Source of the DNA: Brockia lithotrophica
GTDB lineage: Bacteria; Bacillota; Bacilli; Thermicanales; DSM-22653
DNA length: 64,000 nucleotides
Direction of reading: 5' to 3'
Assembly: GCA_003050565.1 (NCBI GenBank)
Contig: PEBW01000002.1
Span: forward strand, 1-64,000
Shown here piece after piece: positions 1 through 64,000 of the stretch. The notes below the pieces were generated by a model, which worked only from the letters and a program-made list of their open reading frames with translations, was not told the origin of the DNA and did no database searches. The stretch's first letter is position 1; each line of letters begins with the position of its first letter. A program made the translations under genes and the position numbers.

Positions 1-30
1 TTCCTTTGCAATCTCTCTTGTGAGAAAATC

Positions 31-1118
31 GTTTCAATCCCTCATAGGTAGGCTGCGAACCTGTTAAAAGATCGCAAAATCTTATAACTATTTGCAAATT
101 TCAATCCCTCATAGGTAGGCTGCGAACGGTAGGCAGCGAGGATCATCGTATCTTCCCATTCCTGTTTCAATCCCTCATAGGTAGGCTGCGAACCAAAAGC
201 TTCTTCAGGACGCATCACAGGGCCAATTGTGTTTCAATCCCTCATAGGTAGGCTGCGAACCCTGTCACAACTCATCAGAACCGCATTTATCGCCCGTTTC
301 AATCCCTCATAGGTAGGCTGCGAACGCCCGCCCTGGCACGATGATGATGATCCATGAGCCGGTTTCAATCCCTCATAGGTAGGCTGCGAACTTCATCGCC
401 ATCGCGAAGCGGATTTTTTAGATTTGGGTTTCAATCCCTCATAGGTAGGCTGCGAACAATATACGCTTTATTGATTAGTAATTTATCACCGCGTTTCAAT
501 CCCTCATAGGTAGGCTGCGAACCGCCATCGCCTGCGGGACGCCCTTCTCCCAGTCCTCGTTTCAATCCCTCATAGGTAGGCTGCGAACTCGTTTTATGCG
601 CGAGGTGTAGACCTTCGCCGAGCAGGTTTCAATCCCTCATAGGTAGGCTGCGAACCCCTAGTATAAAAATTTGCCAGTCTTGCAATTCGATGTTTCAATC
701 CCTCATAGGTAGGCTGCGAACCAGCAATATACCCTTCAATATCTTCAATCATTTCAATGTTTCAATCCCTCATAGGTAGGCTGCGAACTGCCGAGCATAT
801 CTCCATGTCCTTGCCTCAGCATTTGTTTCAATCCCTCATAGGTAGGCTGCGAACTAAACGAGACGAATTTAAGTCATAATTCAAAAGCCGGTTTCAATCC
901 CTCATAGGTAGGCTGCGAACTCGATCGTGTTGAAGGTGTTTCTGTACAAATAGCGGGTTTCAATCCCTCATAGGTAGGCTGCGAACCTCTGTCCTACGTC
1001 GCCGGCGTGCTGCGTTACTATATGTTTCAATCCCTCATAGGTAGGCTGCGAACCAGCCCTCCCCCATCCTTCGCTCGCTTCGCTCGCTGTTTCAATCCCT
1101 CATAGGTAGGCTGCGAAC
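31..1118 (-). CRISPR. CRISPR array 1, 17 repeats and 16 spacers
   Basis: Seventeen copies of a 30-bp repeat, plus-strand form GTTTCAATCC...GCTGCGAAC, start at 31, 98, 164, 231, 296, 362, 428, 493, 559, 626, 692, 759, 825, 891, 957, 1024 and 1089. Spacers are 35-37 bp. The copy at 98 differs in its first base (A for G); the others look identical. On the minus strand the repeat ends in ATTGAAAC, the usual 8-nt 5' handle of type I-B and III crRNAs, so transcription is probably leftward. The 30 bases before 31 look like part of another spacer, so the array likely runs off the left edge. No cas gene is visible nearby. Confidence 0.97.
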
Positions 1119-1170
1119 ACGTTTGGCGCAACAAGCGCGAGAAGCTGGATTCCCGGCAATTGTTAAAGAG

Positions 1171-1527
1171 TCATAATTTGTTAATTAATAAAGCGAGAGA
1201 CATAAGATTTCGTACATCTTCGCCATCAGCTTCAACTAAGGTCTGTTCACCATCATCCCATGTTATCAAAAACATAGCTTTAGTCTTTTTTGCTGTAAGG
1301 CCAAATAAAAGCCCTGCAGGACCAAGAATAGCAGACCCGACCAGACCTCTTATCACAGCCCCGCCAGCGGATAATTGATCCGAAGAATCGATTTTTTCAA
1401 TCTTGGCCACATGCTGTGTGACGTCCTCCGGTCGGCTAAACCATCCAAGATCACGCATTAATGTTTTCCCATCAAAACAGAAGAATTGTTTATTTTCTGC
1501 ATACTTCCCAGCGACAATCAAAATCAT
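1171..1527 (-). CDS. Uncharacterised 118-aa protein in CRISPR-flanked cassette
   Basis: I do not recognise this gene. The 118-aa product has a polar N-terminal half and a Gly/Ala-rich hydrophobic stretch at about residues 54-78 (GGAVIRGLVGSAILGPAGLL core). It ends in a beta-rich segment that reads like the PH-like fold of small phage and plasmid proteins; that likeness is an impression, not a match. A GGAGGG ribosome-binding site lies 8-9 nt before the ATG. It follows the ribbon-helix-helix gene by 33 bp in the same direction, so the two are probably co-transcribed. The DNA is much more AT-rich than the chromosome to the right, which suggests acquisition by transfer. Confidence 0.75.
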   Translation of the reverse strand: MILIVAGKYAENKQFFCFDGKTLMRDLGWFSRPEDVTQHVAKIEKIDSSDQLSAGGAVIRGLVGSAILGPAGLLFGLTAKKTKAMFLITWDDGEQTLVEADGEDVRNLMSLALLINKL

Positions 1528-1560
1528 ATTTGACCACCCTCCAATTCCTAGTCCTCTTTT

Positions 1561-1731
1561 TCAGTCATCTGCTTGGGATTTTTTATTCGTTATTAGTTCT
1601 TTTTCCAAAATTTGTGTTACTATTGAGTTTATCGAGATCCTGCGTTCGAAAGACATTTTTCTTAGTATCTCATGTAGCTCTCGCGGTATTGTGATCGTAG
1701 TGCGTACGTAATCATTTCTTGTTTGCGACAT
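1561..1731 (-). CDS. Small ribbon-helix-helix (CopG/Arc-like) DNA-binding protein
   Basis: This 56-aa ORF starts MSQTRNDYVRTTITIPRELH. That is a basic N-terminus, a short strand (VRTTITIP) and a first helix, followed by a turn and a second helix (ISINSIVTQILEKEL), the layout of ribbon-helix-helix repressors and antitoxins. The strand would insert in the DNA major groove as a dimer. A strong AAAGGAG site lies 8 nt before the ATG. It precedes the 118-aa gene by 33 bp. Such proteins usually repress their own operon or act as an antitoxin; which applies here cannot be told, and the partner does not resemble a known toxin. Confidence 0.75.
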   Translation of the reverse strand: MSQTRNDYVRTTITIPRELHEILRKMSFERRISINSIVTQILEKELITNKKSQADD

Positions 1732-1936
1732 ATGCATCGCTCCTTTTTTCTAAACGTGTAAGCATAAATGAAGTTTGAAGACTAGAAACAAACGATGATA
1801 TAGATAGCACGAATGATACGACAGAAATAAAAAAGCTAAGATAATGTAGCATGACAATTACACCTCATATATTTAGTCTTGCAAATACTTTAGGACATCA
1901 GCAGGTACAGCTATTCCTTCACGATCCCTGACAAAA
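1732..1936. other. AT-rich gap between accessory cassette and CRISPR array 2
   Basis: About 200 bp of AT-rich DNA with no complete gene. On the minus strand, 1873-1933 reads as a short open tail, VRDREGIAVPADVLKYLQD then stop. It has no start codon before the CRISPR repeat closes the frame. It resembles the C-terminus of a truncated small protein but I cannot name it. The promoter for the ribbon-helix-helix gene must lie here or further right; no convincing -35/-10 pair is visible. Confidence 0.4.
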
Positions 1937-3761
1937 GTTTCAATCCCTCATAGGTAGGCTGCGAACCGTCACCCGGAGCACACAGTTGTACTCCGGGAAG
2001 CCGGTTTCAATCCCTCATAGGTAGGCTGCGAACTTAAAATTTTTGTAAAAAAAGATCTTCAATATACGTGTTTCAATCCCTCATAGGTAGGCTGCGAACT
2101 GTTCTCAGGAATTTACGATGTAGAAACAATAACAAGTTTCAATCCCTCATAGGTAGGCTGCGAACCAGAAATAGCAAGGAAGATAAAGCTTGAAGTCAAT
2201 GTTTCAATCCCTCATAGGTAGGCTGCGAACCGGACCACCCGACCGGTTGTCTGCATCGTGTCCTCCGTTTCAATCCCTCATAGGTAGGCTGCGAACCACC
2301 TCTCCGGCCGCTGCGGCGTAGGCTTGAACGAGTTTCAATCCCTCATAGGTAGGCTGCGAACCCATATAAGCAAAACCACCTATCACCGGTAGAGGCCGTG
2401 TTTCAATCCCTCATAGGTAGGCTGCGAACCAAGACAACAAGCCATGCTTGTCTGTCCGCACGTAGTTTCAATCCCTCATAGGTAGGCTGCGAACGAGATG
2501 AGCCTGCGCAATACCGTCTTGAGCGCCAGTTTCAATCCCTCATAGGTAGGCTGCGAACCGCGTGGCTCATCCTCCAGGAGACCCGCGACAAGAAGTTTCA
2601 ATCCCTCATAGGTAGGCTGCGAACAGCACCGCTCGTAACCGGTGACGGCGAGGTAGTGCGTTTCAATCCCTCATAGGTAGGCTGCGAACGCACTCACGGC
2701 CAGACGGGAACCCGTCTCTATTACGTCGTTTCAATCCCTCATAGGTAGGCTGCGAACGCCTGAGCGGGCACCGGCTCCGGCCCGTCAGGGCCCACCAACG
2801 TTTCAATCCCTCATAGGTAGGCTGCGAACGGCGTACCTTGACGATCAGTTTTGGGCATATGCTCAGTTTCAATCCCTCATAGGTAGGCTGCGAACTCGCA
2901 CCTACTAGATCATCTACCCTCTGTATCCTCAAGTTTCAATCCCTCATAGGTAGGCTGCGAACCCGGGACGATGCCGAGTTTGCGACCACGATCAAGACAT
3001 GTTTCAATCCCTCATAGGTAGGCTGCGAACATATCTCCCTTTTTAAGTTCAGGCATCTTTTCAAAGTTTCAATCCCTCATAGGTAGGCTGCGAACGCGCT
3101 ACGCCAACGACGCCGGTTGCTATCCTCCCCGGTGTTTCAATCCCTCATAGGTAGGCTGCGAACTTTTTGGCAAACTTATATTTTTAACTTTTTTTGGCCT
3201 GTTTCAATCCCTCATAGGTAGGCTGCGAACCCAAAAGCAGGAAGGATGTAATTTTTGATGTATCGCGTTTCAATCCCTCATAGGTAGGCTGCGAACCAGA
3301 CGAGGCCGCGGCAATTGAAACATTACGTGCAGGTTTCAATCCCTCATAGGTAGGCTGCGAACAAAATCATGATTGGATTTGAACGTATGCGCGACATTGG
3401 TTTCAATCCCTCATAGGTAGGCTGCGAACACCCTTCTCTGAGCAACGACTTCGACTACGTCACGGTGTTTCAATCCCTCATAGGTAGGCTGCGAACGAGC
3501 GGGCCCTGGCCGAGTTCAACGCCCGCAAAGCCGTTTCAATCCCTCATAGGTAGGCTGCGAACTTCGATCTCACTTTCGCACCAGGCGCACTTGAGCGCGT
3601 TTCAATCCCTCATAGGTAGGCTGCGAACCCGCTCCTGCCAGTGCATGTGCACGTTGAAATAGGGTTTCAATCCCTCATAGGTAGGCTGCGAACCCGGGAC
3701 GATGCCGAGTTTGCGACCACGATCAAGACATGTTTCAATCCCTCATAGGTAGGCTGCGAAC
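1937..3761 (-). CRISPR. CRISPR array 2, 28 repeats and 27 spacers
   Basis: Twenty-eight copies of the same 30-bp repeat as array 1, starting at 1937 and ending with the copy at 3732-3761. All copies look identical, including both terminal ones. Spacers are 34-42 bp (42 bp at 2758-2799). The spacers at 2963-3000 and 3694-3731 are identical over 38 bp. Repeat polarity implies leftward transcription, which puts any leader to the right of 3761; that flank is not AT-rich. The absence of a degenerate repeat at the left end fits a once-continuous array split by the cassette at 1119-1936. Confidence 0.97.
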
Positions 3762-4957
3762 CAAAGAACAAAGGAATCCTCAGGGCGCTCCGTTCCTTTA
3801 CCGCGGGAAAATCCCCGGAGTCGCATTCCCTTCTGCGCCCTACCTACCTACAGCATACCAGGTTTTCCTCCCGAAAACAAGATGTCGTCGATCCCCCAAG
3901 TTCTTTGCACGATCGGAGATCGACGACATCCCCCATCCAATAGTACTACAAAGCATAGACCGAAAGGGGAGGGCGTCCCGCCATTGGGTGAAGTCTTACC
4001 GTCTGCGTCTCGCGTGTTACATCGGTCGGCTTTGCCCCATTCGGAACCTTGCCGCCTTCGGCATCCGTCAAAAAACGCTTCGCTCGTCCTTCGTCCTTGT
4101 CTCTGCTTTCGCCGGTCGATTCCAAGACATAAGGGCGAATCACCTTCGCCGGCGCATGCTCGCACTCCTCCTTCTGAGACATTATGACACGCTGTTTATG
4201 TAATGCAGACCTAGCTCTCATGGCTTTCATGCTTGAGGGGCTACACCATATCATCAAGGTGTTCGAGAGGCCTCTGCATCGCTCTCGATCTATCCCTGGA
4301 ACGTTCCGACTCGAAACACAGCCAGATTGAGACGCAAGGGGATTGGGGTAGTTGTGCTGTACGCTGGCGGTGCTTCCCAAAACCTTCAATCGGGCCAGCG
4401 CCTCACGCACCCGCAGAAGTGGGCAGATTGTCCGCAAGCAGTATCAATCTCATGTCCGTCGCCACCGGCTGGCGAGGCCGAGCATCCAAAGTACGACCGG
4501 TCCGATGTATGCGTGGTTAGACATAAAGAATGACATACTAATTTTTTGATTAGACTCAAAATAAAAAACACTAAAAAAGAATTAGCGAGTGCAATGCCTC
4601 TAGTTAACATAAAACACTCCAAATAACACTAATATTCTGCATGAATAAAAACTAAGTGATTACAACAAAATTAAATACAATATAATGCTATTATCCTCAT
4701 CTCTTATTCCCCGATCAAGGCACGGTGGCGAGGGACATTCACCGTATGGTACCGAATACCCACTCTTTCGTGTGTAGTCGAGCTTACACGGATCGAAAGG
4801 ATCCCCTCTTCATGCGTATCCGGACGTTTGATGGAAACCACAACTCAATAATACCCTGTGAGTTTTTGTATACCAACCTAATTGATTACAAGTATTAAAT
4901 ATATAATCTATAAACGCCAATAAAAAACTAATACCTTCTCCGTATACCCTCCATCAT
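3762..4957. other. 1.2-kb region without a recognisable gene, AT-rich at its right end
   Basis: No frame here looks coding: short frames on both strands have unstructured, Arg/Ser/Pro-rich translations and no ribosome-binding site. The left part (3762-4500) has mixed composition and could be decayed sequence. From about 4530 to 4930 the DNA is strongly AT-rich, unlike the flanking genes. The only structures seen are a 7-bp hairpin (AAAGGAA/TTCCTTT, 3770-3799) directly beside CRISPR array 2 and the perfect inverted repeat at 3881-3930. If the arrays are transcribed leftward, the CRISPR leader should be inside the first 200 bp. Confidence 0.5.
3881..3930. repeat. Perfect 13-bp inverted repeat with 24-bp spacer
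   Basis: GATGTCGTCGATC at 3881-3893 is matched by its exact reverse complement GATCGACGACATC at 3918-3930. Both arms are followed by the same CCCC(C)A run on the plus strand. It lies about 120 bp from the presumed leader end of CRISPR array 2. There is no T-tract, so it is not an intrinsic terminator. It may be a protein-binding site, a structured RNA or an element remnant. Confidence 0.6.
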
Positions 4958-5323
4958 TTACCGATGCGCGAATAAAGAGCCGAACAAAACAGCAATAGGG
5001 CCGCCAAAAAAAGAAACTCCCGCATAGACGATCGCCGCCGGTCGGCGGTTTTGCCACCGGTCGTCGATCTCGAGCATCAGGGCAGAAAACGTCGTATACC
5101 CGCCGAGAAAGCCCGCAAGAAGAAGTGGCCGAAACGGGGACGGAAGAGGAAGTGCAGCGTCTAGTATACCGAACAAAAATGCCCCGCTCAGATTGACGAC
5201 CAGGGTTCCCCACGGAAGCGCCGCGCCGCTTGCAAACGCACGGGTGTTCAAAGGTGCGCTCACCAGATAGCGGAGGATCGCCCCGAGAAACCCGCCTGCA
5301 AAAACGAAAAGCCCCGCCATCAT
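4958..5323 (-). CDS. crcB: Fluoride channel subunit CrcB/Fluc (second of a pair)
   Basis: A 121-aa, four-helix membrane protein that exports fluoride passively as a dual-topology or heterodimeric channel. Family motifs are present: GGFLGAILRY near the N-terminus, GTLVVNLSGAF with the conserved Asn, and GFLGGYTTFS in helix 3. The start chosen is the ATG at 5323, whose ATGA overlaps the stop of the upstream crcB. The frame stays open 65 codons further upstream, but only as an overlap with that gene. Two adjacent Fluc genes in Bacillota usually encode opposite-topology partners. No fluoride riboswitch signature was seen upstream of the pair. Confidence 0.93.
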   Translation of the reverse strand: MMAGLFVFAGGFLGAILRYLVSAPLNTRAFASGAALPWGTLVVNLSGAFLFGILDAALPLPSPFRPLLLAGFLGGYTTFSALMLEIDDRWQNRRPAAIVYAGVSFFGGPIAVLFGSLFAHR

Positions 5324-5745
5324 CGCTGCCCTTCCCCCCTTTCCGCCGCCGATTGCCCGTGTGGCCCGGCGACGAGACGCCGACCGGCACGCAGGGCTGC
5401 CCAACCGGCAATGAGGGAGAAAACTCCGTAGCCCATTCCGGCTCCCGGGCCGAGGCGGACCACGTCCCCGCTCAAGCCCGAAAACGTGGTCAGTCCGCCC
5501 AAAAAACCGGTCCCGCACCAGAGAAGGCGCCGGGCAGACTTCGGCGTCCGATCCCGGAGCACGGCCTCAGCCAATAGCCCAATACCGAAAGCCCCGACCA
5601 GGTTGACGGCGGCTACGGCCATCGGTTCCCACGCCTTGGGGAGGGCCTCCCCGGCCGTCCAACGCACCAGGGAGCCAAGACCGCCAAAAACGCCGACCGC
5701 GAGAACGTCCAGCCCGCGAAACCGCGGGCGGTGCGCTCTGTTCAT
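5320..5745 (-). CDS. crcB: Fluoride channel subunit CrcB/Fluc (first of a pair)
   Basis: A 141-aa, four-helix membrane protein of the CrcB/Fluc family. GGLGSLVRW, AVNLVGAFGIG and GTGFLGGLTTFS match the three family signatures. A short basic segment (MNRAHRPRFRG) precedes the first helix. It ends by overlapping the next crcB by 4 bp, so the two are translationally coupled. The 191-bp gap to the SufT-like gene contains a 7-bp hairpin (5826-5846) without a T-run, so this pair could be read from the hydrogenase operon or from its own promoter. Confidence 0.93.
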   Translation of the reverse strand: MNRAHRPRFRGLDVLAVGVFGGLGSLVRWTAGEALPKAWEPMAVAAVNLVGAFGIGLLAEAVLRDRTPKSARRLLWCGTGFLGGLTTFSGLSGDVVRLGPGAGMGYGVFSLIAGWAALRAGRRLVAGPHGQSAAERGEGQR

Positions 5746-5936
5746 CTGCCACCCCTACCTTTGCTGCGCACGACCGAATTTCACGCGTTCTTCGAGAGAG
5801 CCGTTCCTTACCTCCTCCCTTTTCCTACTTGTACCAGAAACAAGTACCGGGAACGAGCTCAGGGCAAACCGGCGGTACGCCGGCCGCGCATCGCAGCCGT
5901 GGAGACGGGTTCTTTCCCCTGCGGGAGCAGGGCAGG

Positions 5937-6305
5937 TCACTCGAAAACCCCAAAAGCGATCTTCGCCAGGGCGGAAAGGCGCGTCTTCATGTCCCACGGG
6001 GGCGTCCAGACGAGCTCCACGTCGACGCCGGAAAAGAGGCGGAGTGCCTCGAGCACCTTGCGCGTCTCCGCGAGGATGAGGGGGGTAAAGGGGCATCCCA
6101 TGGACGTCATCGTCATCTTGACGTGGAGTACTCCGTCCTCGCGGCGCACGACGTCGTACACGAGGCCGAGGTTGATGATGTCGACCCCGACTTCTGGGTC
6201 CACAACCTTGCCCAAAGCGTCGAGGATCTTTTCCTTCTCCTCTTCGGATACGCCCACGAAGTTGATGGGCGCGATATCCGTGAGGTCGATTTCGTCGAAC
6301 TCCAC
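5937..6305 (-). CDS. SufT/MIP18-family (DUF59) metal-sulfur cluster assembly factor
   Basis: A 122-aa protein with the MIP18/PaaD core: DPEVGVDIINLGLVYDV at about 36-52, then MTSMGCP containing the conserved Cys, and a C-terminal VWTPPWDM segment. In Bacillota, SufT-like proteins help mature Fe-S proteins, acting after the scaffold. It lies 156 bp downstream of hypE on the same strand, at the end of the hydrogenase cluster. A role in supplying Fe-S clusters to the hydrogenase small subunit is therefore plausible but inferred. The acidic N-terminal 25 residues are typical of the short bacterial forms. Confidence 0.85.
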   Translation of the reverse strand: MEFDEIDLTDIAPINFVGVSEEEKEKILDALGKVVDPEVGVDIINLGLVYDVVRREDGVLHVKMTMTSMGCPFTPLILAETRKVLEALRLFSGVDVELVWTPPWDMKTRLSALAKIAFGVFE

Positions 6306-6461
6306 GGGTATCCCCCCTTAGCTGCTACCGAAAGGGACGTTCGATTCCGTCCCCGGACGAGCACCGTTCCCGTACGAGGACACGGCAGACGGCGAGCCCC
6401 TCGTGGCGCGCCTCCGCACGATCTCCGTTCCCGTACGGCGACACGTCTCGGGACACGCATC

Positions 6462-7469
6462 TCAGCAAATCCGCGGAAGCTGCATGCCCAAAAGACGAAA
6501 TACGCGGCGGCGCGAACCGAGTGGGCTTCGGAGGAGGAGTTTTCCTTCTTCGCCCCGACCTACAACGCGTCCGATGATCGCCGCCTCGCGCCCTTCTTCG
6601 CGCGAGCGCATAACGGCAAGGGCCTTTTCGGCATCTGCCTCGGGAACGATGAAGACGACCTTGCCTTCGTTGGCGAGAAACAGCGGATCGAGGCCGAGGA
6701 TCTCGCACGCACCTTCGACTTCGGGCTTGAGGGGGATCGCTTCCTGATCGAGTTCAACGACCACGCCGAAGTCCTCCGCGATTTCTACGAGGGTGGTGGC
6801 GAGGCCGCCGCGCGTCGGGTCGCGCATCGCGCGAATCCGGACTCCCGCGTCTCGCACGGCGCGGATCAAGGGGTACAGCGAGGTGCTGTCGGTGGGGAGG
6901 TCCGTCGCCACGCCGAGCTCGCCCCGCGCGGCGAGGATGGCCACGCCGTGGTCGCCGATCGTGCCGTTCACGATGATCACGTCGCCTACCGCGATTTCCT
7001 CCGGGTGAAGTTCCCATCCCGAGTGGACGACGCCGACGCCCGAAGTGTTGATGTAGATCCTGTCGGCGCTCCCCTTTTCCACGACCTTCGTATCCCCCGT
7101 GATGATCCGTACGCCCGTCTTGGATGCCTCTTCGGCCATGGAAGCCACGATCCGCTCGAGGTCGTCGAAGGAGAGACCTTCCTCGAGGACGAAGCCCGCC
7201 GAGAGGTAGAGGGGCTCCGCACCGCTCACGGCGAGGTCGTTTACCGTGCCGGCGACGGCGAGCTTGCCGATGTTTCCGCCGGAAAAGAACGGTGGTTTCA
7301 CCGTAAACGTGTCCGTCGTAAAGGCGATGCGCGAACCGGGAAGGTCGAGAACGGCGGCATCGAATTTCGCCTCATCGGCGTGACCGAAGTACTTCACGAA
7401 GAGGTCGCGGATGAGCTCGTGGGTCATTTCGCCGCCTTCGCCGTGTTCGATGCTGATGTGCTTGGGCAT
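6462..7469 (-). CDS. hypE: Hydrogenase maturation protein HypE (carbamoyl dehydratase)
   Basis: A 335-aa AIR-synthase-fold enzyme that dehydrates the carbamoyl group placed on its C-terminal Cys by HypF. The resulting thiocyanate supplies the CN ligands of the [NiFe] site. HypE features seen are HGEGGEMTHELI at the N-terminus, DTKVVEKG, GDHGVAIL, DPTRGGLAT and the diagnostic C-terminal PRIC ending in the modified Cys. Length is typical (about 335). It follows hypD by 78 bp and is the last hyp gene of the operon. The ATG start has a GGGGGCAGGG stretch before it. Confidence 0.97.
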   Translation of the reverse strand: MPKHISIEHGEGGEMTHELIRDLFVKYFGHADEAKFDAAVLDLPGSRIAFTTDTFTVKPPFFSGGNIGKLAVAGTVNDLAVSGAEPLYLSAGFVLEEGLSFDDLERIVASMAEEASKTGVRIITGDTKVVEKGSADRIYINTSGVGVVHSGWELHPEEIAVGDVIIVNGTIGDHGVAILAARGELGVATDLPTDSTSLYPLIRAVRDAGVRIRAMRDPTRGGLATTLVEIAEDFGVVVELDQEAIPLKPEVEGACEILGLDPLFLANEGKVVFIVPEADAEKALAVMRSREEGREAAIIGRVVGRGEEGKLLLRSPLGSRRRVFRLLGMQLPRIC

Positions 7470-7547
7470 GCCCTGCCCCCCTTTGTATTCGTCGCCGACC
7501 CTTTCCCGAGGACCCTGCGAGGAGATTCCCGAGGCGACGCTTGGCGG

Positions 7548-8687
7548 TCACTGGCGCAGGTACTTGTAGTGTGCCGCACACGCGCCTTCCGAGGAAACCA
7601 TGCAAGGGCCGATCGGGTGGGCGGGCGTGCACGCCTTCCCGAAGAGCGGGCATTCTTCGGGCTCGATGAGACCGCGGATGACCTCGCCGCAGCGACACGC
7701 CGTCGGCTTCGGCTTGCCTACGGTCACGGGAAACCGCTTCTTGGCGTCGAAGTGGGCGTATTCGGGACGGAAGCCCATGCCGCTCTTGGGGATCACGTCG
7801 ATCTCCCGCCAGGCCATGTCCACGGGCATGAAGTACTTTTCCGCGAGCTTCCAGGCGCCGGGGTTCCCCTCTTCGCGCACGACGTACGGGTAGTTGTTCA
7901 CGATCTCCGCCTTGCCCTTGAGGACGAGGTCGAGGAGGATGTAGAGCGAGCTCAGGATTTCGTTCATCTCGAAACCGGAGATCACGCCGTTTACGCCGTA
8001 CTCCTCGGCGAGCCAGAGGAAGCCCTTGCGTCCGAGGATGGTCGCCACGTGTCCGGGGAGGATGAAGGCGTCGATGTGCGTCTCCCCGGTGTCCAAGAGG
8101 TAGCGCACGATGGGCTCTACGAGCTTTCCCGACATCCACATGGAGAAGTTTTCGAGGCCTAGGCTCTCCGCCTCGTACACCGCTGCGGCGAGAACGGGAA
8201 TCGTCGTCTCAAAGCCTACACCGAGGAAGATCACCTGCTTATCCGGGTGTCTTTGGGCGATTTCCACGGCATCGGAGGGGGAGTACACGACGCGTACGTC
8301 CGCCCGCCCCTCCGCCTTGACCTTCATGAGCGAGCCGCGCGAACCGGGGACGCGGAGCATGTCGCCGAACGTCGTGATGATCCGGTCCTCGCCGTCCGCG
8401 AGGGCGATCATCGCGTCGATCTCCTGCTGGTCCGTGACGCACACGGGACATCCCGGACCGGAGAGGAGCTTGAGGACGTCCCGGAGGGCGTACTTGATCC
8501 CGAATTCGGCGAGGGCGTGTGTGTGCGAGCCGCAAACCTCCATGAACGCCGCCGGACGCCCGTGCGCTTCGAGAAACTTTTCCGCCAACCTCCGGACTTC
8601 GCGCAAAAGCTCCCGCGCAAGCGCCGGGTCTTTCGTCTTTTCGATCGCCTGGGCAATGCGGTCTTCGGCGCGCACCTGGGTTTCCAT
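7548..8687 (-). CDS. hypD: Hydrogenase maturation protein HypD
   Basis: A 379-aa [4Fe-4S] protein that with HypC forms the scaffold on which Fe(CN)2CO is assembled. Conserved elements are MEVCGSHTHA, SGPGCPVCVT, GFETTIP, ILPGHVATI and the C-terminal cysteines (CRCGEV, EECPLFGKAC, GPCMVSSEG). The ATG at 8687 is chosen because it gives the family N-terminus and has a GGGGGGAAGG site 3-9 nt before it; the frame continues upstream only as a shadow of hypC. It lies 43 bp after hypC, in the order hypC-hypD-hypE. Confidence 0.97.
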   Translation of the reverse strand: METQVRAEDRIAQAIEKTKDPALARELLREVRRLAEKFLEAHGRPAAFMEVCGSHTHALAEFGIKYALRDVLKLLSGPGCPVCVTDQQEIDAMIALADGEDRIITTFGDMLRVPGSRGSLMKVKAEGRADVRVVYSPSDAVEIAQRHPDKQVIFLGVGFETTIPVLAAAVYEAESLGLENFSMWMSGKLVEPIVRYLLDTGETHIDAFILPGHVATILGRKGFLWLAEEYGVNGVISGFEMNEILSSLYILLDLVLKGKAEIVNNYPYVVREEGNPGAWKLAEKYFMPVDMAWREIDVIPKSGMGFRPEYAHFDAKKRFPVTVGKPKPTACRCGEVIRGLIEPEECPLFGKACTPAHPIGPCMVSSEGACAAHYKYLRQ

Positions 8688-8730
8688 CCGCCTTCCCCCC
8701 CTGTTTTCCCCAAATTCCCGGAGTCCGACT

Positions 8731-8979
8731 TCAGCGGTCGGTCGGGTCGATGACGCCCTGCTCGCGGAGCTCGTTGATGAGCTTCCACGCCTCGATGCTC
8801 TCGAGGGCAAACTGCTCGTCGATGACCTGAAGCGCCTTCCCCGCGTGCACGAGCACCCAGTCCCCCACCTCGACGTCCGGCGTGAGGAGGATGCCGATCT
8901 TAAGCCGCGAACCCATGACGTCGACGATCGCCGTGTACTCGTCGCGTTCGAGAATCTTTCCGGGCACCCCAACACACAT
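8731..8979 (-). CDS. hypC: Hydrogenase maturation chaperone HypC/HupF
   Basis: An 82-aa chaperone that binds the Fe(CN)2CO moiety with HypD and delivers it to the large-subunit precursor. It begins MCVGVPGKI, with the essential Cys2, and contains the second conserved block DWVLVHAGKAL. It lies 5 bp downstream of hypF and 43 bp upstream of hypD. Length and sequence are typical. The single copy probably serves the HyaB-type large subunit encoded in the same operon. Confidence 0.96.
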   Translation of the reverse strand: MCVGVPGKILERDEYTAIVDVMGSRLKIGILLTPDVEVGDWVLVHAGKALQVIDEQFALESIEAWKLINELREQGVIDPTDR

Positions 8980-8984
8980 GGCTT

Positions 8985-11354
8985 CTACCCCCCTTGGTAT
9001 CGTGCAACGAACACCTGTCCGGCGGAAAGCCCTCCGTCTCCCGCGGGCAAAACGCGGTGCGTGAAGACTTCGAAGCCCGAAGATTCAAGGGCGAGCTTGA
9101 GCTTCTTTCGCAGCGTCGGATTGTGGAGACAACCTCCGGAGAGGACGACGCGCCGCGTGCGCTCGGGATGCCGCCGCGCATCCCGGACGACGACCTCTTC
9201 CAGGGCGCGCACGAGCGCCGCGTGAAACCTTCCGGCGATCTCCTTGGGCGGTACGCCTCCGGCGAGGTCGCGAAGGATTTCCTCGAGGAGCGGCGCCGGA
9301 TCCAGCAGGAAGCCTGCCGCCTCCTCCCGTACGGCGAGGACGTACGGCGGAAATTCCTCTACGGGGCGGATGAGTTCCGAGAGCACGATGGCCGGTTCGC
9401 CGTCGTAGGCGGCCTCCTCGACGAGCCCGAGGAGGGCGCTCACGGCGTCGAAGAGGCGACCGCAGGTCCCCGCCAGAGGTACACCCCTGCCCCCTGCGGC
9501 GAGAAAGCGGAGGAGGGCCCGGGCGGCCTCTAGCCGCCCCGGGAGGTGGCGGCGGAAGACGTCGTCGGCCCGTTCCGCGCCGAAGAGGCCGTAGAGCATC
9601 CCGAGAAGCGTCCGCCACGGTTCGCGCACGGCGCGATCCCCCCCGGGGAGCGGCGTGTAGCGCAGGTGTGCGATGCGGCGGGCGCGCGCGTAGCCGCCGT
9701 AGAGCACCTCGAACCCCCAGATCGCTCCGTCCGTGCCGTACCCCGTGCCGTCGAGGACGATGCCGTAAACTTCCCCTTCGAGGTGGTGCTCTCCCATCGC
9801 CGCGGCGAGGTGCGCGTGGTGGTGCTGCACGGGGACGATCTGCGCCTCGGGAAAACGCTTCCGGAGATCTTCGGCGAGCCGGCGCGTCGTGAACAGCGGG
9901 TGCATGTCCACGGCGATGCGCGTCAGCCGGATCCCCATCCAGCGGAAGAGGTGTTCAAACTCCCGAAGGTAGTGCTCCTCGACCTCCACGGCGCCCATGT
10001 CGCCGATGTGCGGGCCGACGAAGAGCTGACGGTGGCGTCCGATGGCGAACGTGTTCTTCTCCTCGGAGCCCATCCCGACGATGCCGTGGACGTCCACGTG
10101 CGCGAAGATCGGCTCGGGTACAAAACCGCGGGAGCGTCGAAGGAGGTCCACGTCCTCACCCAGCACGCGGAGCACCGAGTCGTCCAACGGGTGGACGATC
10201 GGACGGTCGTGCAGGAGAAAGGCATCGGCAATTCCCCGCAGGTAGTCGTACGCCTCTTCGTTGCGGTAGAGAATGGGGAGGCCGGAGGGGTTGGCGCTCG
10301 TCATCACGAGGTACGGAGGAGCGCCCTCTTCGAGGAGGAGGTGGTGGAGCGGTGAGTAGGGGAGCATGATCCCCACGGTGGCGAGTCGCGGAGCCACGGA
10401 AGGGGCGAGAGGCGAGTCCGGCCTCTGCCACGCGACCACGATCGGCGCCTCCGCGGACGTAAGCCACGACTCTTCTTCGGAGGACAGTTCCGCCACGCGC
10501 CGCGCGTGTTCGAGGTCGCGCACCATGACGGCGAGAGGCTTCCGCGGCCTGCGCTTGCGCGAGCGCAGACGCTGCACGACATCCTCTCGCGTGGCGTCGC
10601 AGGCGAGGTGAAAGCCCCCGATGCCCTTCACGGCGACGATCTTGCCCTCCCGAAGGAGCGCTTGCGCGCGCAGTACGGGGTCGCCGGAGAGAGGCCGTCC
10701 GTCGGCGTCCGTGAGGGTGAGCGCCGGGCCGCATACGGCGCAGGCGGTGGTTTCGGCGTGGTAGCGGCGATCGGCGGGATCCTCGTACTCGCGGCGGCAG
10801 TCATCGCACAAGGAAAAGAGCCGCATCGCCGTGCGCTCGCGGTCGTACGGGAGAGATTCGATGATCGTGTAGCGCGGCCCGCACTGCGTGCAGCTGATGA
10901 ACGGGTAGCGGTAGCGGCGGTTCGTGGGGTCGCGCATCTCCCGCAGGCAGTCCTCGCAGACGGCCATGTCCACGGGGATCACGAGCTGCGACTCGCCCTC
11001 GGAATCGCTCGGGAGGATGCGGAACCCCATTTCTCCGCGCGGTTCCGCAACTTCCACGTGGTACTCGTAGATGCGCGCCGCGCGCGGCTTTTCCTGCGGG
11101 AGGGCGTCCACGAAGCCGCGGACCGCCTCCGGCACGCCCTCCACGTAGATGAAGACGCCGTCCATGTTGTTTTGGACGCCGCCGAACACGCCGAACCGTT
11201 CGGCAAGGCGGGCGACAAACGGACGAAACCCGACCCCCTGTACGCGCCCGCGGATCGTGATCCGGCGGGCAACTCGCCCCTCCCCCGACCGCCGAGGGAC
11301 GCCTGCGCCTTCCGTTTTTCCTTCGGGCGCGGGAACGCCGCCCTCGTACCTCAC
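8985..11354 (-). CDS. hypF: Carbamoyltransferase HypF
   Basis: A 789-aa enzyme that turns carbamoyl phosphate and ATP into carbamoyl-adenylate and passes the carbamoyl group to HypE. Domains in order are acylphosphatase (GRVQGVGFRPFV), four zinc-finger CxxC pairs (CEDC, CTQC, CDDC, CAVC), a YrdC-like domain (KGIGGFHLACDA) and a C-terminal Kae1-like domain (HHHAHLAA, LDGTGYGTDG, LSGGCLHN). The start is placed at GTG 11354, where GTGA overlaps the hypB stop; an in-frame TTG at 11372 is the alternative. It uses the same carbamoyl phosphate pool as pyrimidine synthesis. Confidence 0.96.
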   Translation of the reverse strand: MRYEGGVPAPEGKTEGAGVPRRSGEGRVARRITIRGRVQGVGFRPFVARLAERFGVFGGVQNNMDGVFIYVEGVPEAVRGFVDALPQEKPRAARIYEYHVEVAEPRGEMGFRILPSDSEGESQLVIPVDMAVCEDCLREMRDPTNRRYRYPFISCTQCGPRYTIIESLPYDRERTAMRLFSLCDDCRREYEDPADRRYHAETTACAVCGPALTLTDADGRPLSGDPVLRAQALLREGKIVAVKGIGGFHLACDATREDVVQRLRSRKRRPRKPLAVMVRDLEHARRVAELSSEEESWLTSAEAPIVVAWQRPDSPLAPSVAPRLATVGIMLPYSPLHHLLLEEGAPPYLVMTSANPSGLPILYRNEEAYDYLRGIADAFLLHDRPIVHPLDDSVLRVLGEDVDLLRRSRGFVPEPIFAHVDVHGIVGMGSEEKNTFAIGRHRQLFVGPHIGDMGAVEVEEHYLREFEHLFRWMGIRLTRIAVDMHPLFTTRRLAEDLRKRFPEAQIVPVQHHHAHLAAAMGEHHLEGEVYGIVLDGTGYGTDGAIWGFEVLYGGYARARRIAHLRYTPLPGGDRAVREPWRTLLGMLYGLFGAERADDVFRRHLPGRLEAARALLRFLAAGGRGVPLAGTCGRLFDAVSALLGLVEEAAYDGEPAIVLSELIRPVEEFPPYVLAVREEAAGFLLDPAPLLEEILRDLAGGVPPKEIAGRFHAALVRALEEVVVRDARRHPERTRRVVLSGGCLHNPTLRKKLKLALESSGFEVFTHRVLPAGDGGLSAGQVFVARYQGG

Positions 11355-12019
11355 GCCACCGTCTGCTTCCAAGCCGCGTACACCTCGTCAATCCAAGCGT
11401 ACCACTGGTCGAGGTTCGTCCCGTCCTTCGTGGAGATCGGGATGAGCCGCGAGTCCGGGTTGATCGTCCGGAGGTCTTCGACGGCCTGGTCGACGCTGAA
11501 TTCGAAGTACGGCAAGAGGTCGATCTTGTTGAGGAGGACGAGTTCCGTCTTGAGGAACATCACGGGGTACTTGAGGATCTTGTCGTTGCCCTCGGGAACG
11601 CTTAGGAGCGCCACGCGGTGGCGTTCGCCGAGGTCGTAGTTTGCCGGACAGATCAGGTTCCCCACGTTTTCGATGAACACGATGTCGAACTGGGAGAGGT
11701 CGAACTGCGGCAGCACCTTGGCCACCATGCGGGCGTCGAGGTGGCAGACTCCCTGCGTGTTGATCTGGATCGCCTTTGCCCCCGCAGCGCGGATCCGGTC
11801 CGCGTCCTTCTGCGTGGCGAGATCCCCCTCGATCACACCGATGCGGTACCTAGACGCAAGCGCTTTCACGGTGTGCTCGAGAAGAGTCGTCTTGCCCGAC
11901 CCCGGGGCGCTCATGATGTTGATCGTGAGGACTCCGTACTTTCGGAAGAGCTCCCGGTTGTGCGCCGCCGCCTTGTTGTTGCTCGCGAGGGCGTCCTCGG
12001 AAAGGACGATGCGCTCCAC
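11351..12019 (-). CDS. hypB: Hydrogenase nickel-insertion GTPase HypB
   Basis: A 222-aa SIMIBI-class GTPase that with HypA inserts nickel into the large-subunit precursor. P-loop APGSGKTT, metal-switch GVCHLDA, ENVGNLICP and the guanine-specificity NKID are all present. There is no N-terminal His-rich or CxxCGC nickel-storage segment, so it is the minimal form. The start is GTG 12019, preceded by AAGGGAG with about 9-nt spacing. A TTG at 12028 overlaps the hypA stop but has no room for a ribosome-binding site. It overlaps hypF by 4 bp. Confidence 0.95.
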   Translation of the reverse strand: MERIVLSEDALASNNKAAAHNRELFRKYGVLTINIMSAPGSGKTTLLEHTVKALASRYRIGVIEGDLATQKDADRIRAAGAKAIQINTQGVCHLDARMVAKVLPQFDLSQFDIVFIENVGNLICPANYDLGERHRVALLSVPEGNDKILKYPVMFLKTELVLLNKIDLLPYFEFSVDQAVEDLRTINPDSRLIPISTKDGTNLDQWYAWIDEVYAAWKQTVA

Positions 12020-12024
12020 TCCGA

Positions 12025-12378
12025 TCAACTCCCTTCGTAGGAAAGGACCTTAAGGGTTTCCCCGGAGATGATCTTGCCGCCCGGCATGCCGCAGTTCGGA
12101 CAGAGGGCGACGCGATAGTCCGGGGTGTACTCGTGCCCGCAAAAGACGCATTTCATCCGCGCTTCCTCGCGAATGATCACGAGCTCGGAAGACTCGTCCA
12201 AGATGGGGGACTTCATCGCCTTATGGATGTCGAAGGCCATTTCGAGGGCGTCGGGCATAGCGTTGGATAGGTCGCCGACGATGAGTTCGATCTTGAGCAC
12301 CTTGCTGAGCCCCCGAACCTTCATGTCCTCGGCGATGAGGTTGAGAATGTCGCCCATGAGCGCAAGTTCATGGCTCAT
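12025..12378 (-). CDS. hypA: Hydrogenase nickel-incorporation protein HypA
   Basis: A 117-aa nickel metallochaperone with two CxxC zinc motifs (CVFCGHEY, CPNCGMPGG). HypA normally begins MHE, with His2 as nickel ligand together with the N-terminal amine. This one begins MSHE, which puts the His at position 3 in the only start that fits. The ATG lies inside the end of the upstream zinc-ribbon gene (11-bp overlap), so translation is coupled. The stop overlaps the start region of hypB. The extra residue could alter N-terminal nickel coordination; this is an inference. Confidence 0.93.
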   Translation of the reverse strand: MSHELALMGDILNLIAEDMKVRGLSKVLKIELIVGDLSNAMPDALEMAFDIHKAMKSPILDESSELVIIREEARMKCVFCGHEYTPDYRVALCPNCGMPGGKIISGETLKVLSYEGS

Positions 12379-12805
12379 CGACCTTCACCCCAATGCGGGC
12401 CCCTTCGTCGTCTCGGCGAAAGCGCGCCCAAAGGGGCGCGAGGGTACCCTCGTCGTCTAGTATACGGTATTCCGTCCGACAACGCAGGCAACGAAGTGCA
12501 CGAGCGTATGGAATGTGGGTGAGAAGTCCGCCGCACGTGGGACAGCGGTTCCGGAGCGCGCGTTCGGTTCCCTCCCGATCCTTGACGACGAAGAAGGCGT
12601 CGTTCCCGGCAAAGACGAGTTCGGCTTCTCCCGGTGCGAGATCCCGCACGCGCACGGGAAACCAGAGCACGCCTTCCATCGCCTCCGAAACCTCTTCGAG
12701 GTGCTCGGCGTACTCTTCCGCAAGCGGGGCGGCGATTTCCCGTACGATGCCGAAAAGCTCTTCCTTCAGGCTTTTCCAAAACTCCATCCGCTCCACTTTC
12801 CCCAC
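12368..12805 (-). CDS. Hydrogenase-operon zinc-ribbon protein of unknown function
   Basis: A 145-aa protein between hyaD and hypA. The N-terminal half is acidic and probably helical. The C-terminal half contains two Cys pairs, CPTC and CLRC about 15 residues apart, in a zinc-ribbon or rubredoxin-like arrangement. It has no signal peptide or membrane helix. I do not recognise a named family. Its position in a [NiFe] hydrogenase operon and its overlap with hypA suggest a maturation or assembly role, perhaps analogous to the rubredoxin-like or HupH-type accessory proteins of other uptake hydrogenases. The start is GTG 12805; an ATG at 12787 is also possible. Confidence 0.8.
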   Translation of the reverse strand: MGKVERMEFWKSLKEELFGIVREIAAPLAEEYAEHLEEVSEAMEGVLWFPVRVRDLAPGEAELVFAGNDAFFVVKDREGTERALRNRCPTCGGLLTHIPYARALRCLRCRTEYRILDDEGTLAPLWARFRRDDEGARIGVKVDEP

Positions 12806-12880
12806 CCCCTCGTAGGGGTTCCCTTCCCGGGCACGACACGTCGTAAGCTTCCCGACGACTCCTCGGCTCCGATTCGCGGC

Positions 12881-13444
12881 TTACCTCTGCCCTCGGGCCC
12901 ACCCTTCAGGAGGCGGGCGCACATCCTCCTCTGTCCGCTCGGCGGTCCCTTCTCCGAGTTCTTCCCGCACCCATTTTTCCACCAGGCCGAGCACAGCCTC
13001 GACAACCTCGGGCAACTTCGCCCGCACGGTGTCCGTGAGTTCAAGGCCCACTTCAAGGGAGGCCGGCTGTACGCCTACAAGGGCGACGCGCTTGGGAAGT
13101 CGCCCGCGAATTTTCGCTCCGAAGAGGATCTCCGGGAGTCCGATCTCGTGGGCGGAAAGGCGCACCCCGTAGTACACGGGAATGTTCTCCTCGCCCTCGA
13201 TCACGAGCACGGTGCCGGGAGGTTTCCTGGCCTCGACGGCGTCGACGACGATCAGGTTTTCCGCATCCTCGACGGGTACGATGAGCCGGAGGCCGTCCGT
13301 CCCCCCTTCGATCACTTCGACGGTCAGGTCGGCGCGTTTGCCGTACGCGGCGCGTAACGCCTCTTCCAGAAGGGGGAGGACGTGCATCCCCACCCCCTCG
13401 TCGCTAAAGAGCGTGTTCCCCAGCCCCAGCACGGTGATGTGCAC
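12881..13444 (-). CDS. hyaD: [NiFe] hydrogenase maturation endopeptidase (HyaD/HupD type)
   Basis: A 187-aa protease that removes the C-terminal tail of the large subunit after nickel insertion. It shows GLGNTLFSDEGVG near the N-terminus, with the metal-sensing acidic residue in SDEG, EGGTDG, and the later SAHEIGL block containing the conserved His. The start is GTG 13444, with a GGGGGGA site about 7 nt upstream; TTG 13465 is in frame but lacks a site. The C-terminus is extended by about 25 polar residues. Its substrate should be HyaB, which retains a 16-residue tail. Confidence 0.93.
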   Translation of the reverse strand: MHITVLGLGNTLFSDEGVGMHVLPLLEEALRAAYGKRADLTVEVIEGGTDGLRLIVPVEDAENLIVVDAVEARKPPGTVLVIEGEENIPVYYGVRLSAHEIGLPEILFGAKIRGRLPKRVALVGVQPASLEVGLELTDTVRAKLPEVVEAVLGLVEKWVREELGEGTAERTEEDVRPPPEGWARGQR

Positions 13445-13474
13445 AGGAGCATCCCCCCGAACCAAGCGGAGATG

Positions 13475-13512
13475 AAAAGCGCCGCGAGGCCCGCGCAGCC
13501 CCCCGCGGCGCT
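13475..13512 (-). terminator. Intra-operon hairpin between hyaC and hyaD
   Basis: On the minus strand AGCGCCGCG pairs with CGCGGCGCT across a 17-nt loop and is followed by TTTTC. It sits between the hyaC stop (13632) and the hyaD start (13444). It looks like a weak intrinsic terminator or 3' end stabiliser that would lower expression of the maturation genes relative to the structural genes hyaABC. Confidence 0.55.
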
Positions 13513-13631
13513 GTTTCCGATTCCCACGGCGTGCGTGGTCTTTCCCGGATTCGACAACCCCTGAGAGCCCCTACCGCACGGGGCCCCCTGCCGAAAAACT
13601 CTCCGAAGACCCGACAAAGGCTCCGGAACGA

Positions 13632-14414
13632 TCAGTCGCTCTTCTTCGCGAACTCTTCCCGCACGGCTTCTTCGGGGGCGACCTTGTAGCCCGTAAAGAT
13701 CGAGCTCAACGTCCCGCTCTTCTCGAGGAGGTCGTCGCGGATGGCCATGTACACGTGGACGACCACGAAGATCATGATCAACCAGGCGACGATGCGGTGC
13801 CACGACCGAACCATGAAACTCGGTCCGAAGATCCAGGGCACCCAGGCGAAGAGCTTGCCCCAGAAACTTTCGAGTTGCGGTTCAAAGAGCATGTAGAAAC
13901 CCGTCACCACCATTATAAGGGACATAAGCCCCAAGATCCAGTAACTAAACATCGCCAAGGGGTTGTGCCCCACGTAGTGCTGCTTTCGGTTCGGGAGGAA
14001 CAGGTAGAACTTCAGGGTTTCCCACATGCCCTTCCAGAAATCCTTCCGGAACGGATGCTCGGCTGCGTAGCGATTCCCCCAGATGAGCCAGTACAGCCGT
14101 CCGATCCACCCCAGGGTGAAGATGAACCCCGTGATGAAGTGGATGTCCCGCGCCCACCCCATGAAAAAGTTCGAAGCTTCCGTGGCCTCAATGGGGATGG
14201 GCTGTACGAACGGGTTGCCGATGTACACGCCGGTCACGAAGAGCGTGAAGATTGCCAGGGCGTTGATCCAGTGCCACACCCGCACGGGGAGCTCCCAGAC
14301 GTAGACCTTGACCGTACCGGGCGACAGGCGTTCCACTTTGGGAACGCGGTCGACGAGCTTCCCCTCGGGTGCGGCTACCTGCGCGGATCCGCTCCCTCCC
14401 GTCGTCTGCGCCAT
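13632..14414 (-). CDS. hyaC: Hydrogenase cytochrome b subunit (HyaC-like)
   Basis: A 260-aa di-haem membrane protein that carries electrons from the small subunit to the quinone pool. Four hydrophobic helices are visible. Candidate haem ligands are His in ELPVRVWHWINAL, RDIHFITGF, SWHRIVAWL and FVVVHVYM, matching the Ni/Fe-hydrogenase cytochrome b family. The start is ATG 14414, with GGGGAGG 7 nt upstream. It lies 127 bp after hyaB. An N-terminal 45-residue hydrophilic segment precedes the first helix, longer than usual. Its presence makes this an uptake enzyme linked to respiration. Confidence 0.94.
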   Translation of the reverse strand: MAQTTGGSGSAQVAAPEGKLVDRVPKVERLSPGTVKVYVWELPVRVWHWINALAIFTLFVTGVYIGNPFVQPIPIEATEASNFFMGWARDIHFITGFIFTLGWIGRLYWLIWGNRYAAEHPFRKDFWKGMWETLKFYLFLPNRKQHYVGHNPLAMFSYWILGLMSLIMVVTGFYMLFEPQLESFWGKLFAWVPWIFGPSFMVRSWHRIVAWLIMIFVVVHVYMAIRDDLLEKSGTLSSIFTGYKVAPEEAVREEFAKKSD

Positions 14415-14541
14415 GTGCTCGCCTCCCCTCTCCGCAAATTCCGCATTCCCCAAACCCTCCAGCGGGGAGAATCCCCGGGGTGCGTCGCGCCCTCAGGGAT
14501 TCCCCTTGAAACTCGCGGAAGGGCCCGCCCTTTCGAGAACC

Positions 14542-16311
14542 CTACATGTCGAGGAAGAACTCGAGGGTTTGATTGGTCGTGAGGTCCGTGAGGTGCACGG
14601 CGCACGCCATGCAAGGATCGAAGGAGTGGACGATCCGGAGGATTTCCACCGGTTCTTCCGCCTTGTGGATGGGGGTTCCGACGAGAGAAGCCTCGTACGC
14701 GCCTACGTTTTCCAGCGCGTCCCGCGGCGAGGCGTTCCACGTCGTAGGCACGACAGCCTGGAACCGGTCGACCTTTCCGTCTTTGATGATCACCCAGTGG
14801 CCGAGCGCGCCGCGCGGCGCCTCCAAGTACCCGACACCCTTGGCCTCCTTGGGCCAAGTAGACGGATCCCACTTCTTGCCGTTGAAGGTCGACCAGTCGC
14901 CGGCCTTGATGTTTGCGAGCAAGCGGTCGAAGTCCTCCTTGGCGTACTGGAGGGCGATCTTGGCGTCGAGGGCGCGGGCGAGCGTGCGGCCGATGGCCGA
15001 ATGCATCCAGCGGATGTCCACCGTATCCGTCCCGCCGAGCGCCTTGATCGTCTCGTTCACGCGGGCAAGCGCTTCGTCCACCGTTCCCCGGATGACCTCG
15101 TTCTTCGCCGCGTAACCTACGACCATCCGCGCCAGCGGCCCCACTTCCATGGGCTTTTCTTCCCAGCGCGGCGCCTTCACCCACGAGTACTTCCCTTCGA
15201 CGTTCAGGTACTCAAAGGGAGGCTTGGGACCGGTGAAGTGGAGGTTCGTCTCTCCCTCGAACGGGTGCTTCCCGTAGCCGGGCTTCTCCTTGCCGTCGTA
15301 CGTGTACCAGGAGTGGTCGACGAACTCCTGGATCTGCTTCGGGTCGACCACGTCCACGGGATGAACTTCGTTCAGGTTGAAGTCGAGGACCGCACCCCGT
15401 GGGAAGCGGTACGACGCCACGTCGTCGATGTCGTTCGGCGGCATGTCCCCGTACGAGATGTAGTTCTTGAGCCCGCCACCGTACGTCCAGTCGTGGTAAG
15501 CCGCCGCGAGGAGGATGGCGTCCGCGTAGTACACGTTGTTCACGAACTCGATGGCCATGTCGAGCTGGCGCCCGACTTCCGTCAGACGAGAAGTGTTCAG
15601 GGCGTTGTCGCTGTTCAGGTCGATGGGCCACGGTACGCCGCCTACGACGAAGTTCGGGTGCGGGTTGCGGCCGCCGAAGATCGTGTGGATTCGGACGACC
15701 TCGCGCTGCCAGTCGAGAGCCTCCAGGTAGTGGGCGACCGCGATGAGGTTGATCTCCGGCGGGAGCTTGTACGCGGGGTGGCTCCAGTAGCCCGTGGCGA
15801 AGATCCCGAGCTGTCCGCTTTCGATGACCTTCTTAAGCTTGGCGACCACGTCCTTGAAGTAGGCGGGCGACGTCTTCGACCAATTCGACCAAGGAGCGTA
15901 GCTCTGGGCGATCTCGCTCGCCTTCACCGGGTCGGCCTGGGACGCAGATACGACGTTCACCCAGTCGAAGGCGTGCAGCTGGTAGAAGTGGACCGTGTGG
16001 TCGTGGGCCATCTGCGCCCCGTACATGATGTTGCGGATCAAGTGGGCGTTAAGCGGAATTTTGATCCCCAAGGCATTCTCCACGGCGCGAACCGACGCCA
16101 GCGCGTGTACCGTGGTGCACACGCCGCAGATGCGCTGCGCGAAGGCCCACAGGTCGCGCGGGTCGCGCCCCTGGACGATGAGCTCGATCCCGCGCACGGC
16201 CGTACCCGAGCTGTACGCCTTGGCGATCTTGCCGCTCCCGTCGAGTTCGGCCTCGATCCTTAGGTGCCCTTCGATGCGCGTGATCGGATCGACGACCAAG
16301 CGGTTGGCCAT
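14542..16311 (-). CDS. hyaB: [NiFe] hydrogenase large subunit (group 1 uptake)
   Basis: A 589-aa catalytic subunit that binds the Ni-Fe site and oxidises H2. The L1 motif RICGVC (residues 60-65) and L2 motif DPCMACAVH (565-573) provide the four Cys ligands. A 16-residue tail follows the final His and would be cut by HyaD. The N-terminus VDPITRIEGHLRIEAE is typical of group 1 enzymes. It follows hyaA by 33 bp. It should be exported with HyaA through the Tat system, since it has no signal of its own. Confidence 0.97.
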   Translation of the reverse strand: MANRLVVDPITRIEGHLRIEAELDGSGKIAKAYSSGTAVRGIELIVQGRDPRDLWAFAQRICGVCTTVHALASVRAVENALGIKIPLNAHLIRNIMYGAQMAHDHTVHFYQLHAFDWVNVVSASQADPVKASEIAQSYAPWSNWSKTSPAYFKDVVAKLKKVIESGQLGIFATGYWSHPAYKLPPEINLIAVAHYLEALDWQREVVRIHTIFGGRNPHPNFVVGGVPWPIDLNSDNALNTSRLTEVGRQLDMAIEFVNNVYYADAILLAAAYHDWTYGGGLKNYISYGDMPPNDIDDVASYRFPRGAVLDFNLNEVHPVDVVDPKQIQEFVDHSWYTYDGKEKPGYGKHPFEGETNLHFTGPKPPFEYLNVEGKYSWVKAPRWEEKPMEVGPLARMVVGYAAKNEVIRGTVDEALARVNETIKALGGTDTVDIRWMHSAIGRTLARALDAKIALQYAKEDFDRLLANIKAGDWSTFNGKKWDPSTWPKEAKGVGYLEAPRGALGHWVIIKDGKVDRFQAVVPTTWNASPRDALENVGAYEASLVGTPIHKAEEPVEILRIVHSFDPCMACAVHLTDLTTNQTLEFFLDM

Positions 16312-16344
16312 TCTCTCACCCCGTCCCTCTCACGATCGTCCGGT

Positions 16345-17445
16345 TTACTCTTCCTTGGCGGCCGTTTCGGCCTTTTCGTGCTTCGCAATCCGTCCGCGGA
16401 GCACGACGGTGGCTGTGGCGTGGGCGGCGATGCCCGCGACGACTACGCCCGTGAGAATCGCTCCAACCTTTTCGGGATTCACCGTCGTCTGCGTGCCCGG
16501 GATCATCGCCAGCCGCTCGTAGAAAGGCCCCTGATCCCAGAAGTCGGGCTCCGAACAGCCGATGCACGGGTGGCCGGACTGCACGGGCCAGGAGAGGCCG
16601 CCGTTCCAACGGAGCTCCGCGCAGGCGTTGTACGTCGTCGGACCCCGGCACCCGAGTTTGTACAGGCAGTACCCCTGCCGTGCCCCTTCGTCGTCGAAGG
16701 TCTCCGCAAAGAGCCCGGCGTCGAAATACGCCCGCCGCTGGCACTTGTCGTGGAGGCGGTGGCGGAAGAATTCCTTAGGCCGACCAAGTTCGTCGAGTTC
16801 GGGGAGCTGACCGAAGACCACGATGTGGGCGATCGTGTTCGTCATGACCTCCGCGATCGGCGGACAGCCCGGGACGCGGATGACCGGCTTGCCCTTGACG
16901 AGGTCGGCGACCGCCTTGGCTCCCGTCGGGTTCGGCTTCGCCGCGGGAATCCCGCCCCAAGAGCTACAGCTCCCGAAGGAAATGACGGCCATCGCCTTCT
17001 CCGCGGTCTCCCGCAGGATGTCGTACGCCGAATGCCCGCCGATGAAGAGGTACTCCGGCGCCGAGACGCTTCCCTCGACGACGAGGACGTACTTCCCGGG
17101 GTATTCGGCCATGATCTTCCTCCGGTGCTCTTCCGCCGCGCTTCCGGCGCCCGCCATGATGAGCTCCGTGTACTCGAGAGAAATGAGGTCGAAGAGGACC
17201 TTCTCCATGCGGGGCTGCATGGAGCGAATGAAGGATTCCCCGCATCCGCTGCAGCTTTGGAACTCGAGCCAGATCACCGGTACGCGTTCCTTCGTCTCCA
17301 TCGCCCGGACGACCTTGGGCATCTCCTTGAGGTCGAGCCCCAGGGCGAGGGTGATCGCCGAGGCGAGCTTTAGGAAGTCGCGCCGCGTGAGGCCGGCTTC
17401 CAAAGCTTCCTCGTAGATCGTCTTGTGCCCCGTAGCGGTCGGCAT
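16345..17445 (-). CDS. hyaA: [NiFe] hydrogenase small subunit, Tat-exported
   Basis: A 366-aa Fe-S subunit that relays electrons from the Ni-Fe site to HyaC. A twin-arginine signal (LTRRDFLK, Arg21-22) is followed by a hydrophobic stretch. Cluster ligands are seen in CSGCGES (from residue 65), PGCPP, the HDKC to CLYKLGCRGP block and GHPCIGCSEPDFW. A C-terminal hydrophobic helix at about 322-346 anchors the enzyme in the membrane. ATG 17445 is chosen because GGGGGG lies 8 nt upstream and it gives a correct Tat signal. It is the first gene of the operon. Confidence 0.97.
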   Translation of the reverse strand: MPTATGHKTIYEEALEAGLTRRDFLKLASAITLALGLDLKEMPKVVRAMETKERVPVIWLEFQSCSGCGESFIRSMQPRMEKVLFDLISLEYTELIMAGAGSAAEEHRRKIMAEYPGKYVLVVEGSVSAPEYLFIGGHSAYDILRETAEKAMAVISFGSCSSWGGIPAAKPNPTGAKAVADLVKGKPVIRVPGCPPIAEVMTNTIAHIVVFGQLPELDELGRPKEFFRHRLHDKCQRRAYFDAGLFAETFDDEGARQGYCLYKLGCRGPTTYNACAELRWNGGLSWPVQSGHPCIGCSEPDFWDQGPFYERLAMIPGTQTTVNPEKVGAILTGVVVAGIAAHATATVVLRGRIAKHEKAETAAKEE

Positions 17446-17586
17446 GCTCCCGTTCCCCCCTACGTGTGTCCTTTTGCTCTTGTGTGGGGCTTTCTGAAAA
17501 CGCTGACAAAGAGGCGCGGCGAACGCGTTACGATGCACACGTCGGAAAAGTGCGATACACCAACCACCATTCCAACCTCCACCCGT

Positions 17587-17616
17587 ATCTTATCGATTTG
17601 AACGGGACCTATGCAA
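17587..17616 (-). promoter_or_regulatory. Candidate hya operon promoter
   Basis: On the minus strand TTGCAT (17611-17616) is followed after 18 bp by TAAGAT (17587-17592). This would give a leader of about 135 nt before hyaA. It is the best -35/-10 pair in the divergent region, but both boxes deviate from consensus. Confidence 0.4.
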
Positions 17617-17737
17617 TCTTCTTTCCAAGTTTGTCATAAAAAATTCAACTCCGAATGCGCTATATCGTGCCACATTGAAATAACTCAGTGATACCATGCG
17701 CAGAATCCCTTGATACTCCCGTATTTGTAAACGCTCG

Positions 17738-17749
17738 TGAAAAATTTCA
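17738..17749. promoter_or_regulatory. Candidate operator in the hyaA-nrdD divergent region
   Basis: TGAAAAATTTCA has the inverted arms TGAAA and TTTCA within an AT-rich stretch of a 506-bp divergent intergenic region (17446-17951). The context CGTGAAAAATTTCATG resembles a Rex-type half-site pair (TGTGAA...TTCACA), but the match is loose. No other structured element is evident in 17620-17880. Confidence 0.25.
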
Positions 17750-17881
17750 TGCACAGTTGATTGTAGCTTATGTTTTTACACTACGTACGGTGCAAACGAT
17801 GACAAGATCCGTGCCTCGCTCCCCGGAAAACGTGCCCAAAGGTCGATTTTCCTATTTTCGTGTCAAACGCGGGAAAGGGGA

Positions 17882-17910
17882 TTGACATCGCCCTAGGGAT
17901 AGTGAATGAT
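17882..17910 (+). promoter_or_regulatory. Promoter of nrdD
   Basis: TTGACA (17882-17887) and AATGAT (17905-17910) are separated by 17 bp. Transcription would start near 17917, about 35 nt before the nrdD ATG. The -35 box is consensus and the -10 box matches 4 of 6. Confidence 0.6.
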
Positions 17911-17951
17911 TTGGGTAAGGCGACTACATGTAGGAGCGGGGGGCTCGGATC

Positions 17952-19790
17952 ATGGATCTCAAGCACCTTGTCGAAGACTACCTCACCCGGAACGACTGGC
18001 GGGTGCACGAGAACAGCAACATGAACTACTCCCTTCAGGGGCTCAACAACCACATCACCCAGGAAGTCACGAAGTGGTACTGGCTCCACGAGGTATACAC
18101 GCCGGAAATTCGGAAGTCCCACGAAGAAGGGGACTTTCACATCCACGACCTGGGAAGCCTGTCCGTATACTGCATGGGCTGGGATCTCAAAGATCTGCTC
18201 CTTACGGGCTTCACCGGCGTGGAGGGCAAGATCTCTTCGAAACCGCCCAGGCACTTCCGCACGGCGCTCCTTCAGGTGGTGAACTTCTTCTACACGCTAC
18301 AGGGGGAGGCGGCCGGCGCGCAGGCCTTTTCCAACTTCGACACGTATCTCGCGCCCTTCATCGCCTACGACGGCCTTTCCTACGACGAAGTGAAGCAGGC
18401 GATGCAGGAATTCATCTTCAACCTCAACGTCCCCACGCGCGTGGGCTTCCAGACGCCCTTTACCAACATCACCCTCGACCTCGTCGTACCCGACTACATG
18501 AAAGACGAGCCCGTGATCATCGGCGGCGAATACATGGAGCGCACGTATAAGGAATTCCAGCGCGAGATGGACATGTTCAACATGGCTTTCGCCGAAGTCA
18601 TGCTCGAAGGCGACGCCCGGGGGCGCATCTTCACCTTCCCCATCCCCACGTACAACGTCACCAAGGACTTCCCCTGGGATTCTCCCGTCGTGGACAAGAT
18701 CATGGAGATGACGGCGAAGTACGGAACTCCCTACTTCTCCAACTTCGTCTCTTCGGACATGAATCCCGAAGACGCGCGGAGCATGTGCTGCCGGCTCCGC
18801 CTCGACAACCGCGAGCTGAAAAAGCGCGGGGGCGGGCTCTTCGGCGCCAACCCCCTCACCGGTTCCATCGGGGTGGTGACGATCAACCTCCCGCGCATCG
18901 GCTACCTCGCCAAGTCCGAAGCGGAATTCTTTGCCCGGCTGGGAGAACTCATGGAAATCGCGAAGGAAAGTTTAGAAATCAAGCGCCGAAAGCTCGACGA
19001 GTGGACGGAAGCCGGGCTTTACCCGTACACGAAGTTCTACCTCCGAAACGTGAAGGGGCTCGTCGTGGGATCCGATCCCTTTGCCGCGTTCTCCCTCGGG
19101 GGAGAAGGGTCGGGTTCCTACTGGAATAACCACTTCTCCACGATCGGCATCGTAGGGATGAACGAAGCTCTCGTGAACTTCCTCGGCGTGAACATCGCCA
19201 CGAAGAAAGGCGTGGAGTTCGCGAGCCGCGTCCTCGAGTTCATGCGCGAGCGGGTGGCAGATTTTCAGGAGGAGACGGGGCACCTCTACAACCTCGAAGC
19301 GACTCCCGCGGAAGGCGCTTCCTACCGTCTCGCCCGCCTCGACCGCGAGCGCTGGCCGGATATCTTTACGGCGGGGGAATCTACGCCCTACTACACGAAC
19401 TCTTCTCAGCTCCCCGTGGACTTCACGGACGACCTCTTTACGGCGCTGGATCTTCAGGCCGAACTCCAGACGAAGTACACGGGCGGCACGGTGTTCCACG
19501 CCTTCCTCGGCGAAGCCGTCTCCGACATCCGCGTTGTCAAGAAAATTGTGAAGGCGATTGCCGAACGTTACCCGATTCCCTACTACACGCTCACACCCAC
19601 CTTCAGCATCTGCCCCGACCACGGATACCTCTCCGGAGAGCACTTCACCTGCCCCCGCTGCGGCGCCGAGACGGAGGTCTACAGCCGCGTCGTCGGCTAC
19701 TACCGCCCCGTGCAGAACTGGCACGAGGGGAAACGGGAAGAGTTCGCCCAACGGATCGAGTTCAAACTCCACGCCGGAGCGGGAGCCTGA
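17952..19790 (+). CDS. nrdD: Anaerobic (class III) ribonucleoside-triphosphate reductase
   Basis: A 612-aa glycyl-radical enzyme that reduces NTPs to dNTPs without oxygen. The radical site is the Gly in VYSRVVGYYRPVQNW near the C-terminus, just after the zinc site (CPDH ... CPRC). The conserved Cys in MCCRLRLD supplies the thiyl radical region. It begins directly with the NrdD core and lacks the N-terminal ATP-cone, so it is short compared with forms of about 700 aa and may not be controlled by dATP through that domain. TAGGAG lies about 15 nt before the ATG. It needs the activase NrdG, encoded next. Confidence 0.96.
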   Translation: MDLKHLVEDYLTRNDWRVHENSNMNYSLQGLNNHITQEVTKWYWLHEVYTPEIRKSHEEGDFHIHDLGSLSVYCMGWDLKDLLLTGFTGVEGKISSKPPRHFRTALLQVVNFFYTLQGEAAGAQAFSNFDTYLAPFIAYDGLSYDEVKQAMQEFIFNLNVPTRVGFQTPFTNITLDLVVPDYMKDEPVIIGGEYMERTYKEFQREMDMFNMAFAEVMLEGDARGRIFTFPIPTYNVTKDFPWDSPVVDKIMEMTAKYGTPYFSNFVSSDMNPEDARSMCCRLRLDNRELKKRGGGLFGANPLTGSIGVVTINLPRIGYLAKSEAEFFARLGELMEIAKESLEIKRRKLDEWTEAGLYPYTKFYLRNVKGLVVGSDPFAAFSLGGEGSGSYWNNHFSTIGIVGMNEALVNFLGVNIATKKGVEFASRVLEFMRERVADFQEETGHLYNLEATPAEGASYRLARLDRERWPDIFTAGESTPYYTNSSQLPVDFTDDLFTALDLQAELQTKYTGGTVFHAFLGEAVSDIRVVKKIVKAIAERYPIPYYTLTPTFSICPDHGYLSGEHFTCPRCGAETEVYSRVVGYYRPVQNWHEGKREEFAQRIEFKLHAGAGA

Positions 19791-19804
19791 TGTGAACCTT
19801 TCGG

Positions 19805-19845
19805 AAGGCCGCGGCCCGGGCACGGCTTGCGGCCTTTTTGTTTTC
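19805..19845 (+). terminator. Intrinsic terminator between nrdD and nrdG
   Basis: AAGGCCGC (19805-19812) pairs with GCGGCCTT (19829-19836), followed by TTTGTTTTC. It lies in the 118-bp gap between nrdD and nrdG, so nrdG is expressed either by read-through at a lower level or from its own promoter. Confidence 0.75.
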
Positions 19846-19908
19846 GCGTTCTTTTGTCGCAAAAAGAAAAACGCCCCGTTCGAGGGGGCTAAAGGGGGGA
19901 CGCGCGGG

Positions 19909-20604
19909 ATGTTCTACGACTTCATCCCCCTCACGCTCGTAGACTATCCGGGGCACGTAGCAGCCACCGCCTTTATCAGTGGGTGCAACTTTCGCTGCCC
20001 GTACTGCCACAACTCCGAACTCATCCGCGTACAACCGAAGCCCCGAAAAACGGAAGACGAATTCCTCGCGTATCTCACCTCGCGAAAAGACGTGCTGGAG
20101 GGCGTCTGCATCACCGGCGGGGAGCCTACGCTTTGGAAAGGGCTTCCCGACCTTCTCAGGCGAATCAAGGATTTAGGGCTCAAGGTGAAGCTCGACTCGC
20201 AGGGCTCGCGCCCGCGGGTGCTTGAGATGCTCTTCCGCGAAGGGCTTGTGGACTACATCGCCATGGACGTAAAAGCTCCCCGAGAAAAGTACGGCGAGTA
20301 CGTGCGGGATCTTCGCGACGTAGACCGCGTGGCCGAATCCGTGGAGCTCGTGAAAACGCTTGCTCCCGACTACGAATTCCGCACGACCGTCGTGGAGAAG
20401 CTCCACACGGTGGAGGACGTGGTGGAAATCGCCCGCCAAATCGCTCCCTGCAGACGTTATGTGCTCCAAGCCTACCGCCCTTCTTCTGGCGTGAAAGACG
20501 TAGAGACAAGCGGCGACCGTCCGACTCCCGCCTCCCTGCTCGAAGAAATCCGCAGACGACTCCCCGCCGGAATCGGAGAAGTCGTTCTTAGGACGTATGC
20601 GTGA
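19909..20604 (+). CDS. nrdG: Anaerobic ribonucleotide reductase-activating radical SAM protein
   Basis: A 231-aa radical SAM enzyme. CNFRCPYCHN carries the CxxxCxxC motif for the [4Fe-4S] cluster, and TGGEPTLW is the SAM-binding GGE motif. It generates the glycyl radical on NrdD. The start is ATG 19909, preceded by AAAGGGGGGA; the frame is open upstream but only as nonsense overlapping the nrdD end. It is longer than the classic 150-aa NrdG and belongs to the YjjW/NrdG2-like group common with Clostridia-type NrdD. It converges on the sensor kinase with a 3-bp gap. Confidence 0.93.
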   Translation: MFYDFIPLTLVDYPGHVAATAFISGCNFRCPYCHNSELIRVQPKPRKTEDEFLAYLTSRKDVLEGVCITGGEPTLWKGLPDLLRRIKDLGLKVKLDSQGSRPRVLEMLFREGLVDYIAMDVKAPREKYGEYVRDLRDVDRVAESVELVKTLAPDYEFRTTVVEKLHTVEDVVEIARQIAPCRRYVLQAYRPSSGVKDVETSGDRPTPASLLEEIRRRLPAGIGEVVLRTYA

Positions 20605-20607
20605 AAC

Positions 20608-21939
20608 TCAAAAAGACAGATCCTCGGGCGCCTCTCGCCCGTACACGTCGGGTTCTTCGGCCTCGTAAGCCGCTTGTGCCCGACAGGGGAAGACGAGATG
20701 GAAGACCGTGCCGTGCGGGTTCCGCTCTTCGATCTCGATCTTCCCCCCGTGGGCGGCGACGATTCGATGCGTAAGGAAAAGGCCGATGCCCGTGCCGCCC
20801 GCCTTGTTGCTCCAAAAGGGATCGAAAACGTGCGCGCGTTGGGGTTCCGGAATTCCCGGACCTTCATCCGCCACGGAGAAGATTATGTTGTCTCCTTCCT
20901 TGCGTAGCTCCAACGTCACGGTCCCGCCCGAAGGAGAGACCTCGATGGCGTTTTTGGTGACGTTTACGAGCGCCTGGTGCACCCGTCGAGCATCGAGAGC
21001 GCATACCTTTTCCTTGAAAGACTGATAGCGAAAAGCGAGGTGGACCTCCGCCTGGCTGGCGTAGGGTCTCATGAGTTCGTATACGTCGGTGAGCAGATTC
21101 ACGGGATCGACGTCTTTTTTCTGGAGGGGTTTCGGGACGTACATGTCGAGAAGCTCTTCCGCGAGAAGCTGGGCGCGGTCGACCTCGCTCAGGAGGAGCT
21201 TTTGCTGGGCGGCGGGGATCGTCCGCGCGTTGAGCTGCAGGTACCCGCGCAGGACGGCCAAACTGTTCTTGAGCTCGTGGGCGAAAACGGCGACAAACGG
21301 TAACCTTTCCCGGGCGGATTCGCGGGATGGGTACACGCGAACCCGCTCCGCACGTACGTCGAAGAGCCACGCGGCGGCAAATACGACCAACGCAAAACCT
21401 CCCCACTGGGGAAGGGGGGCGGGAGGGCGCACGCGAAAGATGTCCTGAAACGGTTCGACGCAGCTGCCTACCCAAACCAAGGCATAGGCGAAAAAGATCG
21501 CAGCGAGGAGGAGAAGGCAGTCGAGGCGAAAGGGGGACCGGGTATCGATCCCCCCTCCCTTTCCGAGGTGCCCGCCGAAGGCGCCCACGAAGCCGAGGAC
21601 GAGCGCCTCCCCCACGGTGGATCCGAAAACGAAAAGGAGGGGAAAGAGGGAAAGGACGAGGAGATACGGGAAGCGGCGCGTCGTCACGGCGACCACGTAC
21701 GGAAAGAGGAGGCTGTACTCGGCTCCGGAAGGAAAAGACGACCGCGGCATCGTCGAGAAAAACACGACAACCCAAGCAACGGAGAGGATCTCGACGGAGA
21801 AGCGCGCAAAGGCACCGGATCCCCTCTTCGCTTCCCCTGCCCGGGAAAACGCCTCGAGAAGGGTCCGGTACCCCCACCAAAGAAACACGGCGGCTCCAAA
21901 AAACGCCACTCCGTCGCGCAGAAGCTCCATCTCCGTCAT
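20608..21939 (-). CDS. Orphan membrane sensor histidine kinase
   Basis: A 443-aa protein. The first 195 residues form about six hydrophobic helices. The H-box FAHELKNSLAVL carries the phospho-acceptor His221. The ATPase domain has an N-box (VNVTKNAIEVS), G1 (DEGPGIP) and G2 (GGTGIGLFLT). The layout resembles the sporulation/KinB-type or YcbA-like kinases of Bacilli with a multi-helix sensor and no PAS or HAMP domain. No response regulator lies nearby. A phosphorelay role towards Spo0A is possible but unproven. The start is ATG 21939; ATG 21930 has better spacing from AAAGGA. Confidence 0.9.
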   Translation of the reverse strand: MTEMELLRDGVAFFGAAVFLWWGYRTLLEAFSRAGEAKRGSGAFARFSVEILSVAWVVVFFSTMPRSSFPSGAEYSLLFPYVVAVTTRRFPYLLVLSLFPLLFVFGSTVGEALVLGFVGAFGGHLGKGGGIDTRSPFRLDCLLLLAAIFFAYALVWVGSCVEPFQDIFRVRPPAPLPQWGGFALVVFAAAWLFDVRAERVRVYPSRESARERLPFVAVFAHELKNSLAVLRGYLQLNARTIPAAQQKLLLSEVDRAQLLAEELLDMYVPKPLQKKDVDPVNLLTDVYELMRPYASQAEVHLAFRYQSFKEKVCALDARRVHQALVNVTKNAIEVSPSGGTVTLELRKEGDNIIFSVADEGPGIPEPQRAHVFDPFWSNKAGGTGIGLFLTHRIVAAHGGKIEIEERNPHGTVFHLVFPCRAQAAYEAEEPDVYGREAPEDLSF

Positions 21940-22025
21940 CCTTTCGCTACCCTCTATCTTACCTCTATTCCCCGAGTTCGGCAGAATTCCACCGAATGCA
22001 CAGTGCCCCGGAGTGGAAAACGGAG

Positions 22026-22052
22026 AAAAGAAAAAGCCCCCTCGTAGGGGGC
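22026..22052 (-). terminator. Terminator downstream of the DUF364 gene
   Basis: On the minus strand GCCCCCT and AGGGGGC form a stem around a short loop, followed by TTTTTCTTTTC. It ends the methyltransferase-DUF364 transcript before the sensor kinase gene. The rest of the gap (22053-22217) holds nothing I recognise. Confidence 0.75.
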
Positions 22053-22217
22053 GCGCAACACGGAGGTGAAGTTCGGGGCGCCGCCTCGTCGCGCGACGCC
22101 CGCGAGAACGCGCATGAGCCGACCGCCCACGCCGGGGAAACTCGTCGTCCGCCTCAGGTGGCTCTTGGTCCTCGGGATCCGCTTCGACGTGTCCCCCCTC
22201 ACCCGGCCGGAAAAACC

Positions 22218-22967
22218 TCAGTCGGAAAATTCCCAGAAGAACGGCGTTCCGAGGTCGTTGTGAATCGCCGGCGAGAGAAATCCCCCGAGCTTTACGTGCC
22301 GGAGCGGCGCGTCCACGGACGAGTACGTCATGGAAAAGAGGGCGTCGAAGCCGAGACCCTCGAGTACCTGCGGAAGGATGCTCGCCGAGGGCCCTGCGAG
22401 AACGCGATACCCCGAGACAAGTTCGAGCACGCGGTCGACGGTGAAGTTGTTGAGCGTCATCCCCGTGATCACGGCGGCCCCGCAACGCGGGAGGAGAAGA
22501 GGTTCCTCGACATCGGAAAAGGAAAAAGGACCCTTGAGCGACTGGGAACGTTCGAACACCCAGACGTCCTTCCCTCGCTCGCGCAAAAGGTGGTAGAGGG
22601 GGCTCATGTTCCCCACGAGGCAGATGGGATCCGGATGGGCGGCCAGGCGTTGAACTAACACGTCGGAATCGGCCCGGCGTACAGGGGGAAAGTGGTACTG
22701 GCTTACGGCGTTCGCCATGGCGAGGCCGAGGACGCGGTTGAGGGGATGGGGATCGACGAGGAACCTTTCCAGGGCCTCAAGTTCGGGGGGGTGCACCCGC
22801 CCCACCCGGTGGATATCCTCGTGCGGGATGTGGGCCGCACCGAAGGCCCGGCGTCGGTCCGGACCCTCGACGACGACGTAGGCGGCCAAAAGACAAAGTC
22901 CGTAGTCGACGACGCGCAGGTCGCGCGCGAACGGCGCGAGGCGCCGGGCGATCTCCCGAACGATCAT
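22218..22967 (-). CDS. DUF364/Rossmann-like putative metal-chelate protein
   Basis: A 249-aa protein of the DUF364/DUF4213 (putative heavy-metal chelation) group. An N-terminal DUF4213-like segment ends before the Rossmann-like half, which contains ICLVGNMSPL, DVWVFERSQ and the characteristic AAVITGMTLNNFTVDRVLEL block, followed by GPSASILPQVL. Family members bind or modify metal chelates, but no reaction is established here. ATG 22967 overlaps the stop of the upstream methyltransferase (ATGA), so the two are translationally coupled and probably act together. Confidence 0.8.
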   Translation of the reverse strand: MIVREIARRLAPFARDLRVVDYGLCLLAAYVVVEGPDRRRAFGAAHIPHEDIHRVGRVHPPELEALERFLVDPHPLNRVLGLAMANAVSQYHFPPVRRADSDVLVQRLAAHPDPICLVGNMSPLYHLLRERGKDVWVFERSQSLKGPFSFSDVEEPLLLPRCGAAVITGMTLNNFTVDRVLELVSGYRVLAGPSASILPQVLEGLGFDALFSMTYSSVDAPLRHVKLGGFLSPAIHNDLGTPFFWEFSD

Positions 22968-23824
22968 TCGTCGTCTTCCCTTCGCCAAAAGATCCAGGCC
23001 ATCTTGGTCCGCACGTGGGTTGTGACCATCCCCTCGGCGTCGGCCCGGCGCTCGAGGAAAGCGCGAATCTCCTTCCGAAGGGCCGCCTCTTCTCCCGCCT
23101 CGCGGACGATGCGCTGGAGGTAGCGGTCTACGGCGTCCTCGACGGTGAGCCGCTGCGTCCACCCGCCGCGGCGGTAGGTCACAGAGGGATGAAAGCCGCG
23201 AAGCCAAAGGAGGTTGAGAACCGCGTAGACGCGCGGCTCGTCGAACGCCTCCCGAAATACGTCTTCCGTAGGTCGGAAGCCCAAGGCCGCTTCGAGTTCC
23301 TCGCGCAGGCTGTCCCGCCGCCAGACAAAGCCGGAGAAAAAGCCCGCATTTCGCGACGCCTCTACCATCTTGAGAAAGGCGTCGGCGTTTCGAATGGCGG
23401 GCGTATTGGAAGCAAAGACGAGGTCAAAGGCGCCGCGCCAGCCCACGGCGTCCAAGTCCAGCTCCTCCCAGATCGCCCGCACGAAGTGCGCGCGCTCCGC
23501 GACGCCGTAGCGCTCGGCGTACGCGCGGGCCCTTTCTACCATCCGCTCCGCGATGTCCACGCCTGTGACGTCGTAGCCTTCCCGGGCGAGAAAGATGGCG
23601 TGCGTCCCCGGCCCGCACCCGATGTCCAATACGCGCGCCGGCGGGTGGGGCACACCTTCCGCCCTGAGCCAGGCGAGCAGGTCCTCCACGCGCTTCCTGC
23701 GCTCAGGATCCTCGAGCAGACGGCCGAACTCATCCGCCCGACGGTTCCAAAACGATTCCTGTTCGGCGTAGCGCGCGGGCCCTCCCGGCCAAAGTTTGCG
23801 AAACACGGCTTCGTCGATCGTCAC
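22964..23824 (-). CDS. Class I SAM-dependent methyltransferase
   Basis: A 286-aa Rossmann-fold methyltransferase. Motif I is VLDIGCGPGTHAIFLA, followed by the acidic end of strand 2 (VTGVDIAERM) and motif post I (FDLVFASNTPAI). The substrate cannot be read from the sequence. The N-terminal 60 residues, ending in DLLAWLRAEGV, and the C-terminal 100 residues lie outside the core. It starts GTG 23824 and is coupled to the DUF364 gene. Homologues next to DUF364 genes are seen in anaerobes; a shared role in metal-cofactor modification is only an inference. Confidence 0.85.
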   Translation of the reverse strand: MTIDEAVFRKLWPGGPARYAEQESFWNRRADEFGRLLEDPERRKRVEDLLAWLRAEGVPHPPARVLDIGCGPGTHAIFLAREGYDVTGVDIAERMVERARAYAERYGVAERAHFVRAIWEELDLDAVGWRGAFDLVFASNTPAIRNADAFLKMVEASRNAGFFSGFVWRRDSLREELEAALGFRPTEDVFREAFDEPRVYAVLNLLWLRGFHPSVTYRRGGWTQRLTVEDAVDRYLQRIVREAGEEAALRKEIRAFLERRADAEGMVTTHVRTKMAWIFWRREDDE

Positions 23825-23925
23825 GGAACGCCACCTCTCGCTAATCGGTAAACACTTTCGATGCTCGTTCTCCTGCTAGTCTACCACCAAGAACGGGGTG
23901 GGAGCAAAATTTCTCGCCGTCGGAG

Positions 23926-23970
23926 CGAAAAACGAAGAAGGACCGAGGGTATCGTGCCACCCTCGGTCCT
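23926..23970 (-). terminator. Strong intrinsic terminator after the 87-aa gene
   Basis: A perfect 12-bp stem (AGGACCGAGGGT / ACCCTCGGTCCT) with an 8-nt loop is followed on the minus strand by TCTTCGTTTTTC. It separates the small gene at 24000 from the methyltransferase gene. Confidence 0.8.
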
Positions 23971-23999
23971 CCTGCGTCGTCTCCCCCCCGTCTCTCGAA

Positions 24000-24263
24000 T
24001 CACCCCTCCCACTGCAAAGCTCCGCGGGGCGCCCCGCCTTTCCAAAACCCTTGGCCTTCCGTGGGCCACCCTTCCTTCCGCCAGAAGTCGCGCATCGCCT
24101 CTACGTCAAAAGAAGGCCCTCCGGGGACTTCGATGGCCAGGGGCAAAAAGCGGCGATACGTCCAGTCCAAATACGCCTTGCGCATCGCCAGCTTGAGCGT
24201 GGAAAAGCGTTGTTCGAGCACCTCGGAAACGCCGGAAAAGCGGTAGACGATGTATCCTCCCAT
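24000..24263 (-). CDS. Small conserved-looking protein of unknown function
   Basis: An 87-aa ORF starting MGGYIVYRFSGVSEVL, with regular mixed alpha/beta character and several aromatic residues (DWTYRRFLPLAIEVPGG). I do not recognise it. A TACAAT -10-like box lies about 45 bp upstream with a weak TTGTCC 19 bp further, so it may have its own promoter. A strong terminator follows it. An in-frame ATG 17 codons earlier is less likely because it coincides with the -10 box. Confidence 0.6.
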   Translation of the reverse strand: MGGYIVYRFSGVSEVLEQRFSTLKLAMRKAYLDWTYRRFLPLAIEVPGGPSFDVEAMRDFWRKEGWPTEGQGFWKGGAPRGALQWEG

Positions 24264-24384
24264 GGACTTTGCCCACCCTCTCTCGGTGCGTTTGCACGTT
24301 CCCTCGAAATCCATTGTACCAGAAGGGATCCCCTTCAGGACAAGGAAGAGAAAAGGCTTCCACCGGTACCCGTCCGAACCGCCC

Positions 24385-24843
24385 TCACGGGGGCGGAAAC
24401 GCCGACGGAGGCTCTCCCGAGGTGAGGGAAGGGCGGCGAAGCAAAAAGACGCGGAGGACCCGCGGCCCTCGTTCGACGCGAAAGCGGTCCGGGTCCGCCT
24501 CTTCGGGGAGGGGAAAACTCCACGCAAAGGCGCGGTGCGTCTCCCGCACGTCCTCCTCCTCGACGTACCGGTACACGACGCGGCCGCGAATGTGCAGGAA
24601 GCGGCGGTCGACGGTGATGTCCACCTCGTCGGAAGAAAAGCCTTCGGGGACGGGGACTTCCACGACCACCGTCCGCGCGTCGGGAGCATACATGCGCACC
24701 GCCGGAGCCCCCCGAAAGAAGTCGGCCGCCGAAAGGCGGAGGCCGGAGAGGAGCCGTTGGAGTTCGGTCCAGAGCTCTCCCCACACGTTCGTTCCCCCCG
24801 ACGCCTGTGTATGCGCCAAAGGGGCCTGCGCCGCGGCGCTCAC
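24385..24843 (-). CDS. Hsp20/alpha-crystallin family protein
   Basis: A 152-aa small heat-shock-type protein. After a 50-residue variable N-terminus comes the alpha-crystallin core: VRMYAPDARTVVVEVPVPEGF, then DITVDRRFLHIRG and an acidic loop before RAFAWSFPLPEEADPDRFRVE. The usual C-terminal IxI motif is not evident; instead the end is Pro/Ser-rich. It probably holds unfolding proteins or stabilises spore or membrane components. It begins 1 bp upstream of the pyrE stop region and could be read through from the pyr operon. Confidence 0.82.
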   Translation of the reverse strand: MSAAAQAPLAHTQASGGTNVWGELWTELQRLLSGLRLSAADFFRGAPAVRMYAPDARTVVVEVPVPEGFSSDEVDITVDRRFLHIRGRVVYRYVEEEDVRETHRAFAWSFPLPEEADPDRFRVERGPRVLRVFLLRRPSLTSGEPPSAFPPP

Positions 24844-25551
24844 CTAAGGCTGCCCCGACTCCGTGTCCCGTTCCCGGGAGCGGGAGACGTCCTCCCACCA
24901 ACGCCGGAGGATTTCCGCCTCTCCCGCTCGGCCGCGCTGCTTTAGGGCTTGGAGGAGCGCGGAAAAGTCCGTGAGGGCCGAACAGGCGATGCCGCGTTCC
25001 GCAAGGCGGTAGGGCCCTTGGGAAAAGCCGTAGGTGAAGAGGACGCAGACGTGGAGGACGTGCGCTCCCTCGGCTTCCAGAGCGTCCACCGCATCGAGGG
25101 TCGTTCTCCCCGTCGTGAGGAGGTCCTCGAGAAGGACGACGGGAGCGCCCGCGGCGAGTTCTCCCTCCACGCGGCGGCCGCGACCGTGCTCTTTGCGTTC
25201 GGCCCGCACGTACACCATGGGCAACCCGAGGCGATCGGAAACCCAGGCGGCGTAGGGAATTGCCCCCGTCGCCACCCCTGCCACAGTGAGGGGGTAGCTC
25301 CCCGGAGCCGCGGCGGGGAGGGCATCCCGTACGCGCCGCACGCGGTCCGTGAGGGCGTCGATAAAGGCCTTTCGCGCCGGCGGGCGCGAGAGGAGGACGC
25401 GGTGGTCGACGTAGACGGGGGAAAGAAGACCCGAGCGGAAGCGAAACGGTTCCTCGGGTCGTACGTGGACGGCGCCCACTTCGAGAAGGAGACCTGCCAG
25501 GGCGAGGGCTTCTTCCCGAAGGGGGGAGGCGTCGGATCGGACGGGTTCCAC
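24844..25551 (-). CDS. pyrE: Orotate phosphoribosyltransferase
   Basis: A 235-aa enzyme that joins orotate and PRPP to give OMP. The PRPP-binding motif VVLLEDLLTTGRTTLDAV and the catalytic-loop region RAERKEHGRGRRVEG are present. The start is GTG 25551, with AGGAGGG 8 nt upstream; the frame is open further only as antisense-like shadow. It is the last gene of the pyr operon, 158 bp after pyrF. It carries a C-terminal extension ending SRSRERDTESGQP. Confidence 0.93.
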   Translation of the reverse strand: MEPVRSDASPLREEALALAGLLLEVGAVHVRPEEPFRFRSGLLSPVYVDHRVLLSRPPARKAFIDALTDRVRRVRDALPAAAPGSYPLTVAGVATGAIPYAAWVSDRLGLPMVYVRAERKEHGRGRRVEGELAAGAPVVLLEDLLTTGRTTLDAVDALEAEGAHVLHVCVLFTYGFSQGPYRLAERGIACSALTDFSALLQALKQRGRAGEAEILRRWWEDVSRSRERDTESGQP

Positions 25552-25709
25552 GGATGCATCCCTCCTGGTAATCCTAACCGACCTGTGGCCCTGCAAAGTG
25601 CGGGCGGGACCCAAAAACCATGCCCGGACTTCGCCGCGGTTCGCGCGGCATCCACCCGAGCGGCGCGCTGCGGAAACGATGCCGTCCGTCGGGTTGCGCG
25701 GAACGCGCA

Positions 25710-26531
25710 TCAGCGTACCGGAGGAAAATCGGAGCGGGCGGCGGCGATCTCCCCGAGGATCGCCTCCGCGGCCTTCCGGGGATCGGAAGCCCGGACGATC
25801 GGCCGTCCGACGACTACGGCATCGGCGCCGGCGCGGATGGCCTCCTCCGGCGTAGAGACGCGTCGCTGGTCGTCGTCCCGCGGGGAAAAGGCGGGGTCCG
25901 CAGGGCGAATCCCCGGTACGACGAGGATCGGCCCAGGGCCTAAGGCGGCGCGGAGGGAGGCGACTTCCCGCGCCGAGGCGACGAGACCCGCCGCCCCTCC
26001 GGCCAGGGCTTCTCCCGCGAGGACGCCCGCGCTCCGCTCCCGCTCGATTCCCAGGCGGGCGAACTCCGTTTCGCTCAAAGACGTAAGCCAGGTGACGCCG
26101 AGGAGGTACGGCGGGACATCCCCGGGGAGGCCGGGACTCCCGGTAGTCCGAGACCTTTCGCTTCGCACCAGGGCTTCCCGAATCCCTTCGTAGGCGGCGC
26201 GGACCATTTCCCTGCCCCCGGAAGCGTGTACCGTGAGGAAGAGAACCCCTTCTGCGGGGAGAAGGCGCGCCGCGCGGTATACGGTGTTGGGGATGTCGTG
26301 GAGCTTGAGGTCGAGGAAGACTTCGTACCCGCGTTCTGCAAGGGTTTCCACGATCCGAGGGCCTTCGGCGAAGAAGAGTTCCAGCCCGACCTTCACCCGT
26401 CGGACGCTTTCCCCAAGCCGGGAGAGGACTTCTTCTGCTTCGGGCCAAGACGCGACGTCGAGGGCCACAAAGAGACGGCTGCGCGGGTCGTCGCCGAAGG
26501 GCTTTCGGGTAAAGGGGGACAGGGGGGTCAC
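25710..26531 (-). CDS. pyrF: Orotidine 5'-phosphate decarboxylase
   Basis: A 273-aa TIM-barrel enzyme making UMP from OMP. The catalytic Lys-Asp network is in DLKLHDIPNTV, with VALDVASW near the start and GRPIVRASDP at the phosphate site. An insertion around residues 125-140 (SERSRTTGSPGLPG) makes it longer than the 230-240 aa typical of Bacilli. It overlaps pyrD by 4 bp (GTGA), so the two are translationally coupled. Confidence 0.94.
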   Translation of the reverse strand: MTPLSPFTRKPFGDDPRSRLFVALDVASWPEAEEVLSRLGESVRRVKVGLELFFAEGPRIVETLAERGYEVFLDLKLHDIPNTVYRAARLLPAEGVLFLTVHASGGREMVRAAYEGIREALVRSERSRTTGSPGLPGDVPPYLLGVTWLTSLSETEFARLGIERERSAGVLAGEALAGGAAGLVASAREVASLRAALGPGPILVVPGIRPADPAFSPRDDDQRRVSTPEEAIRAGADAVVVGRPIVRASDPRKAAEAILGEIAAARSDFPPVR

Positions 26532-27529
26532 CTCACCTCCCCCCTTCCCTCCGAAGGAGCGAAGGCGCGGAGACCGCCGCGGTGGGCGATCCCGACAAAC
26601 GACGCCGCGCGGTCAACTCCGGCGGCGCGGAGGGCGGCGGGAAGCTCTTCGAGGATTCGCTCGAACACGAAGGGGTCCCGGAGCGCCGCGGTTCCGATTT
26701 GGACGGCGCTCGCCCCGGCGGCAAGGAACTCCAAGACGTCCCCCGCGTCGGAGATCCCTCCGACGCCCACGATCGGGAGGGGGACATGCCGGTACACTTC
26801 GTAGACGAGACGCAGGGCGATGGGTTTCAGCGCGGGACCGGAGAGGCCGCCCGTGACGTTCGCGAGAACTGGGGTGTACGTCCGTCGGTCGAGGGCGAGA
26901 CCGGGCATCGTATTTCCGAGGACGAGGGCGTCGGCACCGGCGGCATGGGCGGCCTTCGCCGCGGCGACGACGTCGCACGTATCCGGAGAGAGTTTTACCC
27001 AGAGGGGCAGGGACGTCGCGGCGCGCACGCGCGCCGTTACCCTCGCCACTCCCTCGGGATTCCGGCCGAAGGTGAGGCCACCTTCGGCCACGTTCGGGCA
27101 GGAGAGGTTGAGCTCGAGCGCGGCGACGCGGGGCGAGCGGGAAAAGGCCTCGGCTACGGCCACGTACTCGTCCTCTGTGCTCCCGAAGAGGCTCGCCACG
27201 AGGACGACGCCCTCGGGAAGGCGCTCCACGAGGTCGAGCGCTTCCCGGACGCCGGGGTTTTCCAGGCCGATGGCGTTGAGCATCCCGCAGGGCGTCTCCG
27301 CCACGCGAACCCCGCGGTGTCCGGGCCGAGGGGTCAAGGAGGTCGACTTCAGGACCACGGCGCCCAGGCGACGAAGGTCGAGCCACTCCATCGCCTCGAG
27401 GCCGTAACCAAACGTCCCAGATGCGGGAAGTACGGGGTTGGCGAGGCGAAGGGGGCCGAGAGAAACGGAGAGGTCGACGGACTCCGGCATCTGTCGACTT
27501 CCGTTCGATTCGGAATCGGGCGTGTACAC
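26528..27529 (-). CDS. pyrD: Dihydroorotate dehydrogenase catalytic subunit (class 1B)
   Basis: A 333-aa FMN enzyme that oxidises dihydroorotate. NLSCPN carries the catalytic Cys of class 1 enzymes. GTFGYG, KSTSLTPRPG and GVGGISDAGD are the FMN-barrel motifs. Class 1B enzymes work as a heterotetramer with PyrK and pass electrons to NAD+, and pyrK lies 105 bp upstream. The start is GTG 27529 with GGAGG before it. The C-terminal 20 residues (GLRAFAPSEGRGEVR) are an extension. Confidence 0.94.
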   Translation of the reverse strand: MYTPDSESNGSRQMPESVDLSVSLGPLRLANPVLPASGTFGYGLEAMEWLDLRRLGAVVLKSTSLTPRPGHRGVRVAETPCGMLNAIGLENPGVREALDLVERLPEGVVLVASLFGSTEDEYVAVAEAFSRSPRVAALELNLSCPNVAEGGLTFGRNPEGVARVTARVRAATSLPLWVKLSPDTCDVVAAAKAAHAAGADALVLGNTMPGLALDRRTYTPVLANVTGGLSGPALKPIALRLVYEVYRHVPLPIVGVGGISDAGDVLEFLAAGASAVQIGTAALRDPFVFERILEELPAALRAAGVDRAASFVGIAHRGGLRAFAPSEGRGEVR

Positions 27530-27634
27530 GGCAGACCTCCTCTCGTTCCTGCGCTAAAAGGGTTGAGGGTCGGGCACGGAAGAGGCGCGGCGCGGGTAGA
27601 CGGGAGGTACGGGCCCTTCGGGAAGCACCCTCCC

Positions 27635-28534
27635 CTAGGGCGCGCTTCCCTTCCGGGAAGGGACGAGGGTAGGAAAGTGCACCTCGCGGGAGAGGACGGG
27701 CCCTTCGCGGCAGAGGCGTGCGTTCCCCACGGCCGTCTCGACGACGCAGCCGCGACAAAGACCGGTCCCGCACGCCATGGGTGCCTCGAAGGCACCGTAC
27801 ACGCGCGCCTTGGCGGGAAGGCGGCGAAAAGCCGCTTCGAGCATAGGCTTCGGCCCGGCGACGAAGACGGCGACTTCCTCCGGAGAGGCGGGAACGGACC
27901 ACAGCCCCTCCCAACGCGCAAATGCCGCGTCCAGCGCCGTGCCGACAAACGTTCCGGGCGGAACATCCCTTTCTCCTTCGTCCGCAGATAGGGATTCCAC
28001 GGCGAGAACGGGCTCCGCCCACGGACGGAAAAGGCGGGCAAGGGCGGCCTCTTCGCTTCGGCGCACGCCGAGGACGACGGCCACGTCGGAGAGCCGGAAG
28101 GACGACCGGCCTGCGGCGACGGCGGCAAGTACGGAAGCGAGCGGCGCGGCTCCCACGCCGCCTGCGAGGAGGAGGAGCTTGCGCACTCCGGTCGGCGCGA
28201 GGGGAAACCCCGTGCCCAGAGGCCCCAGGAGGCGAAGCCGATCCCCCGGACGAAGCCGGGCGATGGCAGACGTCCCGCGACCGACGACGCGCACGGCGAA
28301 GCGGTGGACGACGCCCAGGCGGGCGACGAGGCTGAAGGGGCGGCGGAGATACACCCCCCCTCCCTCCAAGAGGATCTGGAAAAACTGCCCCGGTTGGGCC
28401 TCCGGGGGCAGAGCTTCCGCGGGAACCGTGTCGAGGAGGACGAGGTCGGACGTGAGCGCGTGCACGTCTTTCACGAGAAACGGCAGGTCGGCAAAGGAGG
28501 CGGGCGTGGCGACGCCGGCGAACCGGGAATTCAC
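27635..28534 (-). CDS. pyrK: Dihydroorotate dehydrogenase electron-transfer subunit
   Basis: A 299-aa FAD and [2Fe-2S] subunit. LRRPFSLV is the FAD-binding RxFS motif, GGVGAAPLASVL the NAD-binding Gly-rich loop, and CGTGLCRGCVVE plus ARLCREGPV supply the four Cys for the [2Fe-2S] cluster. It is longer than the 256-aa B. subtilis protein because of extra residues between the NAD site and the cluster. It starts GTG 28534, overlapping the pyrC stop by 4 bp. Confidence 0.94.
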   Translation of the reverse strand: MNSRFAGVATPASFADLPFLVKDVHALTSDLVLLDTVPAEALPPEAQPGQFFQILLEGGGVYLRRPFSLVARLGVVHRFAVRVVGRGTSAIARLRPGDRLRLLGPLGTGFPLAPTGVRKLLLLAGGVGAAPLASVLAAVAAGRSSFRLSDVAVVLGVRRSEEAALARLFRPWAEPVLAVESLSADEGERDVPPGTFVGTALDAAFARWEGLWSVPASPEEVAVFVAGPKPMLEAAFRRLPAKARVYGAFEAPMACGTGLCRGCVVETAVGNARLCREGPVLSREVHFPTLVPSRKGSAP

Positions 28535-30045
28535 GGGCTCACCCTCCCCCGGACGAAGTCTGCGCCGTCGCCGATTTCCCCTCCCGGAACTTCAGCAGTC
28601 GACGGGAGGACGAAGGCTTCCGGGGGGAGCGCGCGGACGGCGTGGGAAAAGAGTTCGAAATCCGCGTAGGCCACGCGCCCTCCCACGAGCGTGAGGACCG
28701 GCCACCCCCGGAGGGTCCGTCCGAAAAAGGGCGTATTGCGGCTCTTAGACGCCAGCCTCCCGGGGAGGACGGGGCGCGGGACGTAGGGATCCACCAGGAC
28801 GAGGTCGGCCGGCGCACCCGCCGCGAGTTCGCCGCCGGGAATTCCCAGAAAACGGGCGGGGGCGCGAGACATGCGGTCCACGAGTTCTCCCAGGGAAAAC
28901 CTTCCGCGAAGGACGAGCTCCGTGTACAGGAGGGGAAAAGCCGTCTCCAAGCCGAGGATGCCAAACGGCGCCCGTTCGAGGGGGAGAGCCTTTTCCTCCG
29001 GGGCGTGGGGGGCGTGGTCCGTGGCCACGAAGTCGACAATCCCTTCCCGCAGGGCACGTACGAGGGCGTCTCTGTCCGCGGATTCCCGGAGGGGAGGGTT
29101 CACCTTCGCGTCCTGGGGGCGGATCGAGATCCGCGCCGATGCGGATGTGCCTTGCCGTTCCCTTCCAAGGTCGGCTTCGGCTGCGAGGTCTGCCGCTCGG
29201 CACACGTCCTCCCACGTGAGGACGAGGTGATGCGGCGTCGCCTCTGCCGTGAGGCGGACTCCCCGGCGGGCGAGAAGGGGGCGCAGGCGCCGAACGAGCT
29301 CTACGGAAACCCGAGAGGACAAGTGTTGAAGGTGGATCCGCGCTCCGGGCACAAAAGCCGCAAGGGCGAGGTCGCGGCCGATGAGCGACGTTTCCGACTC
29401 CGGCGGGTACGTCGGAAGGCCCCGCCCCGCCGCCCACGGGCTCGGGTGGACGACTCCTCCCCGGGAAAGGGAGGGGTCTTCCTCGTGGAGGAGGACCGGC
29501 AGGCGGAGGAGCGCGGAGGCAGAGAGGGCCGCCCGGAGGACGAGCGGATCGAGGACGGGAAGGCCGTCGTCGGAGAAGGCGCGGGCGCCGGCGGCGGCGA
29601 GGGCGACGAAGTCCACGGGGAACTCCCCCGCCTGCCCGCGCGTCACGGGAGCGGCGGCAAAGGTGCGGACGACGGCGGTGCGGCGAGCAACGGCCCGCAT
29701 CTCCCGAAGTCGCTCCGGCGTGTCCGGCGGCGGCACCGTATTGGCCATCATGAGCACCGCGGTGAATCCCCCGCGGGCGGCGGCACGACTCCCGCTGGCG
29801 ATCGTCTCTTTATGCGTTCCGCCCGGTTCGCGAAAGTGTACGTGCACGTCTACGAAGCCCGGGAGGGCCCACATCCCCTCTCCGGCGATACGGAGGATCC
29901 CCTCGCCTACCCCCCCTACCCCTTCCCGCGGGCCCGCATAGCGGACGACGCCGTCCTCGAGGAGGAGAAGGCCGTAGACGAGCGTTCCCGCGGGCGTGAG
30001 GACGAAGACGTCATCGATGCAGAGGAGAGGTGAAGGCACGGGCAC
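28531..30045 (-). CDS. pyrC: Dihydroorotase
   Basis: An amidohydrolase that cyclises carbamoyl aspartate. The zinc motif is DVHVHFREPGG, with later metal or substrate residues in HLQHLSS and ATDHAPH. At 504 aa it is about 75 residues longer than the usual 428. The extra length comes from an insertion after the DLAAEADLG helix (RERQGTSASARISI) and a Pro/Arg-rich C-terminus. The first GTG (30045) sits directly against GGGAGGGGA; the next GTG (30039) has better spacing. It overlaps the pyrB end by about 35 bp. Confidence 0.93.
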   Translation of the reverse strand: MPVPSPLLCIDDVFVLTPAGTLVYGLLLLEDGVVRYAGPREGVGGVGEGILRIAGEGMWALPGFVDVHVHFREPGGTHKETIASGSRAAARGGFTAVLMMANTVPPPDTPERLREMRAVARRTAVVRTFAAAPVTRGQAGEFPVDFVALAAAGARAFSDDGLPVLDPLVLRAALSASALLRLPVLLHEEDPSLSRGGVVHPSPWAAGRGLPTYPPESETSLIGRDLALAAFVPGARIHLQHLSSRVSVELVRRLRPLLARRGVRLTAEATPHHLVLTWEDVCRAADLAAEADLGRERQGTSASARISIRPQDAKVNPPLRESADRDALVRALREGIVDFVATDHAPHAPEEKALPLERAPFGILGLETAFPLLYTELVLRGRFSLGELVDRMSRAPARFLGIPGGELAAGAPADLVLVDPYVPRPVLPGRLASKSRNTPFFGRTLRGWPVLTLVGGRVAYADFELFSHAVRALPPEAFVLPSTAEVPGGEIGDGADFVRGRVSP

Positions 30046-31075
30046 TCCCCTCCCGAAAAGGCGACTTGTCGTCGCGCGGCGGAGAAGCCTCTCCGAAATA
30101 CCCGCCTTCCCCGGGCGACGAAGAGTCCCTTGCGAAGGCGGCGAGACCGGTCTCGCACGAAGGAAAGTTCCCGCCGGCGGCGACGAGCACGGCCATGCGC
30201 ACGTAGAGGCCGTTTTCCACCTGACGGCGTACGAGGATCCGAGGGTCGTCCCGAAGGGCCGGATCGATTTCCACGCCCCACGTCACGGGACCCGGGTGCA
30301 GGATTCGGGCTTCGGGGCGTAGGGCGCGCGCCCGCTCCTCGGTAAGCCCGTACCGCTCGAGGTACGATGCGGGCGTCGGGAGAGCCTGGGCACCGACGGA
30401 ATGCGCGTGGCGCTCCCACTGGGGCCGGAGGACGAGGACCGCGTCGACGGCGGCGAGGAGGTCTTCCAGGGAAACGTCTTCGAGGGCGATGCGGTCGGCC
30501 ACACCCTCCAGATCCTCCTCGCGGCCGAGCCAGGCACGGGGAGCCGCGGCCGTGAGGTGCACGCCGAGGCGCGGAAGAAGCCGCGCGTGCGAACCGAAAA
30601 CCCGGCTGTGGCGGACGTCGCCGAGGACGAGTAGCCGCAATCCCTCCAAGCGCCCGAAGGCTTCGTACAGCGTCCAGGCGTCGAGAAGGGCCTGGGTAGG
30701 GTGCTCGCCGGTACCGCTCCCGGCGCTCACCACGGACGGCGCAAGCGCCGGCGGACGGATGGCGTCTTCCGAGGTTCGGACGACGGCCACGTCCACCCCC
30801 AGGAGGGCGAGAACCTCCAGGGTGTCCGCGAGCGTCTCCCCCTTTGCCCGGCTCGTGAGGCGTTCGTCGAGGGTGAGGATCTCGGCCCCCAACCGAAGGG
30901 CGGCAAGGGAAAAGGACAGGCGCGTGCGCGTGGAAGGTTCGCCGAAGAGGAGAGTTACCGACCGGCCGGAGAGGAGCTTGGGGGTCTCCCGCCGAGCGCG
31001 AAGTTCCCCCGCAAGCCGAAAGAGGGCGTACACAAGCCGTGGAGAAAAGTCTTCGGCCGAGAGGAAGTGGGGCAC
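30011..31075 (-). CDS. pyrB: Aspartate carbamoyltransferase catalytic subunit
   Basis: A 354-aa enzyme joining carbamoyl phosphate and aspartate. FGEPSTRTRLSF and EHPTQALLDAWT bind carbamoyl phosphate, and LRPQWERH lies near the aspartate loop. The start is GTG 31075, preceded by GGAGGTGG. The family length is about 305, so the last 45 residues, rich in Ser/Gly/Pro, are an extension that runs into pyrC. No pyrI is nearby. The preceding terminator suggests separate control from uraA. Confidence 0.94.
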   Translation of the reverse strand: MPHFLSAEDFSPRLVYALFRLAGELRARRETPKLLSGRSVTLLFGEPSTRTRLSFSLAALRLGAEILTLDERLTSRAKGETLADTLEVLALLGVDVAVVRTSEDAIRPPALAPSVVSAGSGTGEHPTQALLDAWTLYEAFGRLEGLRLLVLGDVRHSRVFGSHARLLPRLGVHLTAAAPRAWLGREEDLEGVADRIALEDVSLEDLLAAVDAVLVLRPQWERHAHSVGAQALPTPASYLERYGLTEERARALRPEARILHPGPVTWGVEIDPALRDDPRILVRRQVENGLYVRMAVLVAAGGNFPSCETGLAAFARDSSSPGEGGYFGEASPPRDDKSPFREGSARAFTSPLHR

Positions 31076-31091
31076 CGCATGCCACCTCCGG

Positions 31092-31117
31092 AAAAAACGC
31101 CCGCTCACGCGGGCGTT
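31092..31117 (-). terminator. Intercistronic terminator before pyrB
   Basis: On the minus strand AACGCCCGC and GCGGGCGTT pair across a GTGA loop, followed by TTTTTCC. It lies in the 47-bp gap between uraA and pyrB, 16 nt before the pyrB start. B. subtilis has a PyrR-controlled attenuator at the same place, but I see no PyrR-box sequence next to this hairpin. Confidence 0.8.
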
Positions 31118-31122
31118 GGAGA

Positions 31123-32631
31123 TCACGTTCGAGAAGGCGAGCCGTCTTCGCCTCCGTGGTGCGGGGGGAGCGCAGCGCGTGGGTCCTCCCCGTGCGGACC
31201 TTCGGCCCGCCCCGAGGCGTGTCCGCCCGCCGCCTGGGCGGCTAAGGTTAAGGTCGTCCTTCCGTAGGCGACGGCGCGTTCGGGAAGCACGAGGTGGAGA
31301 AAGATGCCGAGCAAGGTGGCCAAGGCGATGTTGTCCACGGTGAGGGAGAACGGCACGCCTCCGGGGAAGGTTCCCGCAAGGTCGAGGCGAAAGCCGCCGA
31401 TGCCCGTGACGAGGACCACGGCGACGAGGAGCATGTTGCGCCGGTGGGCGAGGTCGACGCCGTACTCGACGAACATCCGGAGTCCCTGGGCGGCGATCAC
31501 GCCGAAGAGGACGATCATCACGCCCCCGAGGACGGGCTTGGGGATGGCGAGAAGCGCGGCGCCGAGCTTTTCCACGAAGGCAAGAAGAGCGGCCAGAACG
31601 GCGGCTCCGAAGAGGACCGCCCGGCTGTACACGCGGCTTACGGCGAGGACGCCGATGTTTTCGCCGTACGTCGTGCTCGGCGGGCCGCCGATCCACGCCG
31701 CGAGCATGACCGCCAAACCGTCCCCCAGAAGCGAACGCGGGAGGAGGGGAACGAGCGGCCGCCCGATCACGCGTTCCGTGACGAGGAGGTGGCCGATGTG
31801 TTCGGCAAGGGTGACGAAGGCGATGGGGGCGATCGTGAGGGCAAAGAGCCACGCTTCGGGCGTTAGCGCGGCGCGGGCGACTTCCAGCGTATGCGCGTGG
31901 CGGGAGAAGAACTCCGCCGGCGTGAGAAACCAAGCGGCCTGCGCCACCTTGCCCACGAATCCCCCGTCGGGACCGGCGGTAAACCAATCCGGGTGGCGGA
32001 GGTAGGCGTAGCCCGTGCCCAAGACGACGCCCGTGAGGACGGGGAGGACGCCCAAGAGCCCGCGGCCGTACAGGTTCACGAAGAGCACGATCGCCACGGT
32101 GACGAGGGCGACCTCTGCCGCAGCGAGGGAGTTTCCGCCCTGCGGCTGCAAGGGATCCGTGAGCGCCCAGGAAACCGCCACTCCGGAGAGCGCGAGGCCG
32201 ATCACGGCGACGATGCTCCCCACGAGGACGGGGGGAAGGACGGCGTCGAGCCAGCGCGTCCCCGCGCGGTGCACGAGCCAGGCGAAGACCAGGTACAACA
32301 CGCCGGAGAGAAACGCCCCCAAAAGGGCGGCTCCCACCCCGGCCGCGTGCGTCACCGTGAGGATGGGGCCGATGAAGGCAAAGGAAGAGCCGAGGTAGTT
32401 CGGGATCTGGCCGCGCGTCACGAGGAGGAAGAGGATCGTCCCCAAACCGCTCGCCAAGAGCGCTGCCTGCACGTCCAGTCCCGTGAGGATCGGGACGAGG
32501 ACCGTCGCGCCGAACATGGCGAAGACGTGCTGCAGGCTCAGGGGGAGGAGGCGTAGGAAGGGCGGGGTCTCTTCCACGTCGTAGAGGGGGCGAATGCCGA
32601 CGGGTGTCGGGCGATCTTCGGAACGGACCAT
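31123..32631 (-). CDS. uraA: Uracil permease (NCS2 family)
   Basis: A 502-aa membrane protein with about 12 hydrophobic helices that imports uracil with protons. The NCS2 signatures LQHVFAMFGATVLVPILTG in helix 1 and the half-helix substrate motif GGPPSTTYGENIG are clear. PRSLLGDGLAVMLA and GGVMIVLFGVIAAQG also match. The C-terminus is a 45-residue hydrophilic, His/Gly-rich tail absent from most relatives. ATG 32631 has GAGGAG 9 nt upstream. It is the pyrP position of the operon, 6 bp after pyrR. Confidence 0.94.
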   Translation of the reverse strand: MVRSEDRPTPVGIRPLYDVEETPPFLRLLPLSLQHVFAMFGATVLVPILTGLDVQAALLASGLGTILFLLVTRGQIPNYLGSSFAFIGPILTVTHAAGVGAALLGAFLSGVLYLVFAWLVHRAGTRWLDAVLPPVLVGSIVAVIGLALSGVAVSWALTDPLQPQGGNSLAAAEVALVTVAIVLFVNLYGRGLLGVLPVLTGVVLGTGYAYLRHPDWFTAGPDGGFVGKVAQAAWFLTPAEFFSRHAHTLEVARAALTPEAWLFALTIAPIAFVTLAEHIGHLLVTERVIGRPLVPLLPRSLLGDGLAVMLAAWIGGPPSTTYGENIGVLAVSRVYSRAVLFGAAVLAALLAFVEKLGAALLAIPKPVLGGVMIVLFGVIAAQGLRMFVEYGVDLAHRRNMLLVAVVLVTGIGGFRLDLAGTFPGGVPFSLTVDNIALATLLGIFLHLVLPERAVAYGRTTLTLAAQAAGGHASGRAEGPHGEDPRAALPPHHGGEDGSPSRT

Positions 32632-32637
32632 GCGATG

Positions 32638-33523
<886 letters not shown>

Positions 33524-33545
33524 AGCGCGTCACGGATTCGGCTGG

Positions 33546-33574
33546 ATTGTACTCCGTTTTCCCACGTTTGTCAA
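33546..33574 (-). promoter_or_regulatory. Promoter of the pyr operon
   Basis: On the minus strand TTGACA (33569-33574) and TACAAT (33546-33551) are separated by exactly 17 bp, close to SigA consensus. Transcription would start near 33539, just before the PyrR box. The -35 box overlaps the 3' end of the pseudouridine synthase gene. Confidence 0.88.
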
Positions 33575-34665
33575 TCACCCGCCCGACCCGGGCGAAGGGA
33601 GTCGGAATCCCCCTCCCCCTCGCCAAACACGAGGCGCCGGAGGCGCTTTTCCACCCGCAACCAAACCTCCTGGACGGGCGGCGCAGGCGGAGCGAGGGAA
33701 TCTTCCGGCGCGCGTGCGGTCGTCCCCTCCTCGGGCGAGCAGAGGCGGAAGAACGCCGCGCGAAAGTCCTCCGGCGGCGGTGCGTACGCCCGCACGGGTT
33801 CTCCCGTCACGGGATGGACGAAGCGAAGGCCGAAGGCGTGCAAGAGAAGGGGGGCGCCCGGCCGTTCGCGCCGGTACCCGTACACGGGATCGCCTACAAC
33901 GGGGTGGCCTACGTGCCGCATGTGCACGCGAATCTGGTGCGTGCGACCCGTCTCCAAGCGCAAGACGACGAGGCTGACCGACGGACAGGCCACGAGCGTC
34001 CGGTAGTGGGTGATCGCTTCCCGGCCTCCGGCTACGACGGCCATGCGCTTTCGCTCCCGCGGGTCACGGCCGATGGGAGCCACGATCGTACCTCGCGGAG
34101 GGACGGGGCGACCGTGGACGACGGCCACGTAGCCGCGAAAGACCGAGCGGGCGGCGAAGAGGCGGGCGAGGCGGTGGTGGACGGCGTCGCTCTTGGCGAC
34201 GACGAGGAGGCCCGTCGTATCCTTGTCCAAGCGGTGCACGATACCCGGGCGAAGATCGCCGCCCGCGCGGCTCAACTCGGGGAAGCGGGCGAGGAGGGCG
34301 TGGGCGAGCGTACCCGTTTCGTGTCCCGGACTTGGGTGCACGGGTACGCCCCGCGGCTTCTCGACGACCGCGAGGTAGGCGTCTTCGTAGAGGACGGAAA
34401 GCGGGCGGACTTCCGGGACGAGCGCGAGGGGAGGGTCCCGGGGAACGAGGAGTTCGACGCGCTCCCCGGCACGCGCCGGGCGCCGGGGGGCGTCTACGGG
34501 GATGCCGCCCGCGCGCACCCTCCCTTCGGCGATGAGGCGCTTGATCCGCTCACGGCTCAACTCCGGGAGGAGCGACGCGAGGACGCGGTCGATCCTCTCG
34601 CCGTGCGCCTCCGGTGGGATTTCGACGGAAATCCGCTCTTCTTCCTGCCCTTCCCCGGCTACCAT
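33571..34665 (-). CDS. RluA/RluD-family ribosomal RNA pseudouridine synthase
   Basis: A 364-aa enzyme. An N-terminal S4 RNA-binding domain (about 15-75, RIDRVLASLLPELSRERIKR) is followed by the catalytic domain with HRLDKDTTGLLVVAK, whose Asp is the nucleophile. RTHQIRVHMRHVGHPVVGD is a second family block. Position between lspA and pyrR matches B. subtilis ylyB. The last 55 residues (after FFRLC) are a charged extension. ATG 34665 overlaps the lspA stop, so translation is coupled. Confidence 0.93.
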   Translation of the reverse strand: MVAGEGQEEERISVEIPPEAHGERIDRVLASLLPELSRERIKRLIAEGRVRAGGIPVDAPRRPARAGERVELLVPRDPPLALVPEVRPLSVLYEDAYLAVVEKPRGVPVHPSPGHETGTLAHALLARFPELSRAGGDLRPGIVHRLDKDTTGLLVVAKSDAVHHRLARLFAARSVFRGYVAVVHGRPVPPRGTIVAPIGRDPRERKRMAVVAGGREAITHYRTLVACPSVSLVVLRLETGRTHQIRVHMRHVGHPVVGDPVYGYRRERPGAPLLLHAFGLRFVHPVTGEPVRAYAPPPEDFRAAFFRLCSPEEGTTARAPEDSLAPPAPPVQEVWLRVEKRLRRLVFGEGEGDSDSLRPGRAGD

Positions 34666-35186
34666 TCGCCCTTCCAAAGCTCTCTCCCCTTTTTGCCGAA
34701 GAGGAAAAGGGCGGCCAGGAGTACCCCCCCTACGGTGAGCGCCGCATCGGCGACGTTGAAGACGGGATAGTGGATTGCGCGGACGTCGATGAAGTCCACG
34801 ACCGCCCCGTAGGCGACGCGGTCCCACAGATTTCCCGCCGCACCCCCGAGCACGAGCCCGAGGGAAAGGGAATACCCCCACCCCCACGCCGACAGCCGGT
34901 ACACGAGGAAGGCGAGCAAGACCACGGCCACGGCGCTCAAGAGGGTGAGAAACTCCGTGGCGCCGCGAAACATGCCGAAGGAGGCCCCGGTGTTCCGCAC
35001 CGAGGTGATGTGGAGGATTCCGTCGAAGATGGGGACGCTCTCCCCGACGATCAGGCTCTGGAGGACCCACACCTTGGCCGCGCGGTCGAGGAGGAAGACC
35101 GTCGCCGCGACCGAGTACCCACCGACCGTACGGGAAAGGACGGTCCCCCAGCGCGACGAAACAAAACGGCGTTCGCGAAGGCCCAT
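34659..35186 (-). CDS. lspA: Lipoprotein signal peptidase II
   Basis: A 175-aa, four-helix membrane aspartyl protease that removes the signal of diacylglyceryl-modified prolipoproteins. The conserved SVRNTGASFG, GAVVDFIDV and FNVADAAL blocks contain the two catalytic Asp. ATG 35186 is preceded by AAGGAG at 8 nt. It lies 31 bp downstream of the GGDEF-EAL gene stop region and overlaps the pseudouridine synthase gene. Confidence 0.94.
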   Translation of the reverse strand: MGLRERRFVSSRWGTVLSRTVGGYSVAATVFLLDRAAKVWVLQSLIVGESVPIFDGILHITSVRNTGASFGMFRGATEFLTLLSAVAVVLLAFLVYRLSAWGWGYSLSLGLVLGGAAGNLWDRVAYGAVVDFIDVRAIHYPVFNVADAALTVGGVLLAALFLFGKKGRELWKGEW

Positions 35187-35217
35187 CTCCCAAACTCCTT
35201 GAGGGCGCTCCCAAACC

Positions 35218-37269
35218 CTAGGTCGCCTTGCGGAGGTAAGCAGTGGCAAATTCCTCCGCCGGGAGCGGCTTCCCGAAGTAATACCCCTGCATGATCTGGA
35301 GGCTGTTGGAGGCGAGGAACTCCTTTTGCCACTCCGTCTCCACGCCCTCGGCGACGACCTCGAGGCCCAGGGCGTGGGCGAGGTAGATCACGGCCGTGGC
35401 GATCGTGCCCGTGTCCTTCTCGTCCTTGACCTCCCACACGAAGGAACGGTCGATCTTTACGGCGTCGATGGGGAGGCGGCGCAGATAGCTGAGAGACGAG
35501 TATCCCGTCCCGAAGTCGTCCACGGCGACGCGAATCCCCATCGCTTTGAGTTCCTTGAGTCGTTCGACGCTCGCCTCGATGTCGCGCATGAGGACGCTCT
35601 CCGTAAGCTCGAGTTCCAGGCGGTTCGGTTCAACCCCGCTCTGGGCGACGATGGCTGCCACGCGGCGCACGAAGTCCGGGTCGTCGAACTGGATCGCCGA
35701 CACGTTGACGTACGCCCGCAACACCTCGCCCGTCTCTCGCTCCCAGGCGACGAGCTGACGCAATGCCTCTCGGAGAACCCACTCCCCGATCGGGACGATG
35801 AGACCCGTGTCTTCCGCCTGGGGGAGGAACTCCGCGGGGGATATGAGCCCCATTTCCGGATGGCGCCAGCGCAAGAGCGCTTCCACCCCCACGAGCTTCC
35901 CCCGGAGGACGTCGTACAGGGGTTGATAGTATAGTACCAATTCTCCGCGCTCGAGGGCACCCCAAAGGTCCATCTCGAGCACGAGCTGGCGGACGAGCAC
36001 GTCTTTCCCCTGGGGAGCGTGGCGCACGACCTTACCCCGCCCTCGTTCCTTCGCGCGGACGAGGGCTCCCTCGGCGGCCCGAAGGAGTTCTTCCACGCTT
36101 CGGCCGTCGTCGGGGTAGACGGCGACTCCGACGGAAAAGGTGAGGTGGTACGTCCGTCCCTCGACCACGAAGGGGTCGTACCCGCCGCGGGCGATCTCCG
36201 CCAGCCTGGCGAGGAGCTCGTTCTGAGCCCCGGGGTCTTCCGAAGGCAAGAAGAAAATGAGGCCGTATTCGTCACCCGCCATCCGCGCCACGAGGCCGTT
36301 CCCGGCGACGAGCTTGCGGAAGAGGTCGCGCGCCGCACGCAAGAGCTCGTCGCCGACCTCGGGACCGAAGGCGTCGTTGTACACCTTGAAACGGTCTATG
36401 TCCACGAGCACGACGGCAAAGGGAGGTACGTTGTGGCGGAGGAGGCGGTCGAGCGTTCGGAGAAACTCCTGACGCGAAGGAATGTCCAAAAGGACGTCCC
36501 CCGCCCGCTCTTCTTCGCGCACGGGGATGAGGCTCGTGACAAAAAACCCCGTGCCGTCTTCGTCGAGGGGGCGCGTCCGGAGGAAGAAAGGCTCTCCGCC
36601 GTAGGAGTCGGCCGTACGGAGCAAAAACGCCCGCCCCGGCTCCATGAGCGCGCGGAAGAAGAGCGGCCGATCTTCGGGGAGGAAGAGCTTCAAGGGACTC
36701 TTCCCCAGAAGTTCTCCCTCACCCCCCCGGGCGAGCGCCTGCACGGCCGCCTCGTTGGCAAAGACGATCTTCCCGTACGCGTGGACGAAAAGGGGCGTGT
36801 CTACGCTGGCGAGGATCTTCCAACAGGGAGCCATGAGGCGGGGTACATCCGGAGGAAAGAAGACCCCCAAGATACTCCCTGCGTTGCCCGCGAAGAGGTG
36901 CAGGACGCCGACACCGCGTTCCTCCGGCACGGCCGTGAGGGCATACCCGCGGCGGCAGGCGGCATCCAGAGCGCGGCGAACGGCCTTGACCCCCGAGCGA
37001 AAGAAGACCTCGAGAGAGCAGCCGGATTCCGAGCACTCGGAGGAGCACCTATCCCCTTCGGCGAACGAAGGACTCGCGGAATCGCAGCCGGGTACGGGGC
37101 GCACGAACCAGTCTTTTGGTGCCTTGTCTGCAGCGTGAAAGAAGAGTACCACTCCGGGAACCTGGGGCGCGGCTTCCTCCCCGTTGCGCCTGCGATCGGC
37201 ATTTTCGGCGTCGCCAGGCGGGCCGCTCTCCCGGTCTCGCTCGCGGGAAGCCATAGATCGACGCACCAC
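35218..37269 (-). CDS. PAS-GGDEF-EAL cyclic-di-GMP signalling protein
   Basis: A 683-aa cytoplasmic protein. After about 145 residues of unassigned N-terminus, including a Cys cluster (CSSECSESGC), come a PAS-like domain (about 150-255), a GGDEF domain with AGDEYG at the active loop, and an EAL domain. The EAL motif is VEALLRWRHP, with ELTESVL, DDFGTGYSSL, KIDRSF and EGVET intact, so phosphodiesterase activity is likely. The GGDEF loop deviates (AGDEY) and could be active or a GTP sensor. It starts GTG 37269 or 37266, with a TACAAT box at 37296-37301. It occupies the place of B. subtilis ylyA. Confidence 0.92.
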   Translation of the reverse strand: MVRRSMASRERDRESGPPGDAENADRRRNGEEAAPQVPGVVLFFHAADKAPKDWFVRPVPGCDSASPSFAEGDRCSSECSESGCSLEVFFRSGVKAVRRALDAACRRGYALTAVPEERGVGVLHLFAGNAGSILGVFFPPDVPRLMAPCWKILASVDTPLFVHAYGKIVFANEAAVQALARGGEGELLGKSPLKLFLPEDRPLFFRALMEPGRAFLLRTADSYGGEPFFLRTRPLDEDGTGFFVTSLIPVREEERAGDVLLDIPSRQEFLRTLDRLLRHNVPPFAVVLVDIDRFKVYNDAFGPEVGDELLRAARDLFRKLVAGNGLVARMAGDEYGLIFFLPSEDPGAQNELLARLAEIARGGYDPFVVEGRTYHLTFSVGVAVYPDDGRSVEELLRAAEGALVRAKERGRGKVVRHAPQGKDVLVRQLVLEMDLWGALERGELVLYYQPLYDVLRGKLVGVEALLRWRHPEMGLISPAEFLPQAEDTGLIVPIGEWVLREALRQLVAWERETGEVLRAYVNVSAIQFDDPDFVRRVAAIVAQSGVEPNRLELELTESVLMRDIEASVERLKELKAMGIRVAVDDFGTGYSSLSYLRRLPIDAVKIDRSFVWEVKDEKDTGTIATAVIYLAHALGLEVVAEGVETEWQKEFLASNSLQIMQGYYFGKPLPAEEFATAYLRKAT

Positions 37270-37411
37270 CGTTTCGCGTTTCGGCTTCTCCGCTCATTGT
37301 AGCATCTCGCGTTTATCTCCGAAAATAGGAAGAACTATACGGTTTTCCGTGAAGAATGGCCGGAGTTCCTCCACGGGATTTCCCGTGTTCGCGAATTCCG
37401 TAAGGATTGGG

Positions 37412-37450
37412 AAAAACGCCGCACCGCCGGCAAAACGCCGGGGCGCGGCG
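37412..37450 (-). terminator. Terminator of ileS
   Basis: On the minus strand CGCCGC...CCGGC and GCCGG...GCGGCG form a long GC-rich hairpin with GTTTT in the loop, followed by TTTTTCCC. It lies about 40 nt after the ileS stop. Confidence 0.8.
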
Positions 37451-37487
37451 CGGGTCTCCCTTTTCCCCTTCCCCGAGAAGACCTCCT

Positions 37488-40283
37488 TTACGCGTCCGCC
37501 TTCGCTACGCGTCCTTCGCGGACGAGGCGGCGCACCACCGCGGCGCAGCGCGGGCAAAGGTCCGGATACTCCGGATCCGATCCGACTTCCGGCGTGATCA
37601 TCCAGCAGCGCGCGCACTTCTGCCCCCCCGCACGGGACACCGATGCCCACCCTCCCGGAAAGGGAACGGCGTCCGCCGGAGGTGCCTCTCCGGGCTCGTG
37701 GACGGTCACGGCCGACGTGAGGAAGATCTCCTCGGGCCGCGGGAGCGAGCGGAGGAAGTCGGCCGCCCCCGCGTCTTCCGGATAGAGGTGGAGGTGTGCC
37801 TCGAGTGCCGCCCCTAACACGTCCGCCCTGCGGGCTTCTTCGATGGCCTTGTTGGAAGCCTCGCGGACGGCGAGGATCTTCGCCCAACGGACGTGAAGGG
37901 CGCGGTCGATGAGCCGAGGATCGGCTTCCGGGAAGTCGGCGAGCTGCACGCTCTCTTCCTTGGGTCCGGGCATGTGCTGCCAAACTTCCTCCGCCGTATG
38001 CGGCAGGATGGGGTGGAACAAGATCGCGAGCGCCCGGAGGGTCTCGTAGAGGACGGTTTGGGCGGAGCGGCGCCCCTCGTCGTCCGGATGGCTCGTGTAC
38101 AGACGGTCTTTGAGCACGTCGAGGTAGAAGGCGCTCAAATCCACCGTCGCGTACGTGTGGAGGAGCGTGTACACCTCGTGAAAGTCGTACGCCTCGTACG
38201 CCCGCCACACGCGGCCGATGAGCTCGTGGAGGCGCGAAAGCATGTAGCGGTCGAGTTCCCACAGGCGCTCCGGCGGCACGCGATCGCGCGCGGGGTCGAA
38301 GTCGCTCGTATTTCCCAGGAGAAAACGAAACGTGTTGCGCACCTTGCGGTACACTTCGGCGATTTGCCCGAGGATCGCGTCCGAGATTCGCACGTCCGCC
38401 GTGTAGTCCACGGAAGCGACCCAGAGGCGGAGGATGTCCGCGCCGTACGTCTTCATGACGTCCATGGGGTCGACGATGTTCCCCAGAGACTTGGACATCT
38501 TGCGCCCTTCCCCGTCGAGGACGAAGCCGTGCCCGAGGACGGTCCTGTACGGCGGAAGGCCGAAGACGGCGACGGCGGTCGTGAGCGACGAGTTGAACCA
38601 GCCGCGGAATTGGTCTGAGCCTTCGAGGTAGAGGTCCGCCGGCCACCCGAGCTCCGGACGCGTCCGGAGAACGGCCGCGTGCGAGGATCCCGAGTCGAAC
38701 CAGACGTCCATCGTGTCCGTCTCCTTGCGGAAGTGCGTACCGCCGCAGTGCGGGCAGCGGAAGCCCTGGGGGAGGAAGTCCTCCACCGGACGCTCGTACC
38801 ACGCGTTCGATCCCTCGGCCTCGAAGATCAAAGCGACGCGCTCGAGGATTTGCGCGTCGATGATGGGTTTGCCGCACGTCGTGCAGTATACGGCGGGAAT
38901 GGGAACGCCCCAGACGCGCTGCCGCGAAATGCACCAGTCGCCGCGGTCGCGGATCATGTTGGCGAGGCGGATCTCTCCCCACTCCGGAATCCAGCGAACG
39001 CTCTCTACGGCGCGGAGGAGTTCCTCGCGAAACCCGTCGACGGAGGCAAACCACTGCTCCGTCGCGCGGTAGATCACGGGCTTCTTCGTACGCCAGTCGT
39101 GGGGATAGGCGTGGCGAATCGTTCCCCGGTGGATGAGGGCGCCGCGTTCGGCGAGGATCTCGATGATCCGCTCGTCGGCGTCCGCGTAAAACATCCCCTC
39201 GAAACCGGGTGCCTCGGCGGTAAACCGCCCCTTTTCGTCCACGGGGGAGAGGAGGGGGAGGCCGTACCGCTCGCCCACGTAGGCGTCGTCCTCCCCGTGC
39301 CCGGGCGCCGTGTGCACGGCGCCCGTACCCATGTCCAGGGTGACGTGCTCTCCCAGGACGACGGGAACCACGCGCTCGTAGAAGGGGTGGTGGAGGGTGA
39401 CGCCTTCGAGCTCCCGGCCGCGCCAGGAGCCGAGCTCCCGATCTACGGATACTCCGGTGACTTCTCGGAAGGAGGGGACGAGTTCCGTGGCCACGAGGAG
39501 GTTGCCGCGGTCCGTCTCCAGGAGGCTGTAGCGGTACTCCGGGTGCAAGGTCACGGCGAGGTTGGCGGGGAGCGTCCACGGGGTCGTCGTCCAGATCACC
39601 ACGCGGTCCCCGGGAGAAAGCTTGCCCTTGCCGTCCACTACGGAAAAGGCGACGTAGATCGAGGGGGAAACCTTATCGCGGTACTCGATTTCCGCGTCGG
39701 CAAGGGCCGTCTCCGCGGAAGGTGACCAGTAGATCACCTTGAGCCCGCGGTAGATGTACCCCTTCTTCGCCATCTCCCCGAAGACGCGGATCTGCGCCGC
39801 CTCGTACACCGGATCGAAGGTGACGTACGGCCGTTCCCAGTCTCCGCGGACGCCGAGGCGTTGAAACTGACGGGACTGCCGCCCGATGTACTCTTCCGCC
39901 CATTCCCGACACAGGTTGCGAAAGGGGACGATGCCCACAGAGCGCGGATCGGCCTTTTTGTGGGTGATCACCGCGTGTTCGATGGGCATTCCGTGCGTGT
40001 CAAAACCGGGTACGAAGGGAGCGTCGTACCCCATCTGCGAGCGAGAGCGCACGATGATGTCTTTGAGGACCTTGTTGAGGACGTGCCCCATGTGGATGTC
40101 GCCGTTGGCATACGGCGGCCCGTCGTGGAGGACGAACCTGGGCCGTCCGCGGTTCTTTTCCTGCACGCGGGCGTAGATGCCCATTTCCTGCCAACGAGCC
40201 TGGATTTCCGGCTCGCGCTGCGGGAGGTTGGCGCGCATGGGAAAATCCGTCTTGGGGAGGTTCACCGTCGCCCGGTAGTCCAC
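37488..40283 (-). CDS. ileS: Isoleucyl-tRNA synthetase
   Basis: A 931-aa class I synthetase. The HIGH motif is PYANGDIHMGH, the KMSKS loop is GRKMSKS, and the editing domain contains WTTTPWTLP and GTGAVHTAPGHGEDD. The C-terminal zinc-binding Cys pairs CARCWM and CPRCA are present, as in the bacterial eubacterial-type IleRS. The start is GTG 40283, with AAAGGAG 11 nt upstream; TTG 40307 is in frame but precedes that site. The leader contains a terminator hairpin, so attenuation is likely. Confidence 0.96.
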   Translation of the reverse strand: MDYRATVNLPKTDFPMRANLPQREPEIQARWQEMGIYARVQEKNRGRPRFVLHDGPPYANGDIHMGHVLNKVLKDIIVRSRSQMGYDAPFVPGFDTHGMPIEHAVITHKKADPRSVGIVPFRNLCREWAEEYIGRQSRQFQRLGVRGDWERPYVTFDPVYEAAQIRVFGEMAKKGYIYRGLKVIYWSPSAETALADAEIEYRDKVSPSIYVAFSVVDGKGKLSPGDRVVIWTTTPWTLPANLAVTLHPEYRYSLLETDRGNLLVATELVPSFREVTGVSVDRELGSWRGRELEGVTLHHPFYERVVPVVLGEHVTLDMGTGAVHTAPGHGEDDAYVGERYGLPLLSPVDEKGRFTAEAPGFEGMFYADADERIIEILAERGALIHRGTIRHAYPHDWRTKKPVIYRATEQWFASVDGFREELLRAVESVRWIPEWGEIRLANMIRDRGDWCISRQRVWGVPIPAVYCTTCGKPIIDAQILERVALIFEAEGSNAWYERPVEDFLPQGFRCPHCGGTHFRKETDTMDVWFDSGSSHAAVLRTRPELGWPADLYLEGSDQFRGWFNSSLTTAVAVFGLPPYRTVLGHGFVLDGEGRKMSKSLGNIVDPMDVMKTYGADILRLWVASVDYTADVRISDAILGQIAEVYRKVRNTFRFLLGNTSDFDPARDRVPPERLWELDRYMLSRLHELIGRVWRAYEAYDFHEVYTLLHTYATVDLSAFYLDVLKDRLYTSHPDDEGRRSAQTVLYETLRALAILFHPILPHTAEEVWQHMPGPKEESVQLADFPEADPRLIDRALHVRWAKILAVREASNKAIEEARRADVLGAALEAHLHLYPEDAGAADFLRSLPRPEEIFLTSAVTVHEPGEAPPADAVPFPGGWASVSRAGGQKCARCWMITPEVGSDPEYPDLCPRCAAVVRRLVREGRVAKADA

Positions 40284-40331
40284 GTCTGCCACATCTCCTT
40301 TGTCCAACGGAAAGCGGCCGGTCGGTACACG

Positions 40332-40362
40332 AAAAAGCCTTCCACCCGCCGGATGGAAAGGC
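40332..40362 (-). terminator. Terminator hairpin in the ileS leader
   Basis: On the minus strand GCCTTTCCA pairs with TGGAAGGC and is followed by TTTTTCG. It lies downstream of the candidate ileS promoter and about 50 nt before the ileS start, so it looks like an attenuator rather than the end of divIVA. No convincing T-box core (GGTGGNACCGCG) or stem I was found. Confidence 0.65.
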
Positions 40363-40417
40363 CCCCGTTCGCGCCCGTCCCCCGGACCGCCCGTCGGAGC
40401 GGCCCGGCTTACGGGTA

Positions 40418-40447
40418 ATTATAGGGAAAGGAAATCCCCCCCGGCAA
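40418..40447 (-). promoter_or_regulatory. Candidate ileS promoter
   Basis: On the minus strand TTGCCG (40442-40447) and a consensus TATAAT (40418-40423) are separated by 18 bp. The transcript would start near 40411 and have a leader of about 128 nt containing the terminator at 40332-40362. Confidence 0.6.
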
Positions 40448-40564
40448 GCACGGAGCCGGAAGAACGCAACTCTTTCGTCCGCCGAAAAAGTTCCCGGCCG
40501 GCGTCGTTCCCCCTTACCGCCGAATCCGTACGCACCGCAAAGGAAAACGGCCGCGGAAATGCGA

Positions 40565-41071
40565 TCAAGGCGTGCGGAGCTCTTCGCGCCCCCGACCCTC
40601 CCCGAAGGTCTCTTCCGTGAGGCCGTCCCAATCGTGACCCTGAAGCATCTCGAGCTGCGCTTCGAGCAAGGTGCGGAAGCGGTTCCGATAGACGATCGCC
40701 CGCTGCTTGAGCTCGTCGATTTCCAAGTTGATCTTGCGCACCTTGGCGAGGGCTTCCTCGACGATGCGGTCGGCGTTTTTCTCCGCCTCTCGGAGGATGA
40801 GCTCCGCCTCCTTGTGCGCGTTGGCCTTCACCTGCTCCGCCGTCTTTTCGGCGGCGACGAGGGTTTTCGTGAGGGTTTCTTCCAAGTTCCCGTAGTGGTT
40901 CAGCCGCTCTTCGAGCTCGGCGACGCGCTTCCGGAGCTTGGCCTGCTCCTCGAGGAGGAGCGCCATCTCGCGCGCCACCTGTTCGAGGAAGGCGTTCACC
41001 TCGTCTACGTGGTAGCCGCGAAAGGTGATGGGGAATTCCTTGTGCTCGATGTCTTCAGGCCGCAGGGCCAC
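40565..41071 (-). CDS. divIVA: Cell-division/polarity protein DivIVA
   Basis: A 168-aa coiled-coil protein that senses negative membrane curvature at poles and septa. The N-terminal lipid-binding domain is recognisable as RPEDIEHKEFPITFRGYHVDEV, followed by two long heptad-rich coiled coils (about 35-70 and 75-150). The start is GTG 41071, with AAGGGGGG about 8 nt upstream, which places the conserved PxDI motif at the N-terminus. The gene sits between sepF and ileS as in B. subtilis. Confidence 0.93.
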   Translation of the reverse strand: MALRPEDIEHKEFPITFRGYHVDEVNAFLEQVAREMALLLEEQAKLRKRVAELEERLNHYGNLEETLTKTLVAAEKTAEQVKANAHKEAELILREAEKNADRIVEEALAKVRKINLEIDELKQRAIVYRNRFRTLLEAQLEMLQGHDWDGLTEETFGEGRGREELRTP

Positions 41072-41161
41072 CGCCGCATCCCCCCTTTGCCCGTCCCACC
41101 TGCGCACCTCGCCGCGTGGGATGCGCCTTAGGACCGCACCTCCGCCCCCGTTTCCGGAAGT

Positions 41162-41587
41162 TCAGCGGCGGAAATTCCCCAGCGTTTCGTCGGCAAAGAA
41201 CGAAATTGACCCTTCGATCTCCACGTTTTCCGGGGCGAGGAGGTAGATGTCTTCCCCGACGGCGGTGAACTCCCCTTCCAGGACGTAGATCGTCCCGCTC
41301 AAGAAGTCCTTCATCCGCTGTTTGAGCTCGTGGGGTACGCGGTGGAAATTCACGAGGACGGCCTTTCTCGCCCGCAAGTGGTCGGCGATGTCCTTTACCT
41401 CGTTGAACGTCCGCGGCTCTACGATGACCATCTTTGCCTCACTCCGCTTCCGTTCCAAGGGTACGATGTTTCCCCGCCGCCGTGTCCGCTCCGCTTCGGC
41501 GTCCGGTTCGGCAGGCTGCCGGTCGTCTTCCCCGGGAAGCTCGCCGTCGTCTCCCAGCCCAATCCACTGAAACACGCGATTCATCAT
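41162..41587 (-). CDS. sepF: Cell-division protein SepF
   Basis: A 141-aa membrane-associated FtsZ anchor. An N-terminal amphipathic segment (MMNRVFQWIGLG) is followed by an acidic linker and the SepF core: MVIVEPRTFNEVKDIADHL, KAVLVNFHRV and RMKDFLSGTIYVLEGEF. ATG 41587 has GGGAGG 9 nt upstream. It lies 43 bp downstream of pgeF. The neighbouring ylmE gene found in Bacillus is absent. Confidence 0.94.
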   Translation of the reverse strand: MMNRVFQWIGLGDDGELPGEDDRQPAEPDAEAERTRRRGNIVPLERKRSEAKMVIVEPRTFNEVKDIADHLRARKAVLVNFHRVPHELKQRMKDFLSGTIYVLEGEFTAVGEDIYLLAPENVEIEGSISFFADETLGNFRR

Positions 41588-41630
41588 GGAAGGTATCCTC
41601 CCATCCTTCGAAATTGTCGCAAGCGCCGCC

Positions 41631-42506
41631 TCAGGCCCGAAGGAGGAAAAAGGCGGCCATCCTCCCGGCCTTCCCCCCTTCCCGACGGTGGGAAAAGAGG
41701 AGGTCACCGTTCCCGTCCGTAGACAAAGTACTAAGTTCGATGCGGTCTTCGGGGATTCCTGCTTTTTGCAAAAGAAGTGCGTTCAAAAGGGGAAGGTCCA
41801 ACCGCGCCTGCCCGCCCGGCCTCCGGTCGAGCACCCGCTCAATCTCCGTATCGGCAAGACCGGCCCGTTCCCTTAGGCTTTCCAAAGCGCGGAGGACGTC
41901 TTCCCCGACTTCGTAAGAAGCTCGGGAAATCCCCGGACCGACTACCGCCCGCAAAGTTCCGGGATCGGCGCCAAAGGCGCGGACGAGGAGCTCGACGACG
42001 CGGCCGGCCACGTTGCGCACCGTCCCCCGCCAGCCGGCGTGCGCGAGGGCGATCGCCCTCGCCGGTGCGTACACGTAGAGGGGCAGGCAGTCCGCATAGG
42101 TCATGAAGAGCACCACACCCGGGCAGTCGGTCACAGCGATGTCCGCCTCGGGGACAACCTCCGGGGCGAGCGCTTCCTCACCCCCGTCCTCGCGGACGAG
42201 CGCGCTGCGGCAACCGCCTTCCTGCGCTTCGAGAATCCAGGCGTCCGCTCCGTGGGTGAGCCTGGGAGCGGCAAGGCGAAGCTCGTCCCCCAAAAGGGCG
42301 AGGAGCGTACGTCGGCGACGCTCGGCTACGGCGGGGTCGCGTTCGCGTGTGGGAGAGAGATTTCCCCACGGCTCTCCCGGACGCCGGTCGAAGTCCCTCG
42401 CCGTAAGCCCCCCCACGACGGCCGCCGCATCGCGCACGCGAAGCCAGAAGAGGCGATTGTCGGAGTCGTAGGCGAACGGCTCCTCTCCCGGACGGGCAAA
42501 TTCCAC
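41631..42506 (-). CDS. pgeF: Peptidoglycan editing factor PgeF / laccase-domain (YlmD)
   Basis: A 291-aa copper/zinc-type oxidase-fold protein of the DUF152 family. The His/Cys metal site is seen in LTHGADAW, TYADCLPLYVY and HAGWRGTVRNVA, and the C-terminus has FSHRREGGKAGRMAAF. Family members act as purine nucleoside phosphorylases or remove mis-incorporated residues from peptidoglycan precursors. It is the ylmD position of the ylm cluster. An insertion around residues 90-120 is rich in acidic residues. Confidence 0.9.
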   Translation of the reverse strand: MEFARPGEEPFAYDSDNRLFWLRVRDAAAVVGGLTARDFDRRPGEPWGNLSPTRERDPAVAERRRRTLLALLGDELRLAAPRLTHGADAWILEAQEGGCRSALVREDGGEEALAPEVVPEADIAVTDCPGVVLFMTYADCLPLYVYAPARAIALAHAGWRGTVRNVAGRVVELLVRAFGADPGTLRAVVGPGISRASYEVGEDVLRALESLRERAGLADTEIERVLDRRPGGQARLDLPLLNALLLQKAGIPEDRIELSTLSTDGNGDLLFSHRREGGKAGRMAAFFLLRA

Positions 42507-42616
42507 GTTCCCACCTCCCTCGGGCGCAGCCGAGCTCTCCTCGCAGCGGGAAGCCCGAACGCCTTTGGAGGGACTCCGCGGCGGGGGCGCCCTCCGCCCG
42601 CGTGTCCATTATACCT

Positions 42617-42895
42617 TCAAGACTTCCCCTCCGGGAGTCGCGCCGCGGGAGAATCGGGGGTACGGACGAGGATCACGTCGACCCCGATGGTCTCGATGTC
42701 CTCCCAGCGCACGACGGTTTCTTCGGGGCGCCGAAACCACGAAAACATTCCCCCGCCCTTGGGAACGACGAGGGCGAGCACGCGCCCGGCGTCGGGATCG
42801 ATTTCCACGTCCGCCACGCGCCCGAGGCGCTTCCCGTCGGAGAGGCGTACGACGTCCTTGGACTGAAACTCGGATATCCTGAGCACGTAAGCCAC
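42617..42895 (-). CDS. PRC-barrel protein, YlmC/YmxH sporulation family
   Basis: A 92-aa protein with one PRC-barrel: RISEFQSKDVVRLSDGKRLGRVADVEID, then a loop and WEDIETIGVDVILVR. YlmC/YmxH proteins lie in the ylm operon after sigG and are linked to sporulation, with no defined activity. The start is GTG 42895 or GTG 42886; AAGGG lies just before. A 110-bp gap separates it from pgeF. Confidence 0.88.
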   Translation of the reverse strand: MAYVLRISEFQSKDVVRLSDGKRLGRVADVEIDPDAGRVLALVVPKGGGMFSWFRRPEETVVRWEDIETIGVDVILVRTPDSPAARLPEGKS

Positions 42896-43038
42896 CGCCC
42901 TTCTTCTACCGGTATATGCGCGGTGGCCCGGAAGGTACGCCGCGCGAGCCTTTTTGAAACCGCGGCGTTCGCAGGCGAAGGGCGGGGGTCTCTCCCGTAC
43001 AAGAAAACGCGCCCCGTCTGAGCCCGGGGCGGCAACGT

Positions 43039-43827
43039 TCATTCCGCGAGGTCGACGTGCTTTTGCATGTGGCGCAAGGCGTTTTTTTCCAAGCGCGAAA
43101 CCTGCGCCTGGGAGATGCCGATCTCCTCGGCGATCTCCATCTGCGTCTTTCCCTCGAAAAACCGCTTCGTCACGATGAGCCTTTCCCGCGGCCCCAGAGC
43201 GCGCAGCGCCTCCCGCAAGGCGATCCAGGTCACCCACGTCCCTTCCCGCGCGCGCTCGTCGTGGACTTGGTCCATGAGGTAGATCGGGTCGCCTCCGTCC
43301 TGGTAGATGGGTTCGAAGAGCGAAACGGGTTCCTGAATCGCCTCCAGGGCGAGGATCACCTCCTCGCGGGAAAGGGAAAGCTCGGCGGCTATTTCGTCAA
43401 CCGTAGGTTCGATCGAGCGTTCTCCGAGCAGACGGTCGCGTACATTCAAAGCCCTGTACGCGATGTCCCGAAGGGAACGCGACACGCGGAGGGCGCCGTT
43501 GTCCCGCAGGTAGCGGCGAATTTCTCCCACGATCATCGGTACGGCGTACGTGGAAAAGCGCACACCGTGCGAGAGGTCGAAGTTGTCGATCGCCTTGATG
43601 AGGCCGACGACGCCCACCTGAAACAGGTCGTCCATGTTTTCCCCGCGGTGGCTGAAGCGCTGCACGACGGAAAGGACGAGCCGCAAATTTCCGTAGATGA
43701 GGCGCTCCCGGGCTTCCAGGTCTCCTTCCTGCATGCGTCGAAAGAACTCCTGCATTTCCGCATTCGTAAGTACGGGAAGCTGCGACGTGTCGACGCCGGT
43801 GATTTCGACCTTGTGGTTCCCGGACAC
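43039..43827 (-). CDS. sigG: Sporulation sigma factor SigG
   Basis: A 262-aa late forespore sigma factor. Region 2 is NMDDLFQVGVVGLIKAIDNFD with RFSTYAVPMIVGEIRRYLRD, region 3 is RDIAYRALNVRDRL and region 4 ends in the helix-turn-helix MEIAEEIGISQAQVSRLEKNAL. Length and the N-terminal VEITGVDTSQLPVLTN block, the anti-sigma contact segment, are typical of SigG. It lies 143 bp after sigE. Its presence implies a full endospore programme. Confidence 0.96.
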   Translation of the reverse strand: MSGNHKVEITGVDTSQLPVLTNAEMQEFFRRMQEGDLEARERLIYGNLRLVLSVVQRFSHRGENMDDLFQVGVVGLIKAIDNFDLSHGVRFSTYAVPMIVGEIRRYLRDNGALRVSRSLRDIAYRALNVRDRLLGERSIEPTVDEIAAELSLSREEVILALEAIQEPVSLFEPIYQDGGDPIYLMDQVHDERAREGTWVTWIALREALRALGPRERLIVTKRFFEGKTQMEIAEEIGISQAQVSRLEKNALRHMQKHVDLAE

Positions 43828-43970
43828 GCATTCGACCCTCCCCGGTACACACTTCCGCCACGTCCGCGCATGGCGTTACTCAGTATGCCCGGTTCGGGAC
43901 GATCCATGACCAAATCCGGGGGCCAACCGCAGAGGGATGGGAAAGGGGCGGCGAGGGAGCGAGCTTGAGC

Positions 43971-44705
43971 CTACGCCATGTTGCTCATGGCCACTTCCAG
44001 CCGCCGGAGGATCCGCTTTTCGAGGCGCGAAATGTACGACTGGGAAATCCCCAGGAGGTCCGCAACTTCCTTTTGCGTGTACTCCCGCCCGTCGCGGAGA
44101 CCAAAACGGAGCTCGACGATCGTTCGCTCCCGTTCGCTCAACGTGGCGATCGCCTGACGGAGGAGTTCGCGGTCTACTTCCGCCTCGATGCCGCGATGGA
44201 GCTCGTCGTCTCCGTGGCCGAGGACGTCGGCGATGAGAAGCTCGTTCCCGTCGGAGTCCACGGTCAGCGGCTCTTCGAGCGAGACTTCGTGGCGCAGGCG
44301 GTTCGCCTTCCGCAGGTGCATGAGGATTTCGTTTTCGATGCAGCGGGAAGCGTACGTGGCGAGCTTGATGTTCTTTTCCGGATCGTACGTGTGCACCGCC
44401 TTGATGAGGCCGATCGTCCCGATTCCGATGAGGTCGTCGATGGGAACGTACGGCTGTTCAAACTTCCGAGCAATGTACACGACGAGGCGGAGGTTGCGCT
44501 CGATGAGCGTCTGCTTTACGTCGCGCGCATCTTCTCCCGACCGCAGTCGGCGGATGAGTACCTCCTCCTCCTCGCGGGCCAGAGGCGGAGGCAACGTGTC
44601 CGGGCCACCGAGGTAGTACACCTCCTCGGACGCGAGCCCGAGTCGTACGAGCACCAGGCGGAAAAGGGCCTTCAGCTTATGCGCGAGGCTCCGCCACCTC
44701 CACAT
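43971..44705 (-). CDS. sigE: Sporulation sigma factor SigE (pro-form)
   Basis: A 244-aa mother-cell sigma factor made as an inactive precursor. The first 27 residues ([21 protein letters not shown]) form the basic, membrane-associated pro-sequence removed by SpoIIGA. Region 2 has [21 protein letters not shown] and region 4 ends in a helix-turn-helix at [22 protein letters not shown] 44705 is preceded by AAGGAGGG and lies inside the spoIIGA end (29-bp overlap), so the protease and its substrate are translationally coupled. Confidence 0.97.
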
Positions 44706-45645
44706 GTCCTTCCCTCCTTCGTCTCGGGTCGCTCGATAGCTCCGTACTCGGGAAGACCTGCGCCGGGACGAGCACCTCGGCGGCGGCGTCGGCAAAAAGG
44801 GGATGAACGCTCCACGCAAGGCGGGGGTGGTGGAGGCGGATGCGTTCCCGATCCGCCTCGAGGACGACCTCGTCGACGACGAACGCGGGGAGGAGACCGG
44901 AACCGCCCACGCTGCGGTAAGGCAAAAGCCGGAACCGGCGGACGAGAGGTTCCGGAAAGTCCCGGGGAATTCGACCCCCGACGAGTTGGTCGAGGACTTC
45001 CTCCGCGTGCGGGAAGCTCCCGAGTTCCGGAAAGAGGCGGAGAAGAACGGCCGTATCGGCGAGAAACACGGGGACATTTCCCAACGGATCGCGCAACAGA
45101 TGGCCCGTGTCAACGAGGCCGACGAAGGGAACCTCCCTCCCCTCTGCGCGCACGGTGCCCCGCACGGTGTGCGGAACCCCCCGTCGCCCCCTCTCCAAGG
45201 CCCGCAAGGTCACCTTGCCCAGGGAGAACATGAGAACGTACCCCAAGAGGAGGGCACCCCAGGACGCGTGGGACGTCGGCGCCGCGGAAAGCCCCCCTCC
45301 CGCATCCCGTCCTTCCCAAGAAGCGAAAAACGTGAGCACTCCCCCGTAGAGGAGGGAGACGAGCCAAAAAAGGGCGGTGAGGCGGACGAGGACCTGGACG
45401 CTCCGCACGGAAAAGGCGACGGAGACGAGCAAGAAAGCGAGGACCACCGCGTAGCCTACCGTGGGCGATGCCGGCCATTCGGCCGCGTAGGGAGGAAGAG
45501 CAGCAACACCCCCGAGAAAGGCGGAACCCGCGAGGCGCGATATGCGGATCGGTCGGCCGGCGAGGGATGCGACGGCCCAAAGGAGGAGGGCGTCGACGAG
45601 GAAGTTGTAGAGGACGAACAGGTCGACGTAGAAGACGGGTTCCAT
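44677..45645 (-). CDS. spoIIGA: Pro-SigE processing aspartic protease SpoIIGA
   Basis: A 322-aa septal membrane protease. The N-terminal half has five hydrophobic helices starting [17 protein letters not shown]. The cytosolic half has the catalytic Asp in [14 protein letters not shown]. It cleaves pro-SigE in response to SpoIIR. The C-terminal region LVPAQVF is conserved. It overlaps sigE by 29 bp, and a Spo0A-type promoter lies 30 bp upstream. Confidence 0.93.
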
Positions 45646-45676
45646 CGCCCTTCCCCCCCGGCTCGGTCTAGGGCCA

Positions 45677-45710
45677 AGTATACCCCCCGCCTCCGGAGGG
45701 GGGTGTCGAA
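45677..45710 (-). promoter_or_regulatory. Candidate spoIIG promoter with 22-bp spacing and 0A box
   Basis: On the minus strand TTCGAC (45705-45710) and TATACT (45677-45682) are separated by 22 bp. The -35 side overlaps TTCGACA, the complement of the Spo0A box TGTCGAA (45704-45710). The B. subtilis spoIIG promoter has the same unusual 22-bp spacing and is activated by Spo0A~P bound at such boxes. Confidence 0.6.
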
Positions 45711-45890
45711 GTGGGCCGGCTGCGTGGACGAAACTTTCTTCCCCGGCCTTTCATTTTTGTCCCTTCGCGGACAAAACCTGCCCTCGGGTTCCTTTCCGGT
45801 ACGTCCGGCAAACCGCCCCGGACTTTTCGGGCGACGGGCGCACCCCGTCACGACGTCGGAAGGCCGCGCCGTCCACCGAACGGCGGCGCA

Positions 45891-45914
45891 AAAAAAGCGC
45901 CCCGCTTTCGGGCG
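45891..45914 (-). terminator. Terminator of ftsZ
   Basis: On the minus strand CGCCC and GGGCG form a short GC stem around GAAAGCG, followed by CTTTTTTTGCG. It lies about 50 nt after the ftsZ stop. The rest of 45646-45966 holds the spoIIG promoter and nothing else recognised. Confidence 0.65.
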
Positions 45915-45966
45915 AGGACGCAACAGGCCCGAAAGGGGGCAAATGCGAAGCCGCGGGCATCGCTCT

Positions 45967-47058
45967 TCAGGAGCGCGGTCGGCGCTTGCGGAGAAACGTC
46001 GGAATGTCGAAGTCGTCGAAGAAGGGTGGGGAATCCTCCGAAACCTTGGAGGGCGAGGGCGCCGTCTCTTGCGCCCGCGGGAAACCCGCCTCGCGTTTCC
46101 TTTCGTCGAAGCCGGTGGCGATGATCGTGACGTAGATCTCGTCGTCGAGGGATTCGTTGATCACCGCACCGAAGATCATGTTCACGTCGGGATCGGAGGC
46201 GGCGTGGACGATCTCGGCCGCTTCGTTCACCTCGAAGAGGGTGAGGGACGTCCCTCCCGTGATGTTGAGGAGGACGCCCTTCGCCCCTTCGATCGTCGTC
46301 TCGAGGAGCGGGCTCATGATCGCCCGCTTCGCCGCTTCCTGCGCCCGGTTTTCGCCGGAAGCGACGCCGATGCCCATGAGCGCCGTTCCCTTGTCCTGCA
46401 TGATCGTTTTCACGTCGGCAAAGTCCAGGTTGATGAGCCCCGGCACGGCGATGAGGTCGCTGATCCCCTGCACGCCCTGGCGGAGGACGTTGTCCGCCAT
46501 GCGAAACGCCTCGGTGATCGGCGTGTTCTTATCCACGACCTCGAGGAGGCGGTCGTTGGGGATGACGATGAGCGTGTCCACGCGCTCCTTGAGGTTCGCG
46601 ATCCCGGCTTCCGCCTGAAGCATGCGGCGTTTCCCCTCGAAGCGGAAGGGCTTGGTCACCACGGCAACTGTGAGCGCCCCGAGCTCTTTCGCCACCTGGG
46701 CAATGATGGGAGCGGCACCCGTCCCCGTGCCGCCACCCATGCCCGCGGTGACGAAGACCATGTCGGCGTCCCGGAGAACGGCTTCGATAGCCTCCCGCGA
46801 TTCTTCGGCCGCCTTTTTCCCGATTTCCGGGTTTGCCCCCGCCCCGAGACCGCGGGTGAGCTTTTCGCCGATTTGCAGCTTTACGTCCGCCTTCGAAAGG
46901 GAAAGGGCCTGCGCGTCCGTGTTCACGGCAATGAACTCTACGCCCGAAAGGCCGCTCTCGATCATCCGGTTTACGGCGTTCGAACCGCCGCCCCCGACAC
47001 CCACAACCTTGATGACGGCCGGAACGGCTTTTTCCATCTCCAGGTCGAGCATCTCCAT
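45967..47058 (-). CDS. ftsZ: Cell-division GTPase FtsZ
   Basis: A 363-aa tubulin homologue forming the Z-ring. [13 protein letters not shown], the tubulin signature [10 protein letters not shown] and the T7-loop region [11 protein letters not shown] are intact. The C-terminal linker is short and acidic, and the end [16 protein letters not shown] is the conserved CTP peptide that binds SepF and FtsA. It lies 171 bp after ftsA; a TATGAT box at about 47163-47168 hints at a local promoter. Confidence 0.97.
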
Positions 47059-47229
47059 AGCCTCCCGTCTCGTACACCCGTAGGCACGACGACCGAACCT
47101 ACTTCTCGTATCGGCAGTTTTTCTGAGGTTTTCGACTCTCCGAGGTTGTCCCTACTCCATCTATCATACCTCGTTCGCAGTCCCGCGGGAAATCCGTTTC
47201 GCGGTCGAACGAACCGCCCCCAAGAGAGG

Positions 47230-48420
47230 TCAAAATCGTTCGAGAAGCCACTCGCGCACGCGGCGAATCCAGCCCTCTTCGCGGATCCCCTCGTGTCGGC
47301 GGATCCCTTCTTCCGCGAACCCGGCCAGGGCTTCGGCGTGCAGGAGGGCGACGGCGCCGCTCAGAGAAGGATGGCGCACGCCCATGTACTGGGGATAGCC
47401 GATGCGAACGGAACCGGGAAAGAGGCGGCGTACGAGACCCGTAAAGCCGGGCAGGGCCGCCGTCCCTCCCGTAAAGACGTACGTGGCCAAAGGATCCAGG
47501 GCGAGCTCTTCGAGACGCGACCGCACGAGGGTGAGGATTTCCTCCAAGCGGGCTTCGAGGATTTGGGCGAGCTCCGTCTGCCGGAGGTATGCCCCCCCGC
47601 CTTCTGAAGGAAGGGGGAAGACCTCTGCGTCCGCCGCCTCCTGTACGTGTGCGACGCCGTGCATGAGCTTGAGCTGCTCCGCCTCCGCGAGCGAGATCCC
47701 GAGAACGCGCGCCACATCGCGCGTGAGGTAGGCACCGCCGAAGGGAAGGGTCTCGACGACGAGGCGTTCTGAACCTTTTACGGCGATGAGTTCCGTGGTC
47801 CACCCACCCACGTCTACGACGACGACGCCTTCGCGCCGTTCTTCCGCGTGCGTGAGGAGTTCGAGGACGGCAAAGGGGCGGAAGCGGTATACGGCTTCGC
47901 GGTCGAGCCGGTCGAGGAGGCTCCGGTACGCCTCGAGAACTTCCTCCGAGACGCGGACTTGCCAACCTTCGAAGACGAGTTCGCGCCCCGCGTGGCCCCG
48001 CGGATCGGCGAGCTGGGCGCCGTCGAGGAAGAACCGGCGCGGCAGGACCTCGGGGACGTACGCCCCTTCTCCCTCGCTCTGCGCCGCGGCGACGAGGGCC
48101 TCCACCTCGGCGTCGTCGACCGTCGTCCGAGAATCCCACCTTGCCGACACGCGTACGGGGGCGATCTCCGCCTCCGCACCCCCTACGCCGATGACGAGCA
48201 CCTCCGGGGTCGCGTGGGCCATGGCCTCTGCCTCTTCCAGGGCGCGGCGTAGCGCAGGGAGCACATCCAAGGATTCCCGCGGACGCGACTTCGCCGTCCC
48301 AGCAATCGGGGCTCCCGTCGCGCCGCGTACGTACAGCGTGTAGCCACGGCGCTCCCCGACGACGACGCGAACCCGGTGGGTGCCAACGTCTACGGCGGCG
48401 ATGACGCTGCGCGATACCAC
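47230..48420 (-). CDS. ftsA: Cell-division protein FtsA (divergent)
   Basis: A 396-aa actin-fold protein that tethers FtsZ to the membrane. The phosphate-1 motif is IAAVDVGTHRVRVVV, phosphate-2 is VVVVDVGGWTTELIAV and the adenosine motif is VFTGGTAALPGF. The C-terminus WIRRVREWLLERF forms the amphipathic membrane-targeting helix. Identity to model FtsA looks low, especially in the 1C domain. The start is GTG 48420, with AAGGAGG 9-12 nt upstream. Position between divIB and ftsZ supports the call. Confidence 0.9.
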   Translation of the reverse strand: MVSRSVIAAVDVGTHRVRVVVGERRGYTLYVRGATGAPIAGTAKSRPRESLDVLPALRRALEEAEAMAHATPEVLVIGVGGAEAEIAPVRVSARWDSRTTVDDAEVEALVAAAQSEGEGAYVPEVLPRRFFLDGAQLADPRGHAGRELVFEGWQVRVSEEVLEAYRSLLDRLDREAVYRFRPFAVLELLTHAEERREGVVVVDVGGWTTELIAVKGSERLVVETLPFGGAYLTRDVARVLGISLAEAEQLKLMHGVAHVQEAADAEVFPLPSEGGGAYLRQTELAQILEARLEEILTLVRSRLEELALDPLATYVFTGGTAALPGFTGLVRRLFPGSVRIGYPQYMGVRHPSLSGAVALLHAEALAGFAEEGIRRHEGIREEGWIRRVREWLLERF

Positions 48421-48506
48421 CGCCCGCCCCCTCCTTTCCGGCTCATCCGTATGTGTTCCACGTCGAAAAGGGCAAATCCTGCCACAGGCCGCGCGGAGCG
48501 GGGGCG

Positions 48507-49235
48507 CTAAAAGGACTTGGGACGTTCGGAATAGTACACACCCTCGGGGTAGAGGTAGAGCACGCCTTTCGGCGCGTCGGGCAGGGCGCGGCGCACGGCG
48601 GGGAAGGCGGCGAGCATGCGGCTCAGGTGGCGCAGCGTCGTCTCCGCGACAAGTCCGTCGCGAAAGCGAAGGTGCAGGGCTTCCGGATCGGAAGCGCGCG
48701 GCATCCCGCGTACCTCGGCAATCGCCGCGCGCACTTCCTTCGGCGTAGCGGCGAGCTCTGCCGCGAGGCGGGGTAGGAAGTCGCGGGGGACGTCCTCGAT
48801 GCGCGGCAGAGGAGAAGCCGTGCCCTTTGAAGGCTCGTCCGCCGGCGAAGAGGTCCGACTTCCGAGGGGAGGATCTCCCGAATCCGGAGGAGCAAAGGAG
48901 GAGATGTGGCCGTTGGCCAAAAGGGTTTCCCCCTCCGCGAGAAGGGCCACCGCCTCCTCTTCTTCTACGGCAATGTAGATGCGGTTGGGAAACGCCCAAC
49001 GGACGCGCGCGGAACGGAACTCTCCGCTCGCGAGGAGGTTGCGGCGGGCCCAGAGGGCCCGCCCCAGAAAATCCCCTTCGCGTACGCCGGCCAACGAGAG
49101 GGTCGCCTCCCGCGGGACGCGCGCGGCGCCGTCGACGACGACCGAGCCGACCTTCGCGTACGGACCGAACGCGTACGCGGCGACGACGACGCCGAGGAAA
49201 AAGAGCGCGATGAAGAACCGGATCCGCCTGCGCAC
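48507..49235 (-). CDS. divIB: Cell-division protein DivIB/FtsQ
   Basis: A 242-aa single-span membrane protein. A basic N-terminus and one helix (FFIALFFLGVVVAAYAFG) are followed by a POTRA domain (VGSVVVDGAARVPREATLSL, then VRWAFPNRIYIAVEEEEAVALL) and a beta domain. A Ser/Pro-rich insert at about 115-140 is unusual. It works in the DivIB-DivIC-FtsL complex at the septum. It lies between murA and ftsA. Confidence 0.9.
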   Translation of the reverse strand: MRRRIRFFIALFFLGVVVAAYAFGPYAKVGSVVVDGAARVPREATLSLAGVREGDFLGRALWARRNLLASGEFRSARVRWAFPNRIYIAVEEEEAVALLAEGETLLANGHISSFAPPDSGDPPLGSRTSSPADEPSKGTASPLPRIEDVPRDFLPRLAAELAATPKEVRAAIAEVRGMPRASDPEALHLRFRDGLVAETTLRHLSRMLAAFPAVRRALPDAPKGVLYLYPEGVYYSERPKSF

Positions 49236-49271
49236 GGCGTTTCCTCCTCCCGAACGTTCCCGAACGAAAGC

Positions 49272-50552
49272 TCAGCCTGCCGCTTCTTCCTCCCGCGCCG
49301 CGGAAACCCTCCGGACGGAAGCTCCGAGGGCGGCGAGTTCCTCCTCGAGGCGCATGTACCCGCGGTCGATGTGCATAAGCCCGTAGACGCGCGTCGCGCC
49401 CTCGGCGGCGAGGCCCGCGAGGACGAGTGCGGCGCCCCCCCGAAGGTCGTAGGCGCGAACCCGCTCGCCCTTGAGGCGCGCCGGCCCCTCGACGACCGCC
49501 GTTCGTTGGTCGACGTAGATCCTGGCCCCCATGCGAACGAGTTCCTCCGCGTGGCGGAAGCGGCCGTCGAAGACCGTTTCCACGACGACGCTCGTGCCCT
49601 CGGCCTGCGTGAGGTACGTGACGAGCTGGGGCTGCAGGTCCGTGGGAAACCCGGGGTGGGGGGCCGTGACCACGCGCGGGAGCGGACGGGGGGGAAGCTT
49701 CCCCCGCAGGCGGATCGTACTCGCACCTACTTCGAGCTCCACGCCGCTCGTCGCGAGGAGGTCCAACACGGCCTCCATGTGCTCGGGTCGGGCGTCCTCG
49801 AGGACCACGTCCCCCCCGGTGATCGCCGCCGCGAAGAGGAACGTTCCGGCGACGATGCGGTCGGGGATTACCCGGTGGCGGGTACCCCGGAGCTCGCGCA
49901 CGCCTTCCACGACGATCGTCGCCTCCCCCGCGCCGTAGACGCGGGCACCCATCGCGTTGAGGAAGCGTCCGAGGTCTTCGATCTCTGGCTCCCTGGCGGC
50001 GTTTACGATGCGCGTCGTCCCCTCGGCGAGCGTCGCCGCCATCATGAGGTTTTCCGTGGCCCCCACGCTCGGGTAAGGGAGGACGATCGTCGCACCGCGA
50101 AGGGCGAGCGCCCGCGCCTCGATCTTCCCTCCATCTTCCACTACGCGCGCCCCGAGCCGCCGCAACCCTTCCACGTGGAAGTCGATGCGCCGCGTGCCGA
50201 TGGCGCAGCCGCCGGGGCGGTAGAGCGTCGCTTCGCGGTAGCGGGCGACGAGGGGGCCCATGAGGAAGAGGGACGAACGCATCTGCCCCATGAGCTCCTC
50301 GGGGACTTCCGTGCGGTGAATTCCCCGGGTGTCGACGTAGAGGGTCGTCCCCTCGCGCCGTACGCGCGCTCCGAGCGCGTGGAGGATGGCGATCATGATC
50401 TCGAGGTCGAGGAGGTCGGGAACGTTTTCGATCTCAAAGGTGTCCCGCGCGAGCACGGTGGCGGCGAGGATGGGGAGCACCGCATTTTTTGCTCCGTAGA
50501 CCTTGTGCCAGCCCACGAGGGGGCGACCGCCTTCGATGAGGAGATGGGACAA
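49272..50552 (-). CDS. murA: UDP-N-acetylglucosamine 1-carboxyvinyltransferase
   Basis: A 426-aa enzyme of the first committed peptidoglycan step. [13 protein letters not shown] carries the catalytic Lys, and [18 protein letters not shown] the fosfomycin-sensitive Cys. The tail has [21 protein letters not shown]. Length is typical. It starts 17 bp after murB and precedes divIB. Confidence 0.96.
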
Positions 50553-50568
50553 AGGTGAGCACCTCCGC

Positions 50569-51645
50569 TCACCCCTCCCCCACCACCACGACCTCCGTCT
50601 CCAAAAGCACGCCGAACTTCCGGTACACCTCGTCCCGGATGCGCTCGATCAGGGCGCACACGTCTCGGGCCGTGGCGCCGCCTGCGTTTTCGATGAAGTT
50701 CGCATGTACGGGCGAGACGACCGCGCCGCCCACGCGAAGACCTTTGAGCCCAGCGGCGTCGATGAGCCTTCCGGCGTAGTCTCCCGGCGGGTTACGGAAG
50801 ACGCTTCCCGCCGTGCGGGCGGTTACGGGCTGCGTCCGCGCGCGCCGTTCGCGGAAGGCGTTCAGGCGTGCGCGAATCTCTTCGGGGTCGTCGGGACGAA
50901 GGCAAAACGCCGCTTCCACGACAACCGCCTTCTCCCTCTGGAGGTTCGACGTACGGTAGGAAAACCTTAAGCTTTCCGGGCCTGCCACGACCTCGCGGCC
51001 GTCGGGGGTGAAGAGGCGCACGTAGCGGAGGACGTCTTTCACCTCGCCCCCGTGTGCGCCGGCGTTCATGACCACCGCCCCCCCGACCGTTCCCGGAATC
51101 CCTCCGGCGAACTCGAGCCCCGCAAGACCCCGCCGCGCTGCAAAGGCCGCAAGACCGGGAAGAGACGCTCCTCCGCCGGCGAGTACGCCGACCGTTTCGG
51201 GAGGGCAGCGGGGGACGTCACCTCCTTGTTCCCACCCCACCTCGGCCCCCTCGTACGGCCTCGCGTCTCGTCCGGGCGCAGAACCGTCGGGCGACCCTTC
51301 CGCGGCGGCCGAGGGGGATGACCCTCTCCTCCCGTCCGGAAACACGAGGGGCGACGAGCCTCGAGAGAGGATGGCGAGGGTGCGGAACGCGCCTGCGAGG
51401 CGAAATACGACCCCGCGAAAACCTCCGTCGCCGAAGAGCACGTTTGAGCCGTGCCCTAGAAGAAACCAGGGAATCCCCTCCTCCCGCAGGAAGGCGAAGA
51501 GACGAACGAGCTCCTCCGGCGTACCGACGTCCACGAGGGCATCGGCTGGCCCGCCGATGCGCCAGGTCGTGTACGGTGCGAGGGGCTCGGAGAAGCGTAC
51601 CCGGGTGAAGGCGAGGTCTGCGAGGCGTTGGAGGGCGGGATGCAC
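50569..51645 (-). CDS. murB: UDP-N-acetylenolpyruvoylglucosamine reductase
   Basis: A 358-aa FAD enzyme that reduces the enolpyruvyl group. TTWRIGGPADALV, LGHGSNVLFGDGGFRG, GGIPGTVGGAVVMNAGAHGGE and the catalytic Ser/Glu region GSVFRNPPGDYAGRLIDAAG are present, as in type II MurB. A low-complexity Gly/Ser/Pro-rich insert of about 58 residues (about 93-150) lies between FAD-domain strands and is absent from relatives of about 300 aa. The start is GTG 51645 with AGGGAGGA at 8 nt. Confidence 0.94.
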   Translation of the reverse strand: MHPALQRLADLAFTRVRFSEPLAPYTTWRIGGPADALVDVGTPEELVRLFAFLREEGIPWFLLGHGSNVLFGDGGFRGVVFRLAGAFRTLAILSRGSSPLVFPDGRRGSSPSAAAEGSPDGSAPGRDARPYEGAEVGWEQGGDVPRCPPETVGVLAGGGASLPGLAAFAARRGLAGLEFAGGIPGTVGGAVVMNAGAHGGEVKDVLRYVRLFTPDGREVVAGPESLRFSYRTSNLQREKAVVVEAAFCLRPDDPEEIRARLNAFRERRARTQPVTARTAGSVFRNPPGDYAGRLIDAAGLKGLRVGGAVVSPVHANFIENAGGATARDVCALIERIRDEVYRKFGVLLETEVVVVGEG

Positions 51646-51779
51646 GCGGAGTTCCTCCCTTGCGCGGCGACCCCCGACCGGGTTCCCCCGCCCGTGCCGG
51701 GACCGCCGGGGATGGGCGTAGGCGGTTGCCCGGTCCACCCCAACGTATGCGCGGAGGCGGCTTCGCGTCCCAGCAAGGT

Positions 51780-52916
51780 TCAGTTCCCCCGAGCGGCGCG
51801 CGATACGGAGAGAAGTACGCCCGTGCCGGCGAGGGTGATCCCCAGGGAAGAACCGCCCGCGCTCAGGAAGGGCAGGGTGATTCCCGTGACGGGGAGAAGT
51901 CCGAGGACGACGCCGACGTTGATGAACACCTGAACGAAGACGAGGGACGTAAACCCCGTGGCGAGGTAAAAACCGAAGGCATCGGGGGCGCGGAGGGCCG
52001 CCCGCACCCCCCGCCAGAGGTAGACGAAAAAGAGGGTGAGGAGCGCCGTCGCCCCGAGGAACCCGAGTTCCTCGGCGACGATGGCGAAGATGAAGTCGTT
52101 GTACGGCTCCGGCAGGTAGAGGAACTTCTGCCGGCTCATCCCGAAGCCGACGCCGAAAACCCCTCCCGGCCCCACGGCCATGAGCGACTGGATCGTCTGA
52201 TACCCGGCGCCGAGGGGATCCTGCCACGGATCGAGGAAGGCCGTGATCCGCCGCATCCGGTACGGCTCGGCGAGGATGAGGAGTCCGAAGAGGACGACGC
52301 CGAGGGCACCGAGCACGGCCAGAACGCGGTGGGACAGACCGGCGACGTAGAAGAGGGCGAGCACGGAAGCCGCGAGTACCGTCCCCGTCCCCAGGTCCGG
52401 CTCGAGAAGGATGAGGGCGAACACGAGGGCGAGGAAACCGAAGGCGAGGGCCGCCTTGGAGCCGTTCCGCACGAGGTCCGGGTGGCGGTCCAAAAGGTGG
52501 GCGTAGGTCCAGATGAGGGCGAACTTGGCGAATTCCGCCGGCTGCACGGAAAAGGCGCCAAATCCGATCCAGCTCCGGGCGCCGCCGCGCACGTCGCCTA
52601 TCCCGGGGACGAGGACGAGGACGAGGGCGAGGAGGGCAATCCCCGTGAGTGCGGGGACGTAGCGCCGAAAGACCCGGTAGTCCGTGCGGGCGAAGACGGC
52701 CATCGCCCCGAGCCCCAAGGCGGCAAAGATCGCCTGCCGCTTCCCATAGTACCACGGGTCGCCGAAGTCGCGCGCCCCCACCGCCGAACCGGCCGAGGTC
52801 ACCGCGAGGAGACCGAAGACCACGAGGGCGAGCGCCGCTCCGAGGAGGACGAGGTCTACGGGGTTCTCCCCCGCGGTCCCCCGCCTCAGAACCGTTGCCG
52901 TGCCGGCAGCTCCCAT
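51780..52916 (-). CDS. SEDS-family glycosyltransferase FtsW/SpoVE
   Basis: A 378-aa membrane protein with about ten helices that polymerises lipid II together with a class B PBP. GGARSWIGFGAFSVQPAEFAK, LEPDLGTGTV and the later LPEPYNDFIFAIVAEELGF and LPFLSAGGSS blocks are typical. Whether it is the vegetative FtsW or the sporulation SpoVE cannot be decided from sequence; position after murD matches spoVE. The 162-bp gap before it holds nothing recognised. Confidence 0.93.
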   Translation of the reverse strand: MGAAGTATVLRRGTAGENPVDLVLLGAALALVVFGLLAVTSAGSAVGARDFGDPWYYGKRQAIFAALGLGAMAVFARTDYRVFRRYVPALTGIALLALVLVLVPGIGDVRGGARSWIGFGAFSVQPAEFAKFALIWTYAHLLDRHPDLVRNGSKAALAFGFLALVFALILLEPDLGTGTVLAASVLALFYVAGLSHRVLAVLGALGVVLFGLLILAEPYRMRRITAFLDPWQDPLGAGYQTIQSLMAVGPGGVFGVGFGMSRQKFLYLPEPYNDFIFAIVAEELGFLGATALLTLFFVYLWRGVRAALRAPDAFGFYLATGFTSLVFVQVFINVGVVLGLLPVTGITLPFLSAGGSSLGITLAGTGVLLSVSRAARGN

Positions 52917-53078
52917 CCTCCCGCCTCCCCCTGCTCTCCGAAAAAGTGCCTTCGAATGCCGACTCTCCCTCCGACCAACCGACGCCGACCGGGTGCGAAC
53001 CCGTCTGCAGACGAACCGCGGGATCGAGATACGTCCCCGGACGAAAGACGCGGCGGGAGATGCTCCCCCAAACCCGCC

Positions 53079-54536
53079 CTACGGCCCCGAAGGTGCGGCG
53101 AACTCCTCGCGCACCAAGCGGCGAAACTCCTCCCCGCGGGCTTCGAAGTCGGGATATTGGTCCCAAGATGCGGCCGCCGGGGAGAGGAGGAGCACATCGC
53201 CGGGACGGACGAGCTCGCGCGCACGACCGACGGCTTCGGCGAGGGTGCGGACGAGGTGTACGGAACCTAACCCCGCCTCCCGCGCCGCTTGCGCCAGGCG
53301 TGGACCCATCTCTCCGTAGGCGACGAGGGCGCGGAGGTTCCCCGCCCGCCCGGCAAAGTAGGGAGCGAGGGGGGAGAGGGACTCTCCGCGTTCCAGACCG
53401 CCGGCAAGGAGGACCGTGGGGCGACCGGCGAGGGCAGCGAGGGCCACCGCCGCCGCCTCGGGGTTCGTCGCCTTGGAGTCGTTGTACACGTGTACGCCGG
53501 AAAAATCGCCCACATACTCGAGGCGGTGCGGCACGCCGGGAAACGTGCGAAGCCCTTCGACGACCGCATCGGTGCCCGCGCCGAGGAGGTACGCCGCGGC
53601 GGCGGCGAAGAGGGCGTTCTCCGCGTTGTGCTCCCCGGGCAAAGGGAGCGCGCGCACGGGCAAGAGGGAATGGACCGCGGCACCGAAGGCGAGGGCGAGG
53701 TAAGGTTCCCCGTCCTCGCGGACGAACGCGGCCCACGGGCTGTCCGGGCGCCGAAAGCCGACGAGGAGGCGGCGGCCGCGGTGCCCCTCGAGGAGCGCCA
53801 GCGTCTCGGGCGCGTCCCGCACGACGGCCACATCCCCGGGACCTTGGGCGGTGAAGAGGTGCGCCTTGGCCCGGGCGTAGGCGGCCGGCGAGCCGTGGTA
53901 GTCCACGTGGTGCGGGTAGAGGTTCGTGAGCACGGCGACTTCCGCACGGAACGTCTCTCCTGCCAGGCGCATGTCCTCGAGCTGAAAGCTCGACAATTCG
54001 ACGACGAGGCGCGCCCGCGGAGAGAGTTTGCCTACGAGGCCCGAGAGGGGGACGCCCACGTTCCCCGCGGCGGCGACCTCCAGCCCGGCGGCGGCGAGAA
54101 TGTGGCGCGTCCAGAGGACGACCGTCGTCTTGCCGTTGGAACCCGTGACCGCGACGCGGGGGTGCGGCAAGAACGGCAGGCTGAGGCCGACCTCGGACAC
54201 CACGGGGATCCCCCGCTCGCGCGCCGCCCGCACCGCCGGATGCTCAGGGGGAAGTCCGGGACTCTTTACGACGACCTCCGCCCCCGCGAGCAGCTCCGGA
54301 CCCTGCGGCCCGATGCGCACGGGGACCTTCGCGCGCTCGAGGTCGGCGAACTCCGGGCGCCCGCGCACGTCGCTCACCGTCACGCGGGCGCCGACCCGAA
54401 CGAGGAGGAGGGCGGCGGCGACGCCGCTCCGCCCGCCGCCGAGGACGAGAACCCGCCGCCCGGCGTAGCGCCGCCGCAGGGCGGTCCACCCCCGGTCGTG
54501 CGGCGAAGCAACGGACTCCGCTGGGGATCGCGTCAT
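53079..54536 (-). CDS. murD: UDP-N-acetylmuramoylalanine--D-glutamate ligase
   Basis: A 485-aa ATP-dependent ligase. The N-terminal Rossmann domain begins RVLVLGGGRSGVAAA. The ATP loop is VAVTGSNGKTTVV, followed by LSSFQLEDM and the conserved HRLEYVGDFSGVHVYNDSKATN with the essential Lys. ATG 54536 overlaps the mraY stop (ATGA) and is preceded by GGAGG at 9 nt. It is somewhat longer than the usual 450 aa because of loops in the central domain. Confidence 0.95.
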   Translation of the reverse strand: MTRSPAESVASPHDRGWTALRRRYAGRRVLVLGGGRSGVAAALLLVRVGARVTVSDVRGRPEFADLERAKVPVRIGPQGPELLAGAEVVVKSPGLPPEHPAVRAARERGIPVVSEVGLSLPFLPHPRVAVTGSNGKTTVVLWTRHILAAAGLEVAAAGNVGVPLSGLVGKLSPRARLVVELSSFQLEDMRLAGETFRAEVAVLTNLYPHHVDYHGSPAAYARAKAHLFTAQGPGDVAVVRDAPETLALLEGHRGRRLLVGFRRPDSPWAAFVREDGEPYLALAFGAAVHSLLPVRALPLPGEHNAENALFAAAAAYLLGAGTDAVVEGLRTFPGVPHRLEYVGDFSGVHVYNDSKATNPEAAAVALAALAGRPTVLLAGGLERGESLSPLAPYFAGRAGNLRALVAYGEMGPRLAQAAREAGLGSVHLVRTLAEAVGRARELVRPGDVLLLSPAAASWDQYPDFEARGEEFRRLVREEFAAPSGP

Positions 54537-55519
54537 CGGGCGAGCACCTCCACCGTGAGGGCGCAGGCAGCGCACAGGGCTTCGAAAGCCCAAAAGGTGG
54601 CGACGATGCGCCATTCACTCCAGCCGACGAGTTCGAAGTGGTGGTGCAGGGGAGACATCCGAAACAGGCGCTTCCCGCCCGTGCGCTTGAAGTAGAGGAC
54701 CTGGAAGATCACGGAAAGCGTCTCGACGACGAAGAGCCCGCCGAGGAGCACGAGCAAGAGCTCCGTGCGGGTGAGGACGGCAAGACCCGCGAGGGCGCCC
54801 CCCAGAGCGAGTGAGCCCGTATCGCCCATGAACACGCGCGCCGGGTGGGCGTTGAAGAAGAGGAAGCCCACGAGCGCTCCGACGAACGTGGCGGCAAAGA
54901 GCGCTTCCTCGAAGTGCCCGCGCCCCAAGGCGAGGACGGCGTATGCGCCGAAGGCGATGGCCGCCGAGCCCGCGAGGAGGCCGTCGAGGCCGTCCGTGAT
55001 GTTCACGGCGTTCGTCGTGGCCACGAAGACGAGGAGGAGGAAGGCGAAGTAGAGGACGTAGGCGATGGGACCGGGTCCTAAGGCGACGTCGCCGACGAAG
55101 GGGACGAACACCCGAGGATCGAGCCGATCCGTCGCGACGAGGAGAAAAAAGAGGGCAAAGGCGAGGACGAGTTGGGCGAGGAACTTTTCGCGGGCGGTAA
55201 GGCCGAGGTTGCGCCGGTAGACGACCTTGAAGAAGTCGTCGGCAAAGCCGATCGCCGCATACCCAAGCGTGGCCACGAGGAGGAAGACCGTCTCCGGCGT
55301 CCGGTGTCCGAAGAAGGCGAGGGAGAAGAGGGCGCCGCCGAGGAAGATGAGCCCGCCCATCGTCGGCGTGCCGCTCTTCCTGGCGTGCCAGCGCGGTCCT
55401 TCCTCGCGGATGGACTGTCCGGCCTTGAGCCGGCGGAGGAAGGGGATCGCGGCGGTCCCGATGAGGAGTGTCGCGAGGAAGGACGTGGCCATGGCGAAGA
55501 GGAGAACCCGCTCAACCAT
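54533..55519 (-). CDS. mraY: Phospho-N-acetylmuramoyl-pentapeptide transferase
   Basis: A 328-aa, ten-helix membrane enzyme that makes lipid I. KSGTPTMGGLIFL, GFADDFFKVVYRRNLGL with the Mg-binding Asp pair, NAVNITDGLDGL, MGDTGSLALGG and the SPLHHHFELVGW motif are all present. ATG 55519 overlaps the murF stop by 8 bp. Its genes for the next step (murG) are not in this cluster. Confidence 0.97.
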   Translation of the reverse strand: MVERVLLFAMATSFLATLLIGTAAIPFLRRLKAGQSIREEGPRWHARKSGTPTMGGLIFLGGALFSLAFFGHRTPETVFLLVATLGYAAIGFADDFFKVVYRRNLGLTAREKFLAQLVLAFALFFLLVATDRLDPRVFVPFVGDVALGPGPIAYVLYFAFLLLVFVATTNAVNITDGLDGLLAGSAAIAFGAYAVLALGRGHFEEALFAATFVGALVGFLFFNAHPARVFMGDTGSLALGGALAGLAVLTRTELLLVLLGGLFVVETLSVIFQVLYFKRTGGKRLFRMSPLHHHFELVGWSEWRIVATFWAFEALCAACALTVEVLAR

Positions 55520-56921
55520 CGGCCGGATCCCCCTCCCCCATCCCTTCTCCAAGGAGGGCCTCCACGAAGCGCTCGAAGCGCATGTGACGCGACGCTTTGA
55601 GAAGGAGCGCCGCGTCGGGGTTGTCGTACGTCCGGAGCTTCGCCAAAAGCGCCTCCGGATCTTCCGTGCGCCATACCCGGGCGCCGCGGGCGCGGAGCGC
55701 CTCCTCCAGGGGGGCGAGTCCGGAGCCGAAGAGGAGGTAGGCGATCCCCTCGGCGGGGAGGGACTCCCCAAGCTCGGCGTAGAGCCGCGGGGCGTGGGCG
55801 CCGAGTTCCCCTACCTCGCCGAGGACGGCCACGCGCTCACGCGCGGGAAGGCGGGCGAGCACGGACACGGCGGCGCGGATGGACGTGGGGGCGGCGTTGT
55901 ACGTGTCGTCGAGGAGGAGCGCTCCCCGCGGCGTACGCCTCGGCGTGAGGCGCATGGGCGAGCGTTCGAGTTCGCGCCAGGCCGCCTCAACTTCCGACGG
56001 CGGGATCCCCAAGTCGCGGGCGACGAAGACGGCGTAGAGGGCGTTGCGCCAGGCAAAGGCTCCGGGGAGCGGGACGTCCAGCTCCGCGCGCCTCCCGTCG
56101 ACGTCCGCCCAGATGCGGAAGCCGCCTAGGCCGCGGTCCTCGAGGAGCCCGCCCCGGTCTTGTCCCCGCGGGCCGACGGTGCGCACCTCTCCGGAAAAGG
56201 CGAAGAGGTACGCCGTCTTGGGGAGAAGGGGGTCGTCGTCCGGGATGTAGATCCGTCCGCCCTTGTCCATCCCGAGGGCGATTTCCGCCTTCGCCACGGC
56301 GATCGCCTCGCGCGAGCCGAGGAGACCGATGTGCGACTCCCCCAGGAGGGTGATCACGGCGACGTCCGGCCGCGCGAGGCGGGAGAGTTCGGCGATCTCC
56401 CCGCGGCGGTTCATCCCCAACTCGAGGACGACGGCGTGGGCGTCCTCGGCAGCCGCGAGCAGAGTGAGCGGCACGCCGATGTGGTTGTTGTAGCTTTCCC
56501 GCGCGTGGGCGACGGACAGGCGTGCGGCGAGGGCGCGGGCGATGAGGTCCTTGGTCGTCGTCTTGCCCACGGAACCGGTCACGGCGACGACGCGGCCGCG
56601 AAGGCGCGCGCGGTGCGCCCGCGCCGCCTCCCAGAGGGCGGCGAGGGGGTCGTCCACGAGGAGGAGCGGCCTTCCGCGGAGTTCCTGAGGTACGGGAATG
56701 GTCCGCCGCCAGAAAGCCGCCGCGGCGCCGCGGGCAAAGGCGTCCGCGACGTAGGCGTGTCCGTCCGTTCGACCTCCCGGAAGGGGGACGAAGAGCTCGC
56801 CGCCTCGGACGGCGCGGGAATCGTGGACGACGCCGTACACCCGCACGCCCTCGGGAGGAGGAGCTCCCGCGTATTCCGCCCGGGTCGCGTCGAGGAAGAA
56901 GGCGAGCGGCCACTCAGGCAT
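55512..56921 (-). CDS. murF: UDP-MurNAc-tripeptide--D-Ala-D-Ala ligase
   Basis: A 469-aa ligase. The ATP loop is VAVTGSVGKTTTKDLI, followed by SYNNHIGVPLTLL, LELGMNRRGEI and the substrate loop LLLDDTYNAAPTSIRAA. The N-terminal domain (VVHDSRAVRGGELFVPLPG) resembles that of MurE. ATG 56921 overlaps the murE stop by 8 bp. The order murE-murF-mraY-murD is uninterrupted and coupled. Confidence 0.96.
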   Translation of the reverse strand: MPEWPLAFFLDATRAEYAGAPPPEGVRVYGVVHDSRAVRGGELFVPLPGGRTDGHAYVADAFARGAAAAFWRRTIPVPQELRGRPLLLVDDPLAALWEAARAHRARLRGRVVAVTGSVGKTTTKDLIARALAARLSVAHARESYNNHIGVPLTLLAAAEDAHAVVLELGMNRRGEIAELSRLARPDVAVITLLGESHIGLLGSREAIAVAKAEIALGMDKGGRIYIPDDDPLLPKTAYLFAFSGEVRTVGPRGQDRGGLLEDRGLGGFRIWADVDGRRAELDVPLPGAFAWRNALYAVFVARDLGIPPSEVEAAWRELERSPMRLTPRRTPRGALLLDDTYNAAPTSIRAAVSVLARLPARERVAVLGEVGELGAHAPRLYAELGESLPAEGIAYLLFGSGLAPLEEALRARGARVWRTEDPEALLAKLRTYDNPDAALLLKASRHMRFERFVEALLGEGMGEGDPADG

Positions 56922-58428
56922 CCCCCTCACCCCCCAGCTCCTCCAGGGCGGCGAGAGCTTCCTCTCGGTCGTCGAAAGGGAGCCGGAGGTGGCCGACGAT
57001 CTGCTCGCGCTCGTGCCCCTTCCCGGCGATGAGCACGACGTCTCCCGGACGGGCGAGGCGGATCGCGGCGCGGATTGCCCGCTTCCGGTCGAGCTCGACG
57101 TACGTCTCCCGCTCCGGCGGCTGCGGGATCCCCGCGAGGATCTCCCGGGCGATGGCCTCCGGGTCCTCGCTCCGCGGGTTGTCGCTCGTGACGATGAGGA
57201 CGTCGGCGAGGCGGTGGGCAACTTCGCCCATGCGCGGACGTTTCGCGCGGTCGCGGTCACCGCCGGCGCCGAAGACGACGATCACCCGCCCTTCGGCCCA
57301 CTCGCGGATCGCGCCGAGGGCCTTCTCCAACCCGTCGGGGGTGTGGGCGTAGTCCACAAGCACCGTAAACGGCTGCCCGGCGTTCACCCGCTCCATGCGA
57401 CCGGGGACGGGACGGACGTTCTCGAGGACGGGCACGAGCTCCTTGAGCGGAACGCCGAAGGCGTGGGCCGCCGCGAGGGCGGCGAGGGCGTTTTCCACGT
57501 TGAACCGACCGAGGAGCGGAAGGCGCGCGGGGAGGCGCTCGCCCGTGTACGCCTCGAGGACGAATGCCGAACCCCGGGCGTTCAGCCGGACATCGACGGC
57601 GCGCAGGGCGTTTTCCGGCCCGAAGCCGTACGTGTACACGGGTACGGCACTTCGCCGGAGCATCCGCTCCGCATACGGATCGTCGCCTCGGACGACCGCC
57701 GCCTTCTCCATGGAGGCCTCCGAACCGAGAAAGGCAAAGAGGAGGCCCTTGGCCTCCGCGTACGCGTCCATCGTCGCGTGGAAGTCGAGGTGGTCCTGCG
57801 TGAGATTCGTAAAGACCGCCGCGGTGAGGCGAACACCCCGGATCCGACCTTGGTCGAGGGCGTGGGAAGATGCTTCGAAGACGGCCGCTTCCAGGCCGTT
57901 CGCCCGCATGTCGCGGAAGAGGCGCTGGAGTTCGGCGGCGCCCGGCGTCGTGAGCTGCGCCGGGCGGGGACCGCGGCCGACGTCGACGAACACCGTCCCC
58001 ACGAGGCCCGTGCGGATCCCCACCGCCTCGAGGAGTTGCTGCGTGAGGTAGGCGACGGTCGACTTCCCGTTCGTCCCCGTGACCCCGACGACGCGGAGGT
58101 GGGAAGTGGGATCGCCGTACAGGCGGGCGGCGAGAAAGGCGAGGGCCTGATGGGGGTCGGGAACTTCGACGACGGGGACGCCCTCGGGGACATCGCCGCG
58201 GCGCACGACCTCCTCCCCCCGCCCCATGGCGACGACGAAGGCAACGGCGCCGCGGGCGAGGGCGTCGGGGATGAACGCGTGTCCGTCGCCCGTCGTTCCC
58301 CGGCGGGCGACGAAGAGGCTTCCGGGAAGGACTTCCCGCGAGTCGTCGGTGATGTGCGTGACGTTGACGGTGAGAAATCCCCGCGCCCTCCAGACGCGGA
58401 GCGGCGCGAGGAGTTCGGCGAGACGCAT
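56914..58428 (-). CDS. murE: UDP-MurNAc-Ala-Glu--2,6-diaminopimelate ligase
   Basis: A 504-aa ligase. The ATP loop is VVGVTGTNGKSTVAYL, and FTNLTQDHLDFH and LVDYAHTPDGLEKAL are family blocks. The third-residue specificity motif reads SDNPRSEDP, the DNPR form of meso-diaminopimelate-adding enzymes, so the wall is of the meso-DAP type as in Bacillus. It starts ATG 58428 and follows the SpoVD-like PBP by 136 bp. Confidence 0.96.
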   Translation of the reverse strand: MRLAELLAPLRVWRARGFLTVNVTHITDDSREVLPGSLFVARRGTTGDGHAFIPDALARGAVAFVVAMGRGEEVVRRGDVPEGVPVVEVPDPHQALAFLAARLYGDPTSHLRVVGVTGTNGKSTVAYLTQQLLEAVGIRTGLVGTVFVDVGRGPRPAQLTTPGAAELQRLFRDMRANGLEAAVFEASSHALDQGRIRGVRLTAAVFTNLTQDHLDFHATMDAYAEAKGLLFAFLGSEASMEKAAVVRGDDPYAERMLRRSAVPVYTYGFGPENALRAVDVRLNARGSAFVLEAYTGERLPARLPLLGRFNVENALAALAAAHAFGVPLKELVPVLENVRPVPGRMERVNAGQPFTVLVDYAHTPDGLEKALGAIREWAEGRVIVVFGAGGDRDRAKRPRMGEVAHRLADVLIVTSDNPRSEDPEAIAREILAGIPQPPERETYVELDRKRAIRAAIRLARPGDVVLIAGKGHEREQIVGHLRLPFDDREEALAALEELGGEGDA

Positions 58429-58564
58429 ACCCCGTTCCTCCCTTGCGGCCGACCCCGAACGGCGGTCGACCGACGTGCGGGAATCCGACGTTGGGATCGA
58501 CGTGCGACCTTTCCCGTACCGTCACCCATTGTACGGCGTTTTGCAGGGCTTGTCACGGAAGCGC

Positions 58565-60496
58565 CTACCGCTCCGCGGCAGGGGAACGCGGTCCGAGGCG
58601 GACGCGCACCCGTTCGCCCGGGGTGAGCTTCGTCCCGGGAGGAGGAGATTGGTCGACCACGACCTCCCCCTCCCCTACGACGTCGAGGTCGAAGGTGTAG
58701 GAGCTCTGCCGGATGTCGTCGACGCTCATCCCCACGAGGTCGGGAACCTCCAGGGGCGGAACCTCGGGCCATACGTACTTCTCCCGGGGAATTCCCCCCT
58801 CGCGCGGGGGAACCCCCAGGGCGCGGAGGGAGGCGTCGAGGATCTGACCGGCGACGGGCGCGGCGACGACGCCGCCGAACTGGATTCCTTGGGGGTGGTC
58901 GACGGCGATGTAGACGACGAGCCGGGGGTCGTCCGCCGGGGCAAAGCCGACGAAGGAGACAATGTACTCGCCCGGAAGGTAGCGGCCGTCCGGGCCCACC
59001 TTTTGCGCCGTACCCGTCTTCCCGCCCACCCGATACCCGTCCACATACGCCCGGTACCCGGTCCCGCGGGCGACGACGGACTCGAGGGCGTAGCGCACCT
59101 GCGCCGAGGTCTCGGGGGAAATCGGCGTGCCGCGCACCTCCGGTTCCCGGCGGTGAACCGGCGCACCCGTGCGCGGATCGCGCACTTCCTTGAGGAGGTG
59201 CGGGCGGTAGAGGGTCCCGCCGTTCACGGCAGCGGAGACGGCGGCCACCTGCTGGATCGGCGTCACGGCTACCCCTTGACCGAAGGCGGTCGTCGCGAGC
59301 TCCACGGGCCCCACGCGCTCGAGGGGAAAGAGAATTCCCTTGGCCTCGCCGGGAAGGTCGATCCCCGTCTTTTCCCCGAAACCGAAGGCGCGGATGTAGC
59401 GGAAGAGCGTCTCCTTGCCGAGGCGGAGCCCGAGTTCGACGAACCCCGGGTTGTTGGAGTTCTCCACGACCTGGAGGAAGGTCTGGTCGCCGTGGCCGCC
59501 GGGCTTCCAGTTCCGGATCTTCACGCCGGCGACGATGATGTACCCGGGGTCGAAGAAGTGTTCGTGCTCGAGGTCGACCTTTTTCTCCTGAAGGGCGGCG
59601 CTCAGGGTGACGATTTTAAACGTCGAACCCGGCTCGAAGACGCGCCAGATCGGGAGGTTGCGGTTGAGCACCTCGGGAGGGTACTCCCGGTAGCGGTTGG
59701 GGTCGAAGGTAGGCCGCGAGGCCATGGCGAGAATCTCCCCCGTTCGGGGGTCGGCGATCACTCCCATGGCCGCCTCGGGCTTGTACGCGAGCCAGGCGTC
59801 GTCGAGGGCGTTCTCCAAGATCTTTTGCAGGCGGAGATCGAGGGTGGTCACGACGTCGTAGCCGGCTTCGGGGGCATCGTACAGCATGGGGAGCCCGGGA
59901 AGCGCCTCGCCTGCCGCGGTGGTAAAGAGCTTGAACGCCCCGCGCCGCCCCCTCAGCACCTCGTCGTAGGCGAGCTCGAGCCCGGAAAGTCCCTGGTTGT
60001 CGATCCCGACAAACCCGAGGACGTGGGCGGCCAGGGAGCCGTAGGGGTAGACGCGCGCCGGCTCGGAGGCGACGTAGACGCCGGGAAGAGCGAGTGCCTC
60101 CACGCGCCGCCGCACGTCTTCGTCAACTCGCCTGCCTTCCGGTGAGAGGCGAACGACGAGCGTCCTCTGGGAGATGCGTCGGAGGAGCTTTTCCCGGTCG
60201 GCACCGAGTTCACGCGCGAGGACGTCCGCCGTACGCTCCTTGTCTCGGACCTGGGCGGGAAAGACGAGGACCGAGTACGCTTCGCGATTCGTCGCGAGGA
60301 TTTCCCCGTTGCGATCGAGGATCCGCCCGCGCGGAGGTTCGATGGGCACGTCCCGACTCCAGAGCTCGAGGGCCTTGGCCGCGAGATCCGGTCCCATGAG
60401 CACCTGGAGGTGAAAGAGGCGCAGGGTGAAGACGAGGAGCGAAAGCGTGGCGAGGCCGAAGAGGGCGAGGAGGCGTCGAGAAGGTTCGCGCCGCAC
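58565..60496 (-). CDS. Class B penicillin-binding protein with PASTA domain (SpoVD-like)
   Basis: A 643-aa transpeptidase. One N-terminal helix anchors it. The dimerisation domain starts RGRILDRNGEILATN. The catalytic motifs are GSTFK (Ser nucleophile), SNN and KTGTAQKV. A single PASTA domain ends the protein (VPDLVGMSVDDIRQ to VDQSPPPGTKLTPGE). This layout and its place before murE match SpoVD, the cortex-specific PBP that pairs with SpoVE, although a vegetative FtsI role is not excluded. Confidence 0.92.
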   Translation of the reverse strand: MRREPSRRLLALFGLATLSLLVFTLRLFHLQVLMGPDLAAKALELWSRDVPIEPPRGRILDRNGEILATNREAYSVLVFPAQVRDKERTADVLARELGADREKLLRRISQRTLVVRLSPEGRRVDEDVRRRVEALALPGVYVASEPARVYPYGSLAAHVLGFVGIDNQGLSGLELAYDEVLRGRRGAFKLFTTAAGEALPGLPMLYDAPEAGYDVVTTLDLRLQKILENALDDAWLAYKPEAAMGVIADPRTGEILAMASRPTFDPNRYREYPPEVLNRNLPIWRVFEPGSTFKIVTLSAALQEKKVDLEHEHFFDPGYIIVAGVKIRNWKPGGHGDQTFLQVVENSNNPGFVELGLRLGKETLFRYIRAFGFGEKTGIDLPGEAKGILFPLERVGPVELATTAFGQGVAVTPIQQVAAVSAAVNGGTLYRPHLLKEVRDPRTGAPVHRREPEVRGTPISPETSAQVRYALESVVARGTGYRAYVDGYRVGGKTGTAQKVGPDGRYLPGEYIVSFVGFAPADDPRLVVYIAVDHPQGIQFGGVVAAPVAGQILDASLRALGVPPREGGIPREKYVWPEVPPLEVPDLVGMSVDDIRQSSYTFDLDVVGEGEVVVDQSPPPGTKLTPGERVRVRLGPRSPAAER

Positions 60497-60572
60497 ACGT
60501 TCGTCCTCCCCGGGGCACCTGCCGCACGCGGGAACGCAAAGGCGGGACAGACACCCACGACAAGTCCAAGTT

Positions 60573-62414
60573 TCACCTCACTCCTATGCGGCCTTCCCCT
60601 TCGGGAGAACCCGACCCTCCGCGTTCCACGCCGAGGAGCGGCGCCGCCTGTTCGACGACCTTGCGGAAGATCGGCGCGACGACTTCGCCGCTCCCCTCAG
60701 CCGGCCGTTCCGGTTCGTCTACGGCGATGTAGAGGGCAAACCGGGGGCGGTCTACGGGGAGGAAGCCGTAAAACGAGTAGACGTAGCGCCCTGCCTCGTA
60801 CCTCCCCGTGCCGGGGTCGACCTTCTGCGCCGTGCCCGTCTTGCCGCCGATTCGGTACCCTTCCACGGCGTAGGCGTGTCCCGTACCCTCGGGACGCGCC
60901 ACGACGTCGGCGAGGATCTCCCGCACCTTGGCCGCCGTCTCCGGCGAAACGACGCGCCGGCCTTCGGACGCCGCGGGAGGAGTGCACGTTCCCGTGTCGG
61001 CGTCGCGAACGCACTTCACGAGGACGGGATCGCGCAGCACCCCGTCGGTCACCGCCGCGGAAAGGGCGCGGACGAGCCCGAACGACGTCACCTCGAGACC
61101 CTGACCGTACGTCGTCGTCGCCACGTCGCGCGGTGGCGCCGCGGCAAAGTCGGGCAGCCGACCGCGCACCGAGCCGGGAAGCGGGGCGTGCCCCGTGAGC
61201 GAAAACGGAAGTTCGTCCACCCCGAAGGCGTGCTCGTACCGGGCGAGCCGTTCCCGCCCCAGGCGCTCGTACCCCAAAATCACCGCGGCTACGTTGCTCG
61301 AGCGGACGATCCCCTCGCGCAGCGTGATCTTTCCCCACCCCCGAGGGTCCGACCAGTCGCGGATCGGAGGCGAGATCTCCGGAGGCGCGTACACCCCCGC
61401 TTGGTACGTGTCGTCGTCGCGGTACACGCCCTCTTCGATCGCCGCGGCGAGGGTGAGCACCTTAAACGTCGAACCCGGCTCGTAGAGCTTCCCCACGAAG
61501 GGATTCGTGTACTCGGAAATCTCCTCGTACCGATTGGGATCGAAGGTCGGCCGGGCGGCGGCGGCGAGCACCTCCATCGTCCACGGATCGACGAGTACGG
61601 CCCAAATGCCCTTGGGACGGAGCTCCTCGTCCGCCTCCCGCAGTGCCTCTTCGAGGATCGCCTGAAGGCGGACGTCGAGCGTGAGGACGACGTCCTTCCC
61701 CGGTTGCGCCGGATCGCCCTGGACTTCGGCGTAGGGAAGGGGGACGCCGCGGTTGTCCGTAGGGATCGAGGTCTTTCCCCGCGTCCCGCGGAGCGTGGCG
61801 TCCAACCCCGCCTCCAGACCGTACTCCGCCTTCCCGTCTCGGTTTACGTAGCCGAGGAGGTAGGCGGCGTACTCGCCCTTGGGGTAGTACCGCCCCACTT
61901 CGGGGCGAAAGGCGATCCCCCGAACTCCCGCACGCCGCAACTCCTCTTCCAGCGCTTCCTTGCGGTGGGGGAGGAGCTTCCACCCGTAGGGGCGAAACTC
62001 CACCTGATACCTTCCCTGTTCGCGCCCCTCACGCAGCGTGCGCAGGATCGCCTCTTCGGGGGCGTCGAGCCCGCGGGCGAGGACCCGGGCCGTCGCCTCG
62101 AGGTCCTCGACGTGCTCGGGCGCCCGGGGGTCGAGGAGAGCGACGACGTCAAACGCGGGGACGTCGTACGCGAGGCGCTCGCCGTTTCGGTCCAGAAGGG
62201 ATCCGCGCGGCGCCTCTTCTTCGCGCGAACGAACCCACTGCTCGGTGGCGGCGTGGAGGAGTTGGGGGCCCAACACCTCCTGGACGTAGAGCACGCGTCC
62301 GATCACGGCAACGAGAAAGGCGACAAACACACCCCAAAAGTACGTGGCCATGCGGAACGCGCGACGCGCGTTCCCCGGGTTCCTACCTCCGCCGACGTCC
62401 CCCCTCGGCGTCAC
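60573..62414 (-). CDS. Class B penicillin-binding protein (FtsI/Pbp2B-like)
   Basis: A 613-aa septal transpeptidase. One helix (YFWGVFVAFLVAVIGRVLYV) precedes the RGSLLDRNGERLAYD dimerisation block. The catalytic motifs are GSTFK, SSN and KTGTAQKV. It ends without a PASTA domain. It lies directly after ftsL, sharing a GTGA overlap, as pbpB does in B. subtilis, so it is probably the division PBP. The start is GTG 62414. Confidence 0.92.
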   Translation of the reverse strand: MTPRGDVGGGRNPGNARRAFRMATYFWGVFVAFLVAVIGRVLYVQEVLGPQLLHAATEQWVRSREEEAPRGSLLDRNGERLAYDVPAFDVVALLDPRAPEHVEDLEATARVLARGLDAPEEAILRTLREGREQGRYQVEFRPYGWKLLPHRKEALEEELRRAGVRGIAFRPEVGRYYPKGEYAAYLLGYVNRDGKAEYGLEAGLDATLRGTRGKTSIPTDNRGVPLPYAEVQGDPAQPGKDVVLTLDVRLQAILEEALREADEELRPKGIWAVLVDPWTMEVLAAAARPTFDPNRYEEISEYTNPFVGKLYEPGSTFKVLTLAAAIEEGVYRDDDTYQAGVYAPPEISPPIRDWSDPRGWGKITLREGIVRSSNVAAVILGYERLGRERLARYEHAFGVDELPFSLTGHAPLPGSVRGRLPDFAAAPPRDVATTTYGQGLEVTSFGLVRALSAAVTDGVLRDPVLVKCVRDADTGTCTPPAASEGRRVVSPETAAKVREILADVVARPEGTGHAYAVEGYRIGGKTGTAQKVDPGTGRYEAGRYVYSFYGFLPVDRPRFALYIAVDEPERPAEGSGEVVAPIFRKVVEQAAPLLGVERGGSGSPEGEGRIGVR

Positions 62415-62944
62415 GGCCGTGTCCCCGGACGGATGGCGTCCGGTTCTCCGTCCCGCGTCGGAGAAACGCCCTTCACGACGGACGGTCCGGACGAGGACCG
62501 GTCCCCGGGCTCGGCCGTGTCCCGGAACGCTTCGTCGCCGCGCACCACGGTACCCACGTGTTTCTCCAAGCCGAGCTCCGCGGCGACTTCGCGCAGGCGC
62601 TCGGGAGACTTCAGGCGGTCGACCTCCGCCGTAAGGAGGTCCACTTCCTGCCGCAGGGCGGCCGTTTCCCGTTCGAGGCGAGACGCTTCGTAGCCGAGCC
62701 CCGTGAGGTAGGCCATGCGCGCGAGGTACGCGAAGACGACGAGGAGCGCCAAAAACGCGTACCCGAGGTAGGCTCGCTTTTCGGCCGCCGAAAAGGGGAC
62801 GCTAGGGAGGGTGCTCGGCTTCGTTTCCGGCGAACCCGTAGAACGGGAGCGTTTGGGCGACCGCGGCAACGGCGGTGCCGGGGCGGGATCGTATTCCGCC
62901 GGGCGGGCGCGGAGAGCGGCAGATCCTCGAAGCGGGGGGTGCAC
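62411..62944 (-). CDS. ftsL: Cell-division protein FtsL
   Basis: A 177-aa bitopic membrane protein. A 60-residue Pro/Ser-rich cytosolic segment is followed by one helix (LGYAFLALLVVFAYLARMAYL) and a leucine-zipper-like coiled coil (RLERETAALRQEVDLLTAEVDRL), as in FtsL/DivIC. The C-terminal 40 residues are disordered. The start is GTG 62944, with GGAGGGAGGG 6 nt upstream; an ATG at 62962 lacks such a site. Identity is set by position between rsmH and the PBP. Confidence 0.88.
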   Translation of the reverse strand: MHPPLRGSAALRARPAEYDPAPAPPLPRSPKRSRSTGSPETKPSTLPSVPFSAAEKRAYLGYAFLALLVVFAYLARMAYLTGLGYEASRLERETAALRQEVDLLTAEVDRLKSPERLREVAAELGLEKHVGTVVRGDEAFRDTAEPGDRSSSGPSVVKGVSPTRDGEPDAIRPGTRP

Positions 62945-63018
62945 GGCAAACCCTCCCTCCATCTCGCCGGACGTACCAAAACCCGGGCGTCGATCTCCCT
63001 TGAGGTTCCGAGTGCGGA

Positions 63019-63936
63019 TCACGTGACCCGCTCCAGGGCGCGGAGCTTCGCCGACCGAGCTCGGGGATTGCGCGCCACCTCTTCGGACGTCGGCGTGAGG
63101 GGTTTTCGGAGAAGGAGACGGTAGGTCGGATGCGAGGCGCCGGAGTGCGGTACGGACGTCTCTGGGCCGTACACCGCCCGGCGAAAGGCTTCTTTCACAC
63201 GGCGATCTTCGAGCGAGTGAAAGGAGATAACCGCCAGGCGGCCGCCGGGACGAAGGAGGCGGATCGCCTGCTCGAGGGCCGTCTCCAGGCGAGCCAACTC
63301 GTCGTTCACGGCGATCCGGAGCGCCTGGAAGGTCCTGCGCGCCGGATGCCCTCCCCGCCTTCGGTAGCGGGCGGGAATCGCGGCCTTCACGATCTCCACG
63401 AGTTCCCCCGTCGTGGCGATGGGCGACCGCGCCCGCGCCTCCACGAGGAAGCGGGCGATGCGCCGCGCAAAAGGTTCCTCCCCGTACTCCCGAAGAATCC
63501 GGGCAAGTTCGTCTTCGGACAACGTGTTTACGAGATCGGCCGCGGTGACCGCCCCCGTAGGGTCCATCCGCATGTCCAGGGGGGCGTCGGCGCGGTAGGT
63601 GAAACCCCGCTCTGCCTCGTCGAGCTGGAGGGAGGACACCCCGAGGTCGAAGAGGATCCCGTCTACCCCTTCGGGTACCAAAGGACGTACGACGTCCTCG
63701 AGGTCGGCAAAATTCGCACGCTTCAGGATGAAGCGTCCCCCCACCTCGCCCAAGACGACCTCCGCGCGAGCTAAGGCCTCCGGATCCTGGTCGATGCCGA
63801 TGAGGAGTCCACCATCCAAGCGCGCAAGAAGCTCCCGCGCATGGCCTCCGAGACCGACCGTCGCGTCGACGAAGATCTTCCCGGGAGCGGGGGCGAGAAC
63901 TTCCACCACTTCCTGAAGGAGGACGGGAATGTGCAC
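63019..63936 (-). CDS. rsmH: 16S rRNA (cytosine1402-N4)-methyltransferase
   Basis: A 305-aa SAM methyltransferase (MraW). HIPVLLQEVVEVL, VDATVGLGGHARELL (SAM site), GILFDLGVSSLQLD, GFTYRADAPLDMRMDP and VISFHSLEDRRVKEAF are family blocks. The start is GTG 63936, 7 nt after AAGGAGG; GTG 63942 is too close to that site. It follows mraZ at the head of the dcw cluster. Confidence 0.97.
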   Translation of the reverse strand: MHIPVLLQEVVEVLAPAPGKIFVDATVGLGGHARELLARLDGGLLIGIDQDPEALARAEVVLGEVGGRFILKRANFADLEDVVRPLVPEGVDGILFDLGVSSLQLDEAERGFTYRADAPLDMRMDPTGAVTAADLVNTLSEDELARILREYGEEPFARRIARFLVEARARSPIATTGELVEIVKAAIPARYRRRGGHPARRTFQALRIAVNDELARLETALEQAIRLLRPGGRLAVISFHSLEDRRVKEAFRRAVYGPETSVPHSGASHPTYRLLLRKPLTPTSEEVARNPRARSAKLRALERVT

Positions 63937-63948
63937 GCGCACGCCTCC

Positions 63949-64000
63949 TTACGGGACGTCCGCACCGGACTCCTCCCACCCCTCGTCGAGACCCAGGTCG
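63949..64000 (-). CDS. 3' end of a gene cut by the window edge, probably mraZ
   Basis: The minus strand entering from the right edge reads in frame DLGLDEGWEESGADVP followed by TAA, then the AAGGAGG site of rsmH. The preceding gene of dcw clusters is mraZ, whose C-terminus often ends in a short AxxLxDLGL-like segment, so this is probably the MraZ tail. Only 16 codons are visible. Confidence 0.6.
   Translation of the reverse strand, partial: DLGLDEGWEESGADVP

Follow-up and report, generated by a model that had tools for sequence, protein, structure and literature searches.

How two blocks of identical CRISPR repeats came to be separated by several hundred nucleotides of unrelated, AT-rich DNA is the question raised by the first few kilobases of the window, i.e., the whole 64,000-nucleotide stretch of Brockia lithotrophica DNA analysed here. 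Base 1 of the window is base 1 of a contig of 349,603 bases and falls inside a CRISPR array and, thus, the left end of the first block (array 1) has been cut by the assembly. A search of the whole genome located 45 copies of a 30-nt repeat, GTTTCAATCCCTCATAGGTAGGCTGCGAAC, all of them on a single strand and within positions 31-3761 of the window, 44 being identical to one another. Seventeen of these repeats lie at 31-1118 and the remaining 28 at 1937-3761 in the same orientation, which bears out the original prediction that both blocks share repeat and polarity. Its claim that the repeats facing the gap are intact also holds, since the copies at 1089-1118 and 1937-1966, which bound the interval, are perfect. 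Ordinary spacers, of which there are 43, are 34-42 nt long (mean of 36.3 nt), while the interval at 1119-1936 occupies 818 nt in place of a spacer of roughly 36 nt. The main components of the locus are the following.

Positions 31 to 1118, minus strand: array 1, with 17 repeats and 16 spacers, the leader-distal (older) part, its left end missing (from the repeat search and the contig start).
Positions 1119 to 1936, no strand assigned: 818 nt in one spacer position, 39% G+C, single-copy, read as a foreign insert.
Positions 1937 to 3761, minus strand: array 2, with 28 repeats and 27 spacers, the leader-proximal (younger) part.
Positions 3762 to 4041, minus strand: leader, with an inverted repeat (3881-3896 and 3915-3930), 94% identical to G003:C125:3385-3667 of one relative and with a core in common with another, G004.

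Read in the minus direction, the repeat terminates with ATTGAAAC, the usual crRNA handle, and this end implies transcription from right to left, with a leader expected to the right of 3761. The 280 nt past the last repeat are those that recur, at 94% identity, after a terminal repeat in G003, and a shorter leader core, around GATGTCGTCGATCCCC, also follows an array of 149 repeats in G004. A search for leader-like sequence at 1119, within the insert and beside array 1 returned none; array 1 as a separate array with a leader of its own was, therefore, rejected. The original prediction had pointed to relatives for an uninterrupted array, and the 149-repeat array of G004, which belongs to the same repeat family, indeed runs without a comparable interruption, although its spacers differ from those of the window; in general, relatives share the repeat family with the window but not the spacers. 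Moreover, leader-distal repeats are degenerate in G003, whereas the end repeat of array 2 that faces the insert is perfect. Given a single conserved leader that starts at 3762, the lack of one at the insert and an uninterrupted array in G004, the split is best read, from the sequence, as a single array with a single leader that has been interrupted by foreign DNA. The original prediction of one invaded array is, thus, supported, and what it had named as speaking against it did not turn up: array 1 has no leader beside it, and the insert is missing from the four family members checked.

The insert has a G+C content of 0.39, versus 0.65 for the window, and is present as a single copy in the genome. 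The abrupt change to AT-rich DNA described beforehand is real, with G+C dropping from 0.60 (1119-1158) to 0.23 (1159-1198), i.e., at about 1158. The insert encodes three small genes, each preceded by a ribosome-binding site; all of them lie on the minus strand and so share the direction in which the array is transcribed. The earlier description of a two-gene insertion was correct as to a ribbon-helix-helix gene and a second gene but missed the third one, of 46 aa (1712-1852). Together with two open frames at the edges, the insert contains the following features.

Positions 1120 to 1176, plus strand: open frame RLAQQAREAGFPAIVKES with its stop, reaching to the left border, possibly what is left of the end of a truncated gene, or in part an old spacer (read from the sequence).
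Positions 1171 to 1527, minus strand: gene of 118 aa, phrog_20920 (E 6e-13), ribosome-binding site GGAGG.
Positions 1561 to 1737, minus strand: Arc-like ribbon-helix-helix gene of 58 aa (or 56 aa), phrog_582 (E 3.5e-9), AAGGAG upstream.
Positions 1712 to 1852, minus strand: gene of 46 aa with a hydrophobic N-terminal half, GAGGTG upstream.
Positions 1873 to 1935, minus strand: open frame FVRDREGIAVPADVLKYLQD with its stop, beginning at the right border, possibly the tail of a cut gene (read from the sequence).

The 118-aa protein aligns through residues 4-103 with positions 7-105 of 115 of the phrog_20920 profile, and shows 36% identity over 106 residues with a protein of Geobacillus phage phiOH2. 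The phiOH2 gene concerned (355-702, phrog_20920) adjoins the phage lysis genes and shares its strand with the endolysin gene, while the phiOH2 sequence holds no match to the ribbon-helix-helix or the 46-aa gene. Further relatives occur in 51 IMG/VR viral contigs and also in bacterial chromosomes, where, on visual inspection, the neighbours at two loci resemble phage tail genes. No plasmid match was obtained for the 118-aa gene, and a plasmid origin of this gene was rejected on this ground. The predicted structure of the protein has a mean pLDDT of 75, with a poorly predicted glycine-rich middle, and its fold weakly resembles pleckstrin-homology domains (best E 0.025). Family profile searches returned no match for the 46-aa gene. 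An anti-CRISPR operon, in which the ribbon-helix-helix protein would act as Aca, was considered but not adopted, the only Aca2 match being below threshold (E 0.037).

The original prediction had further described the insert as a cassette and had pointed to its ends for terminal repeats or a target duplication. When the outermost 60 nt at either end of the insert were compared with each other, no match in direct or inverted orientation exceeded 5 nt, which leaves neither terminal repeats nor a target duplication, and family profile searches found no transposase or integrase among its three genes. A transposon or insertion sequence was accordingly discarded, for want of terminal inverted repeats, target duplication and transposase, and the notion of a self-contained mobile cassette is not supported either, since the outermost frames moreover end at the repeats as if cut. 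On the left, the plus-strand frame crosses 1119-1156 and reaches its stop at 1174-1176, adjoining the end of the 118-aa gene; on the right, the minus-strand frame runs from the repeat border to a stop just ahead of the 46-aa gene, much as the end of a preceding gene in the operon would. Both outermost frames look like candidate gene tails cut at the repeats, although frames of 18-20 codons are commonly open by chance. Searches with the short edge peptides gave no family or phage match, and degenerate patterns for both tails detected no homologous gene ends. The end of a SPOR-domain endolysin, suggested for the left tail by the look of its 18 residues, is not claimed here. The outermost 38 nt or so at the left (1119-1156) may be an old spacer or already foreign DNA, G+C falling from 0.60 to 0.23 there.

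Judging from these features, the insert looks like a captured piece of a larger phage-like genome rather than a mobile cassette, and the presence of a phage-like fragment within one array is considered probable. Searches for a donor, run with the DNA and with the 118-aa and ribbon-helix-helix proteins alone, retrieved no phage DNA match and nothing close in viral contigs. The closest relatives of the insert have only the 118-aa gene in common with it, at 25-45% identity and with no shared gene neighbourhood, and no conserved neighbourhood emerged across 99 related loci. Similarly, protospacer searches with the other spacers gave no convincing match and, thus, a PAM could not be derived.

An accident of this sort, foreign DNA lodged within an array, is rare, yet it has been described before. 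In Sulfolobus solfataricus, CRISPR locus F contains an 899-bp fragment of a pNOB8-like plasmid between two repeats (PMC4390879), and the same locus also carries a spacer against that plasmid (PMC3025118). Both cases consist of a mobile-element fragment of 0.8-0.9 kb, and not a transposon, placed between two repeats of one array; of the traits that define locus F, foreign DNA and intact border repeats are found here, and a contiguous match to a known donor is not. Locus F, however, is leaderless and belongs to an archaeon that captured DNA of a conjugative plasmid, whereas the present locus belongs to a member of the Bacilli, contains phage-like genes and has a conserved leader.

Three routes would, as far as the sequence goes, produce exact repeat borders, namely recombination, which is favoured, insertion into a single spacer, which is nearly as simple, and acquisition of one giant spacer. 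The best explanation overall, a phage-like piece taken up by recombination into one array, is rated a little below an even chance. According to it, a single array, transcribed leftwards from the leader at 3762, would have taken up, at one spacer position, an 818-nt segment, carrying a small operon (46-aa, ribbon-helix-helix and 118-aa genes), from a phage-like genome not yet sampled. Array and phage would have undergone homologous recombination, the homology at one or both ends being provided by spacer-target matches of about 36 nt. Such an event would exchange the stretch of array between two targeted sites for the corresponding stretch of phage, leaving a spacer at one or both edges. As a route taken by itself, recombination is proposed tentatively, with slightly more reserve; it is favoured because recombination between spacers and phage targets is documented (PMC8616872) and because locus F constitutes a very similar case (PMC4390879, PMC3025118). 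In staphylococci, by the account that PMC8616872 gives of Varble 2019, spacers recombine with their phage targets. As in that account, homology between spacer and target would join phage DNA and CRISPR locus, the match here being putative; the difference is that the staphylococcal CRISPR loci are described as moving in phage particles, while the fragment would stay in the array here. What speaks against recombination is that only one spacer resembles the insert, the older one at 458-492, and that its similarity to positions 1170-1195, where the 118-aa gene ends (21 of 26 nt, as reverse complement; p 0.035 with 200 shuffles), is barely beyond chance; it is at most suggestive and is not relied on. 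No spacer matching either edge of the insert was seen elsewhere.

Rather less likely is that end-joining, or some other non-homologous event, placed a fragment of phage DNA within a single old spacer, in which case the spacer remnants would be the outermost bases of the 818 nt. This would leave intact repeats on both sides without any special machinery, in an array where spacers account for more than half of the length, and the G+C step near 1158 would fit a spacer, or a remnant of one, at the left. Transposition as the source of such an event is contradicted by the absence of target duplication and terminal repeats. Moreover, the edge frames, of about 57-63 nt, exceed the remnants of one spacer if they are real gene tails. 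An interruption inside a spacer position has a precedent in ISC1359 of S. solfataricus, an insertion sequence that inserted into a matching spacer (PMC4390879), although the insert described here has no terminal repeats or transposase.

Improbable, in turn, is the integration by the Cas1-Cas2 machinery of an 818-nt, multi-gene phage fragment in one acquisition event, even though both junctions fall exactly at repeat borders and both edge frames extend up to the border, as would be the case in a single uninterrupted piece. A giant spacer acquired in this way would be something new and, if true, would call into question how strictly spacer length is controlled, the size measurement in acquisition being off by a factor of more than twenty. 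Against it stand the lengths of ordinary spacers, 34-42 nt here and 34-40 nt in a relative, with no second giant among 201. Also, Cas1 was not found in the assembly, though the gene may lie in a gap or have been lost later. The host carries a type I-B effector operon (cas8b, cas7, cas5b, cas3) at about C2:214.9-221.1 kb, beside a Cas6 whose match covers the C-terminal part only (profile positions 110-200 of 200) and whose gene abuts a dUTPase-like frame. Since the contig ends inside the array, the adaptation genes may sit in the unassembled gap. In the assembled region (G000:C2 about 214,900-221,600; L104:9876-16600), the effector genes have no adjoining adaptation genes. The same leader is found among cas1, cas4, cas6 and cas3 genes in G003; there (L049:3356-3667) it is accompanied by one intact and one degenerate repeat between cas6 and cas3, and a second array starts at 9942 (L049), after the effector genes.

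An assembly artefact is judged just as improbable as a giant spacer. A short-read assembler could have joined an unrelated fragment at identical repeats, considering that both junctions lie at identical 30-nt repeats and that the contig breaks inside the same array; however, such a misjoin would still presuppose an actual molecule with the fragment adjoining this repeat on both sides, and none was seen elsewhere in the genome. Least probable of all are two distinct arrays that flank a set of resident genes, an arrangement with which the intact genes and their ribosome-binding sites would agree, but which is at odds with the lack of a leader-like sequence beside array 1, with the perfect end repeat of array 2 in view of the degenerate leader-distal repeats of G003, and with the absence of the insert from relatives.

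The direction of the insert genes has consequences for the older spacers. Since genes and array are oriented alike, RNA starting at the leader would traverse the genes in sense and only then arrive at the older repeats. The array transcript would probably read through the insert; cleavage by Cas6 at the repeats on either side would set free an RNA too large to serve as a guide, while the older spacers (31-1118) would still be made if read-through occurs. Promoter- and terminator-like sites in the region are not above chance. Interrupted arrays are rare, and each of them documents a way in which phage DNA can recombine with immune memory; with genes co-directional with the array, this case can show whether spacers past an insert of 0.8 kb still get processed.

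Minor irregularities are also present among the ordinary units of the array. The sole variant repeat, at 98-127, has A in place of G as its first base. The spacer at 2758-2799, of 42 nt, is the longest of the ordinary spacers, the rest measuring 34-38 nt, and the spacer nearest to the leader (3694-3731) is an exact duplicate of the one located eleven units inward (2963-3000).
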